Below are positions 1 through 64,000 of a stretch of 64,000 nucleotides of DNA, one piece after another. This DNA is from Planctomycetales bacterium 71-10 (lineage in GTDB: Bacteria > Planctomycetota > Planctomycetia > Isosphaerales > Isosphaeraceae), in assembly GCA_001898385.1 (NCBI GenBank), contig MKTT01000109.1:54903-118902 (forward strand), given 5' to 3'. How positions within the stretch are numbered: the stretch's first letter is position 1; each line of letters starts with the position of its first letter. The notes beneath the pieces are model-generated. The model was given only the letters and a program-made list of their open reading frames with translations, was not told the origin of the DNA and ran no database searches. The position numbers and the translations under genes were made by a program.

Positions 1-241
1 CGCTGGACCGGCTCGACGAGGCCGAATCGCTCGCGACTTTCGTCGCCTGGGTCGCCGAGGCTTCCGACCTGGACGAGCTGCGCGCCCTGGCCGACGTCGA
101 CGGCGCGGCGAGCGTCGTCGTCGAGCCCCCGGCCGGCTCCGAGGAGCCCCTGCCGGCCGTCGCGGAGCCGGCGGTCGCGGAGCCGGCCCCCGTCGAGCCG
201 ACCCCGGCCGATCCCGAGCCGGCCCCGGGAAGCGGGCGAAG

Positions 242-1666
242 GTGGTGGAGACGGTCCGCGTGGACAGCGACCGCCTCGACGACCTGATGAACCTGGCCGG
301 CGAGCTGGTCATCAACAAGGCGCGGTTCGTCGACGTGGCGAGGGGGCTCGACGACGCCCTGCGCGGGTCCGACGCCCGCGGCCTGGCCGCCGAGACGGAG
401 GAGCGGCTGGAGGTCATCCTCCGCGGCCTCGACCAGTTCACCGCCGCGGCGGGGGGCAAGGGCGACGCGACGGTCGACCGCTGGGCGGGGCACGTCCGAC
501 GGCTCCGCGAGGACTTCCGCGCGATCCGAGGCGAGCTGGACCGCCTGCGCCAGGGCCGCGAGCGGCTGAAGTCGCTGGGCGACGCCATCCACAGCCTCGG
601 GCGCGTCGCCGACGGGCTCCAGAAGGGCGTCCTCGAAACCCGCATGGTCCCCATCGGCCCCCTCTTCGAGCGCTTCCGCCGCGTGATCCGCGACCTGACG
701 GTGGCCTCGGGCAAGGAGGTCGTCCTCAAGATCGACGGCGAGAAGACCGAGCTGGACAAGCGGATGATCGACGAGCTGTCCGACCCGCTGATCCACATGG
801 TCCGCAACTCGGTCGACCACGGCCTGGAGCCGCCCGAGGCCCGCGAGGCCGCCGGCAAGCCTCGGGCGGGGACGGTGTCGCTCCAGGCGTCGCACCGGGG
901 GAACCGCGTGGTCGTCACCGTGGCCGACGACGGCCGCGGGATCGACTGCGAACGGCTGCGGAAGAAGGTCGTCTCCAAGGGCCTCGTCGGCCGGGACGAG
1001 GCCGCCGCGATGACCGACCGCGAGCTGATCCCCTTCATCTGGCACCCCGGCCTCAGCACGGCCGAGGCCGTGACGGAGATCTCCGGCCGCGGCGTGGGGA
1101 TGGACATCGTCAAGGAGCGCATCGACAACCTCAGCGGCGGCGTCGACGTCCGCTCGACGCCCGGCGTCGGGACCGTCTTCACGATCCGGCTGCCGCTGAC
1201 GCTGGCGATCATGTCCAGCCTGCTCGTGCGCATCTACGACGAGGCGTACGCCCTGCCGCTCGACCACATCGACGAGATCGTCGAGGTCCGCGGCGACCGG
1301 ATCGCCCGCGTACAAGGACGGCCGACGATCGAGATCCGCGGCCGGTTCCTGGCCCTGGCGACGCTCGGCGACATCTTCCGCTGGGGGGGCGGCGCGCACC
1401 CGTCGGCCCTCGAACCGCCCCGCTTCGGCGACGCCTCGGAGTCGTTCCGGATCGTGATCGTCCGCGACGGCGACACGTCGGTCGGCCTGGTCGTCGACGA
1501 GCTGATCGGGATGCAGGAGGTGGTGTTGAAGTCGCTGGAGCGGAACTATCGGCCCGTCGCCGGCCTCTCGGGGGCGAGCATCCTGGGCGACGGCCGCGTC
1601 TCGCTGATCCTCGACGTCGACGCCGTCATCGGCGCGGCGTCGCACCGTCGGGGGGCCCTGGCATGA
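242..1666 (+). CDS. cheA: Chemotaxis histidine kinase CheA, C-terminal part (dimerisation, HATPase, CheW-like); N-terminal part continues left of window
   Basis: VETVRVDSDRLDDLMNLAGELVINK, IHMVRNSVDHGLEPPEAR, DDGRGID, GRGVGMDIVK, CheW-like C-terminus. Confidence 0.93.
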   Translation: MVETVRVDSDRLDDLMNLAGELVINKARFVDVARGLDDALRGSDARGLAAETEERLEVILRGLDQFTAAAGGKGDATVDRWAGHVRRLREDFRAIRGELDRLRQGRERLKSLGDAIHSLGRVADGLQKGVLETRMVPIGPLFERFRRVIRDLTVASGKEVVLKIDGEKTELDKRMIDELSDPLIHMVRNSVDHGLEPPEAREAAGKPRAGTVSLQASHRGNRVVVTVADDGRGIDCERLRKKVVSKGLVGRDEAAAMTDRELIPFIWHPGLSTAEAVTEISGRGVGMDIVKERIDNLSGGVDVRSTPGVGTVFTIRLPLTLAIMSSLLVRIYDEAYALPLDHIDEIVEVRGDRIARVQGRPTIEIRGRFLALATLGDIFRWGGGAHPSALEPPRFGDASESFRIVIVRDGDTSVGLVVDELIGMQEVVLKSLERNYRPVAGLSGASILGDGRVSLILDVDAVIGAASHRRGALA

Positions 1667-2286
1667 TCGAGCTGACCGACGTCCAGAGGCGCATGCTGCG
1701 GACCGTGCTGGGCCTGGGGGCCGAGGGGGCGTCGCGGGCGCTCTCGCGCTGGCTGGGGATGGACGTCCGCCTGACGCTCGGCGAGGTCGAACAGGTCGAC
1801 CTGGAGGCGGCGGCCGGGGCGCTCGGCCCGCCCGAGTCGCTGGTCGCGGCCTGCGCGATGGGCCTGACGGGGGGGCTCGGCGGGTCGATGCTCCTCTGCT
1901 TCGAGGACCGCGCCGGGCTGGCGCTCGCGGACCTGCTCCTCCGCCAGCCCGTCGGGACCTCGGCGGAGTGGGGCGAGGTCGAGCGGTCGGCCGCGATGGA
2001 GACGGCGAACATCGTCGGCTGCGCGTACCTCAACGCCCTGGCCGCCCACCTGCCGGCCGGGGCGGATTCGGGCCTGGCCCCGACGCCGCCGACGTTCCTG
2101 CACGAGTTCGCCGGCAGCCTGATCGAGTTCGCCGTGATGGGCCAGGCGGCCGAGCTGGACCGCGTGCTCCTGGCCGGGACGACGTTCGAGGCGGCCGGCG
2201 CAGGCGACCTGGGCTGGACGCTCCTGTTCGTGCCCGACGCCCCCTCGCTCGCGGCGCTGGCGGCGGCGCTCGACGGATCCGCCTGA
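1663..2286 (+). CDS. cheC: CheC-like chemotaxis phosphatase/inhibitor of methylation
   Basis: ATGA overlap with cheA; CheC-like METANIVGCAYLNAL motif; gene context. Confidence 0.75.
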   Translation: MIELTDVQRRMLRTVLGLGAEGASRALSRWLGMDVRLTLGEVEQVDLEAAAGALGPPESLVAACAMGLTGGLGGSMLLCFEDRAGLALADLLLRQPVGTSAEWGEVERSAAMETANIVGCAYLNALAAHLPAGADSGLAPTPPTFLHEFAGSLIEFAVMGQAAELDRVLLAGTTFEAAGAGDLGWTLLFVPDAPSLAALAAALDGSA

Positions 2287-2303
2287 TCGGGAGGACGACC
2301 GGC

Positions 2304-2801
2304 ATGCCGAACGACCCCGCCGCCCCCGTGGTCCCCGTGGCGATCGGCCGATGGGCCGTGGCCGCCGCGCCGGCGCAGCTCCGGACGCTGCTCGGCTCGT
2401 GCGTCGGGGTGGCGCTCCACGACCGGGCGGCGAAGGTCGGCGGCCTGGCCCACGTCGTCCTGCCCGACTCCCGCGGGGACGTCGCGCATCCGGGGAAGTA
2501 CGCCGACACCGCGATCCCCGCCCTGATCGCCGACATCGAGCGGGCGATCCGCGGCAAGGCCGCCGGGCGGCTCGTCGCCAAGCTGGCGGGGGGGGCCAGC
2601 ATGTTCCAGACGGGCCCCGACCCGCCGTCCCGCAACATCGGCCGGATGAACCAGGAGGCGGTCGAGGCGATCCTCGCGGCCTTGCGGATCCCGATCCTGG
2701 GGCGGGACCTCGGCGGCGAGGGGGGCCGGAACATGATCCTCGACCCGGCGACCGGCCGCGTCTGGATCCGGTCCCCGGGGGGCGACGGGCGCGAGATCTA
2801 G
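2304..2801 (+). CDS. cheD: Chemoreceptor glutamine deamidase CheD
   Basis: LLGSCVGVALHD, GGLAHVVLPDS, KLAGGASMF, NIGRMN motifs. Confidence 0.9.
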   Translation: MPNDPAAPVVPVAIGRWAVAAAPAQLRTLLGSCVGVALHDRAAKVGGLAHVVLPDSRGDVAHPGKYADTAIPALIADIERAIRGKAAGRLVAKLAGGASMFQTGPDPPSRNIGRMNQEAVEAILAALRIPILGRDLGGEGGRNMILDPATGRVWIRSPGGDGREI

Positions 2802-2851
2802 CGCGAGGATGGTAGACTCGTTCGGCCCCGGTCGGGGCGCTGGAGGGCGGG

Positions 2852-3235
2852 ATGAAACGGCTCCTGATCGTCGACGACGCGCTGTTCATGCGGCGGCTCA
2901 TCGCCGGCGTCGCGCGCGAGGCCGGCTGGGACGTGGCCGGCGAGGCGGGCGACGGCGCGCAGGCCGTCGCCATGTATTCCGAGCTGAAGCCCGACCTGAC
3001 GACGATGGACCTGGTCATGCCCGTGATGGGCGGCCTGGAGGCCCTGGCGCGGATCCGCGAGCTGGACCCCGACGCCCGGGTCGTCGTCATCACGGCCGTC
3101 GACCAGAAGCAATCCGTAATGGATGCGATCCGCCTCGGCGCGCTCGACTTCGTCGTCAAGCCGTTCGACCGCGACCGGGTCGCGTCGCTGCTCCGCAAGG
3201 TCGCCGGGCGAGAGGAGCGGCCCCCCGATGCGTGA
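2852..3235 (+). CDS. cheY: Response regulator CheY
   Basis: Stand-alone receiver: LLIVDDALFMRR, TTMDLVMPVMGG, KPFDRDRV. Confidence 0.9.
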   Translation: MKRLLIVDDALFMRRLIAGVAREAGWDVAGEAGDGAQAVAMYSELKPDLTTMDLVMPVMGGLEALARIRELDPDARVVVITAVDQKQSVMDAIRLGALDFVVKPFDRDRVASLLRKVAGREERPPDA

Positions 3236-4301
3236 TCCCGACCCGCGCCCGGTCCGCGCCCTGGTGGTCGACGACTCGGCCCTGATGCGGCGGCTGATCT
3301 CCGACGTCCTGAACGCCTCCGGGCGGATCGAGGTCGTCGGCGTGGCTCGCGACGGCCGCGAGGCGGTGGCCCAGACGGCGAAGCTCAGGCCCGACGTCGT
3401 CACGCTCGACGTCGAGATGCCCGAGGTCTCGGGCCTCGACGCCCTCCCGACCATCCTGGCCGTCCACGAGGTCCCCGTCGTCATGGTCAGCGCCCTGACG
3501 CAGGAGGGGGCCGACGTGACGCTGAAGGCCCTGGAGTTCGGCGCGGTCGACTACCACCCCAAGCCGGCGAAGAACCAGCTCGCCGAGATGCGGGCCGAGG
3601 GTGACCTCCTCGTCGCCAAGGTCCTCGGCGCCGCCCAGGGCCGCGTCTTCCGCCCGCGTCGCGCGACGGCCGCTGCGCCGCCGTCGCGCATCTCTCCCGC
3701 CCCGCCGCCGGGGCCGGCGGCCGGTTGCATCGCGATCGGGATCTCCACCGGGGGCCCGCAGGCGCTGGCGCGGGTGATCCCCCTGCTCCGCCCCCCGACG
3801 CCGCCGATCCTCATCGTGCAGCACATGCCGGCGCAGTTCACCGGCGTCTTCGCCGCGCGGCTCGACCGATCCTCGGACCTGGAAGTGAAGGAGGCGGCCG
3901 ATGGCGACCTCGTCGAGCCGAACCGGGTGCTGGTCGCGCCCGGGGGCCGGCACCTGACGATCGTCGGCCGCGCGGCTCGCGCCCGCGCGTCGCTCTCCGC
4001 TCCCGACGACCCGGCCGTCAGCGGCCACAAGCCGTCGGCCGACGCTCTGTTCCGGTCGGTCGCCCGGGTCTTCGGCGCGGAGGCCGTCGGCGTCATCATG
4101 ACCGGCATGGGCCGCGACGGCGCCGACGGCTGCCGCGCGATCCTGGACGCCGGCGGCACGACCATCGGCCAGGACGAGGCCACGTCGGTCGTCTACGGCA
4201 TGAACAAGGCCGCGTTCCTGGAAGGCGCCGTGAGGCTCCAGTTCCCGCTCGACGACCTGCCGGACCTGATCCGCAGCCTGTCGACGGCGCGCAAGGGCTG
4301 A
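3228..4301 (+). CDS. cheB: Protein-glutamate methylesterase CheB
   Basis: Receiver plus methylesterase domain (GISTGGPQAL, IVQHMPAQFT, MTGMGRDGADG); start overlaps cheY stop by 8 nt. Confidence 0.93.
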   Translation: MRDPDPRPVRALVVDDSALMRRLISDVLNASGRIEVVGVARDGREAVAQTAKLRPDVVTLDVEMPEVSGLDALPTILAVHEVPVVMVSALTQEGADVTLKALEFGAVDYHPKPAKNQLAEMRAEGDLLVAKVLGAAQGRVFRPRRATAAAPPSRISPAPPPGPAAGCIAIGISTGGPQALARVIPLLRPPTPPILIVQHMPAQFTGVFAARLDRSSDLEVKEAADGDLVEPNRVLVAPGGRHLTIVGRAARARASLSAPDDPAVSGHKPSADALFRSVARVFGAEAVGVIMTGMGRDGADGCRAILDAGGTTIGQDEATSVVYGMNKAAFLEGAVRLQFPLDDLPDLIRSLSTARKG

Positions 4302-4419
4302 GGGCCGCCTACTAGGATTCGCGGCCCCGTCGGCGATATCCTGATGACATATGGGAATCCCTCCGCCGCGGCGTGGCCCTTGATCGTCGCCACCCCCCGG
4401 AGGGCCCGGGAGGCCGCGC

Positions 4420-5796
4420 ATGCTGAAGCTCTCCAGCGACGGACGGACGACGACCTGCGACGGCGTCACCCGTCGCGACTTCCTGAACGTCGGGGCCCTG
4501 GGCGCGCTCGGCTTCGGGCTCCCCCAGTGGTTCGCGGCGCGGGCGGCCGGGGCGGTCCGGCCCGAGGCCAAGGACCGCTCGTGCATCATGATCTTCAACC
4601 TGGGCGCGCCCAGCAACATGGACCTCTGGGACATGAAGCCGGACGCCCCCACGGAGGTCCGCGGCCCGTTCAAGCCCATCGCCACCAAGTCGACCGCGAT
4701 CCAGTTCTCCGAGATCCTCCCCCGCCACGCCGAGATCGCCGACAAGGTCTCGCTGGTCCGCTCGGTCCACCACGGCGGCGCGGCCGTCCACGACGCCGGC
4801 TGGCAGATGATGCAGACCGGCCGGCTGTTCACCGGCGGCGTCAACACGCCGCACATCGGTTCGGTCGTCGGCTACCTCGAAGGCCGCCGGACCGACCTGC
4901 CGCCGTTCGTCGTCCTCCCCGAGCTGATGGGCCGGGGCGGCGGCAACCTCCCCAACGGCCAGGCGGGGGGCTTCCTGGGCAAGGCGCACGACCCGTTCGT
5001 CCTCAACGCCGACCCTTCCAAGCCCGATTTCCGCGTCCCCGACCTGCTGCCGCCGAAGGAGATCGGCGAGATCCGCCTCGACCGCCGCCGCAAGATCCGC
5101 AGCCTCGTCGACGACGCCGTGGCCACGTTCGAGGCGTCCGAGAACGCCGCGCTCCTGGACGACAACTTCCAGTCGGCGTTCCGGCTGATGACGAGCCCGG
5201 CGGCCCGCGAGGCGTTCGACCTCTCGCGCGAGCCGTCCGAGGTCCGCGAGCGCTACGGCATGACGCGGTTCGGCCAGTCGTGCCTGCTGGCCCGGCGGCT
5301 GATCGAGGGGGGCGTCCGGTTCGTGACCGTCAACGCCTTCCTGACCGTGTTCGACGAGATCACCTGGGACATCCACGGCTCGAAGCCGTTCACGTCGGTC
5401 GAGGGGATGCGCGACATCGTCTGCCCGATGTACGACCAGGCGTATTCGGCCCTGATCGAGGACCTGGACCGTCGCGGGATGCTCGACGCGACCCTCGTCT
5501 GCAACCTGGCCGAATTCGGCCGGACCCCGCGCGTGAACCCGGCGGGGGGTCGCGACCACTGGCCGCTCTGCTACACGGTGGGATTCGCGGGGGGCGGCGT
5601 GCAGGGCGGGCGTGTGGTGGGGGCCAGCGACCCCATCGGGGCCGTGCCGGCCGACCGGCCCGTCGGCCCGGGGGACGTCGCCGCGACGATCTTCCACAGC
5701 CTGGGCCTCGACCTGGAGGCCACCCTCCCCGGCCCCGCCGGCCGCCCGTTCCCGCTGGTCGACTTCGGCTGCCGCGAGATCCGCGAGCTGTTCTGA
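4420..5796 (+). CDS. DUF1501 domain-containing secreted protein
   Basis: TRRDFLNVGALGALGFGLP signal, SCIMIFNLGAPSNMDLWDMKPDAP, TLVCNLAEFGRTPRVNPAGGRDHWP. Confidence 0.92.
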   Translation: MLKLSSDGRTTTCDGVTRRDFLNVGALGALGFGLPQWFAARAAGAVRPEAKDRSCIMIFNLGAPSNMDLWDMKPDAPTEVRGPFKPIATKSTAIQFSEILPRHAEIADKVSLVRSVHHGGAAVHDAGWQMMQTGRLFTGGVNTPHIGSVVGYLEGRRTDLPPFVVLPELMGRGGGNLPNGQAGGFLGKAHDPFVLNADPSKPDFRVPDLLPPKEIGEIRLDRRRKIRSLVDDAVATFEASENAALLDDNFQSAFRLMTSPAAREAFDLSREPSEVRERYGMTRFGQSCLLARRLIEGGVRFVTVNAFLTVFDEITWDIHGSKPFTSVEGMRDIVCPMYDQAYSALIEDLDRRGMLDATLVCNLAEFGRTPRVNPAGGRDHWPLCYTVGFAGGGVQGGRVVGASDPIGAVPADRPVGPGDVAATIFHSLGLDLEATLPGPAGRPFPLVDFGCREIRELF

Positions 5797-5831
5797 TCCG
5801 CCGCCCCTCCCCTCCCCAGGTGATCCGGACC

Positions 5832-8321
5832 ATGATCCGAACCCCGCTCGTCCTCGCCGGGCTCCTCGTCGCGAACGCCGCCGCCCGCGCCGAAGGGCCC
5901 ATCGCGGCGCTGCCCGCCGAGGTCTCCCTGAGGACGCCCGAGAGCCGACAGCGGCTCATCGTCCAGGAATCCGCGGGCGGCGAGGCGGGCCGCCAGGTCC
6001 GCGAAGGGATCGCGTGGTCCTCCAGCGATCCGGCGATCGCCCGGGTCGACGACGGCCTGGTGACCCCCGTCGCCGACGGCCGCGCGACCATCACGGCGAA
6101 GGTGGGCGACCGGACGGCCGACGTCAAGGTCGAGGTCGCCGGCATGGGCGGCCCCTTCGAATGGAGCTTCCGCGGGCACGTCGAGCCCGTGTTGACGAAG
6201 CAGGGATGCAACTCGGGGGCCTGTCACGGCGCGCTGGCGGGCAAGGGCGGATTCCGGCTCTCGCTGCTGGGCTACGACCCGGACGCGGACTTCTTCAACA
6301 TCGTGAAGCAGGACCGCGGCCGTCGCGTCGAGTTCGCCGACCCCGGCCGCAGCCTGGTGCTGGCGAAGCCCTCGGGCGCGATCGCCCACAAGGGGGGCGT
6401 CCGGTTCTCGACCGACTCGCTGGAATACCGCATCCTCTCGCGGTGGATCGCCGCCGGGGCGCCTCGACCGACGGCCGACGACCCGCGCGTCGAGCGCCTG
6501 GAGGTCGCGCCGGAGCGGTCGATCCAGGAGGTCGGCGCGGCGCAGCAGGTGCTCGTCCGGGCCTATTACTCGGACGGCCGGGCCGAGGACGTGACGCGGT
6601 GGGTCAAGTGGTCGTCGGCCGACGAGTCGGTCTGCCGGGTCGACGACCGGGGCGAGGCCCAGGTGATCGGGCCCGGCGAGGGCGCCGTCTCGGCCCGGTT
6701 CGGCAGCCGGCTGGCGATCGCGCGCGTCACGGTCCCGTACAAGAACGAGCCGCCCCCCGCGGGCGTCGCCGACGACCGCAAGCCGCGCAACTTCATCGAC
6801 GAGCGGATCGACGAGCAGCTCGCGCGGCTGAACCTGCCGGCCTCCCCCGCGTGCAGCGACGCCGAATTCGTCCGCCGCGCGTACGTCGACGCCGTCGGCC
6901 GGATCCCGACCGTCGACGAGTCGCGGGCGTTCCTCGCCGACCCCTCGGAGGGCCGCCGCGACGCCCTGATCGACCGATTGCTGTCCATGCCGGAGTTCGT
7001 CGACTACTGGACCTACAAGTGGTCCGACCTCCTCACGCTCAACGGCACGCGGCTGCGGCCCCAGGCGCTCAAGGCGTATTACGAGTGGATCCGCCGGCAG
7101 GTGGCCGAAGGCGTCCCCTGGGACCGCTTCGTCCGCCAGGTCGTCACGGCGACGGGCGAGAGCGTGGAGAACGGGGCGACCAACTTCTACGCACTGAGCC
7201 AGTCGCCCGAGGAGATGACCGAGAACGTGAGCCAGGCGTTCCTGGGGCTCTCCATCGCCTGCGCCAAGTGCCACGATCACCCGCTGGAGAAGTGGACCAA
7301 CGATCAATATTACGGCATGGCCAGCCTGTTCGCCCGGGTCCGCGCCAAGGGCTGGGGGGGCGAGGGCCGCGTCGGCGACGGGCTCCGCACCGTGTACGTC
7401 GCCGAGTCCGGCGAGCTGGTCCAGCCGAGGACCGGCAAGCCCCGGCCCCCCGCCCCGCTCGACGGAGAGACGTTGAGCTTCGACGACCCGGCCGACCGTC
7501 GCGAGGCCCTGGCGAGATGGCTCACCGCGCCGGAGAACCCGTACTTCGCCCGGTCGATCGCGAACCGCGTCTGGGCCAACTTCTTCGGCGTGGGCCTGGT
7601 CGAGAAGGTCGACGACATGCGGGCCTCGAACCCCGCCAGCAACGAGACCCTCCTCTCGGCCGCGGCGGCGTTCGTGGTCGAGAACAAGTTCGACCTGAAG
7701 GCGCTGATGAAGGCGATCCTCCGGTCGAACGCCTACCAGCGCACCAGCAAGCCGCTCCCCGGCAACGAGGCGGACCGGCGGTTCTACTCGCGATACTACC
7801 CGCGCCGGATGATGGCCGAGGTCCTGCACGACGCGATCGTCCAGGTCACCGAGGCGCCGACGAAGTTCGAGTTCATCGGCTTCCCGGGCAACGACCGCGA
7901 GAAGACCGACTTCTACCCGCTGGGGACGCGGGCGATCCAGCTCTACGACGCCGCCGTGGACAACTACTTCCTCCAGTCGTTCGGCCGCAACGCGCGGCGG
8001 ATCGTCTGCGAGTGCGAGCGGTCGGACGAGCCGACGATGATCCAGGTGCTGCACCTCTCCAACGGGTCGACGCTCAACGAGAAGCTGCACGCGCCGGGGA
8101 ATCGGCTGGCGAAGCTGATGAAGCTCCGCCGCGCCGGCATGTCCCCCGCGGCGATGGTGGACGACCTGTACCTCGCCTGCCTCTCGCGCTACCCGACCGA
8201 CCCCGAGCGCGGCCGGCTGCTCGACCTCCTGCCGCCGTCGGGCGATCCCGCCGAGGCGGAAGTCCTGGAAGACCTGTTCTGGGGCGTGATGAGCAGCCGG
8301 GAATTCCTGTTCAACCACTGA
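5832..8321 (+). CDS. DUF1549/DUF1553 protein with Big_2-like domain and PSCyt-type cysteine motifs
   Basis: WSSSDPAIARVDDGLVTPVADGRATITA (Big_2), QGCNSGACHG, CAKCHDHP, FYSRYYPRRMMAEVLHDAI. Confidence 0.9.
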   Translation: MIRTPLVLAGLLVANAAARAEGPIAALPAEVSLRTPESRQRLIVQESAGGEAGRQVREGIAWSSSDPAIARVDDGLVTPVADGRATITAKVGDRTADVKVEVAGMGGPFEWSFRGHVEPVLTKQGCNSGACHGALAGKGGFRLSLLGYDPDADFFNIVKQDRGRRVEFADPGRSLVLAKPSGAIAHKGGVRFSTDSLEYRILSRWIAAGAPRPTADDPRVERLEVAPERSIQEVGAAQQVLVRAYYSDGRAEDVTRWVKWSSADESVCRVDDRGEAQVIGPGEGAVSARFGSRLAIARVTVPYKNEPPPAGVADDRKPRNFIDERIDEQLARLNLPASPACSDAEFVRRAYVDAVGRIPTVDESRAFLADPSEGRRDALIDRLLSMPEFVDYWTYKWSDLLTLNGTRLRPQALKAYYEWIRRQVAEGVPWDRFVRQVVTATGESVENGATNFYALSQSPEEMTENVSQAFLGLSIACAKCHDHPLEKWTNDQYYGMASLFARVRAKGWGGEGRVGDGLRTVYVAESGELVQPRTGKPRPPAPLDGETLSFDDPADRREALARWLTAPENPYFARSIANRVWANFFGVGLVEKVDDMRASNPASNETLLSAAAAFVVENKFDLKALMKAILRSNAYQRTSKPLPGNEADRRFYSRYYPRRMMAEVLHDAIVQVTEAPTKFEFIGFPGNDREKTDFYPLGTRAIQLYDAAVDNYFLQSFGRNARRIVCECERSDEPTMIQVLHLSNGSTLNEKLHAPGNRLAKLMKLRRAGMSPAAMVDDLYLACLSRYPTDPERGRLLDLLPPSGDPAEAEVLEDLFWGVMSSREFLFNH

Positions 8322-8334
8322 CGGAGCCGTCGCC

Positions 8335-11172
8335 GTGCCGATCCCCCTCGTGGCGACGCTGATCGCCTCCGCCACCGTGGCCCTCGCCGACGACGCGAAG
8401 GCGCCCGACTATCAGGCCCAGGTCGCGCCAGTCCTCAAGAAATACTGCGCGGGCTGCCACAACGACGAGGACCGCGAAGGCTCGTTCTCGGTCGAGACCT
8501 ACGCCTCCCTCCAGCGCGGGGCCGAGCACGGCCCGGCGCTGCTGCCAGGCGACCCGAAGGGGAGCCTGATGGTCCGCGTCCTGACCGGCGCGGCGAAGCC
8601 CGTCATGCCCCCGAAGGACGAGCCGAAGCCCTCGCCCGAGGAGGTCGCGATCCTGGAAGCCTGGATCGCCGCCGGGGCGCGCGGGCCGGACGGCGCGGAG
8701 CCCTCGCGGCTGACGCTGATGGTCCCGAAGGTCGCCTCGCGCGCGACGATCCGCCCGGTCGTCGCGATGGACGCCTCGCGCGACGGCCGCTGGACGGCCG
8801 TGGCCCGCGACGACGGCGTGACGCTCTACGAGGGGAACGGCGATCCCGTCACGCGCGGCGAGCGTCCCGGCCGGCCGATCGGGACCTACCCGGGCAAGGT
8901 GACGGCCGTGCATTTCTCGGCCGACGGCTCGCGGCTGGTCACGGCGTCGGGCGTCGCCGGCCTGGGGGGCGCGGCGGCGGTCTGGGACGTCGCGTCGGGC
9001 TCGCTGGTCCGCTCGTTCGAAGGCCATCGCGACCTGCTGTACGACGCCGAGCTTTCGCCCGACGGCCGCCTCCTGGCGACGTGCAGCTACGACAAGACGA
9101 TCGAGATCCGCGACGCCGAGTCCGGCTCGCTCCGGCATACGCTCGACGGCCACACGGGGGCCGTCTACGACGTGGCCTTCAGCCCCGACGGCCGATTCCT
9201 CGCGAGCGCCAGCGCCGACGGCACCTGCAAGGTGTGGCGGGTCGAGGACGGCTTGAGGATGGACACGCTGCCCCAGCCGCTCAAGGCCGAATCGTGCTGC
9301 CTCTTCAGCCCGGACGGCCTGTCGATCGTCGCCGGCGGGGCCGACGCCAACATCCGCGTCTGGCGGTTCGTCTCGCGGGAGAAGCCCGAGATCAACCCCA
9401 TGACGACCGCGCGGTTCGCCCACGAGGGTGCCATCGTCCGCATGGCCTTCTCGCCCGACGGCTCCACGCTGGTCACGCTGGCGGAGGACCGCACGATCAA
9501 GGCGTGGCGGGCCGACGACTACACCGAGATCCACGCCTGGGACGACCAGCCCGACGTGGCCTCGGCCGTCGCCTTCGCCCCCGACGGCTCGCGGATCGAC
9601 GTCGGCCGGATGGACGGCTCGCTGGCGACGTACGCGGTCCCGAGGCCGGGGTCGATCTCCGCGCCCGCCGCGGATCCCCCGCCGGCGAAGCTCGCCGGGC
9701 AGGTCGCCGAGACCGTGCAGGAAAGCCGCGAGGTCGAGCCCAACGACGCCCCCGACCGCGCCACGCCGATCACGCTCCCCGCCCGCGTGGCCGGGACGAT
9801 CGCCGAGGGGAAGGACGGGGCCGTCGACGTCGATTTCTTCCGGTTCTCGGCCCGCGCCGGAGAGCCCTGGATCTTCGAGGTCGACGCGGCCCGGTCCAGG
9901 TCGAAGCTCGACTCGTTCATCGAGGTCCTGGATGCGCGGGGCGGGCGCATCCCTCGGGTCGCGTTGCAGGCGGTCCGCGATTCCTACTTCACGTTCCGGG
10001 GGAAGAACGGCACGGAGACGGGCGACTTCCGGGTCTTCAACTGGGAAGAGATGTCGATCAACGACTGTCTCTATGCGAACGGCGAGGTGGTCAAGCTCTG
10101 GCTGTTCCCGCGGGGGCCCGACTCGGGGTTCTTCGTCTATCCGGGCCAGGGGGATCGCTGGGGCTATTTCGACACGACGCCCCTCGCCCACGCGCTGAAC
10201 GATCCCTGCTACATCGTCCGCCCCCACCCGCCGGGCGCGAAGCTCGTGCCGAACGGGCTGCCGGTCTTCACGCTGAACTACGAGAACGACGACGACGCCC
10301 GGCGCGAGCTGGGCAAGGACTCGCGGCTGCACTTCACCGCCCCGGCCGATGGCGAATACCTGGTCAAGCTCCGCGACGTGCGCGGGCTGCAAGGGCCGGA
10401 CTTCGGCTACACGCTCGTCGCCCGCGCGCCCCGCCCCGACTTCCACGTCGCGCTGGCGGGGGCGAACCCGACGGTCGGCGCGGGGTCCGCCCGGGAATTC
10501 AAGGTCTCGGCCAAAAGGACCGACGGCTTCGACGGGCCGATCCGGCTGGAGTTCCGCGACGTCCCCGCCGGATTCCACGTCACGTCGCCGCTGGTCATCG
10601 AGGCGGAACAGCTCGACGCCTTCGGCGTGGTCTACGCCGACGCGGTCGCGGCCGCCCCGGCCGCCGACGCCCCGCCCGTCCGGGTCGTCGCGACGGCCGA
10701 GATCGACGGCCGCGAGGTCGCGCACGACGTCGACCCGCTCGGCGCGATCAAGCTCGACCCGGCCCCGAAACTTCGCGTCGCGATCGAGCCGGCCGACGAC
10801 GGGCCGAAGCCGTCGACGTCGGAGGGCGGGCTACCCGAATACGTCGTCGAGGCCGGCGGGCGGATCACGCTCAAGCTCAAGGTCGAGCGGGTCGACCTCG
10901 CCGGCCCGATCCCGTTCGGGAACGAGGGGGCGGGCCGGAACCTGCCGTTCGGGACGATCGTGGACGACCTCGGCCTGAACGGGCTCCTCGTCGTGGAGGG
11001 GAAGGACGAGCGGACGTTCTTCGTGACCGCCGACCCGATCGTCCCGGAGCAGGCCCGGCCGTTCCACCTGACCACCGCCGCGGCCGGCGGCGCATCGAGC
11101 CGTCCCGTCCTGATCCGGGTCGTCAGGCCCGGGGCCCGGTCGGCGAGCGTCGAACCATCGAAGGGCGATTAA
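8335..11172 (+). CDS. Planctomycete cytochrome c + WD40 repeat + PPC-domain protein
   Basis: YCAGCHN haem motif, repeated SPDGRxLA(S/T)xSxDxTxxxW WD40 units, EVEPNDAPDRATPI PPC motif. Confidence 0.85.
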   Translation: MPIPLVATLIASATVALADDAKAPDYQAQVAPVLKKYCAGCHNDEDREGSFSVETYASLQRGAEHGPALLPGDPKGSLMVRVLTGAAKPVMPPKDEPKPSPEEVAILEAWIAAGARGPDGAEPSRLTLMVPKVASRATIRPVVAMDASRDGRWTAVARDDGVTLYEGNGDPVTRGERPGRPIGTYPGKVTAVHFSADGSRLVTASGVAGLGGAAAVWDVASGSLVRSFEGHRDLLYDAELSPDGRLLATCSYDKTIEIRDAESGSLRHTLDGHTGAVYDVAFSPDGRFLASASADGTCKVWRVEDGLRMDTLPQPLKAESCCLFSPDGLSIVAGGADANIRVWRFVSREKPEINPMTTARFAHEGAIVRMAFSPDGSTLVTLAEDRTIKAWRADDYTEIHAWDDQPDVASAVAFAPDGSRIDVGRMDGSLATYAVPRPGSISAPAADPPPAKLAGQVAETVQESREVEPNDAPDRATPITLPARVAGTIAEGKDGAVDVDFFRFSARAGEPWIFEVDAARSRSKLDSFIEVLDARGGRIPRVALQAVRDSYFTFRGKNGTETGDFRVFNWEEMSINDCLYANGEVVKLWLFPRGPDSGFFVYPGQGDRWGYFDTTPLAHALNDPCYIVRPHPPGAKLVPNGLPVFTLNYENDDDARRELGKDSRLHFTAPADGEYLVKLRDVRGLQGPDFGYTLVARAPRPDFHVALAGANPTVGAGSAREFKVSAKRTDGFDGPIRLEFRDVPAGFHVTSPLVIEAEQLDAFGVVYADAVAAAPAADAPPVRVVATAEIDGREVAHDVDPLGAIKLDPAPKLRVAIEPADDGPKPSTSEGGLPEYVVEAGGRITLKLKVERVDLAGPIPFGNEGAGRNLPFGTIVDDLGLNGLLVVEGKDERTFFVTADPIVPEQARPFHLTTAAAGGASSRPVLIRVVRPGARSASVEPSKGD

Positions 11173-11311
11173 ACGTGGACGACCTCCGGCGCGCATGCCG
11201 ATCATGAAGAGACGGGCTCTCGCCGACGGTCGAACGCGTGCGGCGGGGCCCGGCCATGCGGACTCGGGATCCATGCGACGACTTCCATCCTCGCGAGATA
11301 GGACGGCTGCG

Positions 11312-11704
11312 ATGCACAGGAGAGCTTTCCGACCGGAGTTCTCCGGCTGTCTGGAGGGCCGGGCGTTGGCGTCGGGCTTCGCTCGACCGTCCATGCATTC
11401 CGTGGAGTTCTCACGCGAGCGGTTCGAGCAGGTCACGCTGGGGGTGCAGCTCCGTTTCTCGACCTTCGCCCGGCTCCGGCAGGTCTCGCTGCTTCGAGAC
11501 GGCCTGGCGGACGTCGTCGTCCTCGTCCCCTTCCGGCGGGAGGACGGCCTCGGCGAGTCGATCGAGCGCATCGTGGACCGGATGGAGCAAGGTCTCGCCT
11601 CCGGGGCGCGAGGGGCCATTCTCTCGGCCCAGCGCGAAGTGATCGCGACGATCCATGCGGACGTCGCGGCGCGCGTCAGGGCCGGAGACGTCTCCCTGCG
11701 GTGA
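11312..11704 (+). CDS. Hypothetical small protein with planctomycete-type N-terminal motif (FRPEFSGCLEGRALAS)
   Basis: Open frame (ORF track 11195-11704); internal ATG at 11312 followed by an LEGRALxS-like motif. Confidence 0.5.
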   Translation: MHRRAFRPEFSGCLEGRALASGFARPSMHSVEFSRERFEQVTLGVQLRFSTFARLRQVSLLRDGLADVVVLVPFRREDGLGESIERIVDRMEQGLASGARGAILSAQREVIATIHADVAARVRAGDVSLR

Positions 11705-11728
11705 TCGCCCCGGGGCGTGCGGGGCGGG

Positions 11729-14578
11729 TTAGATCCTGTCGACGAGGCTGGCGACGACGGCCGTGATCTCCGCCGGCTCCACCGGCTTCGCTACATGAGA
11801 CTGGAACCCCGCGACCAGGGCCCGACGACGGTCCTCCGCGCGGGCGTAGGCCGTGAGGGCGACCGCCGGGCGTCGCGGGCGGCCCGACGCGGCTTCGATG
11901 GCCCTGAGCCGGCGGATGAACTCGTAGCCGTCGACCGTCGGCATGCCCACGTCGCTGACGACGGCGTCGAACGCGCCGTCGCGATAGGCGGTGAGGGCCT
12001 CGTCGGCGGTCGCCGCCGCGACGACCGTGGCGCCCCGCTCCTCGAAGACCCTGCGCAGCATCTCCCGCGCGTCCGACTCGTCGTCCAGGACGAGGAGGCG
12101 GACGTCCCGCAGGTCGAAGGCGTCCTCCTCCATCGCGCCGGCCGGTGCCCGACGGTCGCGACCGGCCCGCGACACGGCGCGGAGCGGCAGGGAGACGACG
12201 AATTCCGCCCCCTTCCCCTCGCCGTCGCTGCGGGCGTAGATCGTCCCGCCGTGCAGCTCCACCAGGTTGCGGACGATGGAGAGGCCCAGGCCCAGGCCGC
12301 CGTGGGTGCGATTGCTGGCCGCGTCCTGCTGGCGGAAGCGGTCGAAGACGTGGGGGAGGAACTCGGGCGCGATCCCCCGCCCCGAGTCGGCGACGATGAC
12401 CTCGACGTGCGAGTCCACGCGCTCGATGACGACCTGCACCCGGCCCCCCTTCGGCGTGAACTTCACCGCGTTGGAGAGGAGGTTCCAGAAGATCTGCTGG
12501 AGCCGCGTGGGGTCGCCGGTGATCTGGAGGTCGTCCCCCGGGTTGAAGATGCGCTCGATCCGCACCCCCTTGGCCGCGGCCGCGGGGGAGACGGTCTCGA
12601 CGGCCGCGGCGACGGCCCCGGCCAGCGCGGTGGGCTGGACGTCGATCCGAAGCTTGCCCGAGGCGATCCGGCTGACGTCGAGCAGGTCCTCGATCATCGC
12701 CACCTGGGCGCGGGCGTTGCGCTCGATGACCTCGCAGGCCGACTCGACGCTCGGGCCGTCGCCGCCGCGGCGGAGGAGGTGGACCCAGCCGAGGATGGCC
12801 GCCAGCGGCGTGCGCAGCTCGTGCGAGAGGGTCGCCACGAACTCGTCCTTCAGGCGGTTGAGCCGCTCGGCCTCGCCCCGCGCGGCGCGCTCGCCGGCCA
12901 GCATCTCCTCCTTCTCGTCGCCCCGGCGCTGCAGCACTCGATTGCGGCTGGCCAGCTCGCCGGCGCGAGCGGCGAGGATCTCGGCCAGGTCGCGGCGGAA
13001 GTCCAGGGCCGCGGCGACCTCGCCGGGGCTCCAGGGCCGGCAGCGTCCCCGGACGACCTCTTTCCACAGGGCGAAGGAGCCGCGCGGGCTGAGCCGCGCC
13101 GCCCCCTCGCCCTTCGTCACGGACTTGGCCGGATCCCCCGCCCAGTTCACCTCGCGCACCTGCTCGGGGCGGAACCACATGACGCGGTCCCGGCCGTCGA
13201 CCGCGATCGGCACCGTCAGGAGCCCGGCGGCCACCGCGCCGACGGCCTCCAACCCCAGTTCGGGCCCCAGGCGGTCGGTCGCGAAGACCTCGCCGACCTC
13301 CCGGCCCGCCAGCCGGTCGGAGATCTCCAGGATCTCATCCTCGCCGGGCGTCGCCCCGACGCGATGGACCTCGCCGCCGGCCACGACGGCCGCCCCCGTC
13401 GCGTCCAGGAACTCGATCAGCGCGGCGTCGGGTTCGGTGAGGGCGAGGGCCACGTCGTCCATCCGGCCGATCCGCGCCGCCAGGCCCGCCCGGATCGACT
13501 GCATCCGGGCCCCGTAGCGCGACCGCTCCTCCTCCTCCCGCGCCACGAGCTGCATCGACATCACCTGGGCGAGCAGCTCGCACGTCGTCCGGACGTCGTA
13601 CGGGACGTAGCGGGGCGACTCGTGATGGCAGGCGATCAGCCCCCAGAGCCGATCCCCCTTCAGCAGCGAGATCGACATCGACGCGCCGACGCCCATGTTC
13701 CGCAGGTACTGGAGATGGACCGGCGAGACGCTCCGCAGGACCGACCGGCCCAGGTCCAGCGGATCGGGCGAGCCCGGGCCGCAGGGCGGCAGGATCTCGC
13801 GAGGCGTGTAGTCGCGATCGGCGATGAACCGCAGCCAGTTGCGGGCGTACAGCTCGCGGGCCTGGCGGGGGATGTCGGAGGCCGGATAGTGGAGGCCGAG
13901 GAACGGCTCCATGTCGTCGCGCCTCGCTTCCGCGGCCACCACGCCGTTCCAGTCGTCGTCGAACCGATAGACCATCACCCGATCGAAGCCGGAGATCTCC
14001 CGCACCCGCCGGGCGCACTCCTCGTACATCCCGGCCAGCGACGGCGCGCGGCGGAGCGCGGCGACGGCCGCCCGCGTCCCGTGGTGCAGGTCGGCGGCCG
14101 AGCCGTCCGACCGCCCGCGGCCGGGCTCGAACTCCAGGATGATCCTCCCCCCCGCCCTGTGGACGATCGCGTCGCAGCCCGCGCCCTCGGGTCCGGGGAG
14201 CGCCGTGAAGAGATAGGCCGGGGGCGGACCGTCCTCCAGGCCCCCCACGTCCCTCGCGCCCGGCCCCAACGCGGCCTCGCCGACGAGGTCCGAGAGGCGA
14301 CGGCCGATCGCCTCCATCGGTCCGATCCCGAGGAAATCGGCCAGGTTCTCGCTGGCGTGAGACACCACGCCGTCGTCCGCCCCGGCGGCGATCAACGCCC
14401 CATGGGGCTGGATCACGCCGGGGATGCGGATCGGCTCGTCCTCGCAGTTGGTCAGGTCGATCGCGGCGATGTCCATGAAGCGGGCTCGATCGGTGATGCC
14501 GTGGGGCCGACGCACGCGGCCGTCATCGAAGAGCCACACATGGCGTGCCAGTCGCTCCCGAATCGGCTCGCCCACCAT
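11729..14578 (-). CDS. Bacteriophytochrome hybrid sensor histidine kinase (PAS-GAF-PHY-HisKA-HATPase-REC)
   Basis: TNCEDEPIRIPGVIQPHG (biliverdin Cys region), YPASDIPRQARELY, SHELRTPLAAILGWVHLLRRG, GLGLGLSIVRNLVELHGG, C-terminal receiver. Confidence 0.93.
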   Translation of the reverse strand: MVGEPIRERLARHVWLFDDGRVRRPHGITDRARFMDIAAIDLTNCEDEPIRIPGVIQPHGALIAAGADDGVVSHASENLADFLGIGPMEAIGRRLSDLVGEAALGPGARDVGGLEDGPPPAYLFTALPGPEGAGCDAIVHRAGGRIILEFEPGRGRSDGSAADLHHGTRAAVAALRRAPSLAGMYEECARRVREISGFDRVMVYRFDDDWNGVVAAEARRDDMEPFLGLHYPASDIPRQARELYARNWLRFIADRDYTPREILPPCGPGSPDPLDLGRSVLRSVSPVHLQYLRNMGVGASMSISLLKGDRLWGLIACHHESPRYVPYDVRTTCELLAQVMSMQLVAREEEERSRYGARMQSIRAGLAARIGRMDDVALALTEPDAALIEFLDATGAAVVAGGEVHRVGATPGEDEILEISDRLAGREVGEVFATDRLGPELGLEAVGAVAAGLLTVPIAVDGRDRVMWFRPEQVREVNWAGDPAKSVTKGEGAARLSPRGSFALWKEVVRGRCRPWSPGEVAAALDFRRDLAEILAARAGELASRNRVLQRRGDEKEEMLAGERAARGEAERLNRLKDEFVATLSHELRTPLAAILGWVHLLRRGGDGPSVESACEVIERNARAQVAMIEDLLDVSRIASGKLRIDVQPTALAGAVAAAVETVSPAAAAKGVRIERIFNPGDDLQITGDPTRLQQIFWNLLSNAVKFTPKGGRVQVVIERVDSHVEVIVADSGRGIAPEFLPHVFDRFRQQDAASNRTHGGLGLGLSIVRNLVELHGGTIYARSDGEGKGAEFVVSLPLRAVSRAGRDRRAPAGAMEEDAFDLRDVRLLVLDDESDAREMLRRVFEERGATVVAAATADEALTAYRDGAFDAVVSDVGMPTVDGYEFIRRLRAIEAASGRPRRPAVALTAYARAEDRRRALVAGFQSHVAKPVEPAEITAVVASLVDRI

Positions 14579-14726
14579 GCTATGCGATCTCCCGGCCCGC
14601 CCGCCCCCCACCGATGCCCGGGGGAGGATTTCCCGGGCCCCGAATCGCCCCATCCCGCCCCCCCATCGCCCCCATCCGGCGTCGATCGTCGCGGGGCCGG
14701 CGTGCGCCTTCCAGGTCCGAAATTCG

Positions 14727-14834
14727 ACCGATATCCCGGGGAGGAACCACCGATATCCCGGGGAGGAACCACCGATATCCCGGGGAGGAACCACCGATAT
14801 CCCGGGGAGGAACCACCGATATCCCGGGGAGGAA
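14727..14834 (+). repeat. Five tandem 22-bp direct repeats (iterons), unit ACCGATATCCCGGGGAGGAACC
   Basis: Units start at 14727, 14749, 14771, 14793 and 14815; contiguous, identical except the last unit's 3' end; immediately upstream of rep. Confidence 0.95.
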
Positions 14835-14858
14835 ATTTTCCGTAAGTCCTTGCAGGGA

Positions 14859-14887
14859 TTGCTTCTTTTTCTGACTAACTATATAAC
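14859..14887 (+). promoter_or_regulatory. Candidate sigma70-like promoter of rep: TTGCTT-N17-TATAAC
   Basis: -35 at 14859-14864, -10 at 14882-14887, inside an AT-rich tract of a GC-rich window. Confidence 0.55.
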
Positions 14888-14906
14888 CTTGTAACCCTGT
14901 AAAACT

Positions 14907-14936
14907 AGCAACAACAGGCCGCAGGGTGTTGTTGCT
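14907..14936 (+). promoter_or_regulatory. Perfect 10-bp inverted repeat (AGCAACAACA-N10-TGTTGTTGCT) in the rep leader
   Basis: Exact complementarity read from sequence; lies between candidate promoter and rep start codon. Confidence 0.7.
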
Positions 14937-14954
14937 CTCTTGAAGGGCCCAGGA

Positions 14955-16421
14955 ATGGACGATTCTCGCGATCCGGACGGCCCTCGCACGACCCCCGACG
15001 GGACGCCGGACGAGCGTCTCCTCGGCAAGGACGAGATGAACCTGGCGGAGTTCCCGATCACGCTGCTGGCGGATCGGAAGGGGGTGTCGATCATCGTCCG
15101 CGAAGTCCCGACGCGCGACGAGCAGACGGGGAAGATGGTGCTGCGGAAGGTGACGGTGTCGGGGTCGGAGCTGTACGGGCTCCCCTCGGCGCAGGACAAC
15201 CTGATCCTGCTGGGGCTGATCTACTTGACCAAGAGGGCGAACAACTTCCGCGAGCGCCGGGTGGAGTTCAGCCGGAGCGAGATCATCAGGGTCCTGGGCT
15301 GGCCCGACTCCGGCCAGTCGTACACGCGGATCGAGCTGTCGCTGAAGCGCTGGGCCAACGTCTTCGTGCTGTATGAGAACGCCTGGTGGGAGAAGCCGCG
15401 GCAGACGTACTCGTCGAAGGGCTTCGGGATCATCGACGACTTCGAGATCCACGACGGTTCGGCGGTGCGTTCGTCGGGGGCCTTGAAGTCGAACATCGCG
15501 TGGAACGAGGTCTTCTTCCAGAGCCTGGAGGCGGGCTTCGTCCGGACGATCGACCTGAAGCTGCTGCTGCGGCTGAGATATCCCAGCTCGCAGCAGATGT
15601 ACCGATTCCTGGGCAAGCACTTCTACCACTCGCCGACGCTGACGCTGGACCTCCGGACGTTCGCCTGCGAGCACGTCGGCCTGGACCGGGGCTACAAGGA
15701 CAACGGCAAGCTCAAGGAGAAGCTCCAGCCGGCCATCGAGGAGCTGGAGGGGATCGGCTTCCTGGAGCCGATGAGCCGCGAGGATCGCTACGCCAAGGTC
15801 GGCCCCGGCCAGTGGACGATCACCCTCCGTCGTCGCGCCGACCTGGAACTGGCCGACGACCCGATCGACGCCGCCCCCCTGTCCGGCCCCGAGCCGACCG
15901 AGCAGGAGAAGGCGCTGATCGAGCGCGGTGTGACGCCCGCCACCGCGGCGGAGCTGGCCCTGGCCCACCCGGCCGACCGGATCGCGGCCAAGGTCGAGGT
16001 GTTCGACTGGCTCGTCGATCGCAAAGACCGGCGGGTCTCCAAGAACCCGGCCGGCTACCTCGCCGAATCGATCCGGAAGGACTACGCCCTCCCCCGCGGC
16101 TTCGAGTCCGAGGCCCACCGCCGCGAGCGGGCCGCCGCCTTGGAGGAGCAGCGCCGCAAGGTCGAGGAGGCGCGGCGCAAGGCCGCCGAGGAGCAGCGCG
16201 CGAGGGACGACGTCGACGCCGCCCGGGTCCGGGCCTACTGGGACGGACTCTCGGCCCCCGGCCGCGAGCGCCTGCAAGCCGAGGCCCTGGCCTCCCCCGC
16301 CCTCGCGTTCCTGGTCAAGCGCTATCGCGCCCAGAAGGACCCCGAGGCCGCCGCCCGCAGCCTCCGCACGATCCTCGACGGCTACATCCTGGAACTCCTG
16401 GATGCGAAGGCGTCGCGCTAA
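14955..16421 (+). CDS. Plasmid replication initiator protein, RPA/RepA-like family
   Basis: NLAEFPITLLADRKG, VTVSGSELYGLPSAQDNLILLGLIYLTKR, YPSSQQMYRFLGKHFYHSPTLTLDLRTFACEHVGL; iterons directly upstream. Confidence 0.85.
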   Translation: MDDSRDPDGPRTTPDGTPDERLLGKDEMNLAEFPITLLADRKGVSIIVREVPTRDEQTGKMVLRKVTVSGSELYGLPSAQDNLILLGLIYLTKRANNFRERRVEFSRSEIIRVLGWPDSGQSYTRIELSLKRWANVFVLYENAWWEKPRQTYSSKGFGIIDDFEIHDGSAVRSSGALKSNIAWNEVFFQSLEAGFVRTIDLKLLLRLRYPSSQQMYRFLGKHFYHSPTLTLDLRTFACEHVGLDRGYKDNGKLKEKLQPAIEELEGIGFLEPMSREDRYAKVGPGQWTITLRRRADLELADDPIDAAPLSGPEPTEQEKALIERGVTPATAAELALAHPADRIAAKVEVFDWLVDRKDRRVSKNPAGYLAESIRKDYALPRGFESEAHRRERAAALEEQRRKVEEARRKAAEEQRARDDVDAARVRAYWDGLSAPGRERLQAEALASPALAFLVKRYRAQKDPEAAARSLRTILDGYILELLDAKASR

Positions 16422-16445
16422 TCGGGCCGAGGGGCTTTCGCCGTG

Positions 16446-16458
16446 TCAGATCATCTGA
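16446..16458. promoter_or_regulatory. Candidate GntR-family operator TCAGAT-C-ATCTGA
   Basis: Perfect 6-1-6 palindrome about 35 bp upstream of the likely gntR start (ATG 16494). Confidence 0.5.
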
Positions 16459-16493
16459 TAATCTCCCGGCAGGACCGAGCCGAGGGGGGGGCG

Positions 16494-17171
16494 ATGCTGG
16501 ACACCGTGGGAAGGCCGAAGCTCAGGGACGTCGTGGCGGACCGGCTGAAGTCGTACATCGTGGACGAGGACCTGAAGCCGGGCGACCGCCTCCCCACGGA
16601 GTCGGACCTGGCGAGGCGCTTCGGGGTCAGCCGGCTGAGCCTGCGCGAGGCGACGAAGTCGCTGGAGTTCCTGGGGATCCTGGAATCCCGGCCGGGTCGC
16701 GGGCTGAGCGTGGGCCAGGTGGACATGGACCGGGTCACGGAATACCTGGGCTTCCACCCGGCGTTGCAGGACCTGCCGTCGCGGGTCCTGATCGACACGC
16801 GGGTCGTCCTGGAATCGGGGGTCCTGCCGCACGTCGCCCGGCGCATGGCGGCCGACCCTTCGCTGTTCGAGGCGCTCGACGCGACCAATCGGCGGCTCGC
16901 CTGTTGCCGCGGCCTGGCCGAAGGGGTGGAGCTGGATCGCCGGTTCCACCACCAGCTGGTCGCCGCCAGCGGCCTGACGCCGTTCCTGGCCTTCGGCGAC
17001 CTGCTGGCGGTCTTCTTCCGGCGCTTCGGCGAACACCTGGACGTCGACGCCGCGGTGAGGGGCCATCGGATCATCATCGACGCCCTCCGATCCGGCGACG
17101 TCGCCGAGGCCGACCGGGAGGTCCGGGAACACGTCGAGTTCTACCTCACGCTGCTGGAGACGCCGGAATGA
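16494..17171 (+). CDS. GntR/FadR-family (FCD) transcriptional regulator
   Basis: wHTH LKPGDRLPTESDLARRFGVSRLSLREATKSLEFLGILESRPGRG, FCD-like C-terminus with D..FH..L. Confidence 0.9.
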   Translation: MLDTVGRPKLRDVVADRLKSYIVDEDLKPGDRLPTESDLARRFGVSRLSLREATKSLEFLGILESRPGRGLSVGQVDMDRVTEYLGFHPALQDLPSRVLIDTRVVLESGVLPHVARRMAADPSLFEALDATNRRLACCRGLAEGVELDRRFHHQLVAASGLTPFLAFGDLLAVFFRRFGEHLDVDAAVRGHRIIIDALRSGDVAEADREVREHVEFYLTLLETPE

Positions 17172-20100
17172 GCCTCCTCGCAAAGGTCGCCCTCGCCCTG
17201 GCTCTGCCGGCCGCGCTCGCCGCGGCCGACGAGCCCGACTCCTTCGACGCCCTGGGCCGCGACTACGCCGGGACGGTCCGCCCCCTGATGGCGCGCCTCT
17301 GCCTGGGCTGCCACTCGACCGAGGACAAGGAAGGGGACCTCGACCTGGAGGCCCTGGCCGGACTGCCCGAGATCCGCAAGTCGCCCGGGGTCTGGAAGAA
17401 GGTCGCCGAGCAGCTCGATTCCGGCGAGATGCCCCCGAAGGACGCCGACCAGCCGACCGCCGACGAGCGCGCCGCCGTCCGCGGCTGGGTCGGCCGCTAC
17501 CTCCGCGCCGAGGCGTACGCCAACGCCGGCGACCCCGGCGCGGTCGTCCTGCGACGGCTCAACAACGCCCAGTATGCGTACACCCTCCGCGACCTGACCG
17601 GCCACGACTACAACCCCACGCGCGACCTTCCGGCCGACAGCGCGGCCGGCGAGGGGTTCACGAACACCGGCGACGCGCTGGTGATGTCCCCCGCCCTGCT
17701 GGGCAAGTACTTCGACGCCGCCAAGCGCGTCGCCGCCCACGCCGTCCCCTTGCCCGACGGCTTCCGGTTCTTCGCCGGCGAGACCCGGCGCGACTGGACG
17801 GAGGAACTGCTGGCCTCGATCCGGGCGATCTACGCCCGCCACGCCGACGCCGACGGCCGCATCCCCCTGGGCAAGTACCTGGCCGCCGCGCTGGAGGGCC
17901 GCGACGGCGCGCACGGGACGCATGAAGAGATCGCCAGGCGTCACGGCCTCGACGCCCGCTACCTGGCGGCGCTCGCGAAGGTGCTGGAAGGGGGCGATCC
18001 TTCGCCGGTCCTCGACCCGATCCGCGCCCGCTGGAAGGCGGCCGGGCCGGACGACCTGCCTGGCCTGGTCGCCGAGATCGACGGCTGGCGCAACGCCCTG
18101 ACGCGGTTCCAGAACGTCGGCCACATGAAGCCCTGGATGGTGGACGTCGACCCGGTCGTCCCCCGTCAGGAGCTGCGGGCCAAGTTGCCGGACGCCCCCG
18201 AGGGCCGGGAGGTGGTCGTCCATCTCGCGGCCGGCGGCGGCGAGCGTCCCGGGGTCGTGGCGTGGGAGAACCTGCGGCTCGTCCGCCCCGGCCGGCCCGA
18301 GATCGCGATCCGCGACGTCCGGGCCATCGCCGAGGGGATGGCGGCGCGACGGGCGAAGGTCGTCGGCTCGGTCGTCCCCTGCCTCGCCGCCGCGGCCGAG
18401 GTCCTCGCGAAGCCGGGAGACGGCGACCGCGACGCGCTCGCGGCCAGGCACGGCGTCGACCCGGAGATCCTCGGCGCGTGGCTCGAAACCCTGGGCGTCG
18501 GCCCCGGCTCGTCGGTCCACCTGGACCTCTTCGACGGCCGGCTGGCCAAGGTCGGCGGCTACGACGCCGCGGCGGGGTGGGGGACGAACGAGACGCCGCT
18601 CGTGGTCGCCAACGCCTCGGACGAGACCTTGCACATCCCCGGCGAGTTGAAGGGCCGGGGCGTGGTGGTCCACCCCTCGCCGACCCTCCGCGCCGCCGCC
18701 GGCTGGGCCTGCCCGATGGCCGGCGAGTACCGGCTCGAGGCGAAGGTCCAGCATGCGCACCCGGCCTGCGGCAACGGCACCACCTGGCGGCTGGAGCTGC
18801 GCCGGGGCGCGGTGCGGATCGCCCTGGGCGAAGGCGCGACGGCCGGCCCCGCGATCGTCCCCGTCGGGCCGTTCGGGCCGATCGCCCTGAACGCCGGCGA
18901 CCTGGTGTCGCTGACCATCGGACCCCGCGACGGCAATCACGCCTGCGACCTGACCGCCGTCGACCTGACGATCGCGGGCGGGGACAAGACGTGGGACCTG
19001 GCCCGCGACGTCTCGGGCGACGCCCTGGCGACCAACCCGCACGCCGACGGCCACGGCAACGCCGACGTCTGGCGGATGTTCCGCGAGCCCGACGCCCCTT
19101 CCGCCGGCCTGTCGATCCCGGCCGGCTCCGTGCTGGCCCGCTGGCTGGAGGTGCCCGACGCGGCCGGCAAGGCCGGCCTGGCCGAGAAACTGCGGGGGCT
19201 GCTGGCCGACGGGCCCGCCGGGGCCGATCCGGCCGACGTCGCCCTGCTCCAGAGCCTGACGACCCCGGGCGGGCCGATCATCCCCGCGAAGCCCTCGGCC
19301 GGCGTCGTCCTCGACGATTCGCCCTGGGGCGTCGCCCCCGCCGCGTTCGGCGCGGACGGCGTCGGGCCGAACGACCTGGCGACCCGCGGGGCGTCGACTC
19401 TCGCGATCCGAATCCCGGCCGAGCTGGCCGCCGGCGCCGAGCTGGTCGGCGCGGCGAGCCTCCGGCCGGTCGAGGGGGGCGACGACTTCGCCCAGGCCCG
19501 CGTCGCCGTCGGCGCGCCGACGGCCGTCGCCGGGATCCGGCCCGACGTCCCGGTGCTCGCCGCCGGACCCGACGCCGAGGCCCGCCTCAAGCGGGCGTTC
19601 GAGGAGTTCCGCGGCTGGTTCCCGGCGGCCGTCTGCTACGGCAAGATCGTCCCGGTCGACGAGGCCGTCACGCTGACCCTGTTCCACCGCGAGGACGAGC
19701 CGCTCCGCCGCCTGATGCTCGACCCCGCCGAGGCCGCCGCGCTCGATCGCCTCTGGGTCGAGCTGCACTTCGTCAGCCGCGACGCCTTGACCCAGGTCGA
19801 GGCGTTCACGCACCTGATGGAGTACGCCACCCAGGACGGCGACCCTCGCCTGTTCGAACCTTACCGCAAGCCGATCCACGACCACGCCGAAGCGTTCCAG
19901 AAGGAGCTGGCCGCGACCGAGCCGAGGCACGTCGACGCCCTCGTCGCGTTCGCGCCGCTCGCCTACCGCCGGCCGTTGTTGGATCGCGAGGAGAAGGAGC
20001 TTCGAGGGCTTTACGCCCGGCTCCGCGCCGAGGAGCTGCCCCACGAGGAGGCGTTCGCGCTGACGCTCGCGCGGATCCTGGCCGCGCCGGCGTTCCTGTA

Positions 20101-21187
20101 TCGGCTGGAGAAGGCCCCGGAGGGCGTGGCGTCGGCCCCGGCGTCGGACTGGGAGATGGCCGGCCGGCTCAGCTATTTCCTCCGCTCGTCGGCCCCCGAC
20201 GCCGAGCTGCGCGAGACCGCCGCGGCCGGCAAGCTCCGCGACCCCGACGAGCTGGCCGCGCAGGCCCGCCGGCTGCTGCGGTCGCCCGACGTCCGACGGC
20301 TCGCCGAGGAGTTCGCATGCCAGTGGATTCATATCTACGACTTCGACGCCCAGGATGAGAAGTCGGAGCGCCACTTCCCCGCGTTCAAGGCCCTGAAGGG
20401 GGCGATGTACGAGGAGGCCATCCTCCTGTTCGCCGACCTGTTCCGCTCCGACGCGCCGGTCTCGGCGATCTACGACGCCGACCACACCTTCCTGAACCAG
20501 GCGCTCGCGGAGCATTACGGGATCCCCGGCGTGACGGGGCCGGAGTGGCGTCGGGTCGACGGGATCCGCAAGCACGGCCGCGGCGGGATCCTGGGCCTCG
20601 CGGCTACGCTGGCCAAGCAGTCGGGCGCCTCGCGCACCAGCCCGATCCTCCGCGGCAACTGGGTGGCGGAGGTCCTGATGGGGGATCGCGTGCCCAAGCC
20701 GCCGAAGGACGTGCCGATCCTCCCGGACGAGGCGGAAGGCGAGGGCGGCCTGTCGGTCCGCCAGCTCACCGAGCGCCACACTCGGGACGTCCGGTGCTCG
20801 GGATGCCACGCGAAGATGGACCCTTACGGGTTCTCGCTCGAAGCCTACGACGCCGTCGGCCGGTTCCGCGCGAGGGACGCCGCCGACCTGCCGATCGACG
20901 CCCGCGCGAAGCTCGCCGACGGGACCGAGTTCGACGGCCTCGACGGCCTGCGGTCGTTCCTGCTGACGCAGCGCCGCGAGGCGGTCGAGCGTCAGTTCTG
21001 CAAGAAGCTCCTCGGCTACGCGCTGGGGAGGGGCGTGCAGTTGACCGACGAGCCGCTGCTCGACGAGATGCGGCGTCGCCTGGATTCCGAGGGCGGACGG
21101 ATCTCGACCGTGGTCGACGCCATCGTCCGCAGCCGCCAGTTTCGCGAGGTCCGCGGGGCCTCGCCCGTCGTCGCCGAGGCCCACTGA
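17168..21187 (+). CDS. DUF1587/DUF1592/DUF1588/DUF1585 planctomycete cytochrome c protein
   Basis: ATGA overlap with gntR; LCLGCHSTEDKEGDLDL, LRRLNNAQYAYTLRDLTG, RTSPILRGNWVAEVLMGDRVPKPP, CSGCHAKMDPYGFSLEAYDAVG. Confidence 0.92.
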   Translation: MSLLAKVALALALPAALAAADEPDSFDALGRDYAGTVRPLMARLCLGCHSTEDKEGDLDLEALAGLPEIRKSPGVWKKVAEQLDSGEMPPKDADQPTADERAAVRGWVGRYLRAEAYANAGDPGAVVLRRLNNAQYAYTLRDLTGHDYNPTRDLPADSAAGEGFTNTGDALVMSPALLGKYFDAAKRVAAHAVPLPDGFRFFAGETRRDWTEELLASIRAIYARHADADGRIPLGKYLAAALEGRDGAHGTHEEIARRHGLDARYLAALAKVLEGGDPSPVLDPIRARWKAAGPDDLPGLVAEIDGWRNALTRFQNVGHMKPWMVDVDPVVPRQELRAKLPDAPEGREVVVHLAAGGGERPGVVAWENLRLVRPGRPEIAIRDVRAIAEGMAARRAKVVGSVVPCLAAAAEVLAKPGDGDRDALAARHGVDPEILGAWLETLGVGPGSSVHLDLFDGRLAKVGGYDAAAGWGTNETPLVVANASDETLHIPGELKGRGVVVHPSPTLRAAAGWACPMAGEYRLEAKVQHAHPACGNGTTWRLELRRGAVRIALGEGATAGPAIVPVGPFGPIALNAGDLVSLTIGPRDGNHACDLTAVDLTIAGGDKTWDLARDVSGDALATNPHADGHGNADVWRMFREPDAPSAGLSIPAGSVLARWLEVPDAAGKAGLAEKLRGLLADGPAGADPADVALLQSLTTPGGPIIPAKPSAGVVLDDSPWGVAPAAFGADGVGPNDLATRGASTLAIRIPAELAAGAELVGAASLRPVEGGDDFAQARVAVGAPTAVAGIRPDVPVLAAGPDAEARLKRAFEEFRGWFPAAVCYGKIVPVDEAVTLTLFHREDEPLRRLMLDPAEAAALDRLWVELHFVSRDALTQVEAFTHLMEYATQDGDPRLFEPYRKPIHDHAEAFQKELAATEPRHVDALVAFAPLAYRRPLLDREEKELRGLYARLRAEELPHEEAFALTLARILAAPAFLYRLEKAPEGVASAPASDWEMAGRLSYFLRSSAPDAELRETAAAGKLRDPDELAAQARRLLRSPDVRRLAEEFACQWIHIYDFDAQDEKSERHFPAFKALKGAMYEEAILLFADLFRSDAPVSAIYDADHTFLNQALAEHYGIPGVTGPEWRRVDGIRKHGRGGILGLAATLAKQSGASRTSPILRGNWVAEVLMGDRVPKPPKDVPILPDEAEGEGGLSVRQLTERHTRDVRCSGCHAKMDPYGFSLEAYDAVGRFRARDAADLPIDARAKLADGTEFDGLDGLRSFLLTQRREAVERQFCKKLLGYALGRGVQLTDEPLLDEMRRRLDSEGGRISTVVDAIVRSRQFREVRGASPVVAEAH

Positions 21188-21221
21188 CTCCCTCCTCACC
21201 CCCTTCAAGCCGAGGTGAACC

Positions 21222-22529
21222 ATGCCCGCCCCCGATCTCTCTCGCCGCATGTTCCTGCGAGGCGTCGGCGTCACGATGGCGCTCCCCTGGCTGGAGTCCC
21301 GCAACGTCTGGGGCGTCGAGGCCCCCGCGGCCCGGCCGTCGAGCGAGGCCCCGGTGCGCGTCGGGGTCCTCTTCGCCGGCAACGGCTTCCACGGCAAGGA
21401 GTGGTGGGCGAAGGGGAAGGGCCGGGACATGGAGCTGGGCCAGGTCCTGGCCCCGCTCGCCGACTTCCGCGATAAGCTGGTCTTCATCCGCGGCCTCTAC
21501 AACGAGGAGGCCCTGAAGGGGAACATCCACAGTTCGCAGACGGGGAACCTCCTCTCCGGCGCGCCGCTGGCCTCGGGCGGCGAGATCCGGTCGGGGACCA
21601 GCTTCGACCAGCTCATCGCCCAGAGTCACGCGGGGTCGACGAAGGTCCCCAGCCTGGTCCTCGGCTGCGAGCAGCCGAACCCGGCGGTGCACAAGAATTA
21701 CTCGATGCTCTACAGCTCGCACATCTCCTGGTCGTCGCCGACCAGCCCGACGCCGCTGGAGCTGTTCCCCGCCCTGGCGTTCGACCGCCTGTTCAAGGAC
21801 GAGTCGGCGAAGGGGGACGAGAGCGTGCTCGACGCCGTGCTGGCCGATGCGCAGGACTTCCGCCGCGACGTCAGCGTCTCCGACCGCCGCAAGCTCGACG
21901 AGTACCTGGACTCCGTCCGCGAGGTCGAGCAGCGGCTCGCCCGCGCCGGCGAGCGGGGCGAGCTGCAAGGCTGGAAGCCGACGCTCGACAAGCCCAACAT
22001 CCCTCGCCCCGCCGACGGCATCCCCCAGGACATCGCCGAGCACATGAAGCTCATGTGCGACATCCTGGTCCTCGGCTTCCAGACGGACACGACCCGCGTC
22101 AGCACGCTGAAGCTGAACAACGACCACAGCTCGCTGCGGTTCCCCCAGCTCGGCGTGGACTACATGATCCACCACCTGCTGTCGCACACCGACACGCCCG
22201 ACTGGCTGAAGGTCAACCAGCTCTTCACCGGCCAGCTCGCCTACATCGCCCGCAAGCTGGACGCGATCCAGGAGGGGGACCGCACGGCGCTCGACAACAC
22301 CATGCTGATGATGTGCTCCAGCATGCTCTCCGGCGGCACCCACGACGCCACCCAGCTCCCCGTCGTGCTGGTCGGCGGCGGCGGCGGCAAGCTCCAGGGG
22401 GGCCGCGTCCTCGACTACCTCAAGTCCGACAACCGCAAGATGTGCAGCCTGTTCCTCTCCATGCTCGACAAGGCCGGCCTGCACGTCGACGCCTTCGGCG
22501 ACTCGACCGAGCCGCTGGGCGAGGTGTGA
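21222..22529 (+). CDS. DUF1552 secreted protein
   Basis: SRRMFLRGVGVTMALPWLES, FAGNGFHGKEWW, FIRGLYNEEALKGNIHSSQTGNLLSGA. Confidence 0.92.
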   Translation: MPAPDLSRRMFLRGVGVTMALPWLESRNVWGVEAPAARPSSEAPVRVGVLFAGNGFHGKEWWAKGKGRDMELGQVLAPLADFRDKLVFIRGLYNEEALKGNIHSSQTGNLLSGAPLASGGEIRSGTSFDQLIAQSHAGSTKVPSLVLGCEQPNPAVHKNYSMLYSSHISWSSPTSPTPLELFPALAFDRLFKDESAKGDESVLDAVLADAQDFRRDVSVSDRRKLDEYLDSVREVEQRLARAGERGELQGWKPTLDKPNIPRPADGIPQDIAEHMKLMCDILVLGFQTDTTRVSTLKLNNDHSSLRFPQLGVDYMIHHLLSHTDTPDWLKVNQLFTGQLAYIARKLDAIQEGDRTALDNTMLMMCSSMLSGGTHDATQLPVVLVGGGGGKLQGGRVLDYLKSDNRKMCSLFLSMLDKAGLHVDAFGDSTEPLGEV

Positions 22530-22544
22530 CTCGGAGGCCCGACC

Positions 22545-22916
22545 ATGCGCGTCACATTCCGCGCCGACCAGGTCGTCGTCCAGGAAATGGACGGCGTCCT
22601 GGTCGTGGGGGGCTCCGCCTCGGAGAGAGCCGGGGTCGGCGATCTCGACTGCATCGTCTTCCAGCGGATGGAAGGTGATGAGGACGGCCTCCACTTCGAG
22701 TACCGGGACCAACGGCACGGCGGCTATGGCCTCGTCGCCGCCTGCAGGCTCCGTCGCAACCGGCTCGAAATCGACCTGTCGCACTCGATCGACGGGCTTG
22801 AGGGCGTCGATGGCTTCACCGTCGATCTGGACATCGACGACGAGGCGTACCATCGCTTCCAGGACGGTTTGAAGCGAATCCTCGACGGCACGGGACCGAG
22901 GCTGACGGTCGACTGA
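22545..22916 (+). CDS. Hypothetical protein, possibly immunity-like
   Basis: Plausible ORF 15 bp downstream of the DUF1552 gene; family not recognised with certainty. Confidence 0.5.
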   Translation: MRVTFRADQVVVQEMDGVLVVGGSASERAGVGDLDCIVFQRMEGDEDGLHFEYRDQRHGGYGLVAACRLRRNRLEIDLSHSIDGLEGVDGFTVDLDIDDEAYHRFQDGLKRILDGTGPRLTVD

Positions 22917-22948
22917 ATCCGCGCGTGCGGCCGACGGCAGGCGGGGGT

Positions 22949-22963
22949 TATACCCCGCGTATA
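22949..22963. promoter_or_regulatory. Palindrome site 1 (TATACCCCGCGTATA), candidate parS-like
   Basis: 15-bp core repeated around parAB. Confidence 0.6.
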
Positions 22964-22993
22964 GGCCAGGACTCGATGAGCTGAGGGCCTCGA

Positions 22994-23317
22994 TCAGAAG
23001 AGATCCGAGTGCGTCCCGGTCCGGTGGAGGATCAGCTCGGTCGGCGTGACTTCATAGATCAAGATCCAGTCGGGCTCGACGTGGCAATCGCGGCAGCCCG
23101 ACCAGGGGCCCGTCAAGGCGTGGTCTCGCAGGGCCGCCGGCAGGGTTTGCCGCGCGACGAGAAGCCGCATGACGGCCGCGAACCGCCTCGGATCCCTGCC
23201 TCGCCGTAGTTGGCGTTCGAGATCCTTCCCGAACCGCGAGGTTTCCACCACGATGAGGAACGGTTGTGGTTCGGAAGGCTGGGGAGGGTTGGAATTCGGC
23301 GGTTTCTTCCGTGACAT
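22994..23317 (-). CDS. YafQ/RelE-family toxin
   Basis: FGKDLERQLRRGRD, LPAALRDHALTGPWSGCRDCHVEPDWILIYEVTPTELILHRTGTHSDLF. Confidence 0.87.
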   Translation of the reverse strand: MSRKKPPNSNPPQPSEPQPFLIVVETSRFGKDLERQLRRGRDPRRFAAVMRLLVARQTLPAALRDHALTGPWSGCRDCHVEPDWILIYEVTPTELILHRTGTHSDLF

Positions 23318-23323
23318 GATCGG

Positions 23324-23641
23324 CTACAGGCCGTGGGCCGCGAAGAAGTCGTCCAGGCTCTCATACCGGGTGAGATTCTTCCCCGCCCGCGCGTCTTCGA
23401 TCACCTTCCGCGTCTCCTCGTTGAAGTCGGGCTCGTCGGGGAGGGGACCAGACTTGTCGATGCGGAGCTTGGCCTTGGCCTGGGTCATCCGGACGAGTTG
23501 ATCGGCCAGGGTCTCGCCCTTCTTCGGGCGGCCGGGCTTGCGCATGGCGGCCAGCGACGCGACGACCTCGGCCGAAAGGCGGTCGAGGACGGCGTCGAGC
23601 AGGTCGTCGAGCGTCGGGATTTCCTGTCGCGCGGTAGCCAT
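23324..23641 (-). CDS. Cognate antitoxin of the YafQ-like toxin
   Basis: Small ORF 6 nt upstream of toxin, same strand; C-terminal RYESLDDFFAAHGL. Confidence 0.65.
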   Translation of the reverse strand: MATARQEIPTLDDLLDAVLDRLSAEVVASLAAMRKPGRPKKGETLADQLVRMTQAKAKLRIDKSGPLPDEPDFNEETRKVIEDARAGKNLTRYESLDDFFAAHGL

Positions 23642-23679
23642 AGGGGCATCTTATCCGAGGTCGTCCCGATCGTCGAGGG

Positions 23680-25299
23680 TCAGAACAGCAGTTGCAGCCG
23701 CGCCCAGTAGAGGTCGCTGTTGACGTAGAACCGGCCGGGTCCGAAGGTGACGGGGCGGCCGAACTCGGTGTGCTGCCAGTCGAGGTAGACCTTCAGGTAT
23801 TGATTCAAATACCAGTTGAATCCGATGTCCGTCACCTGGGCGTCGTTCGACCAGAGGTTGCGGTCGGCCAGGCCGGCGGTGAAGACCTCGTCCCCGACGC
23901 GGAGCGTGGCATAGCGGGCGGCCAGCTCGACGGCGCCCAGGCCGAAGTCCTCCCCTCGCTTCAGGTTGAACGGCCGCTTGACGTCGAACGGGCCGCGACG
24001 GGTGACGTTCTCGCCGGTCAGGAAGAACCCGGCCTGGACGTAGTAGGCGTCGACCGGGACGTCGACCCGCGCGAACGGCTGGGCGTTGGGCGTGGCGACA
24101 TAGTTGACGACGCCGCGGTCCCACTCGGCCAGCAGCGAGAGCCGCTTGTAGAACCAGGCGGCGTGGACCGATCCCATCGCCCGCATGCCGTTCTCGCGGA
24201 CTCCGTTGTTGAACGACAGGAAGGCCGGCGAGGCCGTCGACGCGCCCGACGCCAGCGAGGCGTTCACCGAGGTCCGCAGCGCCAGCGGGGCCTGCGTGTT
24301 GTTGCCCTGGTTGCCGACGTCCGTCGAGGCCCCCACGTTCAGGTAGTTGAGGAACGGGAACCGCTCCGAGTGCCGGAACGGGCGGGCGTTGAAGAAGCCC
24401 ACGAAGCTGGGCTCGTCGTTGAAGTCCTCGAAGCCGTTGCGGACGCCGTTGAAGATCCCCGCCGCGTAGTCGATCCGGTCGTCGGCCAGCAGGCCCCAGG
24501 CCATGGCCCCGATCTCGCGGAGGTTGCTGAAGTTCAGCGCGAAGACGGACCGCTCGGGCGAGATCAGGTCCATGTTCGCGACGGCGTAGAATTCATAAGT
24601 GTAGGGGACGCGGTAGCGGCCGACCTTGATCATCAGCCGGTCCTTCTCCAGGACCTTGAAGTTGACCAGGGCGTCGCGCAGCTCGAAGGCGCCGAGGCCG
24701 CGCTGGAACGAGGCCAGGTACTCGACGTTCCTCGTGAACCGGCCGTTGAAGGTCCAGATCTGGCGCGGGATGAAGAACCCGTTGTGGACGGTCCCCTGGC
24801 CGGTGTGGTCGAAGAGGCGGTAGTCGACCTGGGTCTCGTTGTGGAACTGGAGCTGATACTCATCGTCCTCGCTGGCCAGTTCGAAGCCCTGGCCGAGCCA
24901 CGCATTCAGGGGGATCCGCTTGCGGGCGCCGCGGGCGTTGAACGCGGCGGCCGTGGGGCCGACGCGGGCCGTCGGCGCGCCCGAAGCGCCGGCCGCCGCG
25001 GAGTCTCCGGCCGTCGAGGGGTTGGGGTTCGGCGTCGTCGCGGACGCCGCGCCGGCGGATGTCGTCCCGCCCGAGGCGTCGAGGGCGACGGCCTTCGATT
25101 CGGCCAGCTCCCGGACCTGCTCGCGGAGCGCGCGGTTCTCGTCCTCCAACGCCTTGAGGCGTTCTTCGAACCGCTGGAGGGCGTCGGCCGGCGGCGGTTC
25201 CTGGGGGCGGGCGACAGCCGGCATGGACAGGGACGCGAGGGCCAGGATCAGCCCTCGCGTCGGCCGGTTCGCCTTCTTCATGAGATGGGAGAGTCGCAT
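23680..25299 (-). CDS. Phosphate-selective porin O/P-like outer-membrane porin
   Basis: Signal peptide, coiled-coil ALEDENRALREQVREL, beta-barrel with RYATL, NWYLNQYLKVYLDWQHTEFG ending. Confidence 0.82.
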   Translation of the reverse strand: MRLSHLMKKANRPTRGLILALASLSMPAVARPQEPPPADALQRFEERLKALEDENRALREQVRELAESKAVALDASGGTTSAGAASATTPNPNPSTAGDSAAAGASGAPTARVGPTAAAFNARGARKRIPLNAWLGQGFELASEDDEYQLQFHNETQVDYRLFDHTGQGTVHNGFFIPRQIWTFNGRFTRNVEYLASFQRGLGAFELRDALVNFKVLEKDRLMIKVGRYRVPYTYEFYAVANMDLISPERSVFALNFSNLREIGAMAWGLLADDRIDYAAGIFNGVRNGFEDFNDEPSFVGFFNARPFRHSERFPFLNYLNVGASTDVGNQGNNTQAPLALRTSVNASLASGASTASPAFLSFNNGVRENGMRAMGSVHAAWFYKRLSLLAEWDRGVVNYVATPNAQPFARVDVPVDAYYVQAGFFLTGENVTRRGPFDVKRPFNLKRGEDFGLGAVELAARYATLRVGDEVFTAGLADRNLWSNDAQVTDIGFNWYLNQYLKVYLDWQHTEFGRPVTFGPGRFYVNSDLYWARLQLLF

Positions 25300-25321
25300 C
25301 GAGGATCCCGAGGGTCGTCGT

Positions 25322-26254
25322 TCAGGCGGCCTGTTCGGCGCGGGTTTCGAGCTGGGCGAGGGCGTCGCGGAGGGCGGCGACGAGCGTCGCGTCGTCGACC
25401 CCCTTCTTGCACTCGACCGTGACCTTGCACCCCGCGGCGCGGAGGGTGCGGACGGTCGGGAGCTTGGCCGCGGCCTTCGCCCCCCTCCCCTTGCCGACGG
25501 TCGACGGCGCGCGGCGGGCGGCGACCTTCACAGCCTCCACGGCCTCGGCGCGGCTGAGGCGCTCGGCGACGACCCGCTCGGCCAGCTCGCCCTGGATCGC
25601 GGGGTCCTGGACCTTGCCGATCTCGTAGGCGGTGGCCGGCGAGAGCGCCCCCTGCTCCACCTTCTCCTGGACGGGCTCGGGGAGGTCCAGCAGCGCGAGC
25701 GCACGGACGACGGTCGGCTGCGCGACGCCCAGGGCCTTCGCCGCCTGGTTGCCCGACCAGCCGTTGCGGTCCATCAGGGCGCGGAACGCCTTCGCCTGTT
25801 CGATCGGCTTCAGGTCTTCGCGCAGGCAGTTCTCGATGAGTTGCAGCGCCCGCAATTCCCCCTCGTCGACGGGGCCCTCGGAGACGACGCACGAGAGCGT
25901 CGCCAGGCCGGCGAGGCCGGCGGCGCGCCAGCGGCGCTCGCCGCAGACGACGACGTAGCGGTCGCGGGCCTCGTCCCAGCGGACGCGGATCGGCTGGAGT
26001 TGGCCGCGGGTCTTGAGCGACTCGGCCAGCCGGGCCAGCGCGTCGGGCTCGAACTCCTCGCGGGGCTGGTCGGGGTCGGGGACGATCTTGTCCACGGGCA
26101 CCTCGACGGCGTTCTTGCTCTTGGCGACCCCCTGCCATCGGCTGGGGACGGCGGACGTGCGGACCTCCCCCGCGGCCGGCCGCGACAGCCCCGCGCCCAT
26201 GCTCTCGGCGATGTTCGCCCCGCCGGCCTTCAGCAGCTCGTCCAGCTTCCCCAT
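25322..26254 (-). CDS. parB: Partition protein ParB
   Basis: VPVDKIVPDPDQPREEFEPDALARLAESLKTRGQLQPIRVR, GERRWRAA, ALQLIENCLREDLKPIEQAKAF. Confidence 0.93.
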   Translation of the reverse strand: MGKLDELLKAGGANIAESMGAGLSRPAAGEVRTSAVPSRWQGVAKSKNAVEVPVDKIVPDPDQPREEFEPDALARLAESLKTRGQLQPIRVRWDEARDRYVVVCGERRWRAAGLAGLATLSCVVSEGPVDEGELRALQLIENCLREDLKPIEQAKAFRALMDRNGWSGNQAAKALGVAQPTVVRALALLDLPEPVQEKVEQGALSPATAYEIGKVQDPAIQGELAERVVAERLSRAEAVEAVKVAARRAPSTVGKGRGAKAAAKLPTVRTLRAAGCKVTVECKKGVDDATLVAALRDALAQLETRAEQAA

Positions 26255-26255
26255 G

Positions 26256-27071
26256 TCAGGCGGCCTCCCCCGCGGCCGTCGGCTCGTCGGCCGCGGCCAG
26301 TCGCGCGAAGATCTCCTCCCCCAGCGCCTTCATCACCTTGGTCGCCGCCCCCCTGGGCTTGTACTGCGCGACCGGCTGGCGCTGGACGATCGCCTCCTTG
26401 AAGTCGGTGGAGATCGGGATCGTGGTCGTGAACACGGCGTCGCCGTAGTGCGTCCGCAGGAGTTGTTCGAACCCCTTGTGGACCGACAGGCGGGGGTTGG
26501 ACATCGTCACCAGGAACCCCAGCAGCCGCAGCGCGGGGTTGGGGCCGGAGACGACGCGGTCGATGGACTCCTGGACGTCGGCGATCCCCTGCGCCCCGAA
26601 GTCCTCGGGCTGGAGCGGGACGAGGAGCCCGTCGGAGGCGACGAGCGACGTCCACGACGCCAGGTGGAGGTTCGGCGGGCAGTCGATCAGGACGAGGTCG
26701 TACCCGCCGGAGACGTCCGCCAGGAAGTCCCGCAGCGAGGTCTGGAGCGGCCAGTCCGTCAGGTGGGGATCCGGGACGTTGAAGCTCCCCGCGGCTCGGC
26801 CGCCGCAGAGGAGGTCGACGCCGGGGACGTGCGTGCCCCGGATGACCTGCTCGGCCATCGCCTCCTGGTGGTAGACGGCGGCGATGGTCTCCGAGGGATC
26901 CAGGGCCCGCGTCGCCTGGGGCCCGAGGAACCCCTGAGTGAGGCTGGCCTGGGGGTCGTTGTCGACGAGCAGCACCCGCCTCCCCCCGAGGGCCAGCGCC
27001 CCTGCCAGGTGGTAGCAGGTGGAGGTCTTCCCGACCCCCCCCTTCTGGTTCAATGCCGTGACGACCGACAT
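26256..27071 (-). CDS. parA: Partition ATPase ParA
   Basis: MSVVTALNQKGGVGKTSTCYHLAGALALGGRRVLLVDNDPQASLTQGFLG; ATG at 27071. Confidence 0.95.
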   Translation of the reverse strand: MSVVTALNQKGGVGKTSTCYHLAGALALGGRRVLLVDNDPQASLTQGFLGPQATRALDPSETIAAVYHQEAMAEQVIRGTHVPGVDLLCGGRAAGSFNVPDPHLTDWPLQTSLRDFLADVSGGYDLVLIDCPPNLHLASWTSLVASDGLLVPLQPEDFGAQGIADVQESIDRVVSGPNPALRLLGFLVTMSNPRLSVHKGFEQLLRTHYGDAVFTTTIPISTDFKEAIVQRQPVAQYKPRGAATKVMKALGEEIFARLAAADEPTAAGEAA

Positions 27072-27122
27072 GCGTCCTCCTCCCCCGGAATGGTTTCCCG
27101 ACGGGTGAGGTATCGGACGGGT

Positions 27123-27137
27123 TATACCCCGCGTATA
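27123..27137. promoter_or_regulatory. Palindrome site 2 (TATACCCCGCGTATA; extended TTATAC-N5-GTATAA) upstream of parA
   Basis: Same core as sites 1 and 4. Confidence 0.65.
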
Positions 27138-27167
27138 AGCCTTTCCCCGGCGCATCCGGAAGCCCCC

Positions 27168-27182
27168 GATACGCGGGGTATA
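27168..27182. promoter_or_regulatory. Palindrome site 3 (GATACGCGGGGTATA, inverted orientation) upstream of parA
   Basis: 14/15 match to reverse complement of the core; 45 bp from site 2. Confidence 0.6.
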
Positions 27183-27637
27183 ATCCCCGGCCCGCGGGGC
27201 CTCAGGCGTTGGGTCCGTTCGCCGCCGTCGGGCCGTCGCGGGACGATGGTGTTCGGTGTCGCAAGTCGTTTGCGGATCGTCGATTGACGCCTGGACGAAG
27301 CGGCCGGGAAGTTGGCTTTGAACGTCGAAATCGATCAAGTTTTCGAGCGTCCCCGCCGACCGTCTCTGGTGCGTGGGCCTGGAATGGACCATGGGGCGAC
27401 GATCGCGCGGCGCGGCGGCCTCGGCGCAGGCGCGGACGACCGCCGACCAAGCGCCTGTTTCGCCGCCCCCGTTTGCGATCGTCCACCGTCCCATCTCAAG
27501 CCTCCGGGTCCCGCCGTGCTCCATTTCCGAGTACGATCGCCGGGACGAGATCGGGGATTTCAGGATTCCGCGGAATCTTGAGAGAGGGCTCGAGGTCGGC
27601 CCCTGCGCTGTGCCCGCTAGGCGGCCCGACGGCCGGT

Positions 27638-27652
27638 TATACCCCGCGTATA
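27638..27652. promoter_or_regulatory. Palindrome site 4 (TATACCCCGCGTATA)
   Basis: Identical core to sites 1 and 2. Confidence 0.6.
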
Positions 27653-27794
27653 GCCCACCGGGGCGACCAATCCAATCGACGCACCGACTGTCGACTTCAT
27701 CGGATTATGACAGATGTGGTAGGGTGGACCGGTACGTCGGTTCGCGGTGGAACGCGCCCCTACCTCGGGCCCGGGGCGTGAGGAGCCTACGGCC

Positions 27795-28766
27795 ATGCGA
27801 GAGACGTTCGCACGCGGATCGTGGAGGCTCCATCGGGGGCTCACCCTGGTCGAAGTCCTGGTGATCCTGGCGATCCTGGGGGTCTTGATCGGCATACTCT
27901 TGCCCGCGAGGCGGACCGCCGGAGAGGCGGCGCGGCGGGCCCAGTGCATGAACAACCTGAAGAACATCGCCCTCGCCGTTTCGAACTACGGGATGGCCCA
28001 CGGCGTCTTGCCGCCCGCTTCCACTGTGGATGTTGATGGACGTCCGCTGCATGGCTGGCGGACGCTGACCTTGCCCCACAACGAAGAGGATGTGCTGTAT
28101 AGCACGATCGACCTCGCGAAGCCCTGGGACGATCCGGCGAATGCCCGAGCCGGCGAGGAGCGCCTCTCGGTCTTCATCTGCCCGAACGCGACGACGCCCA
28201 GGAACGCGACGACTTATCTCGCGACCCTGGAGCCGGGCGGATGCCTGATCCCAGGAAAGTCCCGACGGCTCGCCGATGTGTCCGACGGGACGGCGAATAC
28301 CTTGTTGATCATCGAGGCCGGCGACGACCGGGCGGTCCCCTGGATGGCTCCGAGGGATGCGGACGAGTCCGTCCTGACGGGCTTCGCTTCGGCGAAGCTG
28401 CACCATTCGGGAGGGGCCCACGCCGCGTTCCTGGTCCGCGAGGGGCGGGAGGTCGTCCGGGATCCCGAGGAGCCCTATCCTCGAACCGCCCTCGGGCTGG
28501 ACAGGAGCCGGGATCGCCTCTGGCTGGTCGTCGTGGACGGCAAGCAACCGCGATACAGCGAGGGGATGACCCTCCGCGAACTGGCCCGGTTCCTCGTCCA
28601 GATCGGGGTCGAGGACGCCATCCAGCTCGACGGCGGCGGCTCCGCGACGATGGTCGCGCGCGATGGGGCTGGCGATGCGATCCTCCTCAACCGACCCTGC
28701 CACACGAAGGTCCCCGGCAGGCAACGGCCGGTCGCGAACTTCCTGGGGGTGATCTTCCCGAAATGA
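27795..28766 (+). CDS. DUF1559 pseudopilin-like N-terminus fused to C-terminal half of a phosphodiester glycosidase (NAGPA) domain
   Basis: RGLTLVEVLVILAILGVLIGILLPA...MNNLKNIALAVSNYGMAHGVLPPA then YPRTALGLDRSRDRLWLVVVDGKQPRYSEGMTLRELARFL..EDAIQLDGGGSATMVARDG..LLNRP...RPVANFLGVIF. Confidence 0.85.
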   Translation: MRETFARGSWRLHRGLTLVEVLVILAILGVLIGILLPARRTAGEAARRAQCMNNLKNIALAVSNYGMAHGVLPPASTVDVDGRPLHGWRTLTLPHNEEDVLYSTIDLAKPWDDPANARAGEERLSVFICPNATTPRNATTYLATLEPGGCLIPGKSRRLADVSDGTANTLLIIEAGDDRAVPWMAPRDADESVLTGFASAKLHHSGGAHAAFLVREGREVVRDPEEPYPRTALGLDRSRDRLWLVVVDGKQPRYSEGMTLRELARFLVQIGVEDAIQLDGGGSATMVARDGAGDAILLNRPCHTKVPGRQRPVANFLGVIFPK

Positions 28767-28817
28767 CGCCCGCGCGTTCGGCCCGGGACCGTCGGGGTCG
28801 ATCAAGGGGAGGGGGCC

Positions 28818-29099
28818 GTGCGGGCCTTCATGCGCGCGACCGCCTCGTCGCAGAGGACGCGGAAGATCCGGTACGCGGGGCGAGGCGTTGCGAAGGGCAA
28901 GAGCGGGGCGAACCGAGTTTGCTATGTCCTCTACCCCGAGTTCGGGACCGTAGCTCTGGTGGCTGTCTTCGGCAAGAATGAGAAAGCCGATCTGAGCGCC
29001 GTGGATCGACGCGCCGTCGCGAAGATGGTCGATGCGTTCCGCGACGAGTTGAGGGATGTGGCGAGTCGAGGGCGCGGGAGGGGACCGAACGATGGGTAA
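28818..29099 (+). CDS. RelE/HigB-type toxin, apparently N-terminally shortened
   Basis: RKIRYAGRGVAKGKSGANRVCYVLYPEFGTVALVAVFGKNEKADLSAVDRRAV. Confidence 0.7.
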   Translation: MRAFMRATASSQRTRKIRYAGRGVAKGKSGANRVCYVLYPEFGTVALVAVFGKNEKADLSAVDRRAVAKMVDAFRDELRDVASRGRGRGPNDG

Positions 29100-29478
29100 G
29101 ATGCTTGACGGTCGGTCCCGAGGACGCGGAGGAAATCGGTCGCTCACGGCCGCAGGCTCGAAGATCGTCGCGGCCTTTGAGGAGGCGATCGAGGTCGTCC
29201 GCGCGGAGGGCGAAGGGCCCAGGCTGACGGCGCGGACCTACCCGCTGGCGTTCGCGCTCGTCGACTACGGCCCGGGGGACGTGCGGCGCGTCCGCGACCT
29301 GCTTGATATGAGCCAGGTCGTCTTCGCCCGCTTCCTGGGGGTCGGCCCGAATACCGTCCGCTCCTGGGAGCAGGGGACGCGACCCCCAAGCCCCATCGCC
29401 CGCCGATTCATGGTCGAGATCGAGGCCGATCCCGACTACTGGCGTCGACGCACGGCCTCCCCTATACGCGGCGTATAA
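29092..29478 (+). CDS. XRE-family HTH antitoxin (HigA-like)
   Basis: RDLLDMSQVVFARFLGVGPNTVRSWEQGTRPPSPIARRFM; ATG overlaps toxin stop by 8 nt. Confidence 0.82.
   Translation: MGKMLDGRSRGRGGNRSLTAAGSKIVAAFEEAIEVVRAEGEGPRLTARTYPLAFALVDYGPGDVRRVRDLLDMSQVVFARFLGVGPNTVRSWEQGTRPPSPIARRFMVEIEADPDYWRRRTASPIRGV
29463..29477. promoter_or_regulatory. Palindrome site 5 (TATACGC-G-GCGTATA), perfect 7-1-7 palindrome overlapping the antitoxin stop codon
   Basis: One mismatch to reverse complement of the core. Confidence 0.55.
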
Positions 29479-29484
29479 CCCCCG

Positions 29485-31182
29485 TCAGGGGACGTTGCGG
29501 CCGAGCTTCAGCAGCAGGCGTTCGACGCGATAGACGACCTCGACGTCCTTGTCGCGGAGGGCTTCCTCCAGCGCGGGGACGGCGGCGGGGCCGAGGGATT
29601 GGAGGCGGGATTCGGCCTCCTCGCGGGCCTTCCACGAGTCGTCGCCGAGCTGCCGCACCAGGGCCTTCGCGCGGTCTTGCAGGCGCGGGTCGACGCCGCG
29701 GACGACGACCAGGGCGACGCGCGTGAACTTCTTCGGCGTCGGGAAGACGTCGAGCGGGACGGCCTCGTCGATCGCCTCGCGCGAGAGATGGGCGACGACG
29801 ATCAGTTCGCCAGGCTCGAACAGGTCCTTCGCGTAGGCGTCGAGGATCGTCGCGACGACGTCCTTGCGGACGCCCCGTCCTTCGAGCCGGCGGGCGAGGG
29901 CGTCGCGGGTGAACTCGCGGTAGGATGGGTCGGCCGCCTTCAGGGGCTGCGACATGCCGACCTTCACCGGCGGGCCCTCGATCGGCCCCCCCTTCTTCTC
30001 CGAGGCGGCGGCCAGGCGGGCGGCGGTGGTGATGTAGAGCCGGCCCTCGTCGGTGACGCGGTAGCTCAGGTTCACGGGGCCGAGGAGGTCGGCCAGGGCG
30101 TCGCGCGCGGGGACCTCGGCCGCCTTCAGGCTCGTCGGCTTGGCGAGGTCCACCTTCTCCTTCGCCAGCGTCTTGTCGTCGAACTCCAGCCGCAGCCGCG
30201 CCTGCGAGGCGGCCATCCCCAGGAGGTCGCGCCGGGGGGCCGACTCGACGGCCGCCGTGACGCGACGGTTCAGGAACTGGTCGACGCGAGCCTTCATGTC
30301 GGCGTCCCCCTCGGCGGGGAGCGGGGGGGGCTCGTCGTCGGCCTTCTTCTCCTCGGGCTTCTCGGCGTCGGCGAAGACGGCGTCGGCCTGCTTCGCCGGA
30401 TCCGGCTTCGCGGCTTCGGCCTTCTTGGCCTCGGCCTCCTTCTTCGCGGCCTCGGACTTCTCGGCGTCCGCGTCGGCGGCGGCGGACGGCAGCTCGTCGA
30501 GCCAGCCGACGCGCAGGCCGGCGTCGGCCGGGGCGACGACGGCGACGTCGATGAGGCGACGGTTCGTCATATTCTGGATCGTATATTCGTCCGGGCCGCC
30601 GCGGACGCGCACCGGGGAGGGGAGGGCGGGCTCGGCGTCGTAGGCGAGGAAGCGTTCGAAGCGGGTCTCGTTCTTGAGGTAGAGCGCCCCGGGCGCGGCG
30701 CGGAGCTTGCCGAGCAGGCCGCCGTCGTCGGGGAGGTAGCTGGGGGGGATGTCGGCGGGGGGCTCCGCCAGCAGGTCGGAGCCGAACCAGCGGACGCGGC
30801 CGGCGTGCTCCTTGCCGGCCGGCCAGTGGGCGAGGAAGCTCCCGGACTTGATCTTGAGGTCGACGTCGACGTCGCGGCAGGGGTCGCCGAAGAACTGGAC
30901 GAACGAGATCGGGGCGATCGGGAAGAGGCCGTCGGCCTCCTTCCCCTCGCGCCGCGGGCGGCTCGTGCCGACGACGCCCGGCATCGCGTTGCGGTAGACC
31001 TTGGCCGTGTTGAGCGTGGTCTGCGCGGGGTCGGCGACCCAGACCGAGACGTCGCTCACCTCGACCGGGATCTGCGCCGCCTCGTCGCGGGGCCGCGCCG
31101 GCGGCTCTTCGGCGACGGCCGCGGCCAGGACGAGCGCGAGGGCGACGAACGTCCCCAGGGGGCGGATCGGGCGGCGGGTCAT
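29485..31182 (-). CDS. Secreted hypothetical protein with C-terminal HEAT-like repeats
   Basis: Signal peptide; DRAKALVRQLGDDSWKAREEAESRLQSLGPAAVPALEEALRDKDVEVVYRVERLLLKLG. Confidence 0.75.
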   Translation of the reverse strand: MTRRPIRPLGTFVALALVLAAAVAEEPPARPRDEAAQIPVEVSDVSVWVADPAQTTLNTAKVYRNAMPGVVGTSRPRREGKEADGLFPIAPISFVQFFGDPCRDVDVDLKIKSGSFLAHWPAGKEHAGRVRWFGSDLLAEPPADIPPSYLPDDGGLLGKLRAAPGALYLKNETRFERFLAYDAEPALPSPVRVRGGPDEYTIQNMTNRRLIDVAVVAPADAGLRVGWLDELPSAAADADAEKSEAAKKEAEAKKAEAAKPDPAKQADAVFADAEKPEEKKADDEPPPLPAEGDADMKARVDQFLNRRVTAAVESAPRRDLLGMAASQARLRLEFDDKTLAKEKVDLAKPTSLKAAEVPARDALADLLGPVNLSYRVTDEGRLYITTAARLAAASEKKGGPIEGPPVKVGMSQPLKAADPSYREFTRDALARRLEGRGVRKDVVATILDAYAKDLFEPGELIVVAHLSREAIDEAVPLDVFPTPKKFTRVALVVVRGVDPRLQDRAKALVRQLGDDSWKAREEAESRLQSLGPAAVPALEEALRDKDVEVVYRVERLLLKLGRNVP

Positions 31183-33890
31183 CGCGGGGGCTCCGGGGCG
31201 TTCGCGGCCGTGGCGGGGGCGTCGGCGCGGAAGAGGCGGGCGTCGGCGAAGATCACGCGATCGCCGGCGTCCTGCCCCGCGCCGAAGTCGACGACGATTT
31301 TGAGCTGCGAGGCCCCCGCGACCTTCAGCTTGAGCGGGACCGGCGGGGCGTCGCCGCGGAGGTCCGGGTTCGCGTAAAGCTCACGGTCGTCGGCGAGGAC
31401 GCGGCAGTCGACGCGGCCCCGGCCCCGGGCCTCGTCGTCGAAGCCGACGAGGGCTTCGAAGGTCTCGTACCGGCCTTCGAGGTCGTAGGTCAGGACGCAT
31501 CGCGCGTGGACGGCGACCCCGCGCTCGTAGAGGCGGCCGTCCATCTTGAGCTTGCCGCCGGCGAGGTTGACGTCGCGACGCCAGGGGGCGCGGCGGCCGA
31601 AGAACGCGGTCTCCTCCACCTGGCTCGGCTCCAGGTCGGACAGGTACGTCATCTTGCCGCCGCGGAAGCGGACCTGCTGGACCTCGGCGGCGGGGATCTT
31701 CAGCTCCTGGCCCCAGGGCGCCTCCACCTTCCACGAGGCCCCCTCGATCGCCTTCCAGCGGCCGGGGACCGAGACGTCGCCGGCCAGGAGGAACGTCGAC
31801 TGGAGATCGGCCGCCGAAGCGGCGGGGCGGGCGGCCAGGACGATCCCCTCGACCTGGCCGACCGGCAGCGACCGGGACTTGCCCTGATAGGTGAACTTGA
31901 GCCGGCCGGCCTCCACGCCTTCCAGCACGCCGGCGATCGGCACGACCTCGCCGTTCTTCGCGCGGGCGAGGAGTAGGTCTTCGGTCCCGCGGGCCTTCAG
32001 CCGGCGGCCGAACGAATCGGGCGATTCCTTGCGGTCCGCCAGGACGACGTGGACGCCGGCGATCCGCGCGAGCGGGACGGCGAGCGTCTCCTTCCAGGGG
32101 GTCGCGAGCTTGAGGACGTCGCCGGCCACGCCTTCGAGCTTGCCGAACAGCTTCGCGTCGCCGTCGAGGAAGACCCAGGCGTCGGGGGCGTCGGCGGGGG
32201 CCTTGTCGTCGAACGCGAGCTTGGCGTCGGAGTGGCCGTCGGCCTGGAAGTTGGTCGCCGCGGCCTGGCCGTCCTCATAGTTCACGTTCACCGTGAATTG
32301 CTTCTGGTGGCAGTCGGCGGGGGGCGGTTCGAGGAACACGTCGGCCGTGGGGTCGGTCCCCGCGCGGCGGAGGACCAGCGGCCAGCCGCCGGCGCCGTCG
32401 AGCTGCCACGACGTCTGGCCTTTGTCGGTCTGGCAATTGATCTGGATCTGCTGGATCTTCGCCGGGCGGAGGCCGGAGAGGGAGAGCTGGATGTCGCGGA
32501 TGCCGTTCTTCTTCGCCTCGATCTTCGGCGGCGGCTTGACGGCGACCGTCCCCGGCGGCGGCGCGGCGACCTCGTCGGGTTGGTCCTTCTTCGCTGGCTC
32601 GTCCTTCTTCGCGGGCTCGGCCGCCTGGCCCGGGGCGGGGGCCCCCTGCGTGACGTCGACGTTCGGCTGGCCGACGAACCGGGCCGCGAACGCGGCCTCG
32701 CGCTCGAAGCGCACCCCCTCGACCTCGGCGAGCGGGATGACGGCCTTCGGCTTCGGCGGCTGGGGCGCGGCGGCCGGGGCGAAGACGTCGGCGGGCAGGG
32801 CGCCGGAAACCGGGGGCGTCGGCGGGGCCTGCGAGGGGGGCGCATTCGGTGCGACCTGGGCCGGGGCCGCGGCGACGACGACGCCCGCCGGGGGGGCCGG
32901 CGCGGGGGCCGTCATGATCGCGAGGCCGGCGGGGGGCGCGGCGACGACGACCGACGGCGCGGCGACCGCGACCGCGACGCCCGGCGGGGCGGCCCCCGGC
33001 GCGGGCGCGGGCGAGGCGGAAGGCGGGCCGCCGATCACGAGCTTGTCGCCGTCGATGGCGGTCGGCTCGCCGTAGATGACGCGGTCGAACACGGTGCGGA
33101 CGGACGTCCCCAGGCCGGTGATCCGGTCGGCCCGGATGGACAGCCTCTTGAAGACGACGTCCACGGGGCCCGCGCCGCTGCGGTTCGCGGCGAACAGCTT
33201 CACCGCCGCGACGTCCTGCGGCTGGAGCGTCGCCTGGCCGAGGTATCGGGGCTCGTCGGACTTCGCGTCCGTGACGAGGAAGCGGAGGATCTGGCCCTCG
33301 CGTTTCAACTCCAGGCGGAAGGTATCGCCGGCGGCGGGGAACATCTTGCGAGGGGGCGGGCCGGGCTTGGCCGCGTTCGGCATCCCGCCTCCCATCATCA
33401 CCATGCCCATGCCGTTCACGAACATCATGCCCTGTTGCATCATCATCGCTTGCGGCATCCCGCCGCCGCCGGCCTTCTCCAGCGTGCGATAGACGGCCGA
33501 GCCGTCGGGCTCGACCTCGCGGAGGAAGGTGGCGTCGGGCTGGTCGATCGACTGGAAGGCGAGGGCCAGGCCGACGGCCACCCCGTCCGCGGCGCCGGGC
33601 TTGGGCATCGCCTTCACGACCATGTCGGCCGAGACGGTGAAGTCGCCGCCGAAGCGGAGCTGCTGCGGCGGCTTCCAGCCGGTCTCGTCGGCGCCGGCCG
33701 CGATCGCCACGCGGAGGCCGTCGTCCTCGCGCTTCAGGGCCTTCTTGTCGCCGAAGCCCTCGGCGTCCAGCGCGGCCTGGTCGAGCGCCTTCGCGTCGAG
33801 CGCGCGGACGTAGTCGCCGGTCCCGGGGCCGGCGGCGACGAGGCAGCAGAGCAGGGGGGCGAGCCAGGTGAGTCCGCGGGGGGCGTGCAT
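31179..33890 (-). CDS. Secreted protein with C-terminal NPCBM-like carbohydrate-binding domain
   Basis: KMDGRLYERGVAVHARCVLTYDLEGRYETFEALVGFDDEARGRGRVDCRVLADD; ATGA overlap with downstream gene. Confidence 0.78.
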   Translation of the reverse strand: MHAPRGLTWLAPLLCCLVAAGPGTGDYVRALDAKALDQAALDAEGFGDKKALKREDDGLRVAIAAGADETGWKPPQQLRFGGDFTVSADMVVKAMPKPGAADGVAVGLALAFQSIDQPDATFLREVEPDGSAVYRTLEKAGGGGMPQAMMMQQGMMFVNGMGMVMMGGGMPNAAKPGPPPRKMFPAAGDTFRLELKREGQILRFLVTDAKSDEPRYLGQATLQPQDVAAVKLFAANRSGAGPVDVVFKRLSIRADRITGLGTSVRTVFDRVIYGEPTAIDGDKLVIGGPPSASPAPAPGAAPPGVAVAVAAPSVVVAAPPAGLAIMTAPAPAPPAGVVVAAAPAQVAPNAPPSQAPPTPPVSGALPADVFAPAAAPQPPKPKAVIPLAEVEGVRFEREAAFAARFVGQPNVDVTQGAPAPGQAAEPAKKDEPAKKDQPDEVAAPPPGTVAVKPPPKIEAKKNGIRDIQLSLSGLRPAKIQQIQINCQTDKGQTSWQLDGAGGWPLVLRRAGTDPTADVFLEPPPADCHQKQFTVNVNYEDGQAAATNFQADGHSDAKLAFDDKAPADAPDAWVFLDGDAKLFGKLEGVAGDVLKLATPWKETLAVPLARIAGVHVVLADRKESPDSFGRRLKARGTEDLLLARAKNGEVVPIAGVLEGVEAGRLKFTYQGKSRSLPVGQVEGIVLAARPAASAADLQSTFLLAGDVSVPGRWKAIEGASWKVEAPWGQELKIPAAEVQQVRFRGGKMTYLSDLEPSQVEETAFFGRRAPWRRDVNLAGGKLKMDGRLYERGVAVHARCVLTYDLEGRYETFEALVGFDDEARGRGRVDCRVLADDRELYANPDLRGDAPPVPLKLKVAGASQLKIVVDFGAGQDAGDRVIFADARLFRADAPATAANAPEPPR

Positions 33891-33923
33891 GGGCTTCGGG
33901 CCTCGTCGCGACGGTCGGTCGAA

Positions 33924-34445
33924 TCAGGGGGCCTCGGCGGCCGGGGCCTCGGCGGGCTTGCCGGACGCGGCGGATTGCTCCTCCGCCAGCCGGCGATAGT
34001 AGCGCTCCAGGACGGTGCGGTACTCGGGCGGGAAGCCCTCGGACATCGATTGCAGGATCCGGTCGCGCTCGCGGGGAGTGAGCTTGGCCCACTCCTTCTC
34101 GCTCGCGCCCGGATCGACGAGGTCGCCGACGCCGCCGGTCCCGCCGTGGATGTTGGAGTCGGCGGCGGGCTTCTTCGGGCGGTTGGAGGCGATGCCGTTC
34201 TTGCAGCCCTGGCATTCCTTCTCCAGCGCGGCGATCAGCGCGTCGAGGTCGCGCAGGACGGCCTTCTGGGGCTTCTGGGTGCGCTCGCCGGTGTGCGAGG
34301 TCGAGAGCGACTTCATCACGCCGTTCATCTTGATCGCGATGGCGGACATGGTGGGCGGCGTCGCGGACTTCTCCGGGATCGGCGCGGCGTGGGCGGCGGC
34401 CCCGGTCGCCAGGGCGACGGCGAGTATGCGTAAGAACTTCCGCAT
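33924..34445 (-). CDS. Secreted hypothetical protein
   Basis: Signal peptide MRKFLRILAVALATGAAAHA; LTPRERDRILQSMSEGFPPEYRTVLERYYRRLAEE. Confidence 0.7.
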   Translation of the reverse strand: MRKFLRILAVALATGAAAHAAPIPEKSATPPTMSAIAIKMNGVMKSLSTSHTGERTQKPQKAVLRDLDALIAALEKECQGCKNGIASNRPKKPAADSNIHGGTGGVGDLVDPGASEKEWAKLTPRERDRILQSMSEGFPPEYRTVLERYYRRLAEEQSAASGKPAEAPAAEAP

Positions 34446-34482
34446 GACAAATTCCTTTCGATGGGAGCCGATCGGAGCCCGG

Positions 34483-36069
34483 TCACGGCCCTGATTCGGA
34501 AGGGGCCTCGTAGCGTTCGACGAGCCGGGACAGGGCGGCCCGGATCTCGTCCTGGGATAGGGACAGGCCCGCGATGTCGCGGCGCAGGGCGGGGGAGAGG
34601 ACGGCCTCGTCGGGGCGGCCCTGGTCGACCTTCACGGTGTCGTCGTTCAGGCGCGACTGGAGGAGGCGGATCATCTTCAACTCGGCGATCAGGCGGTTCA
34701 GCTCCTTCTCGCGCTCGCGCAGATCCTTGGGGAGCGGCGTGCCGGGCTTGGGGGGCGAGGAGGGGGGGAGCCGGCGCATGGCCTCGGCGAGGGCCATCAG
34801 GTCCTCCTCGATCCGCTTCTCCAGGGTCACCGTGGGCTCGGTCGGGTCGCCGGCCTTGAGCAGCTCGGCGGCGCGGGTCATCTCGCGGCCGATGACGCGG
34901 AGGGAGGTCGGCAGGGCGACGCCGAACTCGGTCTCCTCGGTCAGCGCGCGGAGCTGATCGATACGATCGGCCAGCTCGGCCTCCCTGGGGGCCATGCCGG
35001 TGACGATCAGGGTGGCGGCGCGCGACTTCTGGGCGACGCGCGGGGCCTGGGCCTCGGTGGTCTCGCGGATGGTGACCTGGATCTCGTGCATCTCGTGCAG
35101 CTCGGCGAGGATCCGCGCCTGGAGTTCGGTGCGAAGCTCCACGAGCAGGGCCTCGGCCGCCTTGTTCAGGTCGTCGCGGCCCTTGGTGAGGTGCTTCAGG
35201 GCCTCGTCCTGCTTGACGGCCGCGGGGTCCGCGGCCTCCTTGTTGAGCTGGCCCTCGGCCTCGCCCATCGCCCCGGAGGCGCGGATGAGGTCCTTCTGGA
35301 GCGCGACGCCCTGGCCGCCCAGTCGCGCCGAGGCCGAGGCCAGCATGTCGGCCGCCTCGCGGTTGCGCGCCTGGTCCTTCTCAAACTTCTCGAACTCGGC
35401 CTTCGGGGGCTTGGCCTCGGTCGCCTCTTTCGCGGACCTGGACCACGCGAGTTCCCGCTTCTCCTCGTGGACGATGCGGTCCAGGTGCTCCAGCGTCTCG
35501 CGGATCTGGCGGAGGCGGGCCAGCTTCATCTGGAAGTCGAGGTCCTCGGCGAGGAGCAGGCGGCGGAGGTGTTCGAGCTTCGCGAGCATCTCGCGGACCT
35601 CGGTCTCGGCGCGGGCGAGCTGGGCCTCTTTCAGGAGCTTCTGGGAGTCCTTCATCTGCTGGAGGATCAGCTCCTCGCGCGAGAACTTCAGCGCGAGCTT
35701 CAGGCGCGAGGCGTTCTCGGGCTCCAGGCTGCGGAGGGCCTCGGAGAGGCGGAACATCCGCTCCTCCAGCTCGTTCATCTGGGCCGCGACGTTCTCCTGC
35801 GTGAACTCGATCGTCTCGCGGTCGGTGACGTTCGGGTCGGCCCCGGCGTCCTTCTTCGGCGTCGGCGCGGCGTCCTTGGGATCCGCCTTCGCCTCGTCCT
35901 TCTTCTCGGGCTCCGGGGCCTTGTCGTCCTTCTTCTCGGCGTCGGCCTTGGCGGCCGGCTCGTCGTCGAAGACGTCGGCGGCGTCCTGCGCGCGGGCGAC
36001 GGACGGGGCGGCCCAGAGGAGCGCCAGGGCGAGGAGGACGAGCGGTCGTCGCCGGTCACGGCTTGTCAT
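34483..36069 (-). CDS. Secreted coiled-coil hypothetical protein
   Basis: Signal peptide, long heptad-rich E/K/A segments; overlaps upstream gene end. Confidence 0.7.
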   Translation of the reverse strand: MTSRDRRRPLVLLALALLWAAPSVARAQDAADVFDDEPAAKADAEKKDDKAPEPEKKDEAKADPKDAAPTPKKDAGADPNVTDRETIEFTQENVAAQMNELEERMFRLSEALRSLEPENASRLKLALKFSREELILQQMKDSQKLLKEAQLARAETEVREMLAKLEHLRRLLLAEDLDFQMKLARLRQIRETLEHLDRIVHEEKRELAWSRSAKEATEAKPPKAEFEKFEKDQARNREAADMLASASARLGGQGVALQKDLIRASGAMGEAEGQLNKEAADPAAVKQDEALKHLTKGRDDLNKAAEALLVELRTELQARILAELHEMHEIQVTIRETTEAQAPRVAQKSRAATLIVTGMAPREAELADRIDQLRALTEETEFGVALPTSLRVIGREMTRAAELLKAGDPTEPTVTLEKRIEEDLMALAEAMRRLPPSSPPKPGTPLPKDLREREKELNRLIAELKMIRLLQSRLNDDTVKVDQGRPDEAVLSPALRRDIAGLSLSQDEIRAALSRLVERYEAPSESGP

Positions 36070-38278
36070 CGAAGACCTCCTGGGCACGGGTCTCGCGGGC
36101 CTTCTCGGTCTGCTGGAGGACCTTCTGCTCCATCTTGATGACCTCCGCGACCTGGTTGACGACGTCGACGAAGCTCTCCCACTGCGACATTTGTTCGAGG
36201 ATCTGTTTCATCGTTGTAACAACCTCGGCGTGCCGGCGTCGAGCTTCATCCTTGGCGGGCCCCCTGGCGTCGGCCGCGGCGAGGGCCTGGAGGGCGGCCT
36301 GGAGCTGCGGCAACGGCCCGGCGGCCAGGGCGCGGAGCGGGTCGACGACGCCGTCTTGCAGCAGGCGGTGCGACTTGGGCGAGCCGATCTGGTTGAGCTT
36401 CATCTCCTGGAGCGCGTCGGCGATCCGGCCGGCGATCTGGCCGACCTGCCGCGTCGCCGACTGGCCGGCGCGGGCGATCGCGACGACCTCCTCGGGCTTC
36501 GCGTCGCCTTCGAGGGCGGGCGTCTGCTTCTCGGCGGCGTCGACGAGCGCGACGAACTTGGCCCGCTCGGCGCGCTGGCGGATGAGGATCTCGTAGAAGA
36601 GCTCGTCCGGGGAGACGACGGAGAAGGCCAGGACGCCCGATCGACCGGTCTGCGCGCCGCGGGCGCAGCGGTCGTCGGCCTCGCCGGTGAAGCGGAGGAG
36701 GGTCCCGACGGCGGGCGGGTCGGCTTGCAGGGCGACGTCGTGGCGGGCCTGGTGGTCGAGCGTCGGTCGGGCGGGGTCGGACTCGAACGGGATGGGGATC
36801 GCGGCCCTCTTCGTCTGCGGCTCGGGCTTGTCGGAGTCGGCGACGACGACGCTGCGGTCGGCCTGGATGCGGAGCGCGGCCAGGCCGAAGTCGTCGGTCG
36901 CGGCGAGGGCCAGCGGGATCGTCGCCGTGGGCGTCACCCGGCCGCCGACGCCCGTCGCGCGGAGCGTCACGCGGGGTTCGCGGTCGCGCAGCAGGCCGAC
37001 GGAGAGGAACGACGGCTTCGACGTCAGCCCCGTCTCGGATGAGGTCAGGACGATCTCGAAGGTCACGGCCTCCTTCAGCGTCCATCGCGTCGTGAAGGTG
37101 CGGGGGCCGGTGCGCGTGAGCGCCGGCGGCGGGCCGGGGTTGGCGGTGAGCTTCGCGGCGGCGAGGTCCTGCGTCCCTTCGAGCGTCAATTCCACCTCGG
37201 AATCGGGGAGGAACATCATCCGCGAGGGGGAGTCGTCGACGTCGCGGAAGTCGGGGTCGGCGGTGCCGGGCTCCTTCACGCGGATCCGGGTTTTCGCCAG
37301 GGCCGGTCGGTCGACGCGCTCCAGCGTGATCGGGCCGAGCCAGTCGTCGCCGCCGGCCAGTTCGAACGTCGAGGACTCGAACGCGGGCGGGAACTCGTAC
37401 TGGTAGCGGGCCGGCGAGGTCTCCGTCATGTTCGCCGAGCGGGTCGGGGCCTTCGGCGAGCGTTCGCGGACGGCGACGACCTCGGGGTTCTGGAGGGCCT
37501 GCGGCCGGCGGCGGAGGAGCAGGGGGGCACCGCGGCCGCCGACGGACCAGCGGTCGCCGATCGGTTCGATCAGGGGGAGGTCGCTGCGGACTTCGAGCAG
37601 CGCCCGCTCGTCGCGAGGGGCGACGAGTCGGCCGCGGGCGTCGAGGTTCATGACGGACAGGTAGGTCGATTGCGGCCAGCGCTCGTCGGAGCCGCGGAGC
37701 CAGCGGGCGAGGCTCAGGCGGGCGGCGTCGGGGGCGATCGCCGCGAAGGCGGCGGGGAGGGCCAGCGCCGCGATCCCCAGCGCGACGTGGGCCGCGGTCC
37801 GGCCGCGGTTCCAGAGCCGGGTCCAGTCGGACGAGCCCAGGGCTTCGGACGCGCGGCGCACGGCCAGGCGGATCATGGCGGGGGACGCCGAGCCGGCGGG
37901 GTCGTCGAGCTGGCCCGGGAGCTGGAGGACGTCGGCGACCTGCTGGCCCAGGCCGGGGCGGAGGCGGTCGAGCGTCAGGGCGAGCGACAGGTCGTCCAGC
38001 CTCGCCGTGCGCCAGCGGCTCGCCGCGCGGACGGCGAGGAACGCCAGGATCGCCGCGGAGGCGACGGCCAGCAGCGCGCCGCGGGCGGGGAGGCCGGGCC
38101 GCAGCCGCCAGTCGAGCGCCGCGAGCAGCGCGCCGGCCGCCGCGGCGACGGCGAGGGCCTCGGCCAGCACTTCCAGGCCGAGCTGGAGCCGCAGCCGTCG
38201 CCGCAGCCGCGCGAGGTCGGCGCGCAGGCGGGCGCGGGCGTCGGCCAGGTCTTCGGTGGTCGGGGTCGGGATCGACAC
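36056..38278 (-). CDS. DUF4175-like large membrane protein
   Basis: N-terminal TM segments, QQVADVLQLPGQL, long periplasmic region, MoxR-operon context. Confidence 0.65.
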   Translation of the reverse strand: MSIPTPTTEDLADARARLRADLARLRRRLRLQLGLEVLAEALAVAAAAGALLAALDWRLRPGLPARGALLAVASAAILAFLAVRAASRWRTARLDDLSLALTLDRLRPGLGQQVADVLQLPGQLDDPAGSASPAMIRLAVRRASEALGSSDWTRLWNRGRTAAHVALGIAALALPAAFAAIAPDAARLSLARWLRGSDERWPQSTYLSVMNLDARGRLVAPRDERALLEVRSDLPLIEPIGDRWSVGGRGAPLLLRRRPQALQNPEVVAVRERSPKAPTRSANMTETSPARYQYEFPPAFESSTFELAGGDDWLGPITLERVDRPALAKTRIRVKEPGTADPDFRDVDDSPSRMMFLPDSEVELTLEGTQDLAAAKLTANPGPPPALTRTGPRTFTTRWTLKEAVTFEIVLTSSETGLTSKPSFLSVGLLRDREPRVTLRATGVGGRVTPTATIPLALAATDDFGLAALRIQADRSVVVADSDKPEPQTKRAAIPIPFESDPARPTLDHQARHDVALQADPPAVGTLLRFTGEADDRCARGAQTGRSGVLAFSVVSPDELFYEILIRQRAERAKFVALVDAAEKQTPALEGDAKPEEVVAIARAGQSATRQVGQIAGRIADALQEMKLNQIGSPKSHRLLQDGVVDPLRALAAGPLPQLQAALQALAAADARGPAKDEARRRHAEVVTTMKQILEQMSQWESFVDVVNQVAEVIKMEQKVLQQTEKARETRAQEVFDDKP

Positions 38279-38291
38279 GGCGGCTCCTCGT

Positions 38292-40745
38292 TCACACCAG
38301 CCGGAAGCGTTTGCGCAGGATCCATTCGGCGGTCAGGCCGGCGACGACGAGGCCGTAGAGCAGGGGGGCGTCCCACAGCTCGTCGCGCTCCTCGATCGTG
38401 CGGGCGACCTCGCGGGTCGGGATGGCGGCGTCGAGCTGGTCGACGTCGGACAGCTCGAAGACCCGGCCGCCGCTGAGGCGGGCGAGGTCGGCGAGGAGCG
38501 GGCGGTTGAGCGCCGGCTCGTCGATCTCGCGGCGCGGGGGCTCGACGCGGAACGCCGTGGTCGAGACCCGGGCCGTCCCCGCGGCGAGGTCGGGCGCCGA
38601 GGCCGGCGCGACGCGGAGCGAGTACGCGCCGGCCTGCGTCGCGGGGAACTCGGCCGTCGCCAGCGCGGGGTCGTCGGGCGACTTCTCGAACCGGATCGGC
38701 TCCGGGGGCTGGCCCGCGCCTTCCAGCTCGGCGACCAGCTCGGACGCCTCGGCCAGCGCCGCGGGGTCGTTGTAGCGGACGGAGGCGTGGACGCGGTCGC
38801 CCACGCGGTATACGCCCTTGTCCAGGCCCACCAGGAACGGGAACCGCCCCCCCAGCGCCTTGTTGCGGCCCACGCGGTCGACCAGCCGGGCCCAGAAGCC
38901 GTCGAAGAAGTCCTCGCCGAGGTAGCGCCATCGATAAGTGCTGTCGAACCCGATGAACACGGTCCGGCCCGGCCCGTAGAGCTGCGAGGCCAGCAGGACG
39001 TGCCGGCCGTGCTGGTTCGACATCCGGGGGTCGCCGTGGCGGGACAGGACGACCGCGCCGGGGCGGGCGCGGGTGACGGGGAAGCTCCAGTACATGCCGG
39101 GGAGGCTGGTGAGCATGGCCCGGTTGCGGATCGGGTCGGGGTTGAACTCGAAGACCGGGTCGCCGCGGCCCTCGGGGGTGAGGTCCAACGTATAGGTGTT
39201 CTGCGAGCTGAGGCGGACCTCGGCGTCGGTGCGGAAGAGGCCCGCGTCGCGGACGATGGGGAGGATCTTGGTCCAGTCGCCGCCGGGCGTCTTCGAGTCG
39301 GCCGCCTCGAAGAGCTGCTGCGAGAAGAGTTCGCCGGCGACGAAGATCAGCCCGCCGCCGTCGCGGCCGACGAAGTTGAGGATCATCTCCGGCCACTGCG
39401 GGCCCATCGAGCGGACGTCGGGGTCGACGAGCAGGAGGGCGTCGTAGCGGCCAAGCTCCTCGTCGTTGGCCGGGAGTCGCGTGATGGGGCGGTCGCCGGG
39501 CTGGCGGAAGCCGGGGTCGGCGTGCTGGAGCCAGCCGGCGAACTCGACCTGCTGGTCGCGCATCAGCGCGTTGCGCAGGAACTGCATCTCGGGCGACGGC
39601 CCGCCCGCGACCATCAGGACGCGGATCTGCCGGCGCACCACGCGGGACGTGGCCGTGGCCTGGTTGTCGTCCTCGGTCAGCTCGGGGCCGGCGTCCTCGA
39701 CCTTCGCGCGGTACTCGTACTGGCCGATCACGGCCGGGGTCACGCGGAACGTGGCGCGCGTCAGGACGCCGTCCTCGCCGAGCGCCACCCGCTGCGTCCC
39801 GACGGGCTCCCAGGCGCCCTCGTTGACCCGGCGCTCCAGGACGACGTTCGCCTCGGCGTCGCGGAGGCCGCGGGAGTCGACGACGACGGCGACGGTGGTG
39901 GGGTCGCGGGCGAAGACGACGGGGTCGACCTGGAGTTCCGCCAGGCGGACGTTGCGCGGGCCCTCGTCGGCCCCGGCGGCGACGGCGTAGATCGGGATCC
40001 GCTGGCGGGCCGCGGCCTCGACGACCCGCGCGGGATCCTCGCCGGCGTTGGAGCGGCCGTCGGTGGCGATGACGATCCCGGCCACCGGCTGGCCCCGGAG
40101 CGACGACAGCACGCCGGCCAGGGCGTCGCCGATCGGCGAGACGGGCCGCTTCGGCTGGACGTCGTCGAGCTTCCGCGATCGCGCCGCGTCGCCGCCGCCG
40201 GGCTTCGCGGCCGAGTCGAGGTCGTAGATCCGGAGTTCCCGCCCCTTCGCGAGCGCCTCCAGGTTCGTTCCGAGCGCCTTCTGCGCCAGCGCCAGCCGGG
40301 GCGACTCGCGGAGGCGGTCGACGGCCGACTTGCCGTCCTTCGCCTCGACGCCGAGTTTGCCGGCGATCGCGGCGGCCTTCGCGGCGTCGGTGTAGGGGTC
40401 GGAGAAGCGCATGCTCTCGGAGTCGTCCAGGATCACCGCCAGCCGCGACGGCGTCTCCTCGCGGCGGACGAGGACCAGGACGGGTTCCAGCAGCATCGCC
40501 GCGAGCGCAGCCAGGGTCAGCAGCCGGAGCGCGGCGAGCGTGGCCCGTTGCGGCCCCGTCAGGTCCTTGCGACCCCAGTTGGTCAGCTTCCAGACGAGCC
40601 ATGCGACGGCGACCGCGGCGAGCGCGAGCCAGACGGCCGACGCCCCTTGCGGCAGCGACGCGAGGTCCAGCCGGACGTCGTCCGGCGGCGGGGCGCCGGG
40701 CGAAGGGGGCTCGATTCCCAGGAGGTGTTGCCAGAAGCGGTTCAT
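38292..40745 (-). CDS. VWA-domain membrane protein with glutamine-amidotransferase-like region
   Basis: LAVILDDSESMRFSDP (MIDAS), GIVIATDGRSNAGEDP, VRVLMVAGGPSPE, YDALLLVDPD. Confidence 0.8.
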   Translation of the reverse strand: MNRFWQHLLGIEPPSPGAPPPDDVRLDLASLPQGASAVWLALAAVAVAWLVWKLTNWGRKDLTGPQRATLAALRLLTLAALAAMLLEPVLVLVRREETPSRLAVILDDSESMRFSDPYTDAAKAAAIAGKLGVEAKDGKSAVDRLRESPRLALAQKALGTNLEALAKGRELRIYDLDSAAKPGGGDAARSRKLDDVQPKRPVSPIGDALAGVLSSLRGQPVAGIVIATDGRSNAGEDPARVVEAAARQRIPIYAVAAGADEGPRNVRLAELQVDPVVFARDPTTVAVVVDSRGLRDAEANVVLERRVNEGAWEPVGTQRVALGEDGVLTRATFRVTPAVIGQYEYRAKVEDAGPELTEDDNQATATSRVVRRQIRVLMVAGGPSPEMQFLRNALMRDQQVEFAGWLQHADPGFRQPGDRPITRLPANDEELGRYDALLLVDPDVRSMGPQWPEMILNFVGRDGGGLIFVAGELFSQQLFEAADSKTPGGDWTKILPIVRDAGLFRTDAEVRLSSQNTYTLDLTPEGRGDPVFEFNPDPIRNRAMLTSLPGMYWSFPVTRARPGAVVLSRHGDPRMSNQHGRHVLLASQLYGPGRTVFIGFDSTYRWRYLGEDFFDGFWARLVDRVGRNKALGGRFPFLVGLDKGVYRVGDRVHASVRYNDPAALAEASELVAELEGAGQPPEPIRFEKSPDDPALATAEFPATQAGAYSLRVAPASAPDLAAGTARVSTTAFRVEPPRREIDEPALNRPLLADLARLSGGRVFELSDVDQLDAAIPTREVARTIEERDELWDAPLLYGLVVAGLTAEWILRKRFRLV

Positions 40746-40776
40746 GCCGCGTGCGATCCTCGTTCCGGGTTGATCC

Positions 40777-42945
40777 TCATCGGGACCGGCTCGCCCACGC
40801 CGCGAAGGCCGCCTCGGCGACGAGGAGGACGAGCAGGCCGGCGGCCAGGTCGCGCCAGATCTCGCGGCCGACGGGGCCGAGGGATTCCACGCCGCGGGCC
40901 TCGACGACGTCGACGTCCAGCGGCTCCATCAGCTTGCGGACCTCGTCGGCCGGGATCCGCTCCAGCAGGCTCTCCCGCGGGTCGGGGTCGGCGGCGAAGA
41001 CGTCCTCGCGTGCGCCGAGCGGGCCCTCCTCCCACGACAGCCGGTAGACGCCCGCGCGGCGGGTGTCGGGGACGTCGATCCGCGTCGCCGGCCCGCGGTC
41101 GTCGGCCGGGTCTTCCGGCATCGGGACGGGCGAGAGCGCGACGGGGTCGGAGCCGTCGGGGGGCTTGAGCTGGGCGTTGGCGATCTCGTGGCTCGAATGG
41201 ACGACGCGGCGGATCGGATCGCCGGCCGCGACGGTGTTGGTCATGGGCGTCGCGCGGGCGGCGCCCTTGACGGCCTCGCGGATCGCCATGACGAAGCTGG
41301 GCTCCACAGGCCAGTCGTTCCCGGCGCGGTCGGCGGTGGTCGTCCAGAGCAGGACGCGGCCGTCGCCGACGACGCGCTCGGCCACGGCGGGGGAGCGGTC
41401 GGGGTCGTTCCAGCGGGCCAGCGTGCGGGCGTCGTCGGCCCCCTCGCCCGAGGTCCCCGCCGCCTCGTCGACCGTGGCGATCCAGCGCACCGGGACGCGC
41501 TCGAAGGCCGACGCCTTCAGGTCGAGCAGCTTCTCAATCGGCGAGGGCCGGGCGGGCTCGATCGCCAGGCCGCGGAACGGCTGGTCGGACGTGGCCTTGA
41601 ACGGGAACGGGAGGAGGCGGGCGTCCGGGCGGAAGAACAGCTCGTTGTACAGGCCGAGGTCGGTCCGCGCGCCGGGGAAGATCATCAGGCCCATCCCCTC
41701 GCGGACCAGGCGACGCAGCCGGTCGGCCTGCTCGGGCGTGGGGGCGGCGACGTTCGCCAGGACGAGGACGTCGGGCGTCTCCATCCGGGGCGAGAGGAAG
41801 TCCTGATCGGTCACGACCTCCACCCGCCACGCCTCCGCCGAGCCCACGCCGATCGACAGCGGCGCGGCGAGGAAGTCGACCTCGGACGCGAACGGCTCGG
41901 TCGAGGGCTCGCCGTCGACCAGGCGGATCAGGAGCGAGTCCTTCACCGGCACGGCCGCCCATCGGCGGGAGTCGGCCGGCAGCTCGTCGTCGGGGAGCTG
42001 CAAGGAGAACTCGTGCGGGCCGGCACCGGGGAAGGCGACCGAGAGGGGGACGCGGATGATTTCGCCCGGGGCGATCTCGGGCAGGGGGACCTCGCCCGGC
42101 TTGTCGTCTACGCGGAGCACGGCCTTCGCGCCGACCAGAGCCCGGGGCGAGTCGTTCTTGACCACCGCTTCCCACGCCGACGGCGCGCCGGCGAGGATCG
42201 TGCGGTCGAGCGGCGCGAGCGACTGGAGCGACACGTTCGCCGTCCCTTCCGCGCCGACGTCGACCAGGCGGACGACGATCTTGTCGTCGGCCCAGCGTTT
42301 CGCCACGTCCTTCACGGCGGAATCCCAGCCGCTGCGGCGGAGATCGGTGACGATCGTGAGGCGACGGCTCGGGTAGGTACAGGACTTCAGGACGTCGTCG
42401 AGGCCCGCGAGGACGGTCGGCCAGGAGGCGTGCGTGGCGGCCTGACCGACGCCCGCGACGGCCGCGGCCAGCTCCTCGCGGCGCGACGCCTCGACGTCGT
42501 GGATGACGGGGGCGTTCGGGGCCGAGGCCGTCGCCAGCGTGCAGCGGTCCTGCGGGGGCGTGGCGTTCAGCAGGGCGCCGGCGACCTGCAACGCCTTCTG
42601 CAAGGCCGGGCCCTCGTCCGAGGCGTAGCCCATGCTCAGGGAGTCGTCGATCAGGACGACCTCGCTGGATCGCCCGCCGCGGCCGATCCAGCGCTCCAGG
42701 CCGGTCGGGCTGAGGACGGGCCGGGCCAGGGCGAAGAAGAGGAGGACGGGGAGCGCGATCCGGAGGAGGAGCAGCAGCAGCTCTTCGAGCTGGATCCGCC
42801 GCCGGTTGCGCTGGACGGTCAGCTTCAGGTACTTCATGGGGGCCCATTCCACGCGGCGGAACCGGCGGCGGTTCAGCAGGTGGATGATGACGGGGATCGC
42901 GCCGAGCAGGGCGCCCCAGATCAGCAGTGGGCTCAGGAAGGTCAT
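40777..42945 (-). CDS. BatA/VWA N-terminal domain membrane protein
   Basis: FLSPLLIWGALLGAIPVIIHLLNRRRFRRVEWAPMKYL, VVLIDDSLSMGY. Confidence 0.88.
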   Translation of the reverse strand: MTFLSPLLIWGALLGAIPVIIHLLNRRRFRRVEWAPMKYLKLTVQRNRRRIQLEELLLLLLRIALPVLLFFALARPVLSPTGLERWIGRGGRSSEVVLIDDSLSMGYASDEGPALQKALQVAGALLNATPPQDRCTLATASAPNAPVIHDVEASRREELAAAVAGVGQAATHASWPTVLAGLDDVLKSCTYPSRRLTIVTDLRRSGWDSAVKDVAKRWADDKIVVRLVDVGAEGTANVSLQSLAPLDRTILAGAPSAWEAVVKNDSPRALVGAKAVLRVDDKPGEVPLPEIAPGEIIRVPLSVAFPGAGPHEFSLQLPDDELPADSRRWAAVPVKDSLLIRLVDGEPSTEPFASEVDFLAAPLSIGVGSAEAWRVEVVTDQDFLSPRMETPDVLVLANVAAPTPEQADRLRRLVREGMGLMIFPGARTDLGLYNELFFRPDARLLPFPFKATSDQPFRGLAIEPARPSPIEKLLDLKASAFERVPVRWIATVDEAAGTSGEGADDARTLARWNDPDRSPAVAERVVGDGRVLLWTTTADRAGNDWPVEPSFVMAIREAVKGAARATPMTNTVAAGDPIRRVVHSSHEIANAQLKPPDGSDPVALSPVPMPEDPADDRGPATRIDVPDTRRAGVYRLSWEEGPLGAREDVFAADPDPRESLLERIPADEVRKLMEPLDVDVVEARGVESLGPVGREIWRDLAAGLLVLLVAEAAFAAWASRSR

Positions 42946-43871
42946 GGCGTGGCGGTCTTCCCCGTCGTGGCTTCGGTTCGCGTCAACGGCCGCGGCGGTC
43001 GAGCCGGCCGGACTCCAGCCGGGCGTGCAGGAATCGGCTGAGGGCGTCGGCGAGCGGCTCGTCGGTCAGGAACCGGACGTGGTCGTAGCCCCGCGCGCCG
43101 CTGGCCTTGCGCACCTCGTTCAGGAAGTCGTCCATCGCCGCCCGGTAGGAACGCTGGAAGGCGCGGGGCTCGGCGAACAGCTCCTCGTCCCCTTCCATGT
43201 CCTGGAACAGCGTCGGGCCGTCGAACGGCAGGTCGATTTCGTCGCGGTCGAGCACCTGCATGAGCAGCACTTCGTGCCCGCTGAAGCGGAGGCGGTCGAG
43301 GCCCTGGTACAGCGCGTCGAGGTCGGTGAGCAGGTCGGAGACGATGACGATCATGTTCCGCCGCCGGAACTGGTCGCCCAGGGCCAGGAGCATCGAGCCC
43401 AGCTCGGTCTTGCGCGCCGGACGGCACTTCTGGAGCATGCCGGCGAGGAGCTGGACCTGGGCCTGGGTGGCGCGGGGCGGGACGTTGGTCGTCGCCTTCT
43501 CGTCGAAGAGGACCAGGCCGACGGGGTCCTGCTGGCGCGTCAGCAGCATGGAGAGCGCGACGACCATCGTCGAGGCGTACTCGAACTTGCTCAGGGCCGC
43601 GCGCGTCCCCTTGTAATTCATGGAGGCGCTGGCGTCGGCGAGGAACGTCACCCGGACGTTGCTCTCCTCCTCGTACTGCTTGATGTAGTGGCGGTCGGAG
43701 CGGGCGAAGACGCGCCAGTCGAGGCGGCGGAGGTCCTCGCCGGGGGTGTACTCGCGGTACTCGGCGAACTCGACGTTGAAGCCGTGGAACGGGCTGCGGT
43801 GCAGGCCGCTGATGGCGCCCTCGACCAGCCGGCGCGACCGCAAGGTCAGGTCGGCGATCCGCGCGACGGCG

Positions 43872-44918
<1,047 letters not shown>

Positions 44919-44942
44919 GGGGGCGTCCTTTCTCTCGCTCTC

Positions 44943-46022
44943 TCAGCGCTGGAAGACCGGGAGGAACTTGAACGGCAGTTGGAGGATGATGGCGGCGACC
45001 GAGGTGCCGAACACCTGGCCGATGCCGTCGCCGTTCCACGAGCCGTCGGGCTGCTGCTGGGCCAGGAGCTGGTCGCGGGCCCTGGGGAAGTACTCGTCCC
45101 AGTAGGCGTCGCCGGCCATGTAGAAGCCCTGGGAGGCGTAGAGGTGGGCGTAGTAGTCGTGCCCGCCCCCCTTGCTCCAGCCCTCGACGGTGCGGAACTG
45201 GTCCCAGACGTATTTGAGGCAGTCGGTGGCGATGGGGCCGTCGAACTGGCCGGCGTTGTACAGGGTGGCGACGGCCGCGGCGGAGATCGGCAGCCGGGGG
45301 CCGGTGGGGCTGGAGAGCGAGTACTGGATGCCCCCCTCGGGGGTGCGGCACTTGTCCAGGTACTTCACGGCCTCCTCGATGACCGACCGCGGGACCAGGA
45401 ACCCGGCGTTCTGCGCGGCGCGGAGGCCCTGGACCTGGGTGACGGTGACGGAGCCCTCGTCGCCGGTGCCGGGGGTGTAGGTCCAGCCGCCGGCGCCGCT
45501 CTGGCCCTGGCTCGTCAGGACGACGGCCTTGCGGACGACCGTCTGGACCTGCTTGCGCAGCGCCTCCTTGGTGATCATGCCGTAGACGCTGGCCAGGAAC
45601 AGGAGCGCGAAGCCGTGCCCGTGCATCGGGATGCCGCCGTCCTGGCCGGGGCCGGTGATCAGGCCGGTCTCGGTCCCGCAGCGCACCAGGTATTCGACGG
45701 CCCCCTGCACGTTGCGGGAATACTTGCCGCGCGTGGGGGTGTCGCCGTGGGCCAGCAGCGCCATGCCGGCGAGTCCGGTCATCGCGACGGGGTAGACCTG
45801 GCCGCCGCCGGTGATCCACGAGCCGTCGTCGGCCTGCTGCGCGGCGAGGTAGTCGAGCCCCTTCACGACGGCCCGGATCGTCTCGGGCGTGACATGCTTG
45901 GGCAGGACCTCCTCGACCGCCAGGGCCGAGACGACGCCGGCGAGCCAGCCGCCGCCGGCCGCCAGCGCGGGGGCTGCCACCCCGCCGAGCCTCAGGAAGT
46001 CGCGACGGGTGGCGACGCTCAC
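44943..46022 (-). CDS. Tat-exported prenyltransferase/squalene-oxidase repeat protein
   Basis: TRRDFLRLGG Tat motif; DGSW, GGWTYTPG, GGIQYS repeats; GTGA overlap with upstream gene. Confidence 0.82.
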   Translation of the reverse strand: MSVATRRDFLRLGGVAAPALAAGGGWLAGVVSALAVEEVLPKHVTPETIRAVVKGLDYLAAQQADDGSWITGGGQVYPVAMTGLAGMALLAHGDTPTRGKYSRNVQGAVEYLVRCGTETGLITGPGQDGGIPMHGHGFALLFLASVYGMITKEALRKQVQTVVRKAVVLTSQGQSGAGGWTYTPGTGDEGSVTVTQVQGLRAAQNAGFLVPRSVIEEAVKYLDKCRTPEGGIQYSLSSPTGPRLPISAAAVATLYNAGQFDGPIATDCLKYVWDQFRTVEGWSKGGGHDYYAHLYASQGFYMAGDAYWDEYFPRARDQLLAQQQPDGSWNGDGIGQVFGTSVAAIILQLPFKFLPVFQR

Positions 46023-46882
46023 GGCCTGGCCCCCGCCCTGGGCTTGATCGCGAAGCGGATCGACAGCTCGACCCGGATCGGGACCTCCTGGAACTTCGGC
46101 GTCGTCAGGCGATCGCGGGGGTCCTCGCCGTCGGCCTGTTCGGGATAGCCGTTGTAGTAGATCACGTTGGGGCCGCCGGGGCCGGAGACCTCGCGGACGG
46201 CCTCGACGGGCCCCAGATCGACGCCGCTGAGCCGGGCCAGGCGCTCGGCCTTGGCGCGGGCGTCGGCCGCGGCCCTGGCGTAGGCTTCTTCCTTGATCTT
46301 GTCGTAGTCCTCGACGACGAAGCGGACGAGGCCGCTCGACGGCATGTTGCCGTATCGGTAATACATGTATGGATTGTTCTGCGGGCCGACGTGGGCGCCG
46401 GCGTCCTGGGCGACGTCGAGCAGGCGGCCGACGAGCTGGAGGACCGCCTCCTCCTCCATCCCCTCGATCTTCGTCGCCTTGACGACGAGCTTGCGGGAGA
46501 GCTGGACCTCGGCCTTGGACTTGGATTGCATCCCCATGTCCATCATGTAGGGGTTGAAGGCGGCCCCCTTCTGGTCGACGGCCAGCCCGCGCTCCTCGAC
46601 GGCGACGTCGGGGAGCTTGAGGGCGGCGAAGGCGTCCTGCACGCGCTTGCGGGCGTCGCGGAATTTGACGATGGCGTCGCCGGTCAGCTCGGCCGCGGCG
46701 GAGACGTCCAGGTCGATCTCCGCGAGCGTCGGCTTCGCGCGGGCGGTCCCCTTGCCGACGACGGTCAGGCCCTCGTCGCGGCCGTCCTGGGCGGCGGCGG
46801 GGCGGGGGGCCGTCGCCGCGAGGGCGAGCGCCAGGGCCGCGGCGAGGCCGAGGCCGTTCCGGCATGGGCGGTGGGGGCTCAT
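46019..46882 (-). CDS. SIMPL (DUF541) domain secreted protein
   Basis: LTVVGKGTARAKPTLAEIDLDVSA, FNPYMMDMGMQSKSKAEVQLSRKLVVKATKIEG, AYARAAADARAKAERLA. Confidence 0.85.
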   Translation of the reverse strand: MSPHRPCRNGLGLAAALALALAATAPRPAAAQDGRDEGLTVVGKGTARAKPTLAEIDLDVSAAAELTGDAIVKFRDARKRVQDAFAALKLPDVAVEERGLAVDQKGAAFNPYMMDMGMQSKSKAEVQLSRKLVVKATKIEGMEEEAVLQLVGRLLDVAQDAGAHVGPQNNPYMYYRYGNMPSSGLVRFVVEDYDKIKEEAYARAAADARAKAERLARLSGVDLGPVEAVREVSGPGGPNVIYYNGYPEQADGEDPRDRLTTPKFQEVPIRVELSIRFAIKPRAGARP

Positions 46883-48951
46883 CGCGGGGCGTTCTCCTTG
46901 GGGTTCGCCGGGGCGTCGGCCGGCCGCCGGGGGTAGGCAGTGATCGCGCGGTTGGAGACGGTCAGGAGCCTGTCCGGGGTCGTCAGCAGGTCGGCCGATT
47001 CGGCCCCGAGGTCGTCGCCGCGGAAGATCCGGCGGACGGTCCCGTCCCCCGGGTCGAGTTCGAACACGCCGCGCGGCGTGGCCTGCCAGACGCCGTCGGG
47101 GCGGGCGACGACCGTCTCGCGGAAGCTCCCGCCGGGGAGTCGCGTCGCCCAGCGAAGCTCCCGGGTCTTCGCGTCGAGCGCGGCCAGGTCCTCGCCCCCG
47201 AGGTAGATCGAATCGCCGTCGACGGCCGCGACGCGCGCCGCCTTGCCGATGGGGCGTCGCCAGGCGACGGTCATGCGATTGGGATCGATGGCGTAGATCC
47301 GGCTGGACTGCGCGCCCTTGAAGATCAGCGCGTCGCCGCGGTCGACCGGGGGCTCGCCGGCGGCCTGGGGCTCCTGCGGCTGGTAGCCGTAGAAGAAGTA
47401 TTGCTGGGTCTGCAACGGCGCGGTCTCGTAGCCGTATCCCCAGTCGAGCGAGCCCGAGTCGGCGTCGAGCCTGGCGAGGATCCCGGCGTGGGTGTCGACG
47501 TAGAGCGCCCCGGCGAGGAGCAAGAGCCGGACCTGGGGCTTCTGCTCGCGTCGGGCGTAATAGTAGTACTGGTTCTCGGCCTGGCGGGAGACGGCCACCT
47601 CGGCCTTCCAGATCGGCCGGCCGTCCTCGGGCCGGACGGCCAAAATCCATTGCTGGGGGAGCGGCTGATTCTGCTGGGATTTGGCGGGGATGAACAGCTT
47701 GCCGTCGGCGAGCAGGGGGGGGCCGGTCGGCTCGTACCCCGCATATTCGGGCAGGTCGGCCAGCTTCCAGAGGATTTCGCCGTCCTCGGCGCGCCGGCAT
47801 TCGAGCTGGAAGGGGGCGGAGTAGTTCTGGTCTTTCAGGTCCCGCGTGACGGTCCAGATCCGCTTGCCGTGCGCGAGGATCGCGTAGCGCGAAGGGTCGA
47901 GCATCTGCGCCGCGGGCTGGCCGGCGAGTTGCCTCGTGTCGTGGAACGACCCCGTGCGCCAGCGGAGTTTGCCCGTCGCCAGGTCGAGGGCCATCAGCCG
48001 GCCGAGGTAGTTGAGGTAGAGCGTCCCGCCGTCGACGGCCGCCGCCGGGGCCGCGGAGGACAGCGGACCGGCCCGCCACTGGTTCAGCTCGATCACGCCC
48101 ATCCCGGCCTCGACCGTCTCGGCGATCTTGAGCTGCCAGAGCGGCGCGACGGCCTCGGCCGGCGCGATCGGCCCCGCGTCGGCGCCGGCCGGCCGGTTGT
48201 CGTTCGAGGTCGCGGCGTCGGCGCCGAGGATCCGCCGGAGGGCTTGCGGGGCCGTCTCGGTGCGGCCGGCGACGTCGACCGTCTCGTCGCGGTGGCGATC
48301 CTCGATCTCGGCCCGGATCTGGTCGAACTCCGAACGCCTCCCGGCGCGGGACAGGGCGACGGCCGCCTTGGTCGCCAGCGGGGCGGGGGGGAGGTCGACG
48401 TCGTTGCGCCGGAGGATGGCGAGCCAGCAGTCGGCCGCCCGGTCGAACCGGCCTTCCTCGAAGTAGAGGTCGCCCAGCCGATCGGCCGCCGCCGCGCCGA
48501 CCGTCGTGGTGAAGTAGGCCGAGAAGAGGCGTTCCAGGTTGGCCTTCTCGGCGTCGCCCCGCGCCTGGTCGTAGAGCTTGCGGGCCTCGGCGTCGTAGAA
48601 CAGGCGATAGGCGGCCTGGCCCTCGGGGGGGAGGGCGGAGAGGACCTCGCGGCGCTTGCGGGCGACGGGGACGATGAAGCCGTCGGCACCGTCGACGAAC
48701 CGGAGGGCCTGGTCCTCGTTGATCGTGTACAGGGCCTTCAGGGCCCGCTCCCACGCCCCCCGCTTGCGGAAGCGTTCGAAGTCCTCCAGCGCCTCCTTGA
48801 CCTCGGTCGTCGCCGGGGGCATCTGGAGGGGACGCGCGGGGTCGTCGTTCGAGACCTTGTCGGGGTCCGGTTTCGGGGCGTCTTGCGCCCGGGCCATCCC
48901 CGGCGACGCGAGGCAGGCCAGAGAGAGGAAGATCCGGTGCCAGACCCGCAT
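46879..48951 (-). CDS. PQQ-like beta-propeller secreted protein
   Basis: GTLYLNYLGRLMALDLATGKLRWRTG, GEILWKLADLPEYAG, LAALDAKTRELRWATRLPGG; ATGA overlap with SIMPL gene. Confidence 0.87.
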   Translation of the reverse strand: MRVWHRIFLSLACLASPGMARAQDAPKPDPDKVSNDDPARPLQMPPATTEVKEALEDFERFRKRGAWERALKALYTINEDQALRFVDGADGFIVPVARKRREVLSALPPEGQAAYRLFYDAEARKLYDQARGDAEKANLERLFSAYFTTTVGAAAADRLGDLYFEEGRFDRAADCWLAILRRNDVDLPPAPLATKAAVALSRAGRRSEFDQIRAEIEDRHRDETVDVAGRTETAPQALRRILGADAATSNDNRPAGADAGPIAPAEAVAPLWQLKIAETVEAGMGVIELNQWRAGPLSSAAPAAAVDGGTLYLNYLGRLMALDLATGKLRWRTGSFHDTRQLAGQPAAQMLDPSRYAILAHGKRIWTVTRDLKDQNYSAPFQLECRRAEDGEILWKLADLPEYAGYEPTGPPLLADGKLFIPAKSQQNQPLPQQWILAVRPEDGRPIWKAEVAVSRQAENQYYYYARREQKPQVRLLLLAGALYVDTHAGILARLDADSGSLDWGYGYETAPLQTQQYFFYGYQPQEPQAAGEPPVDRGDALIFKGAQSSRIYAIDPNRMTVAWRRPIGKAARVAAVDGDSIYLGGEDLAALDAKTRELRWATRLPGGSFRETVVARPDGVWQATPRGVFELDPGDGTVRRIFRGDDLGAESADLLTTPDRLLTVSNRAITAYPRRPADAPANPKENAPR

Positions 48952-49165
48952 GTCCCCTCCGTCGATTCGACCGGCCTTCGGGGTTGTCCAGGCGCGTGAC
49001 GGCCAAGAACTGGGCGCGCCATGGACAAATCCTGTCCAGGAACAAGACATTTGTAGTGCTACCAATTCCCTCGTGCAAGCCTGAACCGATCGGAACTCGG
49101 CGCGGGCCGTGCGAGCGAAGGGCCGGGAGTTCGACTTTCCATCGATCCTTCCGAGATGAACGCGC

Positions 49166-50068
49166 ATGATCCGCCTGGGCCTTTGCTGCACGTTCCGCGA
49201 CGAGCCGATCAAGTTCCGGGTGGCGACGGCCGCCGCTCTTTCGCGCCTGGACCGGGCCGAGGCGGATGCGCGACTTGTCGCCCTGTGTCTCGCGAACGCC
49301 GACTCCCTGCTCGCCGCGCTGAGGTTCTGCGCCAGGGCCGGGATCGGCTGCTTCCGGGTCAACAGCCAGGTCTTGCCGCTGAAGACGCAGCCGACGTTCG
49401 CCTACGACGTGGCGGGCCTCCCCGACGGTGATGCGATCGTCGCGCGCTTCCGCGCGTGCGGGGAATTCGCCCGCGTCAACGGCCTGCGGACGTGCTTCCA
49501 TCCCGACCAGTTCGTCGTCCTCAACTCGCGCAAGCCCGAGGTCGTCGCCGCGTCGATCCGCGAGCTGGAGTACCAGGCCGAAGTCGCCGAATGGATCGGG
49601 GCCGACGTCATCAACATCCACGGCGGCGGGGCCTTCGGCGACAAGTCCGCGGCCCTGGCGGATTTCGCGCGGGCGCTGGACCTCCTGTCGCCCCGCGCGC
49701 GGTCGCGGCTGACCGTCGAGAACGACGACCGGGTCTTCACGCCGACGGACCTGCTGCCCGTCTGTCGGGCCGCGGGGATCCCGCTGGTCTACGACGCCCA
49801 TCACCACCGCTGCAACCCCGACGGGCTCTCCGTCGAGGAGGCCACCGCCGCGGCCCTGGAGACCTGGGGCCGCGAGCCGATGTTCCACATCTCCAGCCCC
49901 ATCGCCGGCTGGGACGGCCCCCGCCCCGAGCGGCATCACGACTTCATCGACCTCGCCGACTTCCCCGCCTGCTGGCGAGGACTCGACGCGACCGTGGAGG
50001 TGGAGGCGAAGGCGAAGGAGGTCGCCGTCCTGAAGCTCAAGGCCGACCTGGACGCGATGGGGCGGTGA
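49166..50068 (+). CDS. uvsE: UV damage endonuclease UvsE/UVDE
   Basis: IRLGLCCTFRDEPIKFR, CFHPDQFVVLNSRKPEVV, INIHGGGAFGDKSAAL, LTVENDDRVFTP, YDAHHHRCNP. Confidence 0.92.
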   Translation: MIRLGLCCTFRDEPIKFRVATAAALSRLDRAEADARLVALCLANADSLLAALRFCARAGIGCFRVNSQVLPLKTQPTFAYDVAGLPDGDAIVARFRACGEFARVNGLRTCFHPDQFVVLNSRKPEVVAASIRELEYQAEVAEWIGADVINIHGGGAFGDKSAALADFARALDLLSPRARSRLTVENDDRVFTPTDLLPVCRAAGIPLVYDAHHHRCNPDGLSVEEATAAALETWGREPMFHISSPIAGWDGPRPERHHDFIDLADFPACWRGLDATVEVEAKAKEVAVLKLKADLDAMGR

Positions 50069-50072
50069 CGGG

Positions 50073-51044
50073 TCAGACGGCCTCGACGGTCAGCTCGTTG
50101 CGGGCGATGAAGGCGTCGGCCTCCGCCCGGGTGAAGACTCCGGCCGTCGTCCCGACGGCGCGGACGCAACTGGCGCCGACGGCGCTGGCCAGGCGCAGAC
50201 AGCCCAGCTCGTCCAGGCCGTCGAGCAGCCCGGCGATGTAGCCGGCGTCGAAGGCGTCGCCGCCGCCGGAGCCGTCGACGCAGGATACGGGGTAGCTCCC
50301 GAGGCGCACCCGCAACCCATCGGAGACGGCGACCGCGCCACGCTCGCCGCGGGTGACGACCACCCGCCGCGCGCCCAGGTCGCGGAACCCCAGCGCCTGG
50401 CGCAGCGGGTCGTCCTCGCCGAGGATCAGGGCGGCCTCGTCGGTGTTGGGCAGGAACACGTCGGTCTCGGGCAGGATCGGCCGCAGGCGATCCAGGTGGT
50501 CGCTCGGCCCCGGGGTCACGACGTCCAGCACGGTGATCGTCCCGGAGCGTCGAGCCCACGCGAACCGCTCGGCGACCGCCTCGGGATCCAGGCCGGGCAT
50601 GACCAGGTAGCCGCCCAGGTACAACACGCGGGGAGGGTCGGCCAGGGCGTCGTCGAGGTCCTCGGCCGTGAACCCTCGGTTCGCCCCGAAGCTGTGGATG
50701 TAGCGCCGGTCCTCGCCTCGCACGTTGACGACCAGGGTCTGGCTCGTCGCCCGCTCGGGGTCGACCCGCAGGGACCGGACGTCGACGCCGTGCTCCGCGA
50801 GCGTCTCGGCCACGAAGCGGCCGAAGGCGTCGTCGCCCACCTTGCCGCAGATCGCCGAGCGGACGCCCAGTCGCGCCAAGTCCATCGCGGCGTTGGAGGC
50901 GCAGCCGCCGATGTTCAGGACCAGGTCGTCGGCCGTCATCAGCTCGCCGGCCGCCGGCATGCGCTCGATCGGCGTGCAGAGGTGATCGGCCACGACGATC
51001 CCCGCGCAGACGACGGGCGGTCTCGATCCGGTGGTGATGGGCAT
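50073..51044 (-). CDS. PfkB-family carbohydrate kinase
   Basis: LNIGGCASNAAMDLARLG, GKVGDDAFGRF, CVDGSGGGDAFDAGYIAGLL. Confidence 0.92.
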   Translation of the reverse strand: MPITTGSRPPVVCAGIVVADHLCTPIERMPAAGELMTADDLVLNIGGCASNAAMDLARLGVRSAICGKVGDDAFGRFVAETLAEHGVDVRSLRVDPERATSQTLVVNVRGEDRRYIHSFGANRGFTAEDLDDALADPPRVLYLGGYLVMPGLDPEAVAERFAWARRSGTITVLDVVTPGPSDHLDRLRPILPETDVFLPNTDEAALILGEDDPLRQALGFRDLGARRVVVTRGERGAVAVSDGLRVRLGSYPVSCVDGSGGGDAFDAGYIAGLLDGLDELGCLRLASAVGASCVRAVGTTAGVFTRAEADAFIARNELTVEAV

Positions 51045-51096
51045 GGCGGCTGGCCCCCGGGGGTGGAACTCCTCGGCCCGCGGCCGAGGCGTGTCG

Positions 51097-53157
51097 TCAC
51101 AACAGGCTGCGGATCCCCTCGACGATGCGGTCGACGTCGGGGCGATAGGCGTCTTCCAGGATCGGGGTGAACGGCACGGGGACGTCGGCCGACGCCACCC
51201 GAACCACCGGCGCGAGCAGGTGCTCGCCCAGCCGCTCCATGATCCCGGCGGCCAGCTCGGCCGAGACGCCGCCGGTGCGGGGGCCTTCCTCGACGATCAC
51301 CACCCGCCCCGTCTTCCGCACCGATTCGCCGATGGTTTCGTAGTCGATCGGCGAGAGGCTGCGCACGTCGATCACCTCGACGTCGACCCCATCGGCCGCG
51401 AGCCGCTCGGCCGCCTGGAGGGAGTAGTGCAGCATCAGGAGCCAGCCGAGCACCGTGACGTCCTCGCCGCGCCGGCGGACGGCGGCGCGATCCAGGGCCA
51501 CGACGTAATCCCCTTCGGGTACGTCGCTGGTGGCGTCGACGGCGCCGGGCTCGGCCCGTGCCCCTTTCGAGCCGTACAGCAGCTTGTGCTCGAAGATCAG
51601 GACCGGGTCGTCCTCGCGCACGGCCGCCTTGAGGATCCCCTTCGCGTCGTAGGCGTCGGACACGGCCACGACCTTCAGGCCCGGCACGCCGATGAAGTAG
51701 CGCTCCAGGCTCTGCGCGTGCTGCGAACCGCGCCCCGTCGCGCCGATCGGCGCGCGCATCACGAGCGGCACCTTCGCGGTCCCGCCCGACATGTAGCGCA
51801 GCTTGGCGGCGTTGTTGACGATCTGGTCCATCGCCAGGAACAGGAAGTCGCCGTACTGCACGTCGACGATCGGCCGCTGGCCGACCATCGCCGCGCCGGT
51901 CCCTGCGCCGAAGAAGCCCAGCTCGGCGATCGGCGTGTTGAGCATCCGGTCGGGGAACTCCTTCTCCAGCCCGAGCGTCACCGTGAAGGCCCCGCCCCAC
52001 CCCCCCGGCACGGCGATGTCCTCGCCCATGCAGAAGACGGTCGGATCGCGCCTCATCTCCTCCACGATCCCCGCGCGTAACGCCTCGGCGATGCTCAGCC
52101 GCCGCGTCGGCGTCCCGGCGGGGAGTTCCGCGGGGATCGGGCCCGAGGGGCCCGCCAGCACGTCGGTGGTCAGGTCGGCGAGGGTGGGCATCGGCTGCCG
52201 CTTGGCCGCCGCCACGGCCTCGCGGAACTGCTCCTCCGCACGCGCCCGCACGTCGGCCACCCCGGCTTCGTCGATCAGGCCGCGGTCCATCAGCACCCGC
52301 GCGAAGCGGTCGAGCGGGTCGCGTTGGAACCAGGCGTCGCGCTCGTCCTGCGGCTGGTAGGCGCAGGCGTCGCGGCGCGAATGCCCGGTGCGGCGGTAGG
52401 TCAGAAGTTCGAGCAGGACCGGCCCCTTCCCGGCGCGGCATTCCTCCGCGGCGCGGAGGGTGGCCTCATGGACGGCCAGCACATCGTTGCCGTCGACCGT
52501 CTCGCCGCGCATCCCGTACGACGCCGCTCGCTCCGCTACGGTCTTCGCGCGCATGACCTGGTCGATCCGGGTCGAGGCGCCGTAGAGGTTGTTCTCGCAG
52601 ACGAAGACGACCGGGAGGTCCCAGATGGCGGCGAGGTTGACGCCCTCGTGGAACGCCCCCTCGGCGACGGCGCCGTCGCCGAAGAAGCAGGCGACGACGT
52701 GCGGCTCGCCGCGCATCTTGAACGCCAGGCCCATCCCCGCCGCCAGCGGGATGCCGCCGCCGACGATCGCGATCCCCGGGACCATGCCCTTGCCCATGTC
52801 GCCGACGTGCATCGAGCCGCCCTTGCCGCGGCAGCAGCCGGTGGTCGCGCCGTAGAGTTCGAACAGCACCTCCTCGACCGTGAGCCCCTTCGCCAGCGCG
52901 TGGCCGTGGCCGCGGAACGTCGAGGTGATGAAGTCGTCGGGCCGGAGCGCCGAGCAGACCCCCACCGCGGTCGCCTCCTGGCCCTGACACTGGTGGATCG
53001 TCCCCGGCATCGAGCCTTCGAGGAAGAGGAACTTCACACCCTCCTCGAACTCTCGGATCAGGACCATCCGCTCGTACATCGACAGCCAGAGTTCGCGGTC
53101 TCCGGCGGCGACCGTCGGGGCGGCCTCGGCCCCCGCGGCGCGGGTCGTCTCGCTCAT
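51097..53157 (-). CDS. 2-oxoacid dehydrogenase E1, fused alpha+beta subunits
   Basis: TPP motif FFGDGAVAEGAFHEGVNLAAIWDLPVVFVCENN; beta part VFCMGEDIA..GGWGGAFTVTLGL, RMLNTPIAELGFFGAGTGAAM. Confidence 0.92.
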   Translation of the reverse strand: MSETTRAAGAEAAPTVAAGDRELWLSMYERMVLIREFEEGVKFLFLEGSMPGTIHQCQGQEATAVGVCSALRPDDFITSTFRGHGHALAKGLTVEEVLFELYGATTGCCRGKGGSMHVGDMGKGMVPGIAIVGGGIPLAAGMGLAFKMRGEPHVVACFFGDGAVAEGAFHEGVNLAAIWDLPVVFVCENNLYGASTRIDQVMRAKTVAERAASYGMRGETVDGNDVLAVHEATLRAAEECRAGKGPVLLELLTYRRTGHSRRDACAYQPQDERDAWFQRDPLDRFARVLMDRGLIDEAGVADVRARAEEQFREAVAAAKRQPMPTLADLTTDVLAGPSGPIPAELPAGTPTRRLSIAEALRAGIVEEMRRDPTVFCMGEDIAVPGGWGGAFTVTLGLEKEFPDRMLNTPIAELGFFGAGTGAAMVGQRPIVDVQYGDFLFLAMDQIVNNAAKLRYMSGGTAKVPLVMRAPIGATGRGSQHAQSLERYFIGVPGLKVVAVSDAYDAKGILKAAVREDDPVLIFEHKLLYGSKGARAEPGAVDATSDVPEGDYVVALDRAAVRRRGEDVTVLGWLLMLHYSLQAAERLAADGVDVEVIDVRSLSPIDYETIGESVRKTGRVVIVEEGPRTGGVSAELAAGIMERLGEHLLAPVVRVASADVPVPFTPILEDAYRPDVDRIVEGIRSLL

Positions 53158-53162
53158 CGGTC

Positions 53163-54194
53163 TCAGCCTCCCAACGATTCCAGTTCGCCCACGATCGCGT
53201 TCAGGAAGCCGGCGGCGTACTTGCCGCTCGCGACGCGATGATCCACCGAGAGCGTGAGGTTCACCCGCTGCTGCACGACGACCTGGCCGTCGACCACCGC
53301 GACGACCGGCATCACCTTGCCCACGGCGAGGATGGCCGACTCGGGCGGGTTGATCATCGCGGCGAACGACTCGACGCCACTCCCCCCGAGGTTCGAGATC
53401 GTCAGGCACGCCGACCGGGAGACGCGCGCTTCGGGGTCGCCGGCTCGCAGCCGCTCCGCCGCGGCGACGATCTCTCGCGAGATCGCCTCCAGAGACTTGT
53501 CCCCGGGCCCTTCGATCGACGGCGTGAAGAGGTCGCCCTCGACGTCCACGGCCACGCCGATTGCGACGACCGGGGCCGGGATCAGGCGGTCGTCCTCGTA
53601 ACGGCATCGGAAGCGGTCGAACGTCCGCAGGGCGCGGGCCGTCGCCCGCACGAAGAAGGCGTCCCAGGCGAGGCCGCCGGCCGCGGCCTTCCGCCGGGCG
53701 ACCATCGGGCCGGCGTCGGCCGAGGTCTGGAGGTAGAAATGCGGGACCGTCCGCTGACTCTCCGCCAGCCGACGCGCCGCGACCTTCTGGGGGACGCTCA
53801 GCGGGGTCGCGGCGGGCGCGCCCGACGACCTGGCCTCGCGGTTGCGGGCGAAGAACGATCGCCGCTCCCCGATCTCCGGCGTCGCTACCCGCGTCGGGGG
53901 AGGCGAGGGCGCCCGCGCGACCTGGGGCGAGATTTCCGCGGCCGGCGAGGCCGCCGCGTCCCCTTCCAGGACGGCGATCGTCTCGCCGGCGTCGATCTCG
54001 GCCCCCTCGCCCGCCACGATCGTCTTCAACATCCCGGACGCGACCGCCTCGACCTGCATGACGGCCTTGTCGGTCTCGACCTCCAGGATCGGCTCCCCGC
54101 GCCGGACCGTCGCCCCGGGCGCGACGAGCCAGCGGACGACCTTGAGCGTCGCCCCGGTGGTCGCCAGGTCGGGCATCTTCAGGGGGACGTCCAT
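53163..54194 (-). CDS. 2-oxoacid dehydrogenase E2 (lipoyl domain + acyltransferase, no obvious PSBD)
   Basis: VEVETDKAVMQVEA-type lipoyl motif, catalytic domain ending LTLSVDHRVASGKYAAGFLNAIV. Confidence 0.88.
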   Translation of the reverse strand: MDVPLKMPDLATTGATLKVVRWLVAPGATVRRGEPILEVETDKAVMQVEAVASGMLKTIVAGEGAEIDAGETIAVLEGDAAASPAAEISPQVARAPSPPPTRVATPEIGERRSFFARNREARSSGAPAATPLSVPQKVAARRLAESQRTVPHFYLQTSADAGPMVARRKAAAGGLAWDAFFVRATARALRTFDRFRCRYEDDRLIPAPVVAIGVAVDVEGDLFTPSIEGPGDKSLEAISREIVAAAERLRAGDPEARVSRSACLTISNLGGSGVESFAAMINPPESAILAVGKVMPVVAVVDGQVVVQQRVNLTLSVDHRVASGKYAAGFLNAIVGELESLGG

Positions 54195-55105
54195 CAGCGT
54201 TCCTCCGAGTGGGGCGAGGGCGCCCGGCCGCAGCAGCCCAGCAGGCCGATCCGCTCCATAACGGCCTCGCGCACGGCCAACCGCCCGGCCGTCATCACGT
54301 CGTCCTCGCCCCCCATGCCGAGCCTTTGGTGGGGATCGGAGCACTCGCGATCGAGGTGGGCGCGGACGGCTCGTAGGTATCGCTGCTTCAGATAGGTCCC
54401 GAAGTTCACCTTGGCGACGCCCCGCGCGATCGCCTCGCGGAGCGAGTCGGGCTCGATGCCGGTCCCGCCGTGCAGGACGAGGGGGACGCTCGTGCGCTCG
54501 CGGATTCTCTCCAGCAGCGCCAGGTCGAGCGTACGCGTCCCGTCCAGCTTGACGTGGACGTTGCCGACGCTGACCGCGAGCAGGTCGACCCCCGTGGCCT
54601 CGACGAACGCCGCGGCCTGGTCGGGGTCGGTGGCCTCCCCCGCGGCGCTGCCGTGCCCGGGGCTGCCGGCGGGCAGTTCCCCCAGCTCGGCCTCCACGGC
54701 CACGCCTCGCGCGTGGGCGATCTCGGTGAGCCGGGCGACCCGTCGCGTGTAGTCTTCGAGCGATGCGGCCGGGTCGGCCGGCATGACGAGATTGAACCCG
54801 AGCGTGATCGCCGAACGGACCTGCGAGTCGTCCGGGCATTCGTTGAAGATGAGGCCGCACGGGACCGCGGCGGATTCGGCGGCGGCCCGGCCCAGCGCCG
54901 CGTACCAGGAGAGCCGCTCCTCGCACTTCCGGCCCGGATCGCTCAGGAACGCGCCGTTGAAGCCGACGATCGTCGGCGACCCGGCCTGCTCCGCGGCGTC
55001 GATCACGCCCGCGAGCGAGTCGAGGTTCCAGCTTTCGAAGTAGCCGAGGGCGTACCCGCCCGCGACCGCCCTGGAAACCATCCCGCGCACGTCCTCAAGA
55101 GGCAT
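54194..55105 (-). CDS. Class II fructose-bisphosphate/ketose-bisphosphate aldolase family
   Basis: GYALGYFESWNLDSLAGVIDAAE, VSVGNVHVKLDG, LVLHGGTGIEPDSLREAIARGVAKVNFGTYLK. Confidence 0.88.
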   Translation of the reverse strand: MPLEDVRGMVSRAVAGGYALGYFESWNLDSLAGVIDAAEQAGSPTIVGFNGAFLSDPGRKCEERLSWYAALGRAAAESAAVPCGLIFNECPDDSQVRSAITLGFNLVMPADPAASLEDYTRRVARLTEIAHARGVAVEAELGELPAGSPGHGSAAGEATDPDQAAAFVEATGVDLLAVSVGNVHVKLDGTRTLDLALLERIRERTSVPLVLHGGTGIEPDSLREAIARGVAKVNFGTYLKQRYLRAVRAHLDRECSDPHQRLGMGGEDDVMTAGRLAVREAVMERIGLLGCCGRAPSPHSEER

Positions 55106-55901
55106 GAATTGTCTCCTCCGGCCGGGCCGGCTCGCTCCCGGACACGATGACGCGTTTGCCGGCGTATTCCAGCCGCTTCACCTCCGCCTCGGGGGCCGCG
55201 GCATCGGTGACGACCGTGTGGATCTGCCCCGGATCGAGGGCCTTGCACAGGGCACGAAGGCCGAACTTGGTGTGATCGACCAGCAGGACCAGTTCCGAGC
55301 ACCGCCGGGCGGCCGCCTGCTTGATCCGGATCGATTCGATGGCCGCCTCGAAGGTCCCCTCGGCCGGGAGGAACCCCTTGGTCGAGACGAACGCTCGGTC
55401 GACGAGGAACCGGTCGAGCCATTCCTCGCTCGCCAGGCCGACGAACGACCCGCTGGCCGGGTCGAACTGGCCGCCGACGCCGATCGTCGTGTTCCGGCCG
55501 CCTCGCCCCAGCTCCAGGCAGGCCACCGCGGAGTTGGTGACGACGGTCACGGCCTCCCGCTCCCGCGCGATCCGCCTCGCCAGCTCCAGGCAGGTCGTGC
55601 TGGGGTCGAGGAAGATGGTCTGCCCCGGCTCGATGAGGTCCAGCGCCCGCTCGGCGATCGACCGCTTCTCCGCGACGTTGACCGCGAATCGATCGGACAG
55701 GGCCGTCTCGTAGTAGCCCGGCGGCGCCGTCGCCTTCTGGATCCCGCCCAGGGTCTTGATTACCGCGCCCCTGGTGGCCAGCCGGTCGACCTCCCTCCGG
55801 ACGGTCATCGTGCTGACGCCGAGCGCCTCGGCCAGCTCCTGGTAGCTGCACGCCCCGCGGAGTTCCAGCCGCTCAAGGATCGACCGCCCTCGATTCATCA
55901 T
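55095..55901 (-). CDS. DeoR-family transcriptional regulator
   Basis: CSYQELAEALGVSTMTVRREVDRLATRGAVIKTLGG; DeoR C-terminal domain. Confidence 0.9.
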   Translation of the reverse strand: MMNRGRSILERLELRGACSYQELAEALGVSTMTVRREVDRLATRGAVIKTLGGIQKATAPPGYYETALSDRFAVNVAEKRSIAERALDLIEPGQTIFLDPSTTCLELARRIAREREAVTVVTNSAVACLELGRGGRNTTIGVGGQFDPASGSFVGLASEEWLDRFLVDRAFVSTKGFLPAEGTFEAAIESIRIKQAAARRCSELVLLVDHTKFGLRALCKALDPGQIHTVVTDAAAPEAEVKRLEYAGKRVIVSGSEPARPEETIHAS

Positions 55902-56001
55902 CGGACGCCTGCTTAACTCGACGGGCGGACGACCCCCTCGCCGCTCCGACCAGACTTCCACGCATGATAAAGTGCCGGGACCGTCCTTGCAATCGCTCGA
56001 C

Positions 56002-56044
56002 GTGATTTTTTCACACCTGCTCCGACTCGATGTGAAAAATTCAC
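56002..56044. promoter_or_regulatory. Two GTGA-N5-TCAC palindromes (56002-56014, 56032-56044) spaced 30 bp; candidate DeoR operators
   Basis: CTCGACGTGATTTTTTCAC and CTCGATGTGAAAAATTCAC upstream of deoR. Confidence 0.6.
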
Positions 56045-56109
56045 GACCCCGACTCGACGGCGAGGGCAGGCCGATTGCACCATAAACCATGGTCCTGTGA
56101 GCACTTTAT

Positions 56110-56500
56110 CCATGTTGCGTGTATTTCACGCGGCGACGAGGCGTTTTCTTCTCGGGAGTCTCGCTCTTGAGCAGGCCCAACGCGGCGCGGCGGACGACGC
56201 TGGGGTCGGCGTCGGCCAGGCCCTTGCGGACGCGGCAGGGGTCCTCGCCGAAGGTCGCGTCGAGTCGCCGGTGCTGCGAATTCTCGATCCCCAGCGGCCC
56301 CGCACCGCGTCGACGAGCTCCTGCGCCACCAGACGGCGGCTGAGGATGTAGTAGCGCGTCGCGTCGGCCTGCTTGCCGTGGCGCGTGGATATGTTGATTG
56401 CCGCGTCGATCGTCGCCGGGACCCTCCAACGCTCGCGGTCGGCACGCATTGCATTCGCGGGCGTCGAGCGGGCGAGTGTGTCGTCGGGATCTTGCACCAC
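56110..56500 (-). pseudogene. ISAs1-family transposase remnant (C-terminal part, frameshifted)
   Basis: ATRYYILSRRLVAQELVDAVRGRWG in one frame continues as GIENSQHRRLDATFGEDPCRVRKGLADADPSVVRRAALGLLK in another. Confidence 0.75.
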
Positions 56501-56737
56501 GGCTAGGTCGCCGCGAGCCCTCGCCGCCCAGAGCCCGGCGGTTCCGTCGTCGAGCCTCCGGATGGGTCGGTCGGACCTCGCGAGCGGATCACGCGGGGAA
56601 GGTTCGGACGCCTATCGCTTGTGGGGAGGGTCGTCGGCGGATAACCTCGCTTCCGAGGTCGCCCCTCTCCGGCCGGCCGCGGGCGAGGTCCCCTCGCCCG
56701 ACCTGATCCTTATGAAGGCTCCACGGAGTTCGCCCCA

Positions 56738-57490
56738 GTGATCGGGATCGACCTCGGCGGCAAGGTGGCCCTCGTGACGGGCGCGGGGCAGGGGCTCGGT
56801 CGCGCCGCCGCGACCCGCCTGCACGCGGCCGGCGCCGCCGTCGTCGTCAATTACCCGCCCGACGAGGCCGGCCGGAACGCCGAGCTGGCCCGGGACGTCG
56901 TCGCCGGCCTGGGCGACCGTGCCGCGGCCTTGTCCGCCGACGTGCGCGACCCGGAGCAGGTCGACGCCATGCTCTCGGCGATCCGCGAGCGATTCGGCGG
57001 GCTCGACGTGGTCGTGAACAATGCGGCCGTCATCCGAGACCGGACGATCAGGAAGATGACCGCCGAGGACTGGGACGTCGTCATCGGGACGGACCTCACG
57101 GGAGTCTTCCACGTGTGCCGGGCGGCGGCCGCGATCATGACGGACGGCGGCCGGATCGTGAACATCGCCTCGATCTCCGGCGTCGTCGGCTTCTATGGGC
57201 AGGCCAATTACGCGGCGGCCAAGGCCGGCGTCATCGCGCTCACCAAGGTGCTGAGCAAGGAGCTGGCGTCGCGGCGGATCACGGTCAACGCCGTGGCCCC
57301 CGGGGTGGTGCTGACGGACATGGGCAAGACGATCCCCGAGGAGGTCCGCGCCAAGATGCTGGCCCAGATCCCGCTCAACCGCTTCGGCGAGCCCGACGAG
57401 ATCGCCCACGCGATCCTGTTCCTCGCCAGCGACCTGGCGTCCTACATCACCGGCCAGACCGTCCACGTCAACGGCGGCTGGTGGTCGTGA
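56738..57490 (+). CDS. SDR-family oxidoreductase (FabG/3-hydroxybutyrate-dehydrogenase-like)
   Basis: [58 protein letters not shown]. Confidence 0.88.
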
Positions 57491-59037
57491 GCGGCCGCAT
57501 CGGGCGCCTGCTCTGCTCCGCGTCCGAAGCGGCGCGAATCCTCGAGGACGGGCAGACCGTCGTGAGCGGCGGTTTCGTCGGCGCGGCCCACCCGGAGGCC
57601 CTCACGCAGGCGATCGAGGCCCGTTTCCTCGAATCCGGCCGCCCGCGCGGGCTGACGCTGCTCTACGCCGCCGGGCAGGGCGACGGGGCCGGCCGCGGGC
57701 TCAACCACCTGGGGCACCGGGGGCTCCTGGCCCGCGTGATCGGCGGGCACTGGGGGCTCGCCCCCCGGATCGGCCGCCTCGCCCTCGCCGGCGACATCGA
57801 GGCCTACAACTTCCCCCAGGGCGTCATCTGCCACCTGCTGCGCGACATCGCCGCGGGCCGGCCGGGGTGCATCACCGCCGTCGGGCTGGGGACCTTCATC
57901 GACCCGATCCACCAGGGGGGGCGGCTGAACTCGCGGTCCACGGCCGAGATGGTCAGCCGCATCGAGATCGACGGCCGCGACTGGCTCTTCTATCGCGCCT
58001 TGCCGGTCCACGTCGGGCTGATCCGGGCCACGGCCGCGGACGTCCACGGCAATCTCCTGATGGACGAGGAGGCGATCGTCGGCGAAGTCCTGGCGATCGC
58101 CCAGGCCGTCCACAACAGCGGCGGCACGGTGATCGCCCAGGTCCGGAGCCTGCTGCCCCATGCGGCGCCGCCGATGTCGGTGAAGGTCCCCGGCGTCCTG
58201 GTGGATCGCGTCGTCGTGGCGGCCCCCGGGCAGCACGACCAGACCTTCGCCGAGCGCGACAACCCCGCGTACTATCGCGCCGCCGGACGAGAAGGGCCCG
58301 GCCGACGGCCGGAGCTGCCGGCGGGGCCCCGCCGGATCATCGCGTCGCGGGCCTGCGACGAGTTGAAGCCCGGCGCGATCGCCAACCTGGGGATCGGCAC
58401 GCCGGAGGGCGTCGCGCTCATCGCGGCCGAGCGCGGGCTCCTCGACGAGGTGACCCTCACGGTCGAGAGCGGGCCGATCGGCGGCGTCCCGGCCGGCGGC
58501 CTGAGCTTCGGCGCGTCGTCCCACCCGCAGGCGATCGTCGACCAGCCGTCGCAGTTCGACTTCTACGACGGCGGCGGCCTGGACTTCGCCGCCCTGGGCG
58601 CCGCCGAGATCGACCGTCGGGGGAACGTGAACGTCTCGCGATTCGGCGACCGCCTGGCGGGCGTCGGCGGGTTCGTCAACATCTCCCAGAACGCGCGAAG
58701 GGTGGTATTCTGCGGCACCTTGACGTCCGACGGGCTCGAGGTCGAGGTCGCGCGAGGCCGCCTGCGGATCGTCCGCGAGGGCCGGGTCCGCAAGTTCGTC
58801 GCCGACGTCGCGCAGCTGTCGTACGCCGCCGACGTCGCCCGTCGGAAGGGGCAGGAGGCGCTCTACGTCACCGAGCGGGCCGTGTTCCGGCTCGCGGACG
58901 AGGGCCTCGAATTGATCGAAGTCGCGCCGGGGGTCGACCTCGGACGCGACGTGCTCGACCAGATGGAATTCCGCCCGATCGTCCGGGAGCCGCGCCCGAT
59001 GCCGGCCTCGTCGTTCGACCGGGACGCCGGAGGCTGA
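57487..59037 (+). CDS. Acyl-CoA:acetate/3-ketoacid CoA-transferase (fused alpha-beta)
   Basis: [78 protein letters not shown] overlap with SDR. Confidence 0.9.
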
Positions 59038-60191
59038 TGATGGCGGGAGTCTGCATCGTCGCGGCGAGGCGGACCGTCCTGGGACGCTTCCTCGGGAAGC
59101 TCCGGGACGCGTCCCCGGTCGACCTGGCGTGCGCGGCGGCCCGGCCGGCCCTGGACGGCCTCGACGCCTCGGCGATCGACCAGGTGATCGTGGGCAACGT
59201 CCTGGGCGCCGGCCAGGGGATGAACATTGCGCGACAGGTCGGCGTCCGGGTCGGGCTGCCGCCGGAAGTCCCGGCGTTCACCGTGAACATGATGTGCGGG
59301 TCGGGATTGCAGGCCGTCCGCCTAGCGGCCCAGGCGATCCGGGCGGGCGAGGCGAGGGCGATCCTCTGCGGCGGGACCGAGTCGATGTCGGGCTCGCCGT
59401 ATCTCGTCCCGCGCGCCAGGCAGGGCTTGAAGCTGGGCGACGCCGCGATGGTCGATTCCATCCTCCGGGACGGGCTGATCGACGCCTTCGACGGCCGGCA
59501 CATGGGGGTGCTGGTCGAGGCGATGGCCGCGTCCCGCGGCATCGGCCGTCGTCGGCAGGACGAATGGGCGGTCCGGAGCCAGTCGCGCTGCGCGGCCGCC
59601 GAGGCGTCCGGGGCCTTCAACGACGAGCGCGTGCCGCTGGACGGGCTGGACGTGGACGAGCATCCGCGGCCCGGGGCGACGCTCGACGGGCTCGCACGGC
59701 TGGGCGGGGCCTTCTCGCCGGACGGCTCGGTCACGGCCGGGAATGCGAGCGGCATCAACGACGGGGCGGCCATGCTGCTGCTGGCCGATCGCGACTTCGC
59801 GCGGCGGGAATCCTGGCCCATCCTCTGCGAATGGGTCGATTCAACGGCCGTGGGCTGCGAGCCGGCGTCGATGGGGCTCGGGCCGGTCTACGCGCTGCGG
59901 CGGCTCTGCGAGCGGGGGCGCTTCGACCTCGCGGAATGCGACATGATCGAGATCAACGAAGCCTTCGCCGCGCAGGTCCTGGCGTGCCTCCAGGACCTCG
60001 GAGTCGACGAGGGCTCGGTCAACCGCTGCGGCGGGGCGATCGCGCTGGGGCATCCGATCGGGGCCAGCGGGGCGAGGCTGGTCGTCCACGCCGCCCATCG
60101 GATCCGGCGAGGCGCGGCGCGGCGGGCGGCCGTCGGCCTCTGCGTGGGGGGCGGCATGGGCGTCGCCGCCCTGTTGCGCAGCCCGGATTGA
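59037..60191 (+). CDS. Acetyl-CoA acetyltransferase (thiolase)
   Basis: NMMCGSGLQAVRLAAQAIRAGEA, GGTESMSGSPYL, NASGINDGAA, CGGAIALGHPIGASGARL. Confidence 0.94.
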   Translation: MMAGVCIVAARRTVLGRFLGKLRDASPVDLACAAARPALDGLDASAIDQVIVGNVLGAGQGMNIARQVGVRVGLPPEVPAFTVNMMCGSGLQAVRLAAQAIRAGEARAILCGGTESMSGSPYLVPRARQGLKLGDAAMVDSILRDGLIDAFDGRHMGVLVEAMAASRGIGRRRQDEWAVRSQSRCAAAEASGAFNDERVPLDGLDVDEHPRPGATLDGLARLGGAFSPDGSVTAGNASGINDGAAMLLLADRDFARRESWPILCEWVDSTAVGCEPASMGLGPVYALRRLCERGRFDLAECDMIEINEAFAAQVLACLQDLGVDEGSVNRCGGAIALGHPIGASGARLVVHAAHRIRRGAARRAAVGLCVGGGMGVAALLRSPD

Positions 60192-60223
60192 TCCACGAAC
60201 CGCGAGTCGGAGGGACGCCCGCC

Positions 60224-61612
60224 ATGTCGATCGAGGTCGGCGCCATCGCCCTGGCCCTGGGCCTGCTGATGACCGTCGCGTATCGCGGCCTCCCGGTGAT
60301 CGTCTTCGCCCCCCTGTGCGCCCTGCTGGCCGCGGGCTTGTCCGGCCTGCCGGTCCTGCCCAGCTACACCGATATGTTCATGACGGGGGCGGCCGGCTTC
60401 ATCCGGGCCTTCTTCCCGCTCTTTTTGCTGGGGGCCGTCTTCGGCAAGCTCATCGATGGCAGCGGCTCCGCGGCGGCGATCGCCGCGGCGATGATCCGGG
60501 CGCTGGGGCCTCGCCGCGCGATCCCGGCGGTGGTGCTCGCCGGGGCCGTTTTGACCTATGGGGGCGTGTCGCTGTTCGTGGTCGCGTTCGCCGTCTACCC
60601 GCTCAGTGCCGCTCTTTTCCGCGACGCGGGCATACCCAAGCGGCTGCTCCCCGCCGCGATCGCCCTCGGGGCGTTCACGTTCACCATGGACGCGCTGCCC
60701 GGCACGCCGCAGATCCAGAACATCATCCCGACGCGCTTCTTCATGACGGACGCCTACGCGGCCCCGGTGGTGGGTTTGATCGGGGGGCTCTCGGTGCTGC
60801 TCGGCGGCCTGTACTGGCTGGATCGGCGTCGGGCCTGGGCGGCGGCCGCGGGGGAGGGCTACGGCTCCGGCCATCTCCACGAGCCCGAGCCCCGGGGCGC
60901 GGACGATCTCCCCTCGCTCGGCGCGGCGGTTCTGCCGCTGGCGCTGGTCCTCGCGATCAACTTCGTCCTCAGCCGGACGTCGTGGTCGATCGACGCGTGG
61001 TATCCCGAGGCCGCGCTGCGGCGGGCCTTCCCCGCGACCAACCCTCGGGACGCGGCGCCGACCTGGGCGGTGATCGTCGCCCTCTCGGCCGGGATCGCGG
61101 CCACGCTGGCCCTGCACGCGAGGCGGATGCGGCTCCCCCTCTCGACGCTGCTCTCGACGGCGACGGCGGGCGCGCTGCCGGCCGTCTTCAACACGGCCTC
61201 GGAGGTGGGCTTCGGCACGGTCGTCAAGTCCCTCCCGGGCTTCGGCGCGGTCCGCAGCCGGGTCCTCGACGTCAGCTCCAACGTCCTCGTCTCCGAGGCC
61301 GTCGCCGTGAACGCCCTGGCCGGCATCACGGGCTCGGCCTCCGGCGGCCTATCAATCGCGCTGGAGGTGATGGGCGGGCATTATCTGGAGGCGGCCCGGG
61401 CGCAGGGGATCGGCCCCGAGCTGCTGCACCGGATCGCCGCGATGGCCTCCGGCGGCATGGACACGCTCCCGCACAACGGGGCGGTGATCACGCTCCTGGC
61501 CATCACCGGCCTGACCCATCGGCAATCGTACCCGGACATCTTCGCGATCACGCTCATCAAGACCGCGGTGGTCTTCGCCCTGGCCATGTCGGCGGCCTGG
61601 TTGCCGGGCTGA
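60224..61612 (+). CDS. GntP-family/3-hydroxybutyrate-type permease
   Basis: Multi-TM; LGAVFGKLIDGSGSAAAIA, TYGGVSLFVVAFAVYPLS, MASGGMDTLPHNGAVITLLAITGLTH. Confidence 0.85.
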   Translation: MSIEVGAIALALGLLMTVAYRGLPVIVFAPLCALLAAGLSGLPVLPSYTDMFMTGAAGFIRAFFPLFLLGAVFGKLIDGSGSAAAIAAAMIRALGPRRAIPAVVLAGAVLTYGGVSLFVVAFAVYPLSAALFRDAGIPKRLLPAAIALGAFTFTMDALPGTPQIQNIIPTRFFMTDAYAAPVVGLIGGLSVLLGGLYWLDRRRAWAAAAGEGYGSGHLHEPEPRGADDLPSLGAAVLPLALVLAINFVLSRTSWSIDAWYPEAALRRAFPATNPRDAAPTWAVIVALSAGIAATLALHARRMRLPLSTLLSTATAGALPAVFNTASEVGFGTVVKSLPGFGAVRSRVLDVSSNVLVSEAVAVNALAGITGSASGGLSIALEVMGGHYLEAARAQGIGPELLHRIAAMASGGMDTLPHNGAVITLLAITGLTHRQSYPDIFAITLIKTAVVFALAMSAAWLPG

Positions 61613-61717
61613 CGCGAAGAGCCGGGGCGGGGCGCGGGCCGGACATCTTCGCGAGTTCCGTGGAACCGGCCGAACCTCCGGTGGCGTTCGGCCCGCATCA
61701 GAAGGGTTTGAACGGCA

Positions 61718-61900
61718 TCACGAGCCGAGGTCGTATTCGCGGATCTTGTTGAAGAGCTGGCGACGGCTGATCCCGAGCCGTTCGGCCGTCCGGGTGCGAT
61801 TGCCGCTGCAGGCTTCGAGGGCCCTCTGCACGGCCTGCCGCTCGACCTCGGCGGGCAGGGCCCGCAGGGGCACGACCTCGGCCGGGTCGCCGGGCATAGG
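61718..61900 (-). pseudogene. Remnant of NtrC-family regulator: C-terminal Fis-type HTH only
   Basis: RQAVQRALEACSGNRTRTAERLGISRRQLFNKIREYDLGS; no AAA+ domain upstream. Confidence 0.7.
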
Positions 61901-61969
61901 GCGAAGCTGGCGAGCCCGGCCGACGCCGGCCCTGCGTCCATCGCGGTCTCCTGGCCCGCGGGGCCTTGT

Positions 61970-62446
61970 GACCCTGGCCACGGTCGGCCTCTTCTTCGCC
62001 GGGGCGCCGATCGCGGCCTCGGCGCTCGTCGCGGCGGCGGTCCTGACGCTCGACCGGCTCCGTCCGGAGCGCGCGTACGAGGCCGTGGACTGGCCGCTGC
62101 GATCATGTTCGCCGGCCTGTTCGTCGTGGTCCACGCCTTCGAGGTCGACGTGGTCCGGCGATGGGACCTGTCGCGGCTTGCGCCGACGCACGGGTCGCCG
62201 GTCGGCCCTGTGAGCCTGGCCTCGGTCTTCCTGTCGAACCTGGCGTCGAACGTGCCGGCCGTCTTGCTGTTCCGGCCCGTGATCGAGGCCCTACCAGACC
62301 GCGAGCAGGCCTGGATCGCGCTCGCGATGTCCAGCACGATCGCCGGAAACCTAGCTCTGCTGGGGTCTGTCGCGAACCTGATCGTCGTCGAGAGCGCCCG
62401 CCGCGCCGGGACGGAGTTGGGCTTCGTCGAGTACCTGAACCCCTGA
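61970..62446 (+). pseudogene. SLC13/ArsB-like anion transporter remnant, N-terminally truncated and frameshifted
   Basis: TVGLFFAGAPIAASALVAAAVLTLDRLRPERAYEAVDWPL // MFAGLFVVVHAFE...VFLSNLASNVPAVLLFRPVIE...GNLALLGSVANLIVVESARRAG in two frames. Confidence 0.72.
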
Positions 62447-62460
62447 CCGACGCGGGGGTC

Positions 62461-62934
62461 GCGATGGAGATGGGGCTCGGGGACGACGAGGGCTATCCTT
62501 ACTCGGGGGTGGTCGACTTCATCGACCCGACCATCGACGCCGGAACGGGGACGGGCCGGCTGCGCGCCACGTGCGCGAACCCCGACGGCGTGATCGCCCC
62601 CGGCCTCTTCATCCGCGTCCGCATCCCGCACGGACGCCGGGCGGACGCGCTGGTCGTCCCCGAGCGTGCCGTCGGTTCCGACCAGGGGAAGCCGTTCGTC
62701 CTGGTCGTCGGCGAGGGGGGTCGGGTCGAACGGCGCGCCGCCCGCCCGGGCTCCGACCTCGGCGCGGGCCGGGTCGTCGAGTCCGGGGTCGGCCCGGACG
62801 ACCGCGTCGTCGTCGAGGGCCTGTTGAAGGCCAGGCCGGGGATCAAGGTCTCCCCGAAGGATCGGCCCGCGGGCGAGGCCGCCCCGGCCGAGGGAAACGC
62901 CGCAACCCGGACGAGCGAGGCCAACGGCTCCTAA
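62461..62934 (+). pseudogene. RND efflux membrane-fusion protein, C-terminal fragment
   Basis: EMGLGDDEGYPYSGVVDFIDPTIDAGTGTGRLRATCANPDGVIAPGLFIRVRIP begins abruptly in the beta-barrel domain. Confidence 0.75.
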
Positions 62935-62935
62935 C

Positions 62936-63871
62936 ATGTTCTCGAAATTCTTCATCGAGCGGCCGATCTTCGCCAACGTCATCGCCATCTTCACGATGCT
63001 GGTGGGTGCCGTCACCGTCCTGTCGCTGCCGGTCGAGCAGTATCCGCAGATCCTGCCGCCCACGGTCCAGGTCGCCACGACCTACCCCGGGGCGAACGCC
63101 CAGGTCCTCTCCGACGTCGTCGCCTCGCCGATCGAGCAGGCCGTCAACGGCGTCGAGGGGATGATCTACATGTCCTCGTTGTGCTCCAGCAACGGGGCCT
63201 ACGCGCTGACGGTGACGTTCGAGGTCGGGACCGACCTGGACAAGGCCCAGATCCTCGTCCAGAACCGGCTCTCGACGGCGCTGCCGCGGCTGCCCCAGGA
63301 GGTCCAGAGGCAGGGGGGGACGGCAACGAAGCAATCGCCGAACATCCTCCTGGTGGTCGGCCTCTACTCGCCCGACCGCCGCTACGACGACCTCTACATG
63401 AGCAGCTACGCCACGCTCCAGCTCAAGAACGCGCTGGCGCGGATCGACGGCGTCGGCGAGGTCCAGGTCTTCGGGTCCAGCAGCTACGGCATGCGGATCT
63501 GGATCGACCCGGAGAAGCTGCGGGCCCGCGACCTCACGACCGAGGACGTCCTGGTCGCGATCGCCGAGCAGAACGTCCAGGTCGCCGCGGGGCAGGTCGG
63601 CCAGGCCCCCTCGCCCAAGGGGCAGGAGTTCCAGTACACGGTCGCCACCCGGGGCCGGCTGAGCGAGCCCGAGGAGTTCGGCGACATCATCGTCAAGACG
63701 GCGAGCGATCCCTCGTCGCGCATGCGGCTGACGCGGATCCGCGACGTGGCCCGGATTGAGCTGGGGGCCCAGGACTACGACACCTTCACCGAGATCGACG
63801 GCGCCCCGCCGCCGGCCTGGGCGTCTTCCAACTCCCGGGCGCCAACGCCCTCAGCGTGGCCGAGGCCGTGA
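62936..63871 (+). CDS. RND efflux permease (AcrB-like), frameshifted near 63800 and running off the window
   Basis: MFSKFFIERPIFANVIAIFTMLVGAVTVLSLPVEQYPQILPPTVQV, PNILLVVGLYSP; homologous frame resumes after shift. Confidence 0.88.
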   Translation: MFSKFFIERPIFANVIAIFTMLVGAVTVLSLPVEQYPQILPPTVQVATTYPGANAQVLSDVVASPIEQAVNGVEGMIYMSSLCSSNGAYALTVTFEVGTDLDKAQILVQNRLSTALPRLPQEVQRQGGTATKQSPNILLVVGLYSPDRRYDDLYMSSYATLQLKNALARIDGVGEVQVFGSSSYGMRIWIDPEKLRARDLTTEDVLVAIAEQNVQVAAGQVGQAPSPKGQEFQYTVATRGRLSEPEEFGDIIVKTASDPSSRMRLTRIRDVARIELGAQDYDTFTEIDGAPPPAWASSNSRAPTPSAWPRP

Positions 63872-64000
63872 TCGAGGCGATGAAGGAACTGAGCAAGTCG
63901 TTCCCCGAGGGGATGGCCTACTCGATCCCGTTCAACCCGACGACCTTCGTCGAGGAGTCGGTCCACGAAGTCTACAAGACCCTCTTCGAGGCCGGGGTGC

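Follow-up and report, generated by a model that had tools for sequence, protein, structure and literature searches.

Candidate parS centromeres of a planctomycete plasmid: a family of 15-bp odd palindromes around parAB

What recognizes the short palindromes scattered around the parAB gene pair of this planctomycete replicon, and do they act as its centromere? The window analyzed here is a 64-kb stretch, bases 54903–118902 of the 186,989-bp contig C109, from a genome of 7.73 Mb. An earlier reading of these letters had listed five palindrome copies, and all five are found where it placed them (Table 1). Palindromes 1, 2, 4 and 5 match TATACNNNNNGTATA exactly in a pattern scan, against 0.00 matches expected in shuffled sequence, and at up to three mismatches the window holds five matches against 0.19 expected. 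Such numbers lie well outside chance, and the family is genuine. The earlier note had seen no other copy in the rest of the window, and this absence extends to the whole genome: the exact form is limited to the same four places, and the refined pattern TATACSCNGSGTATA at up to one mismatch recovers the five window sites and none besides. At two mismatches, TATACSCNGSGTATA matches five places on other contigs, which is background level for the whole genome. No genomic copy is farther than about 2.4 kb from the parAB pair, and the five together span 6.5 kb. The note had put two of them upstream of parA; there are three (palindromes 2, 3 and 4, with the parA start at 27071).

The consensus offered in the earlier note holds as a palindrome, but not in its outer T/A pair, both bases of which are present at palindrome 2 alone among the five sites. 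Because this outer pair is unconserved, the informative unit is the 15-mer TATACSC-S-GSGTATA. A symmetrised motif built from 22 sites reads T-A-T-A-C-S-C around the central base and allows either C or G at position -2; conservation is limited to these 15 bp.

Table 1 Features of the partition and replication regions in the window (window coordinates).
Feature	Position	Strand	Description
22-bp direct repeats, about five	14727..14836	+	ACCGATATCCCGGGGAGGAACC; immediately upstream of rep
rep, replication initiator protein A (PF10134)	14940..16421	+	homologous gene annotated replication initiator on pPL62-3
parS-like palindrome 1	22949..22963	.	TATACCCCGCGTATA; gap between Imm10-like gene and convergent YafQ-type toxin gene
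parB	25322..26254	-	310 aa; ParB_N E 3.9e-23, HTH_ParB E 1.4e-18; recognition helix from Q179
parA	26256..27071	-	271 aa; Walker-type ATPase, AAA_31 E 2.5e-33; without N-terminal HTH domain
parS-like palindrome 2	27123..27137	.	TATACCCCGCGTATA; parA start 52 bp downstream; site and flank kept in four other species
parS-like palindrome 3	27168..27182	.	GATACGCGGGGTATA; degenerate, single arm base altered
parS-like palindrome 4	27638..27652	.	TATACCCCGCGTATA; parA upstream side
parS-like palindrome 5	29463..29477	.	TATACGCGGCGTATA; overlaps last codons of small HTH ORF 29056-29478

The parA and parB genes are adjacent, the gene-pair arrangement of a ParABS system, and the parA start codon is backed by conserved upstream sequence in orthologs. 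ParB is homologous to solved CTP-binding ParBs; it carries the CTP-binding motif GERRWRA at residues 105–111, and ENCLREDL is also present in the sequence. Pfam reports ParB_N and HTH_ParB and nothing else, while the best NCBIfam model by score is TIGR04285 (Noc), well under its cut-off. Two toxin-antitoxin-like pairs are encoded nearby. One, at 22994–23641, combines a YafQ-type toxin with an unclassified partner (an antitoxin-like protein, 23324–23641), and the other, at 28818–29478, consists of a short ORF followed by an HTH protein (29056–29478) that resembles NadS/MqsA antitoxins.

We also followed the motif into other genomes. Four further genomes of the genus hold 4, 7, 3 and 1 copies at up to one mismatch, all at parAB or its remnant, so that the genome-wide dispersion that the earlier note had named as refuting its reading is seen neither there nor in the window's own genome. 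The genome with seven copies has them on pPL62-3 (NZ_CP011276), a sister plasmid from Planctomyces sp. SH-PL62 that is complete and circular at 81,115 bp, and all seven lie between annotated genes. DNA between the outer sites is mostly unconserved between plasmids, yet each plasmid has several copies; because most copies sit in such unconserved DNA, the palindromes have been kept or remade independently of their surroundings. Two site positions look orthologous. The first, 50–70 bp before parA and flanked by GGGAAAGGCTTATAC, is the most position-conserved copy; the second lies 8 bp from the conserved gene 29485–31182 (palindrome 5 in the window) and has its pPL62-3 counterpart at 15297. The palindrome co-travels with orthologous parAB. 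At one locus of a congeneric species (L105 of genome G031; contig C68, 9640–10294), parA through parB codon 128 is missing and the pre-parA palindrome is joined to the parB remnant; this copy, which preceded the former parA, is the only one left in that genome.

These comparisons bear on the possibility that the palindromes are operators of some other regulator, for example the small HTH protein 29056–29478 or the antitoxin-like protein 23324–23641. Two copies do lie directly beside toxin-antitoxin genes, and HTH antitoxins recognize palindromic DNA. On pPL62-3, however, the annotated site neighbours are not toxin-antitoxin genes, yet that plasmid has the highest copy number of the motif, and position is best conserved for the copy preceding parA. 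Palindrome identity moreover tracks ParB over dozens of loci, as detailed below, and we regard this explanation as very unlikely.

The replicon itself is best read as a plasmid. C109 aligns with pPL62-3 over about 37 kb, and both carry parAB and rep. An RPA-type rep gene on C109, together with this sharing with a circular plasmid, makes the locus a plasmid par locus; no overlap between the contig ends of C109 was found. The 22-bp repeats immediately upstream of rep are likely replication iterons marking the plasmid's replication origin. Given that initiators bind repeated sites and that an RPA-type rep gene is present, the palindromes might themselves be initiator sites, either iterons or incompatibility sites of the origin. 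We consider this even less probable than the operator reading: rep and its own direct repeats occupy 14.7–16.4 kb, at least 6.5 kb from the nearest palindrome, and on pPL62-3 the distance to rep exceeds 20 kb. Iterons are direct repeats adjoining the initiator gene, which the palindromes are not, and the 22-bp repeats are unlike them in both sequence and form.

A broader survey covered ParB relatives gathered from the family (45 genomes) and the class (398 genomes), with up to 20 kb read around most of them. About 90 parB-relative loci were scanned, without a preset motif, for palindromes that recur within 4 kb of parB; the motif of each locus was mostly the best-scoring 15-mer, with a few weaker loci kept by hand. 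At E<1e-5, a 15-bp palindrome family was found at 21 of 40 first-round parB loci versus 2 of 84 control windows taken from the contigs of these loci, and both positive controls are low-complexity CGG repeats inside a CGG-rich gene. Even palindrome lengths of 14 and 16 were not enriched at the first-round loci relative to controls. The common build is a pair of 7-base arms, with clade-specific outer bases, on either side of a single central base that in Isosphaeraceae is usually C or G. Examples of arms include GTTTCCC, GATCACC, GTTACGC, CTTACAC, CATGCAC, CCTGCAC, GGTGTAC and GTTGCGC, as well as ATTGCCA from other families. Next to paralogous plasmid ParBs, the equivalent position is taken by palindromes specific to those ParBs, and across dozens of loci the identity of the palindrome follows the ParB. 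The plasmid-like contig C153 of the window's own genome is one such case, with its own ParB and the palindrome GTTTCCCSGGGAAAC, whose six exact copies are all on C153. Many more distant parB loci had no significant palindrome family, partly because their contigs are short, and chromosomal ParB loci lacked a family or had instead an even site resembling the canonical one (the G011 chromosome, GGTTTCACGTGAAACG; G028). A role as pdif-like recombination sites bounding exchangeable gene modules would suit some copies that border the variable segment ahead of parA, but is as improbable as the initiator reading, since only 15 bp are conserved without a flanking core (dif-type sites are longer, at about 28 bp), copies also cluster inside single gaps and the sequence differs by ParB clade.

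In Tautonia sociabilis (L031, 12702–14471), a plasmid-type parB has not only a 15-bp odd palindrome family but also, 2–4 kb downstream, a dozen copies of the inverted repeat TGCCGGTATGCCGGCA. On very large contigs of two genomes (G028 C1:35905–36579 and G208 C1:630101–630973), ParB-like genes are interrupted by an internal TGA and may be plasmid insertions that have decayed within chromosomes. Avoidance of a shared parS between co-resident plasmids found no statistical support: the outer five bases were shared by 2 of 23 within-genome pairs versus 56 of 880 between-genome pairs, with none of the sampled pairs in Isosphaeraceae sharing them. A 2017 paper proposed that the plasmids of Paludisphaera borealis share one ParA and one ParB split over two plasmids (PMC5352709); replicon-specific palindromes suggest that this proposal merits re-checking.

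The bases of the palindrome arms vary with ParB helix-turn-helix residues. In an alignment of the ParBs, every residue between positions 50 and 245 was compared with each arm base. Within the family, a set of 21 Isosphaeraceae ParBs with <70% mutual identity placed residue 179 against arm base -6 at the top of 770 residue-by-position pairs (permutation p about 2e-5) and residue 169 against arm base -7 second (p about 7e-5), both permutations ignoring phylogeny. Because a few weaker loci had been kept by hand, the test was repeated on E<1e-3 loci only. Here, 21 diverged ParBs from across the class paired Q179 with A at -6 in 7/7, P with T in 4/4, H with G in 3/3 and K with T in 4/4 cases (p about 5e-5, phylogeny ignored), and R at residue 207 went with C at -2 in 4/4. 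An independent-pairs test on a tree built without the HTH afforded just 1–4 usable pairs per trait, too few for statistical power, zero of them contradicting.

Alignment to solved ParBs equates residue 179 with Caulobacter R173 and residue 207 with G201, two of the four positions that set ParB/Noc specificity (PMC7383237). Measured contacts in ParB and Noc are R173–G1, Q173–A1 and R201–C6 (PMC7383237), and the residue-to-base chemistry agrees with these contacts. Residue 179 pairs with arm base -6, not with -7 as an overlay on canonical parS position 1 predicts; this one-base inward register may reflect the extra central base. An AlphaFold model (mean pLDDT 75), which served only to place residues 169 and 179, puts them at the starts of two HTH helices. 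Taken further, planctomycete plasmids could represent a large natural ParB–parS set on one scaffold, the 15-bp odd palindrome with one central base, whose specificities diverge readably, HTH residues 179/169/184/207 setting arm bases -6/-7/-3/-2, such that co-resident plasmids need not share centromeres. We give this generalization about an even chance of being right.

The five palindromes themselves are, with high probability, parS (centromere) nucleation sites of a plasmid ParABS partition system. The earlier suggestion that they are ParB sites gains support from a palindrome that travels with orthologous parAB, from paralogous ParBs with palindromes of their own and from bases that covary with recognition residues, all of which are comparative lines of evidence. 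By analogy with the ParB/ParA family, ParB would bind TATACSC-S-GSGTATA as a dimer, with one HTH per arm and TATACSCSGSGTATA as its predicted target, then load as a CTP-dependent clamp and spread on flanking DNA. ParA would move the resulting ParB–DNA complexes over the nucleoid, leaving a plasmid in each daughter cell. Palindrome 2, located 52 bp upstream of parA, may double as a par operator through which ParB would repress its own operon.

While this class of system is known, the parS sequence set and the residue-to-base pattern appear to be undescribed in open-licence papers, and the distribution elements of these plasmids were described as unidentified in 2025 (PMC12603096). Candidate centromeres are now supplied for many planctomycete plasmids. 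One ParB/Noc switch in specificity has already been analyzed experimentally (PMC7383237); the ParB–parS pairs collected here are natural material for testing how ParB specificity diversifies. ParB–parS systems are already used for DNA-locus imaging (PMC11798528), for which the planctomycete set may yield orthogonal pairs.

Chromosomal-type ParABS systems with the 16-bp parS (TGTTTCACGTGAAACA) likewise combine a ParA ATPase with a ParB that has a ParB_N CTP-binding motif and HTH_ParB, and likewise have several short palindromes within kilobases of parAB. The window sites differ from this parS in their odd length of 15 bp, in having a central base and in the sequence of their arms. As the earlier note had observed, canonical parS is absent: at up to two mismatches, no match to TGTTTCACGTGAAACA occurs on C109, and one two-mismatch match occurs on contig C99. 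With Noc and its NBS site, the planctomycete ParBs share the recurring Q173–A and R201–C logic (PMC7383237), whereas the window ParB is paired with parA on a plasmid and its site differs in sequence and spacing. Earlier examples of an odd 15-bp site are the KorB operator and parS2, and on that account the kind of system is known. The KorB operator OB of plasmid RK2, TTTTAGCGGCTAAAA (TTTTAGC-G-GCTAAAA; PMC11790492), is built in the same way, as a 15-bp odd palindrome whose central G has C on one side and G on the other. As a global repressor, KorB has operators dispersed over its plasmid, whereas the window sites are confined to par, and no KorB-specific Pfam domain was reported for the window ParB. 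In chromosome II of Vibrio cholerae, the parS2 sites are 15-bp inverted repeats read by their own ParB2 (PMC3688505). Although their AT-rich arms are unrelated in sequence to the window sites, this chromosome is likewise a plasmid-derived replicon that pairs 15-bp repeats with a ParB of its own.

Follow-up and report, generated by a model that had tools for sequence, protein, structure and literature searches.

Introduction

Planctomycete DUF1559 proteins of the H-X9-DG prepilin type combine a class III signal with a DUF1559 body and end in some 45 residues that include the DG of the motif. Genes of this family can be carried on plasmids, since plasmids were found in all four Isosphaeraceae studied and a DUF1559 gene was present on two of them (PMC5352709). 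A second family, the NAGPA or DUF2233 phosphodiester glycosidases (PF09992; PDB 3ohg, 6pku), releases phosphodiester-linked sugars (PMC12419801). The two families can stand side by side. On the minus strand of locus L033 in genome G008, a complete DUF1559 gene (5640-6734) lies upstream of a complete NAGPA gene (4638-5576), 64 bp away.

In the window, the whole 64,000-nucleotide stretch of DNA that was analysed, members of the two families are joined within one open reading frame. The encoded protein shares the class III signal and body of DUF1559 proteins, while the C-terminal part with the DG has been exchanged for half an NAGPA domain; it shares with NAGPA proteins that C-terminal half and lacks the other. 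Families, order and strand are the same as in the G008 tandem, where the genes are separate and intact and the DUF1559 member belongs to a different subfamily. A first, sequence-only reading of this DNA knew of no description of the architecture, and no report of a DUF1559-NAGPA protein was found in the literature searched.

Domain content of the chimeric gene

The open reading frame contains no internal stop and holds both families in a single frame (Table 1), as had been proposed. Its product has 323 residues; the length of 324 given earlier had counted the stop as a residue. Pfam identifies a prepilin methylation motif (PF07963, N_methyl) at the N-terminus, DUF1559 (PF07596; 3.2e-30, 106.5 bits against a cut-off of 23.3) in two stretches, and NAGPA (PF09992; 7.4e-29, 101.6 bits against a cut-off of 25) in a match drawn over residues 147-319 that comes from the C-terminal half. 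By these scores both domain assignments are beyond chance. NCBIfam models gave pseudopilin-type N-terminal matches only. The sequence-only reading had assigned about 210 N-terminal residues to DUF1559 and the remainder to NAGPA, and both assignments held, the first with up to 60% identity to intact homologues of the same family and the second with 64% identity to an aligned Myxococcales homologue, L127.

Table 1. Features of the chimeric gene and its neighbourhood, in window coordinates
Feature	Position	Strand	Basis
Chimeric ORF, 323 aa plus stop	27795..28766	+	translation
Putative Shine-Dalgarno GAGGAG, 9 nt 5' of ATG	27780..27785	+	sequence
Prepilin-type N-terminal motif (RG/LTLVEVLVILAILGVLIGILLP), residues 11-36	27825..27902	+	PF07963 2.3e-6
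DUF1559 half, residues 1-212, ending within H-X9-DG motif	27795..28430	+	homology and Pfam
Fusion junction, residues 211-214 (A-F-L-V)	28425..28436 (approx.)	+	limits of homology to both families
NAGPA / phosphodiester glycosidase C-terminal half, residues 213-323	28431..28763	+	PF09992, L127/L132 identity, 3ohg match
DGGGS motif, residues 279-283	28629..28643	+	DGGG in all 35 intact NAGPA relatives
parA (context; start approximate)	26256..27080	-	Pfam; 90-92% orthologues in three same-genus genomes
parB	25322-26254	-	Pfam
Truncated RelE-like toxin ORF, 93 aa, 3' of chimera	28818..29099	+	137 aa in sister species G030
HTH antitoxin-like gene (context)	29056..29478	+	Pfam HTH_3

Position of the join

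Intact DUF1559 proteins match the chimera at about 50-60% identity up to residue 213. The close relatives include proteins from G043 (60%, residues 14-211), G038 and G028 (58% each) and G032 (59%), the last of which reaches residue 217 in the genome search and 213 by BLASTP. In a contig scan of 84,980 species the majority of close DUF1559 matches stopped at 206-213. Four matches (L103, L123, L151 and L153) extend to 248-257, and their open reading frames are ordinary DUF1559 genes without NAGPA. Approached from the other side, the best NAGPA-only matches in the scan begin at 211-213. The closest NAGPA proteins are L127 (residues 212-319), a Phycisphaerae homologue, L132 (211-319, 60%), and L141 (53%), and a match in G624, from the phylum genomes, covers 210-319 at 59%. 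Since the limits of DUF1559 homology (210-213) meet those of NAGPA homology (210-213), we place the join at A211-F212-L213-V214.

A start of NAGPA at residue 147, as drawn by Pfam, was rejected because DUF1559 homology accounts for residues 147-212; that boundary is an over-reach of the alignment. The stretched match would lead automatic annotation to report a nearly full NAGPA domain. With NAGPA homology starting only at 210-213 in L127, L132 and G624, the N-terminal half of this domain is truly absent, as had been suspected.

The join cuts the H-X9-DG motif exactly at its DG, where the sequence-only reading had located it. H204 and two glycines are kept, and the DG positions, 214-215, read V-R. 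Intact DUF1559 relatives carry the complete motif at this site, for example HHSGGMHACFVDN in L005, and NAGPA relatives read like GRSWLVRDGE (L132). The H-X9-DG model TIGR04294 scores above its cut-off in the intact relatives L095, L105 and L033 and gives no match in the chimera, from which about 45 C-terminal DUF1559 residues are missing.

Both DUF1559 and NAGPA sequences read as strand-turn-strand at the join. AlphaFold models of low confidence, built from shallow alignments of 10 sequences for the chimera and 7 for intact L127 (mean pLDDT 46.8 and 52.1), place a strand at 212-215 in the former and 212-216 in the latter, and over the C-terminal half the two models resemble each other in strand pattern and in pLDDT, so that the comparison does not bear on foldability. 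The earlier suggestion that the join falls at a beta-strand common to both families is plausible, given the strand-turn-strand pattern and, at low confidence, the modelled strands. Because both families look alike in this respect, the hairpin may survive the swap.

Residues lost and retained

Conservation in NAGPA was assessed over 35 intact proteins, using columns conserved in at least 85% of them and the numbering of L127. The missing half takes with it Asn145 of the AIN motif and Gly172, each invariant (35/35), as well as the conserved Gly83, Pro94 and Gly178, so the NAGPA domain is incomplete and without its two invariant residues. Likewise, the match to the solved DUF2233 structure 3ohg is confined to chain residues 157-275 of 285. 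Having lost this half and its invariant residues, the protein should not be filed as an NAGPA enzyme. NAGPA hydrolase activity is most likely absent, judging by the loss of Asn, Gly and the entire N-terminal half of the globular domain.

What remains is well preserved. The NAGPA half keeps the PRTA, VDGxQ, SxG, DGGGS, N-P and R motifs and 23 of 25 conserved residues, and the DUF1559 half keeps 56 of the 58 conserved in its subfamily, both values lying within the range of intact relatives in a leave-one-out comparison. The NAGPA half gives no sign of having evolved faster than its relatives, as pairwise identity to L037 is 54% for the chimera and 50% for L127. Normal retention and the lack of acceleration fit a recent fusion and selection on both halves alike.

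Distribution

No second fused copy was found in 45 family genomes, 398 class genomes (where open reading frames were read at the listed loci) or 392 phylum genomes, in the scan of contigs from 84,980 species, which matched short peptide patterns and could miss the nearest relatives of the source genome, or on PLSDB plasmids. The search for homologues with the same fusion, which the sequence-only reading had proposed, thus leaves the chimera a singleton within the collections searched. A viral origin was rejected, there being no relative of the chimera among the viral contigs. The chimera is the only NAGPA of its genome. NAGPA of its type is rare, occurring in 7 of the 45 family genomes, its own included, and no NAGPA match was found in five other genomes of the same genus.

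Genomic context

The chimeric gene lies on a 187-kb contig that carries parAB and looks like a plasmid. ParA orthologues of 90-92% identity occur in G030, G032 and G029, and in the latter two they are located on plasmid-like contigs of 81 and 121 kb. The chimera is positioned between parA and a truncated RelE-like toxin gene. The N-terminal part of the toxin is lost in the window and kept in the 137-aa version of G030 (L061 5545-5958; RelE match weak and below the Pfam cut-off), where the toxin and HTH genes after parA form a complete pair. The corresponding stretch of G030, from parA to the antitoxin gene, is syntenic but has no chimera, and it spans about 790 nt, as compared with about 1,710 nt in the window. 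At the same site G032 has a repeat-type gene (WD40-like by eye), and G029 has a SulP-type transporter and other genes.

The interval from parA to a gene for a 565-aa protein (26256-29485, compared with L059, L060 and L061) differs in its cargo from one related genome to the next, and it is likely an insertion hotspot beside the partition genes. The flanking parAB and 565-aa genes are in the same order as on contig C4 of G032.

A 15-bp palindrome, TATAC[C/G]C[C/G]G[C/G]GTATA, recurs around the partition genes, at 22949-22963, 27123-27137, 27168-27182 (one mismatch), 27638-27652 and 29463-29477. All four exact copies in the 7.7-Mb genome fall within 6.5 kb around parAB, and the number expected in the window, allowing up to 2 mismatches, is 0.02. 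Six of six copies in G032 lie within 2.6 kb beside parA, as do four of four within 4 kb of parA in G029; G028, without this ParA, has none, and G031, also without it, has one. The palindrome resembles the parS-like site that would serve this plasmid family as its centromere, and the chimeric gene is located inside the cluster.

Origin and possible function

We favor the explanation, at a probability of roughly 0.6, that the chimera is a young gene, specific to its species and carried by a plasmid-type replicon, which was formed by illegitimate recombination and whose product is exported and anchored and is inactive as an NAGPA. In such an event, codon ~212 of a DUF1559 gene would have been linked, with the reading frame preserved, to a codon midway through an NAGPA gene, at the beta-hairpin that both families seem to possess. 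This step is inferred. No remnant of the NAGPA N-terminal half was found in the window or elsewhere in the genome, and no remnant of the DUF1559 C-terminal end in the window. The gene may have arisen in the variable stretch beside parAB or have been brought into it. If made, the product would be processed by a prepilin peptidase and anchored by its N-terminal helix, as its motif suggests, which would place the half NAGPA domain on the non-cytoplasmic side.

A single deletion in a gene pair such as the G008 tandem could give this architecture. That tandem serves as a model and not as an ancestor, because its DUF1559 protein is of another subfamily (28-33% identity) and its NAGPA half is only 54% identical to that of the chimera.

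Selection on both halves would produce the same retention of conserved residues, which counts against calling the gene young and inactive. The fusion could accordingly be a functional one, in which an NAGPA half anchored by the pseudopilin binds or hydrolyses phosphodiester-linked surface sugars and DUF1559 compensates for the lost half. The intact conserved positions, the unaccelerated NAGPA half, the good Shine-Dalgarno sequence and a join within a seemingly common hairpin are all in keeping with this idea, but the invariant Asn and Gly are gone and no second species has the chimera, and we regard it as unlikely. Its poor AlphaFold model carries little weight here, since the intact control is similarly poor. 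It is more doubtful still that a newly born protein has emerged in which the half-enzyme domain, completed by or displayed on the pseudopilin, binds or hydrolyses sugar phosphates while anchored in a filament or in the membrane. A sugar-binding role as such is possible, though unsupported.

Alternatively, the fusion might be a deletion scar in a degraded region, its expression lost. The adjacent downstream toxin gene lacks its first part, and the chimera is a singleton, as a decaying remnant might be; yet 323 codons without a stop or frameshift, and conserved residues kept at normal rates, make this improbable. Although the draft genome is in 158 contigs and the gene is absent from relatives, a misassembly that fused two separate genes is very improbable, as the join is in frame and on the same strand, matches the hairpin of both families and follows a Shine-Dalgarno sequence, the flanking genes keep their G032 order, and the assembly has no other NAGPA.

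The chimera is a clear case of a gene born of an in-frame fusion whose breakpoints fall within the two domains and not at their boundaries, where the local structures of both families seem to match. If its product is expressed and stable, it would be a natural test of half-domain swapping at similar secondary structure; if not, it warns that a Pfam match far over the cut-off (101 bits) may stem from half an enzyme.

A separate observation concerns G011, where the intact NAGPA gene (L032 4174-5394) carries about eight in-frame NEPIPPGS octapeptide repeats directly before its PHTALG motif, and phage-like genes (terminase/portal by eye) may stand upstream of it.
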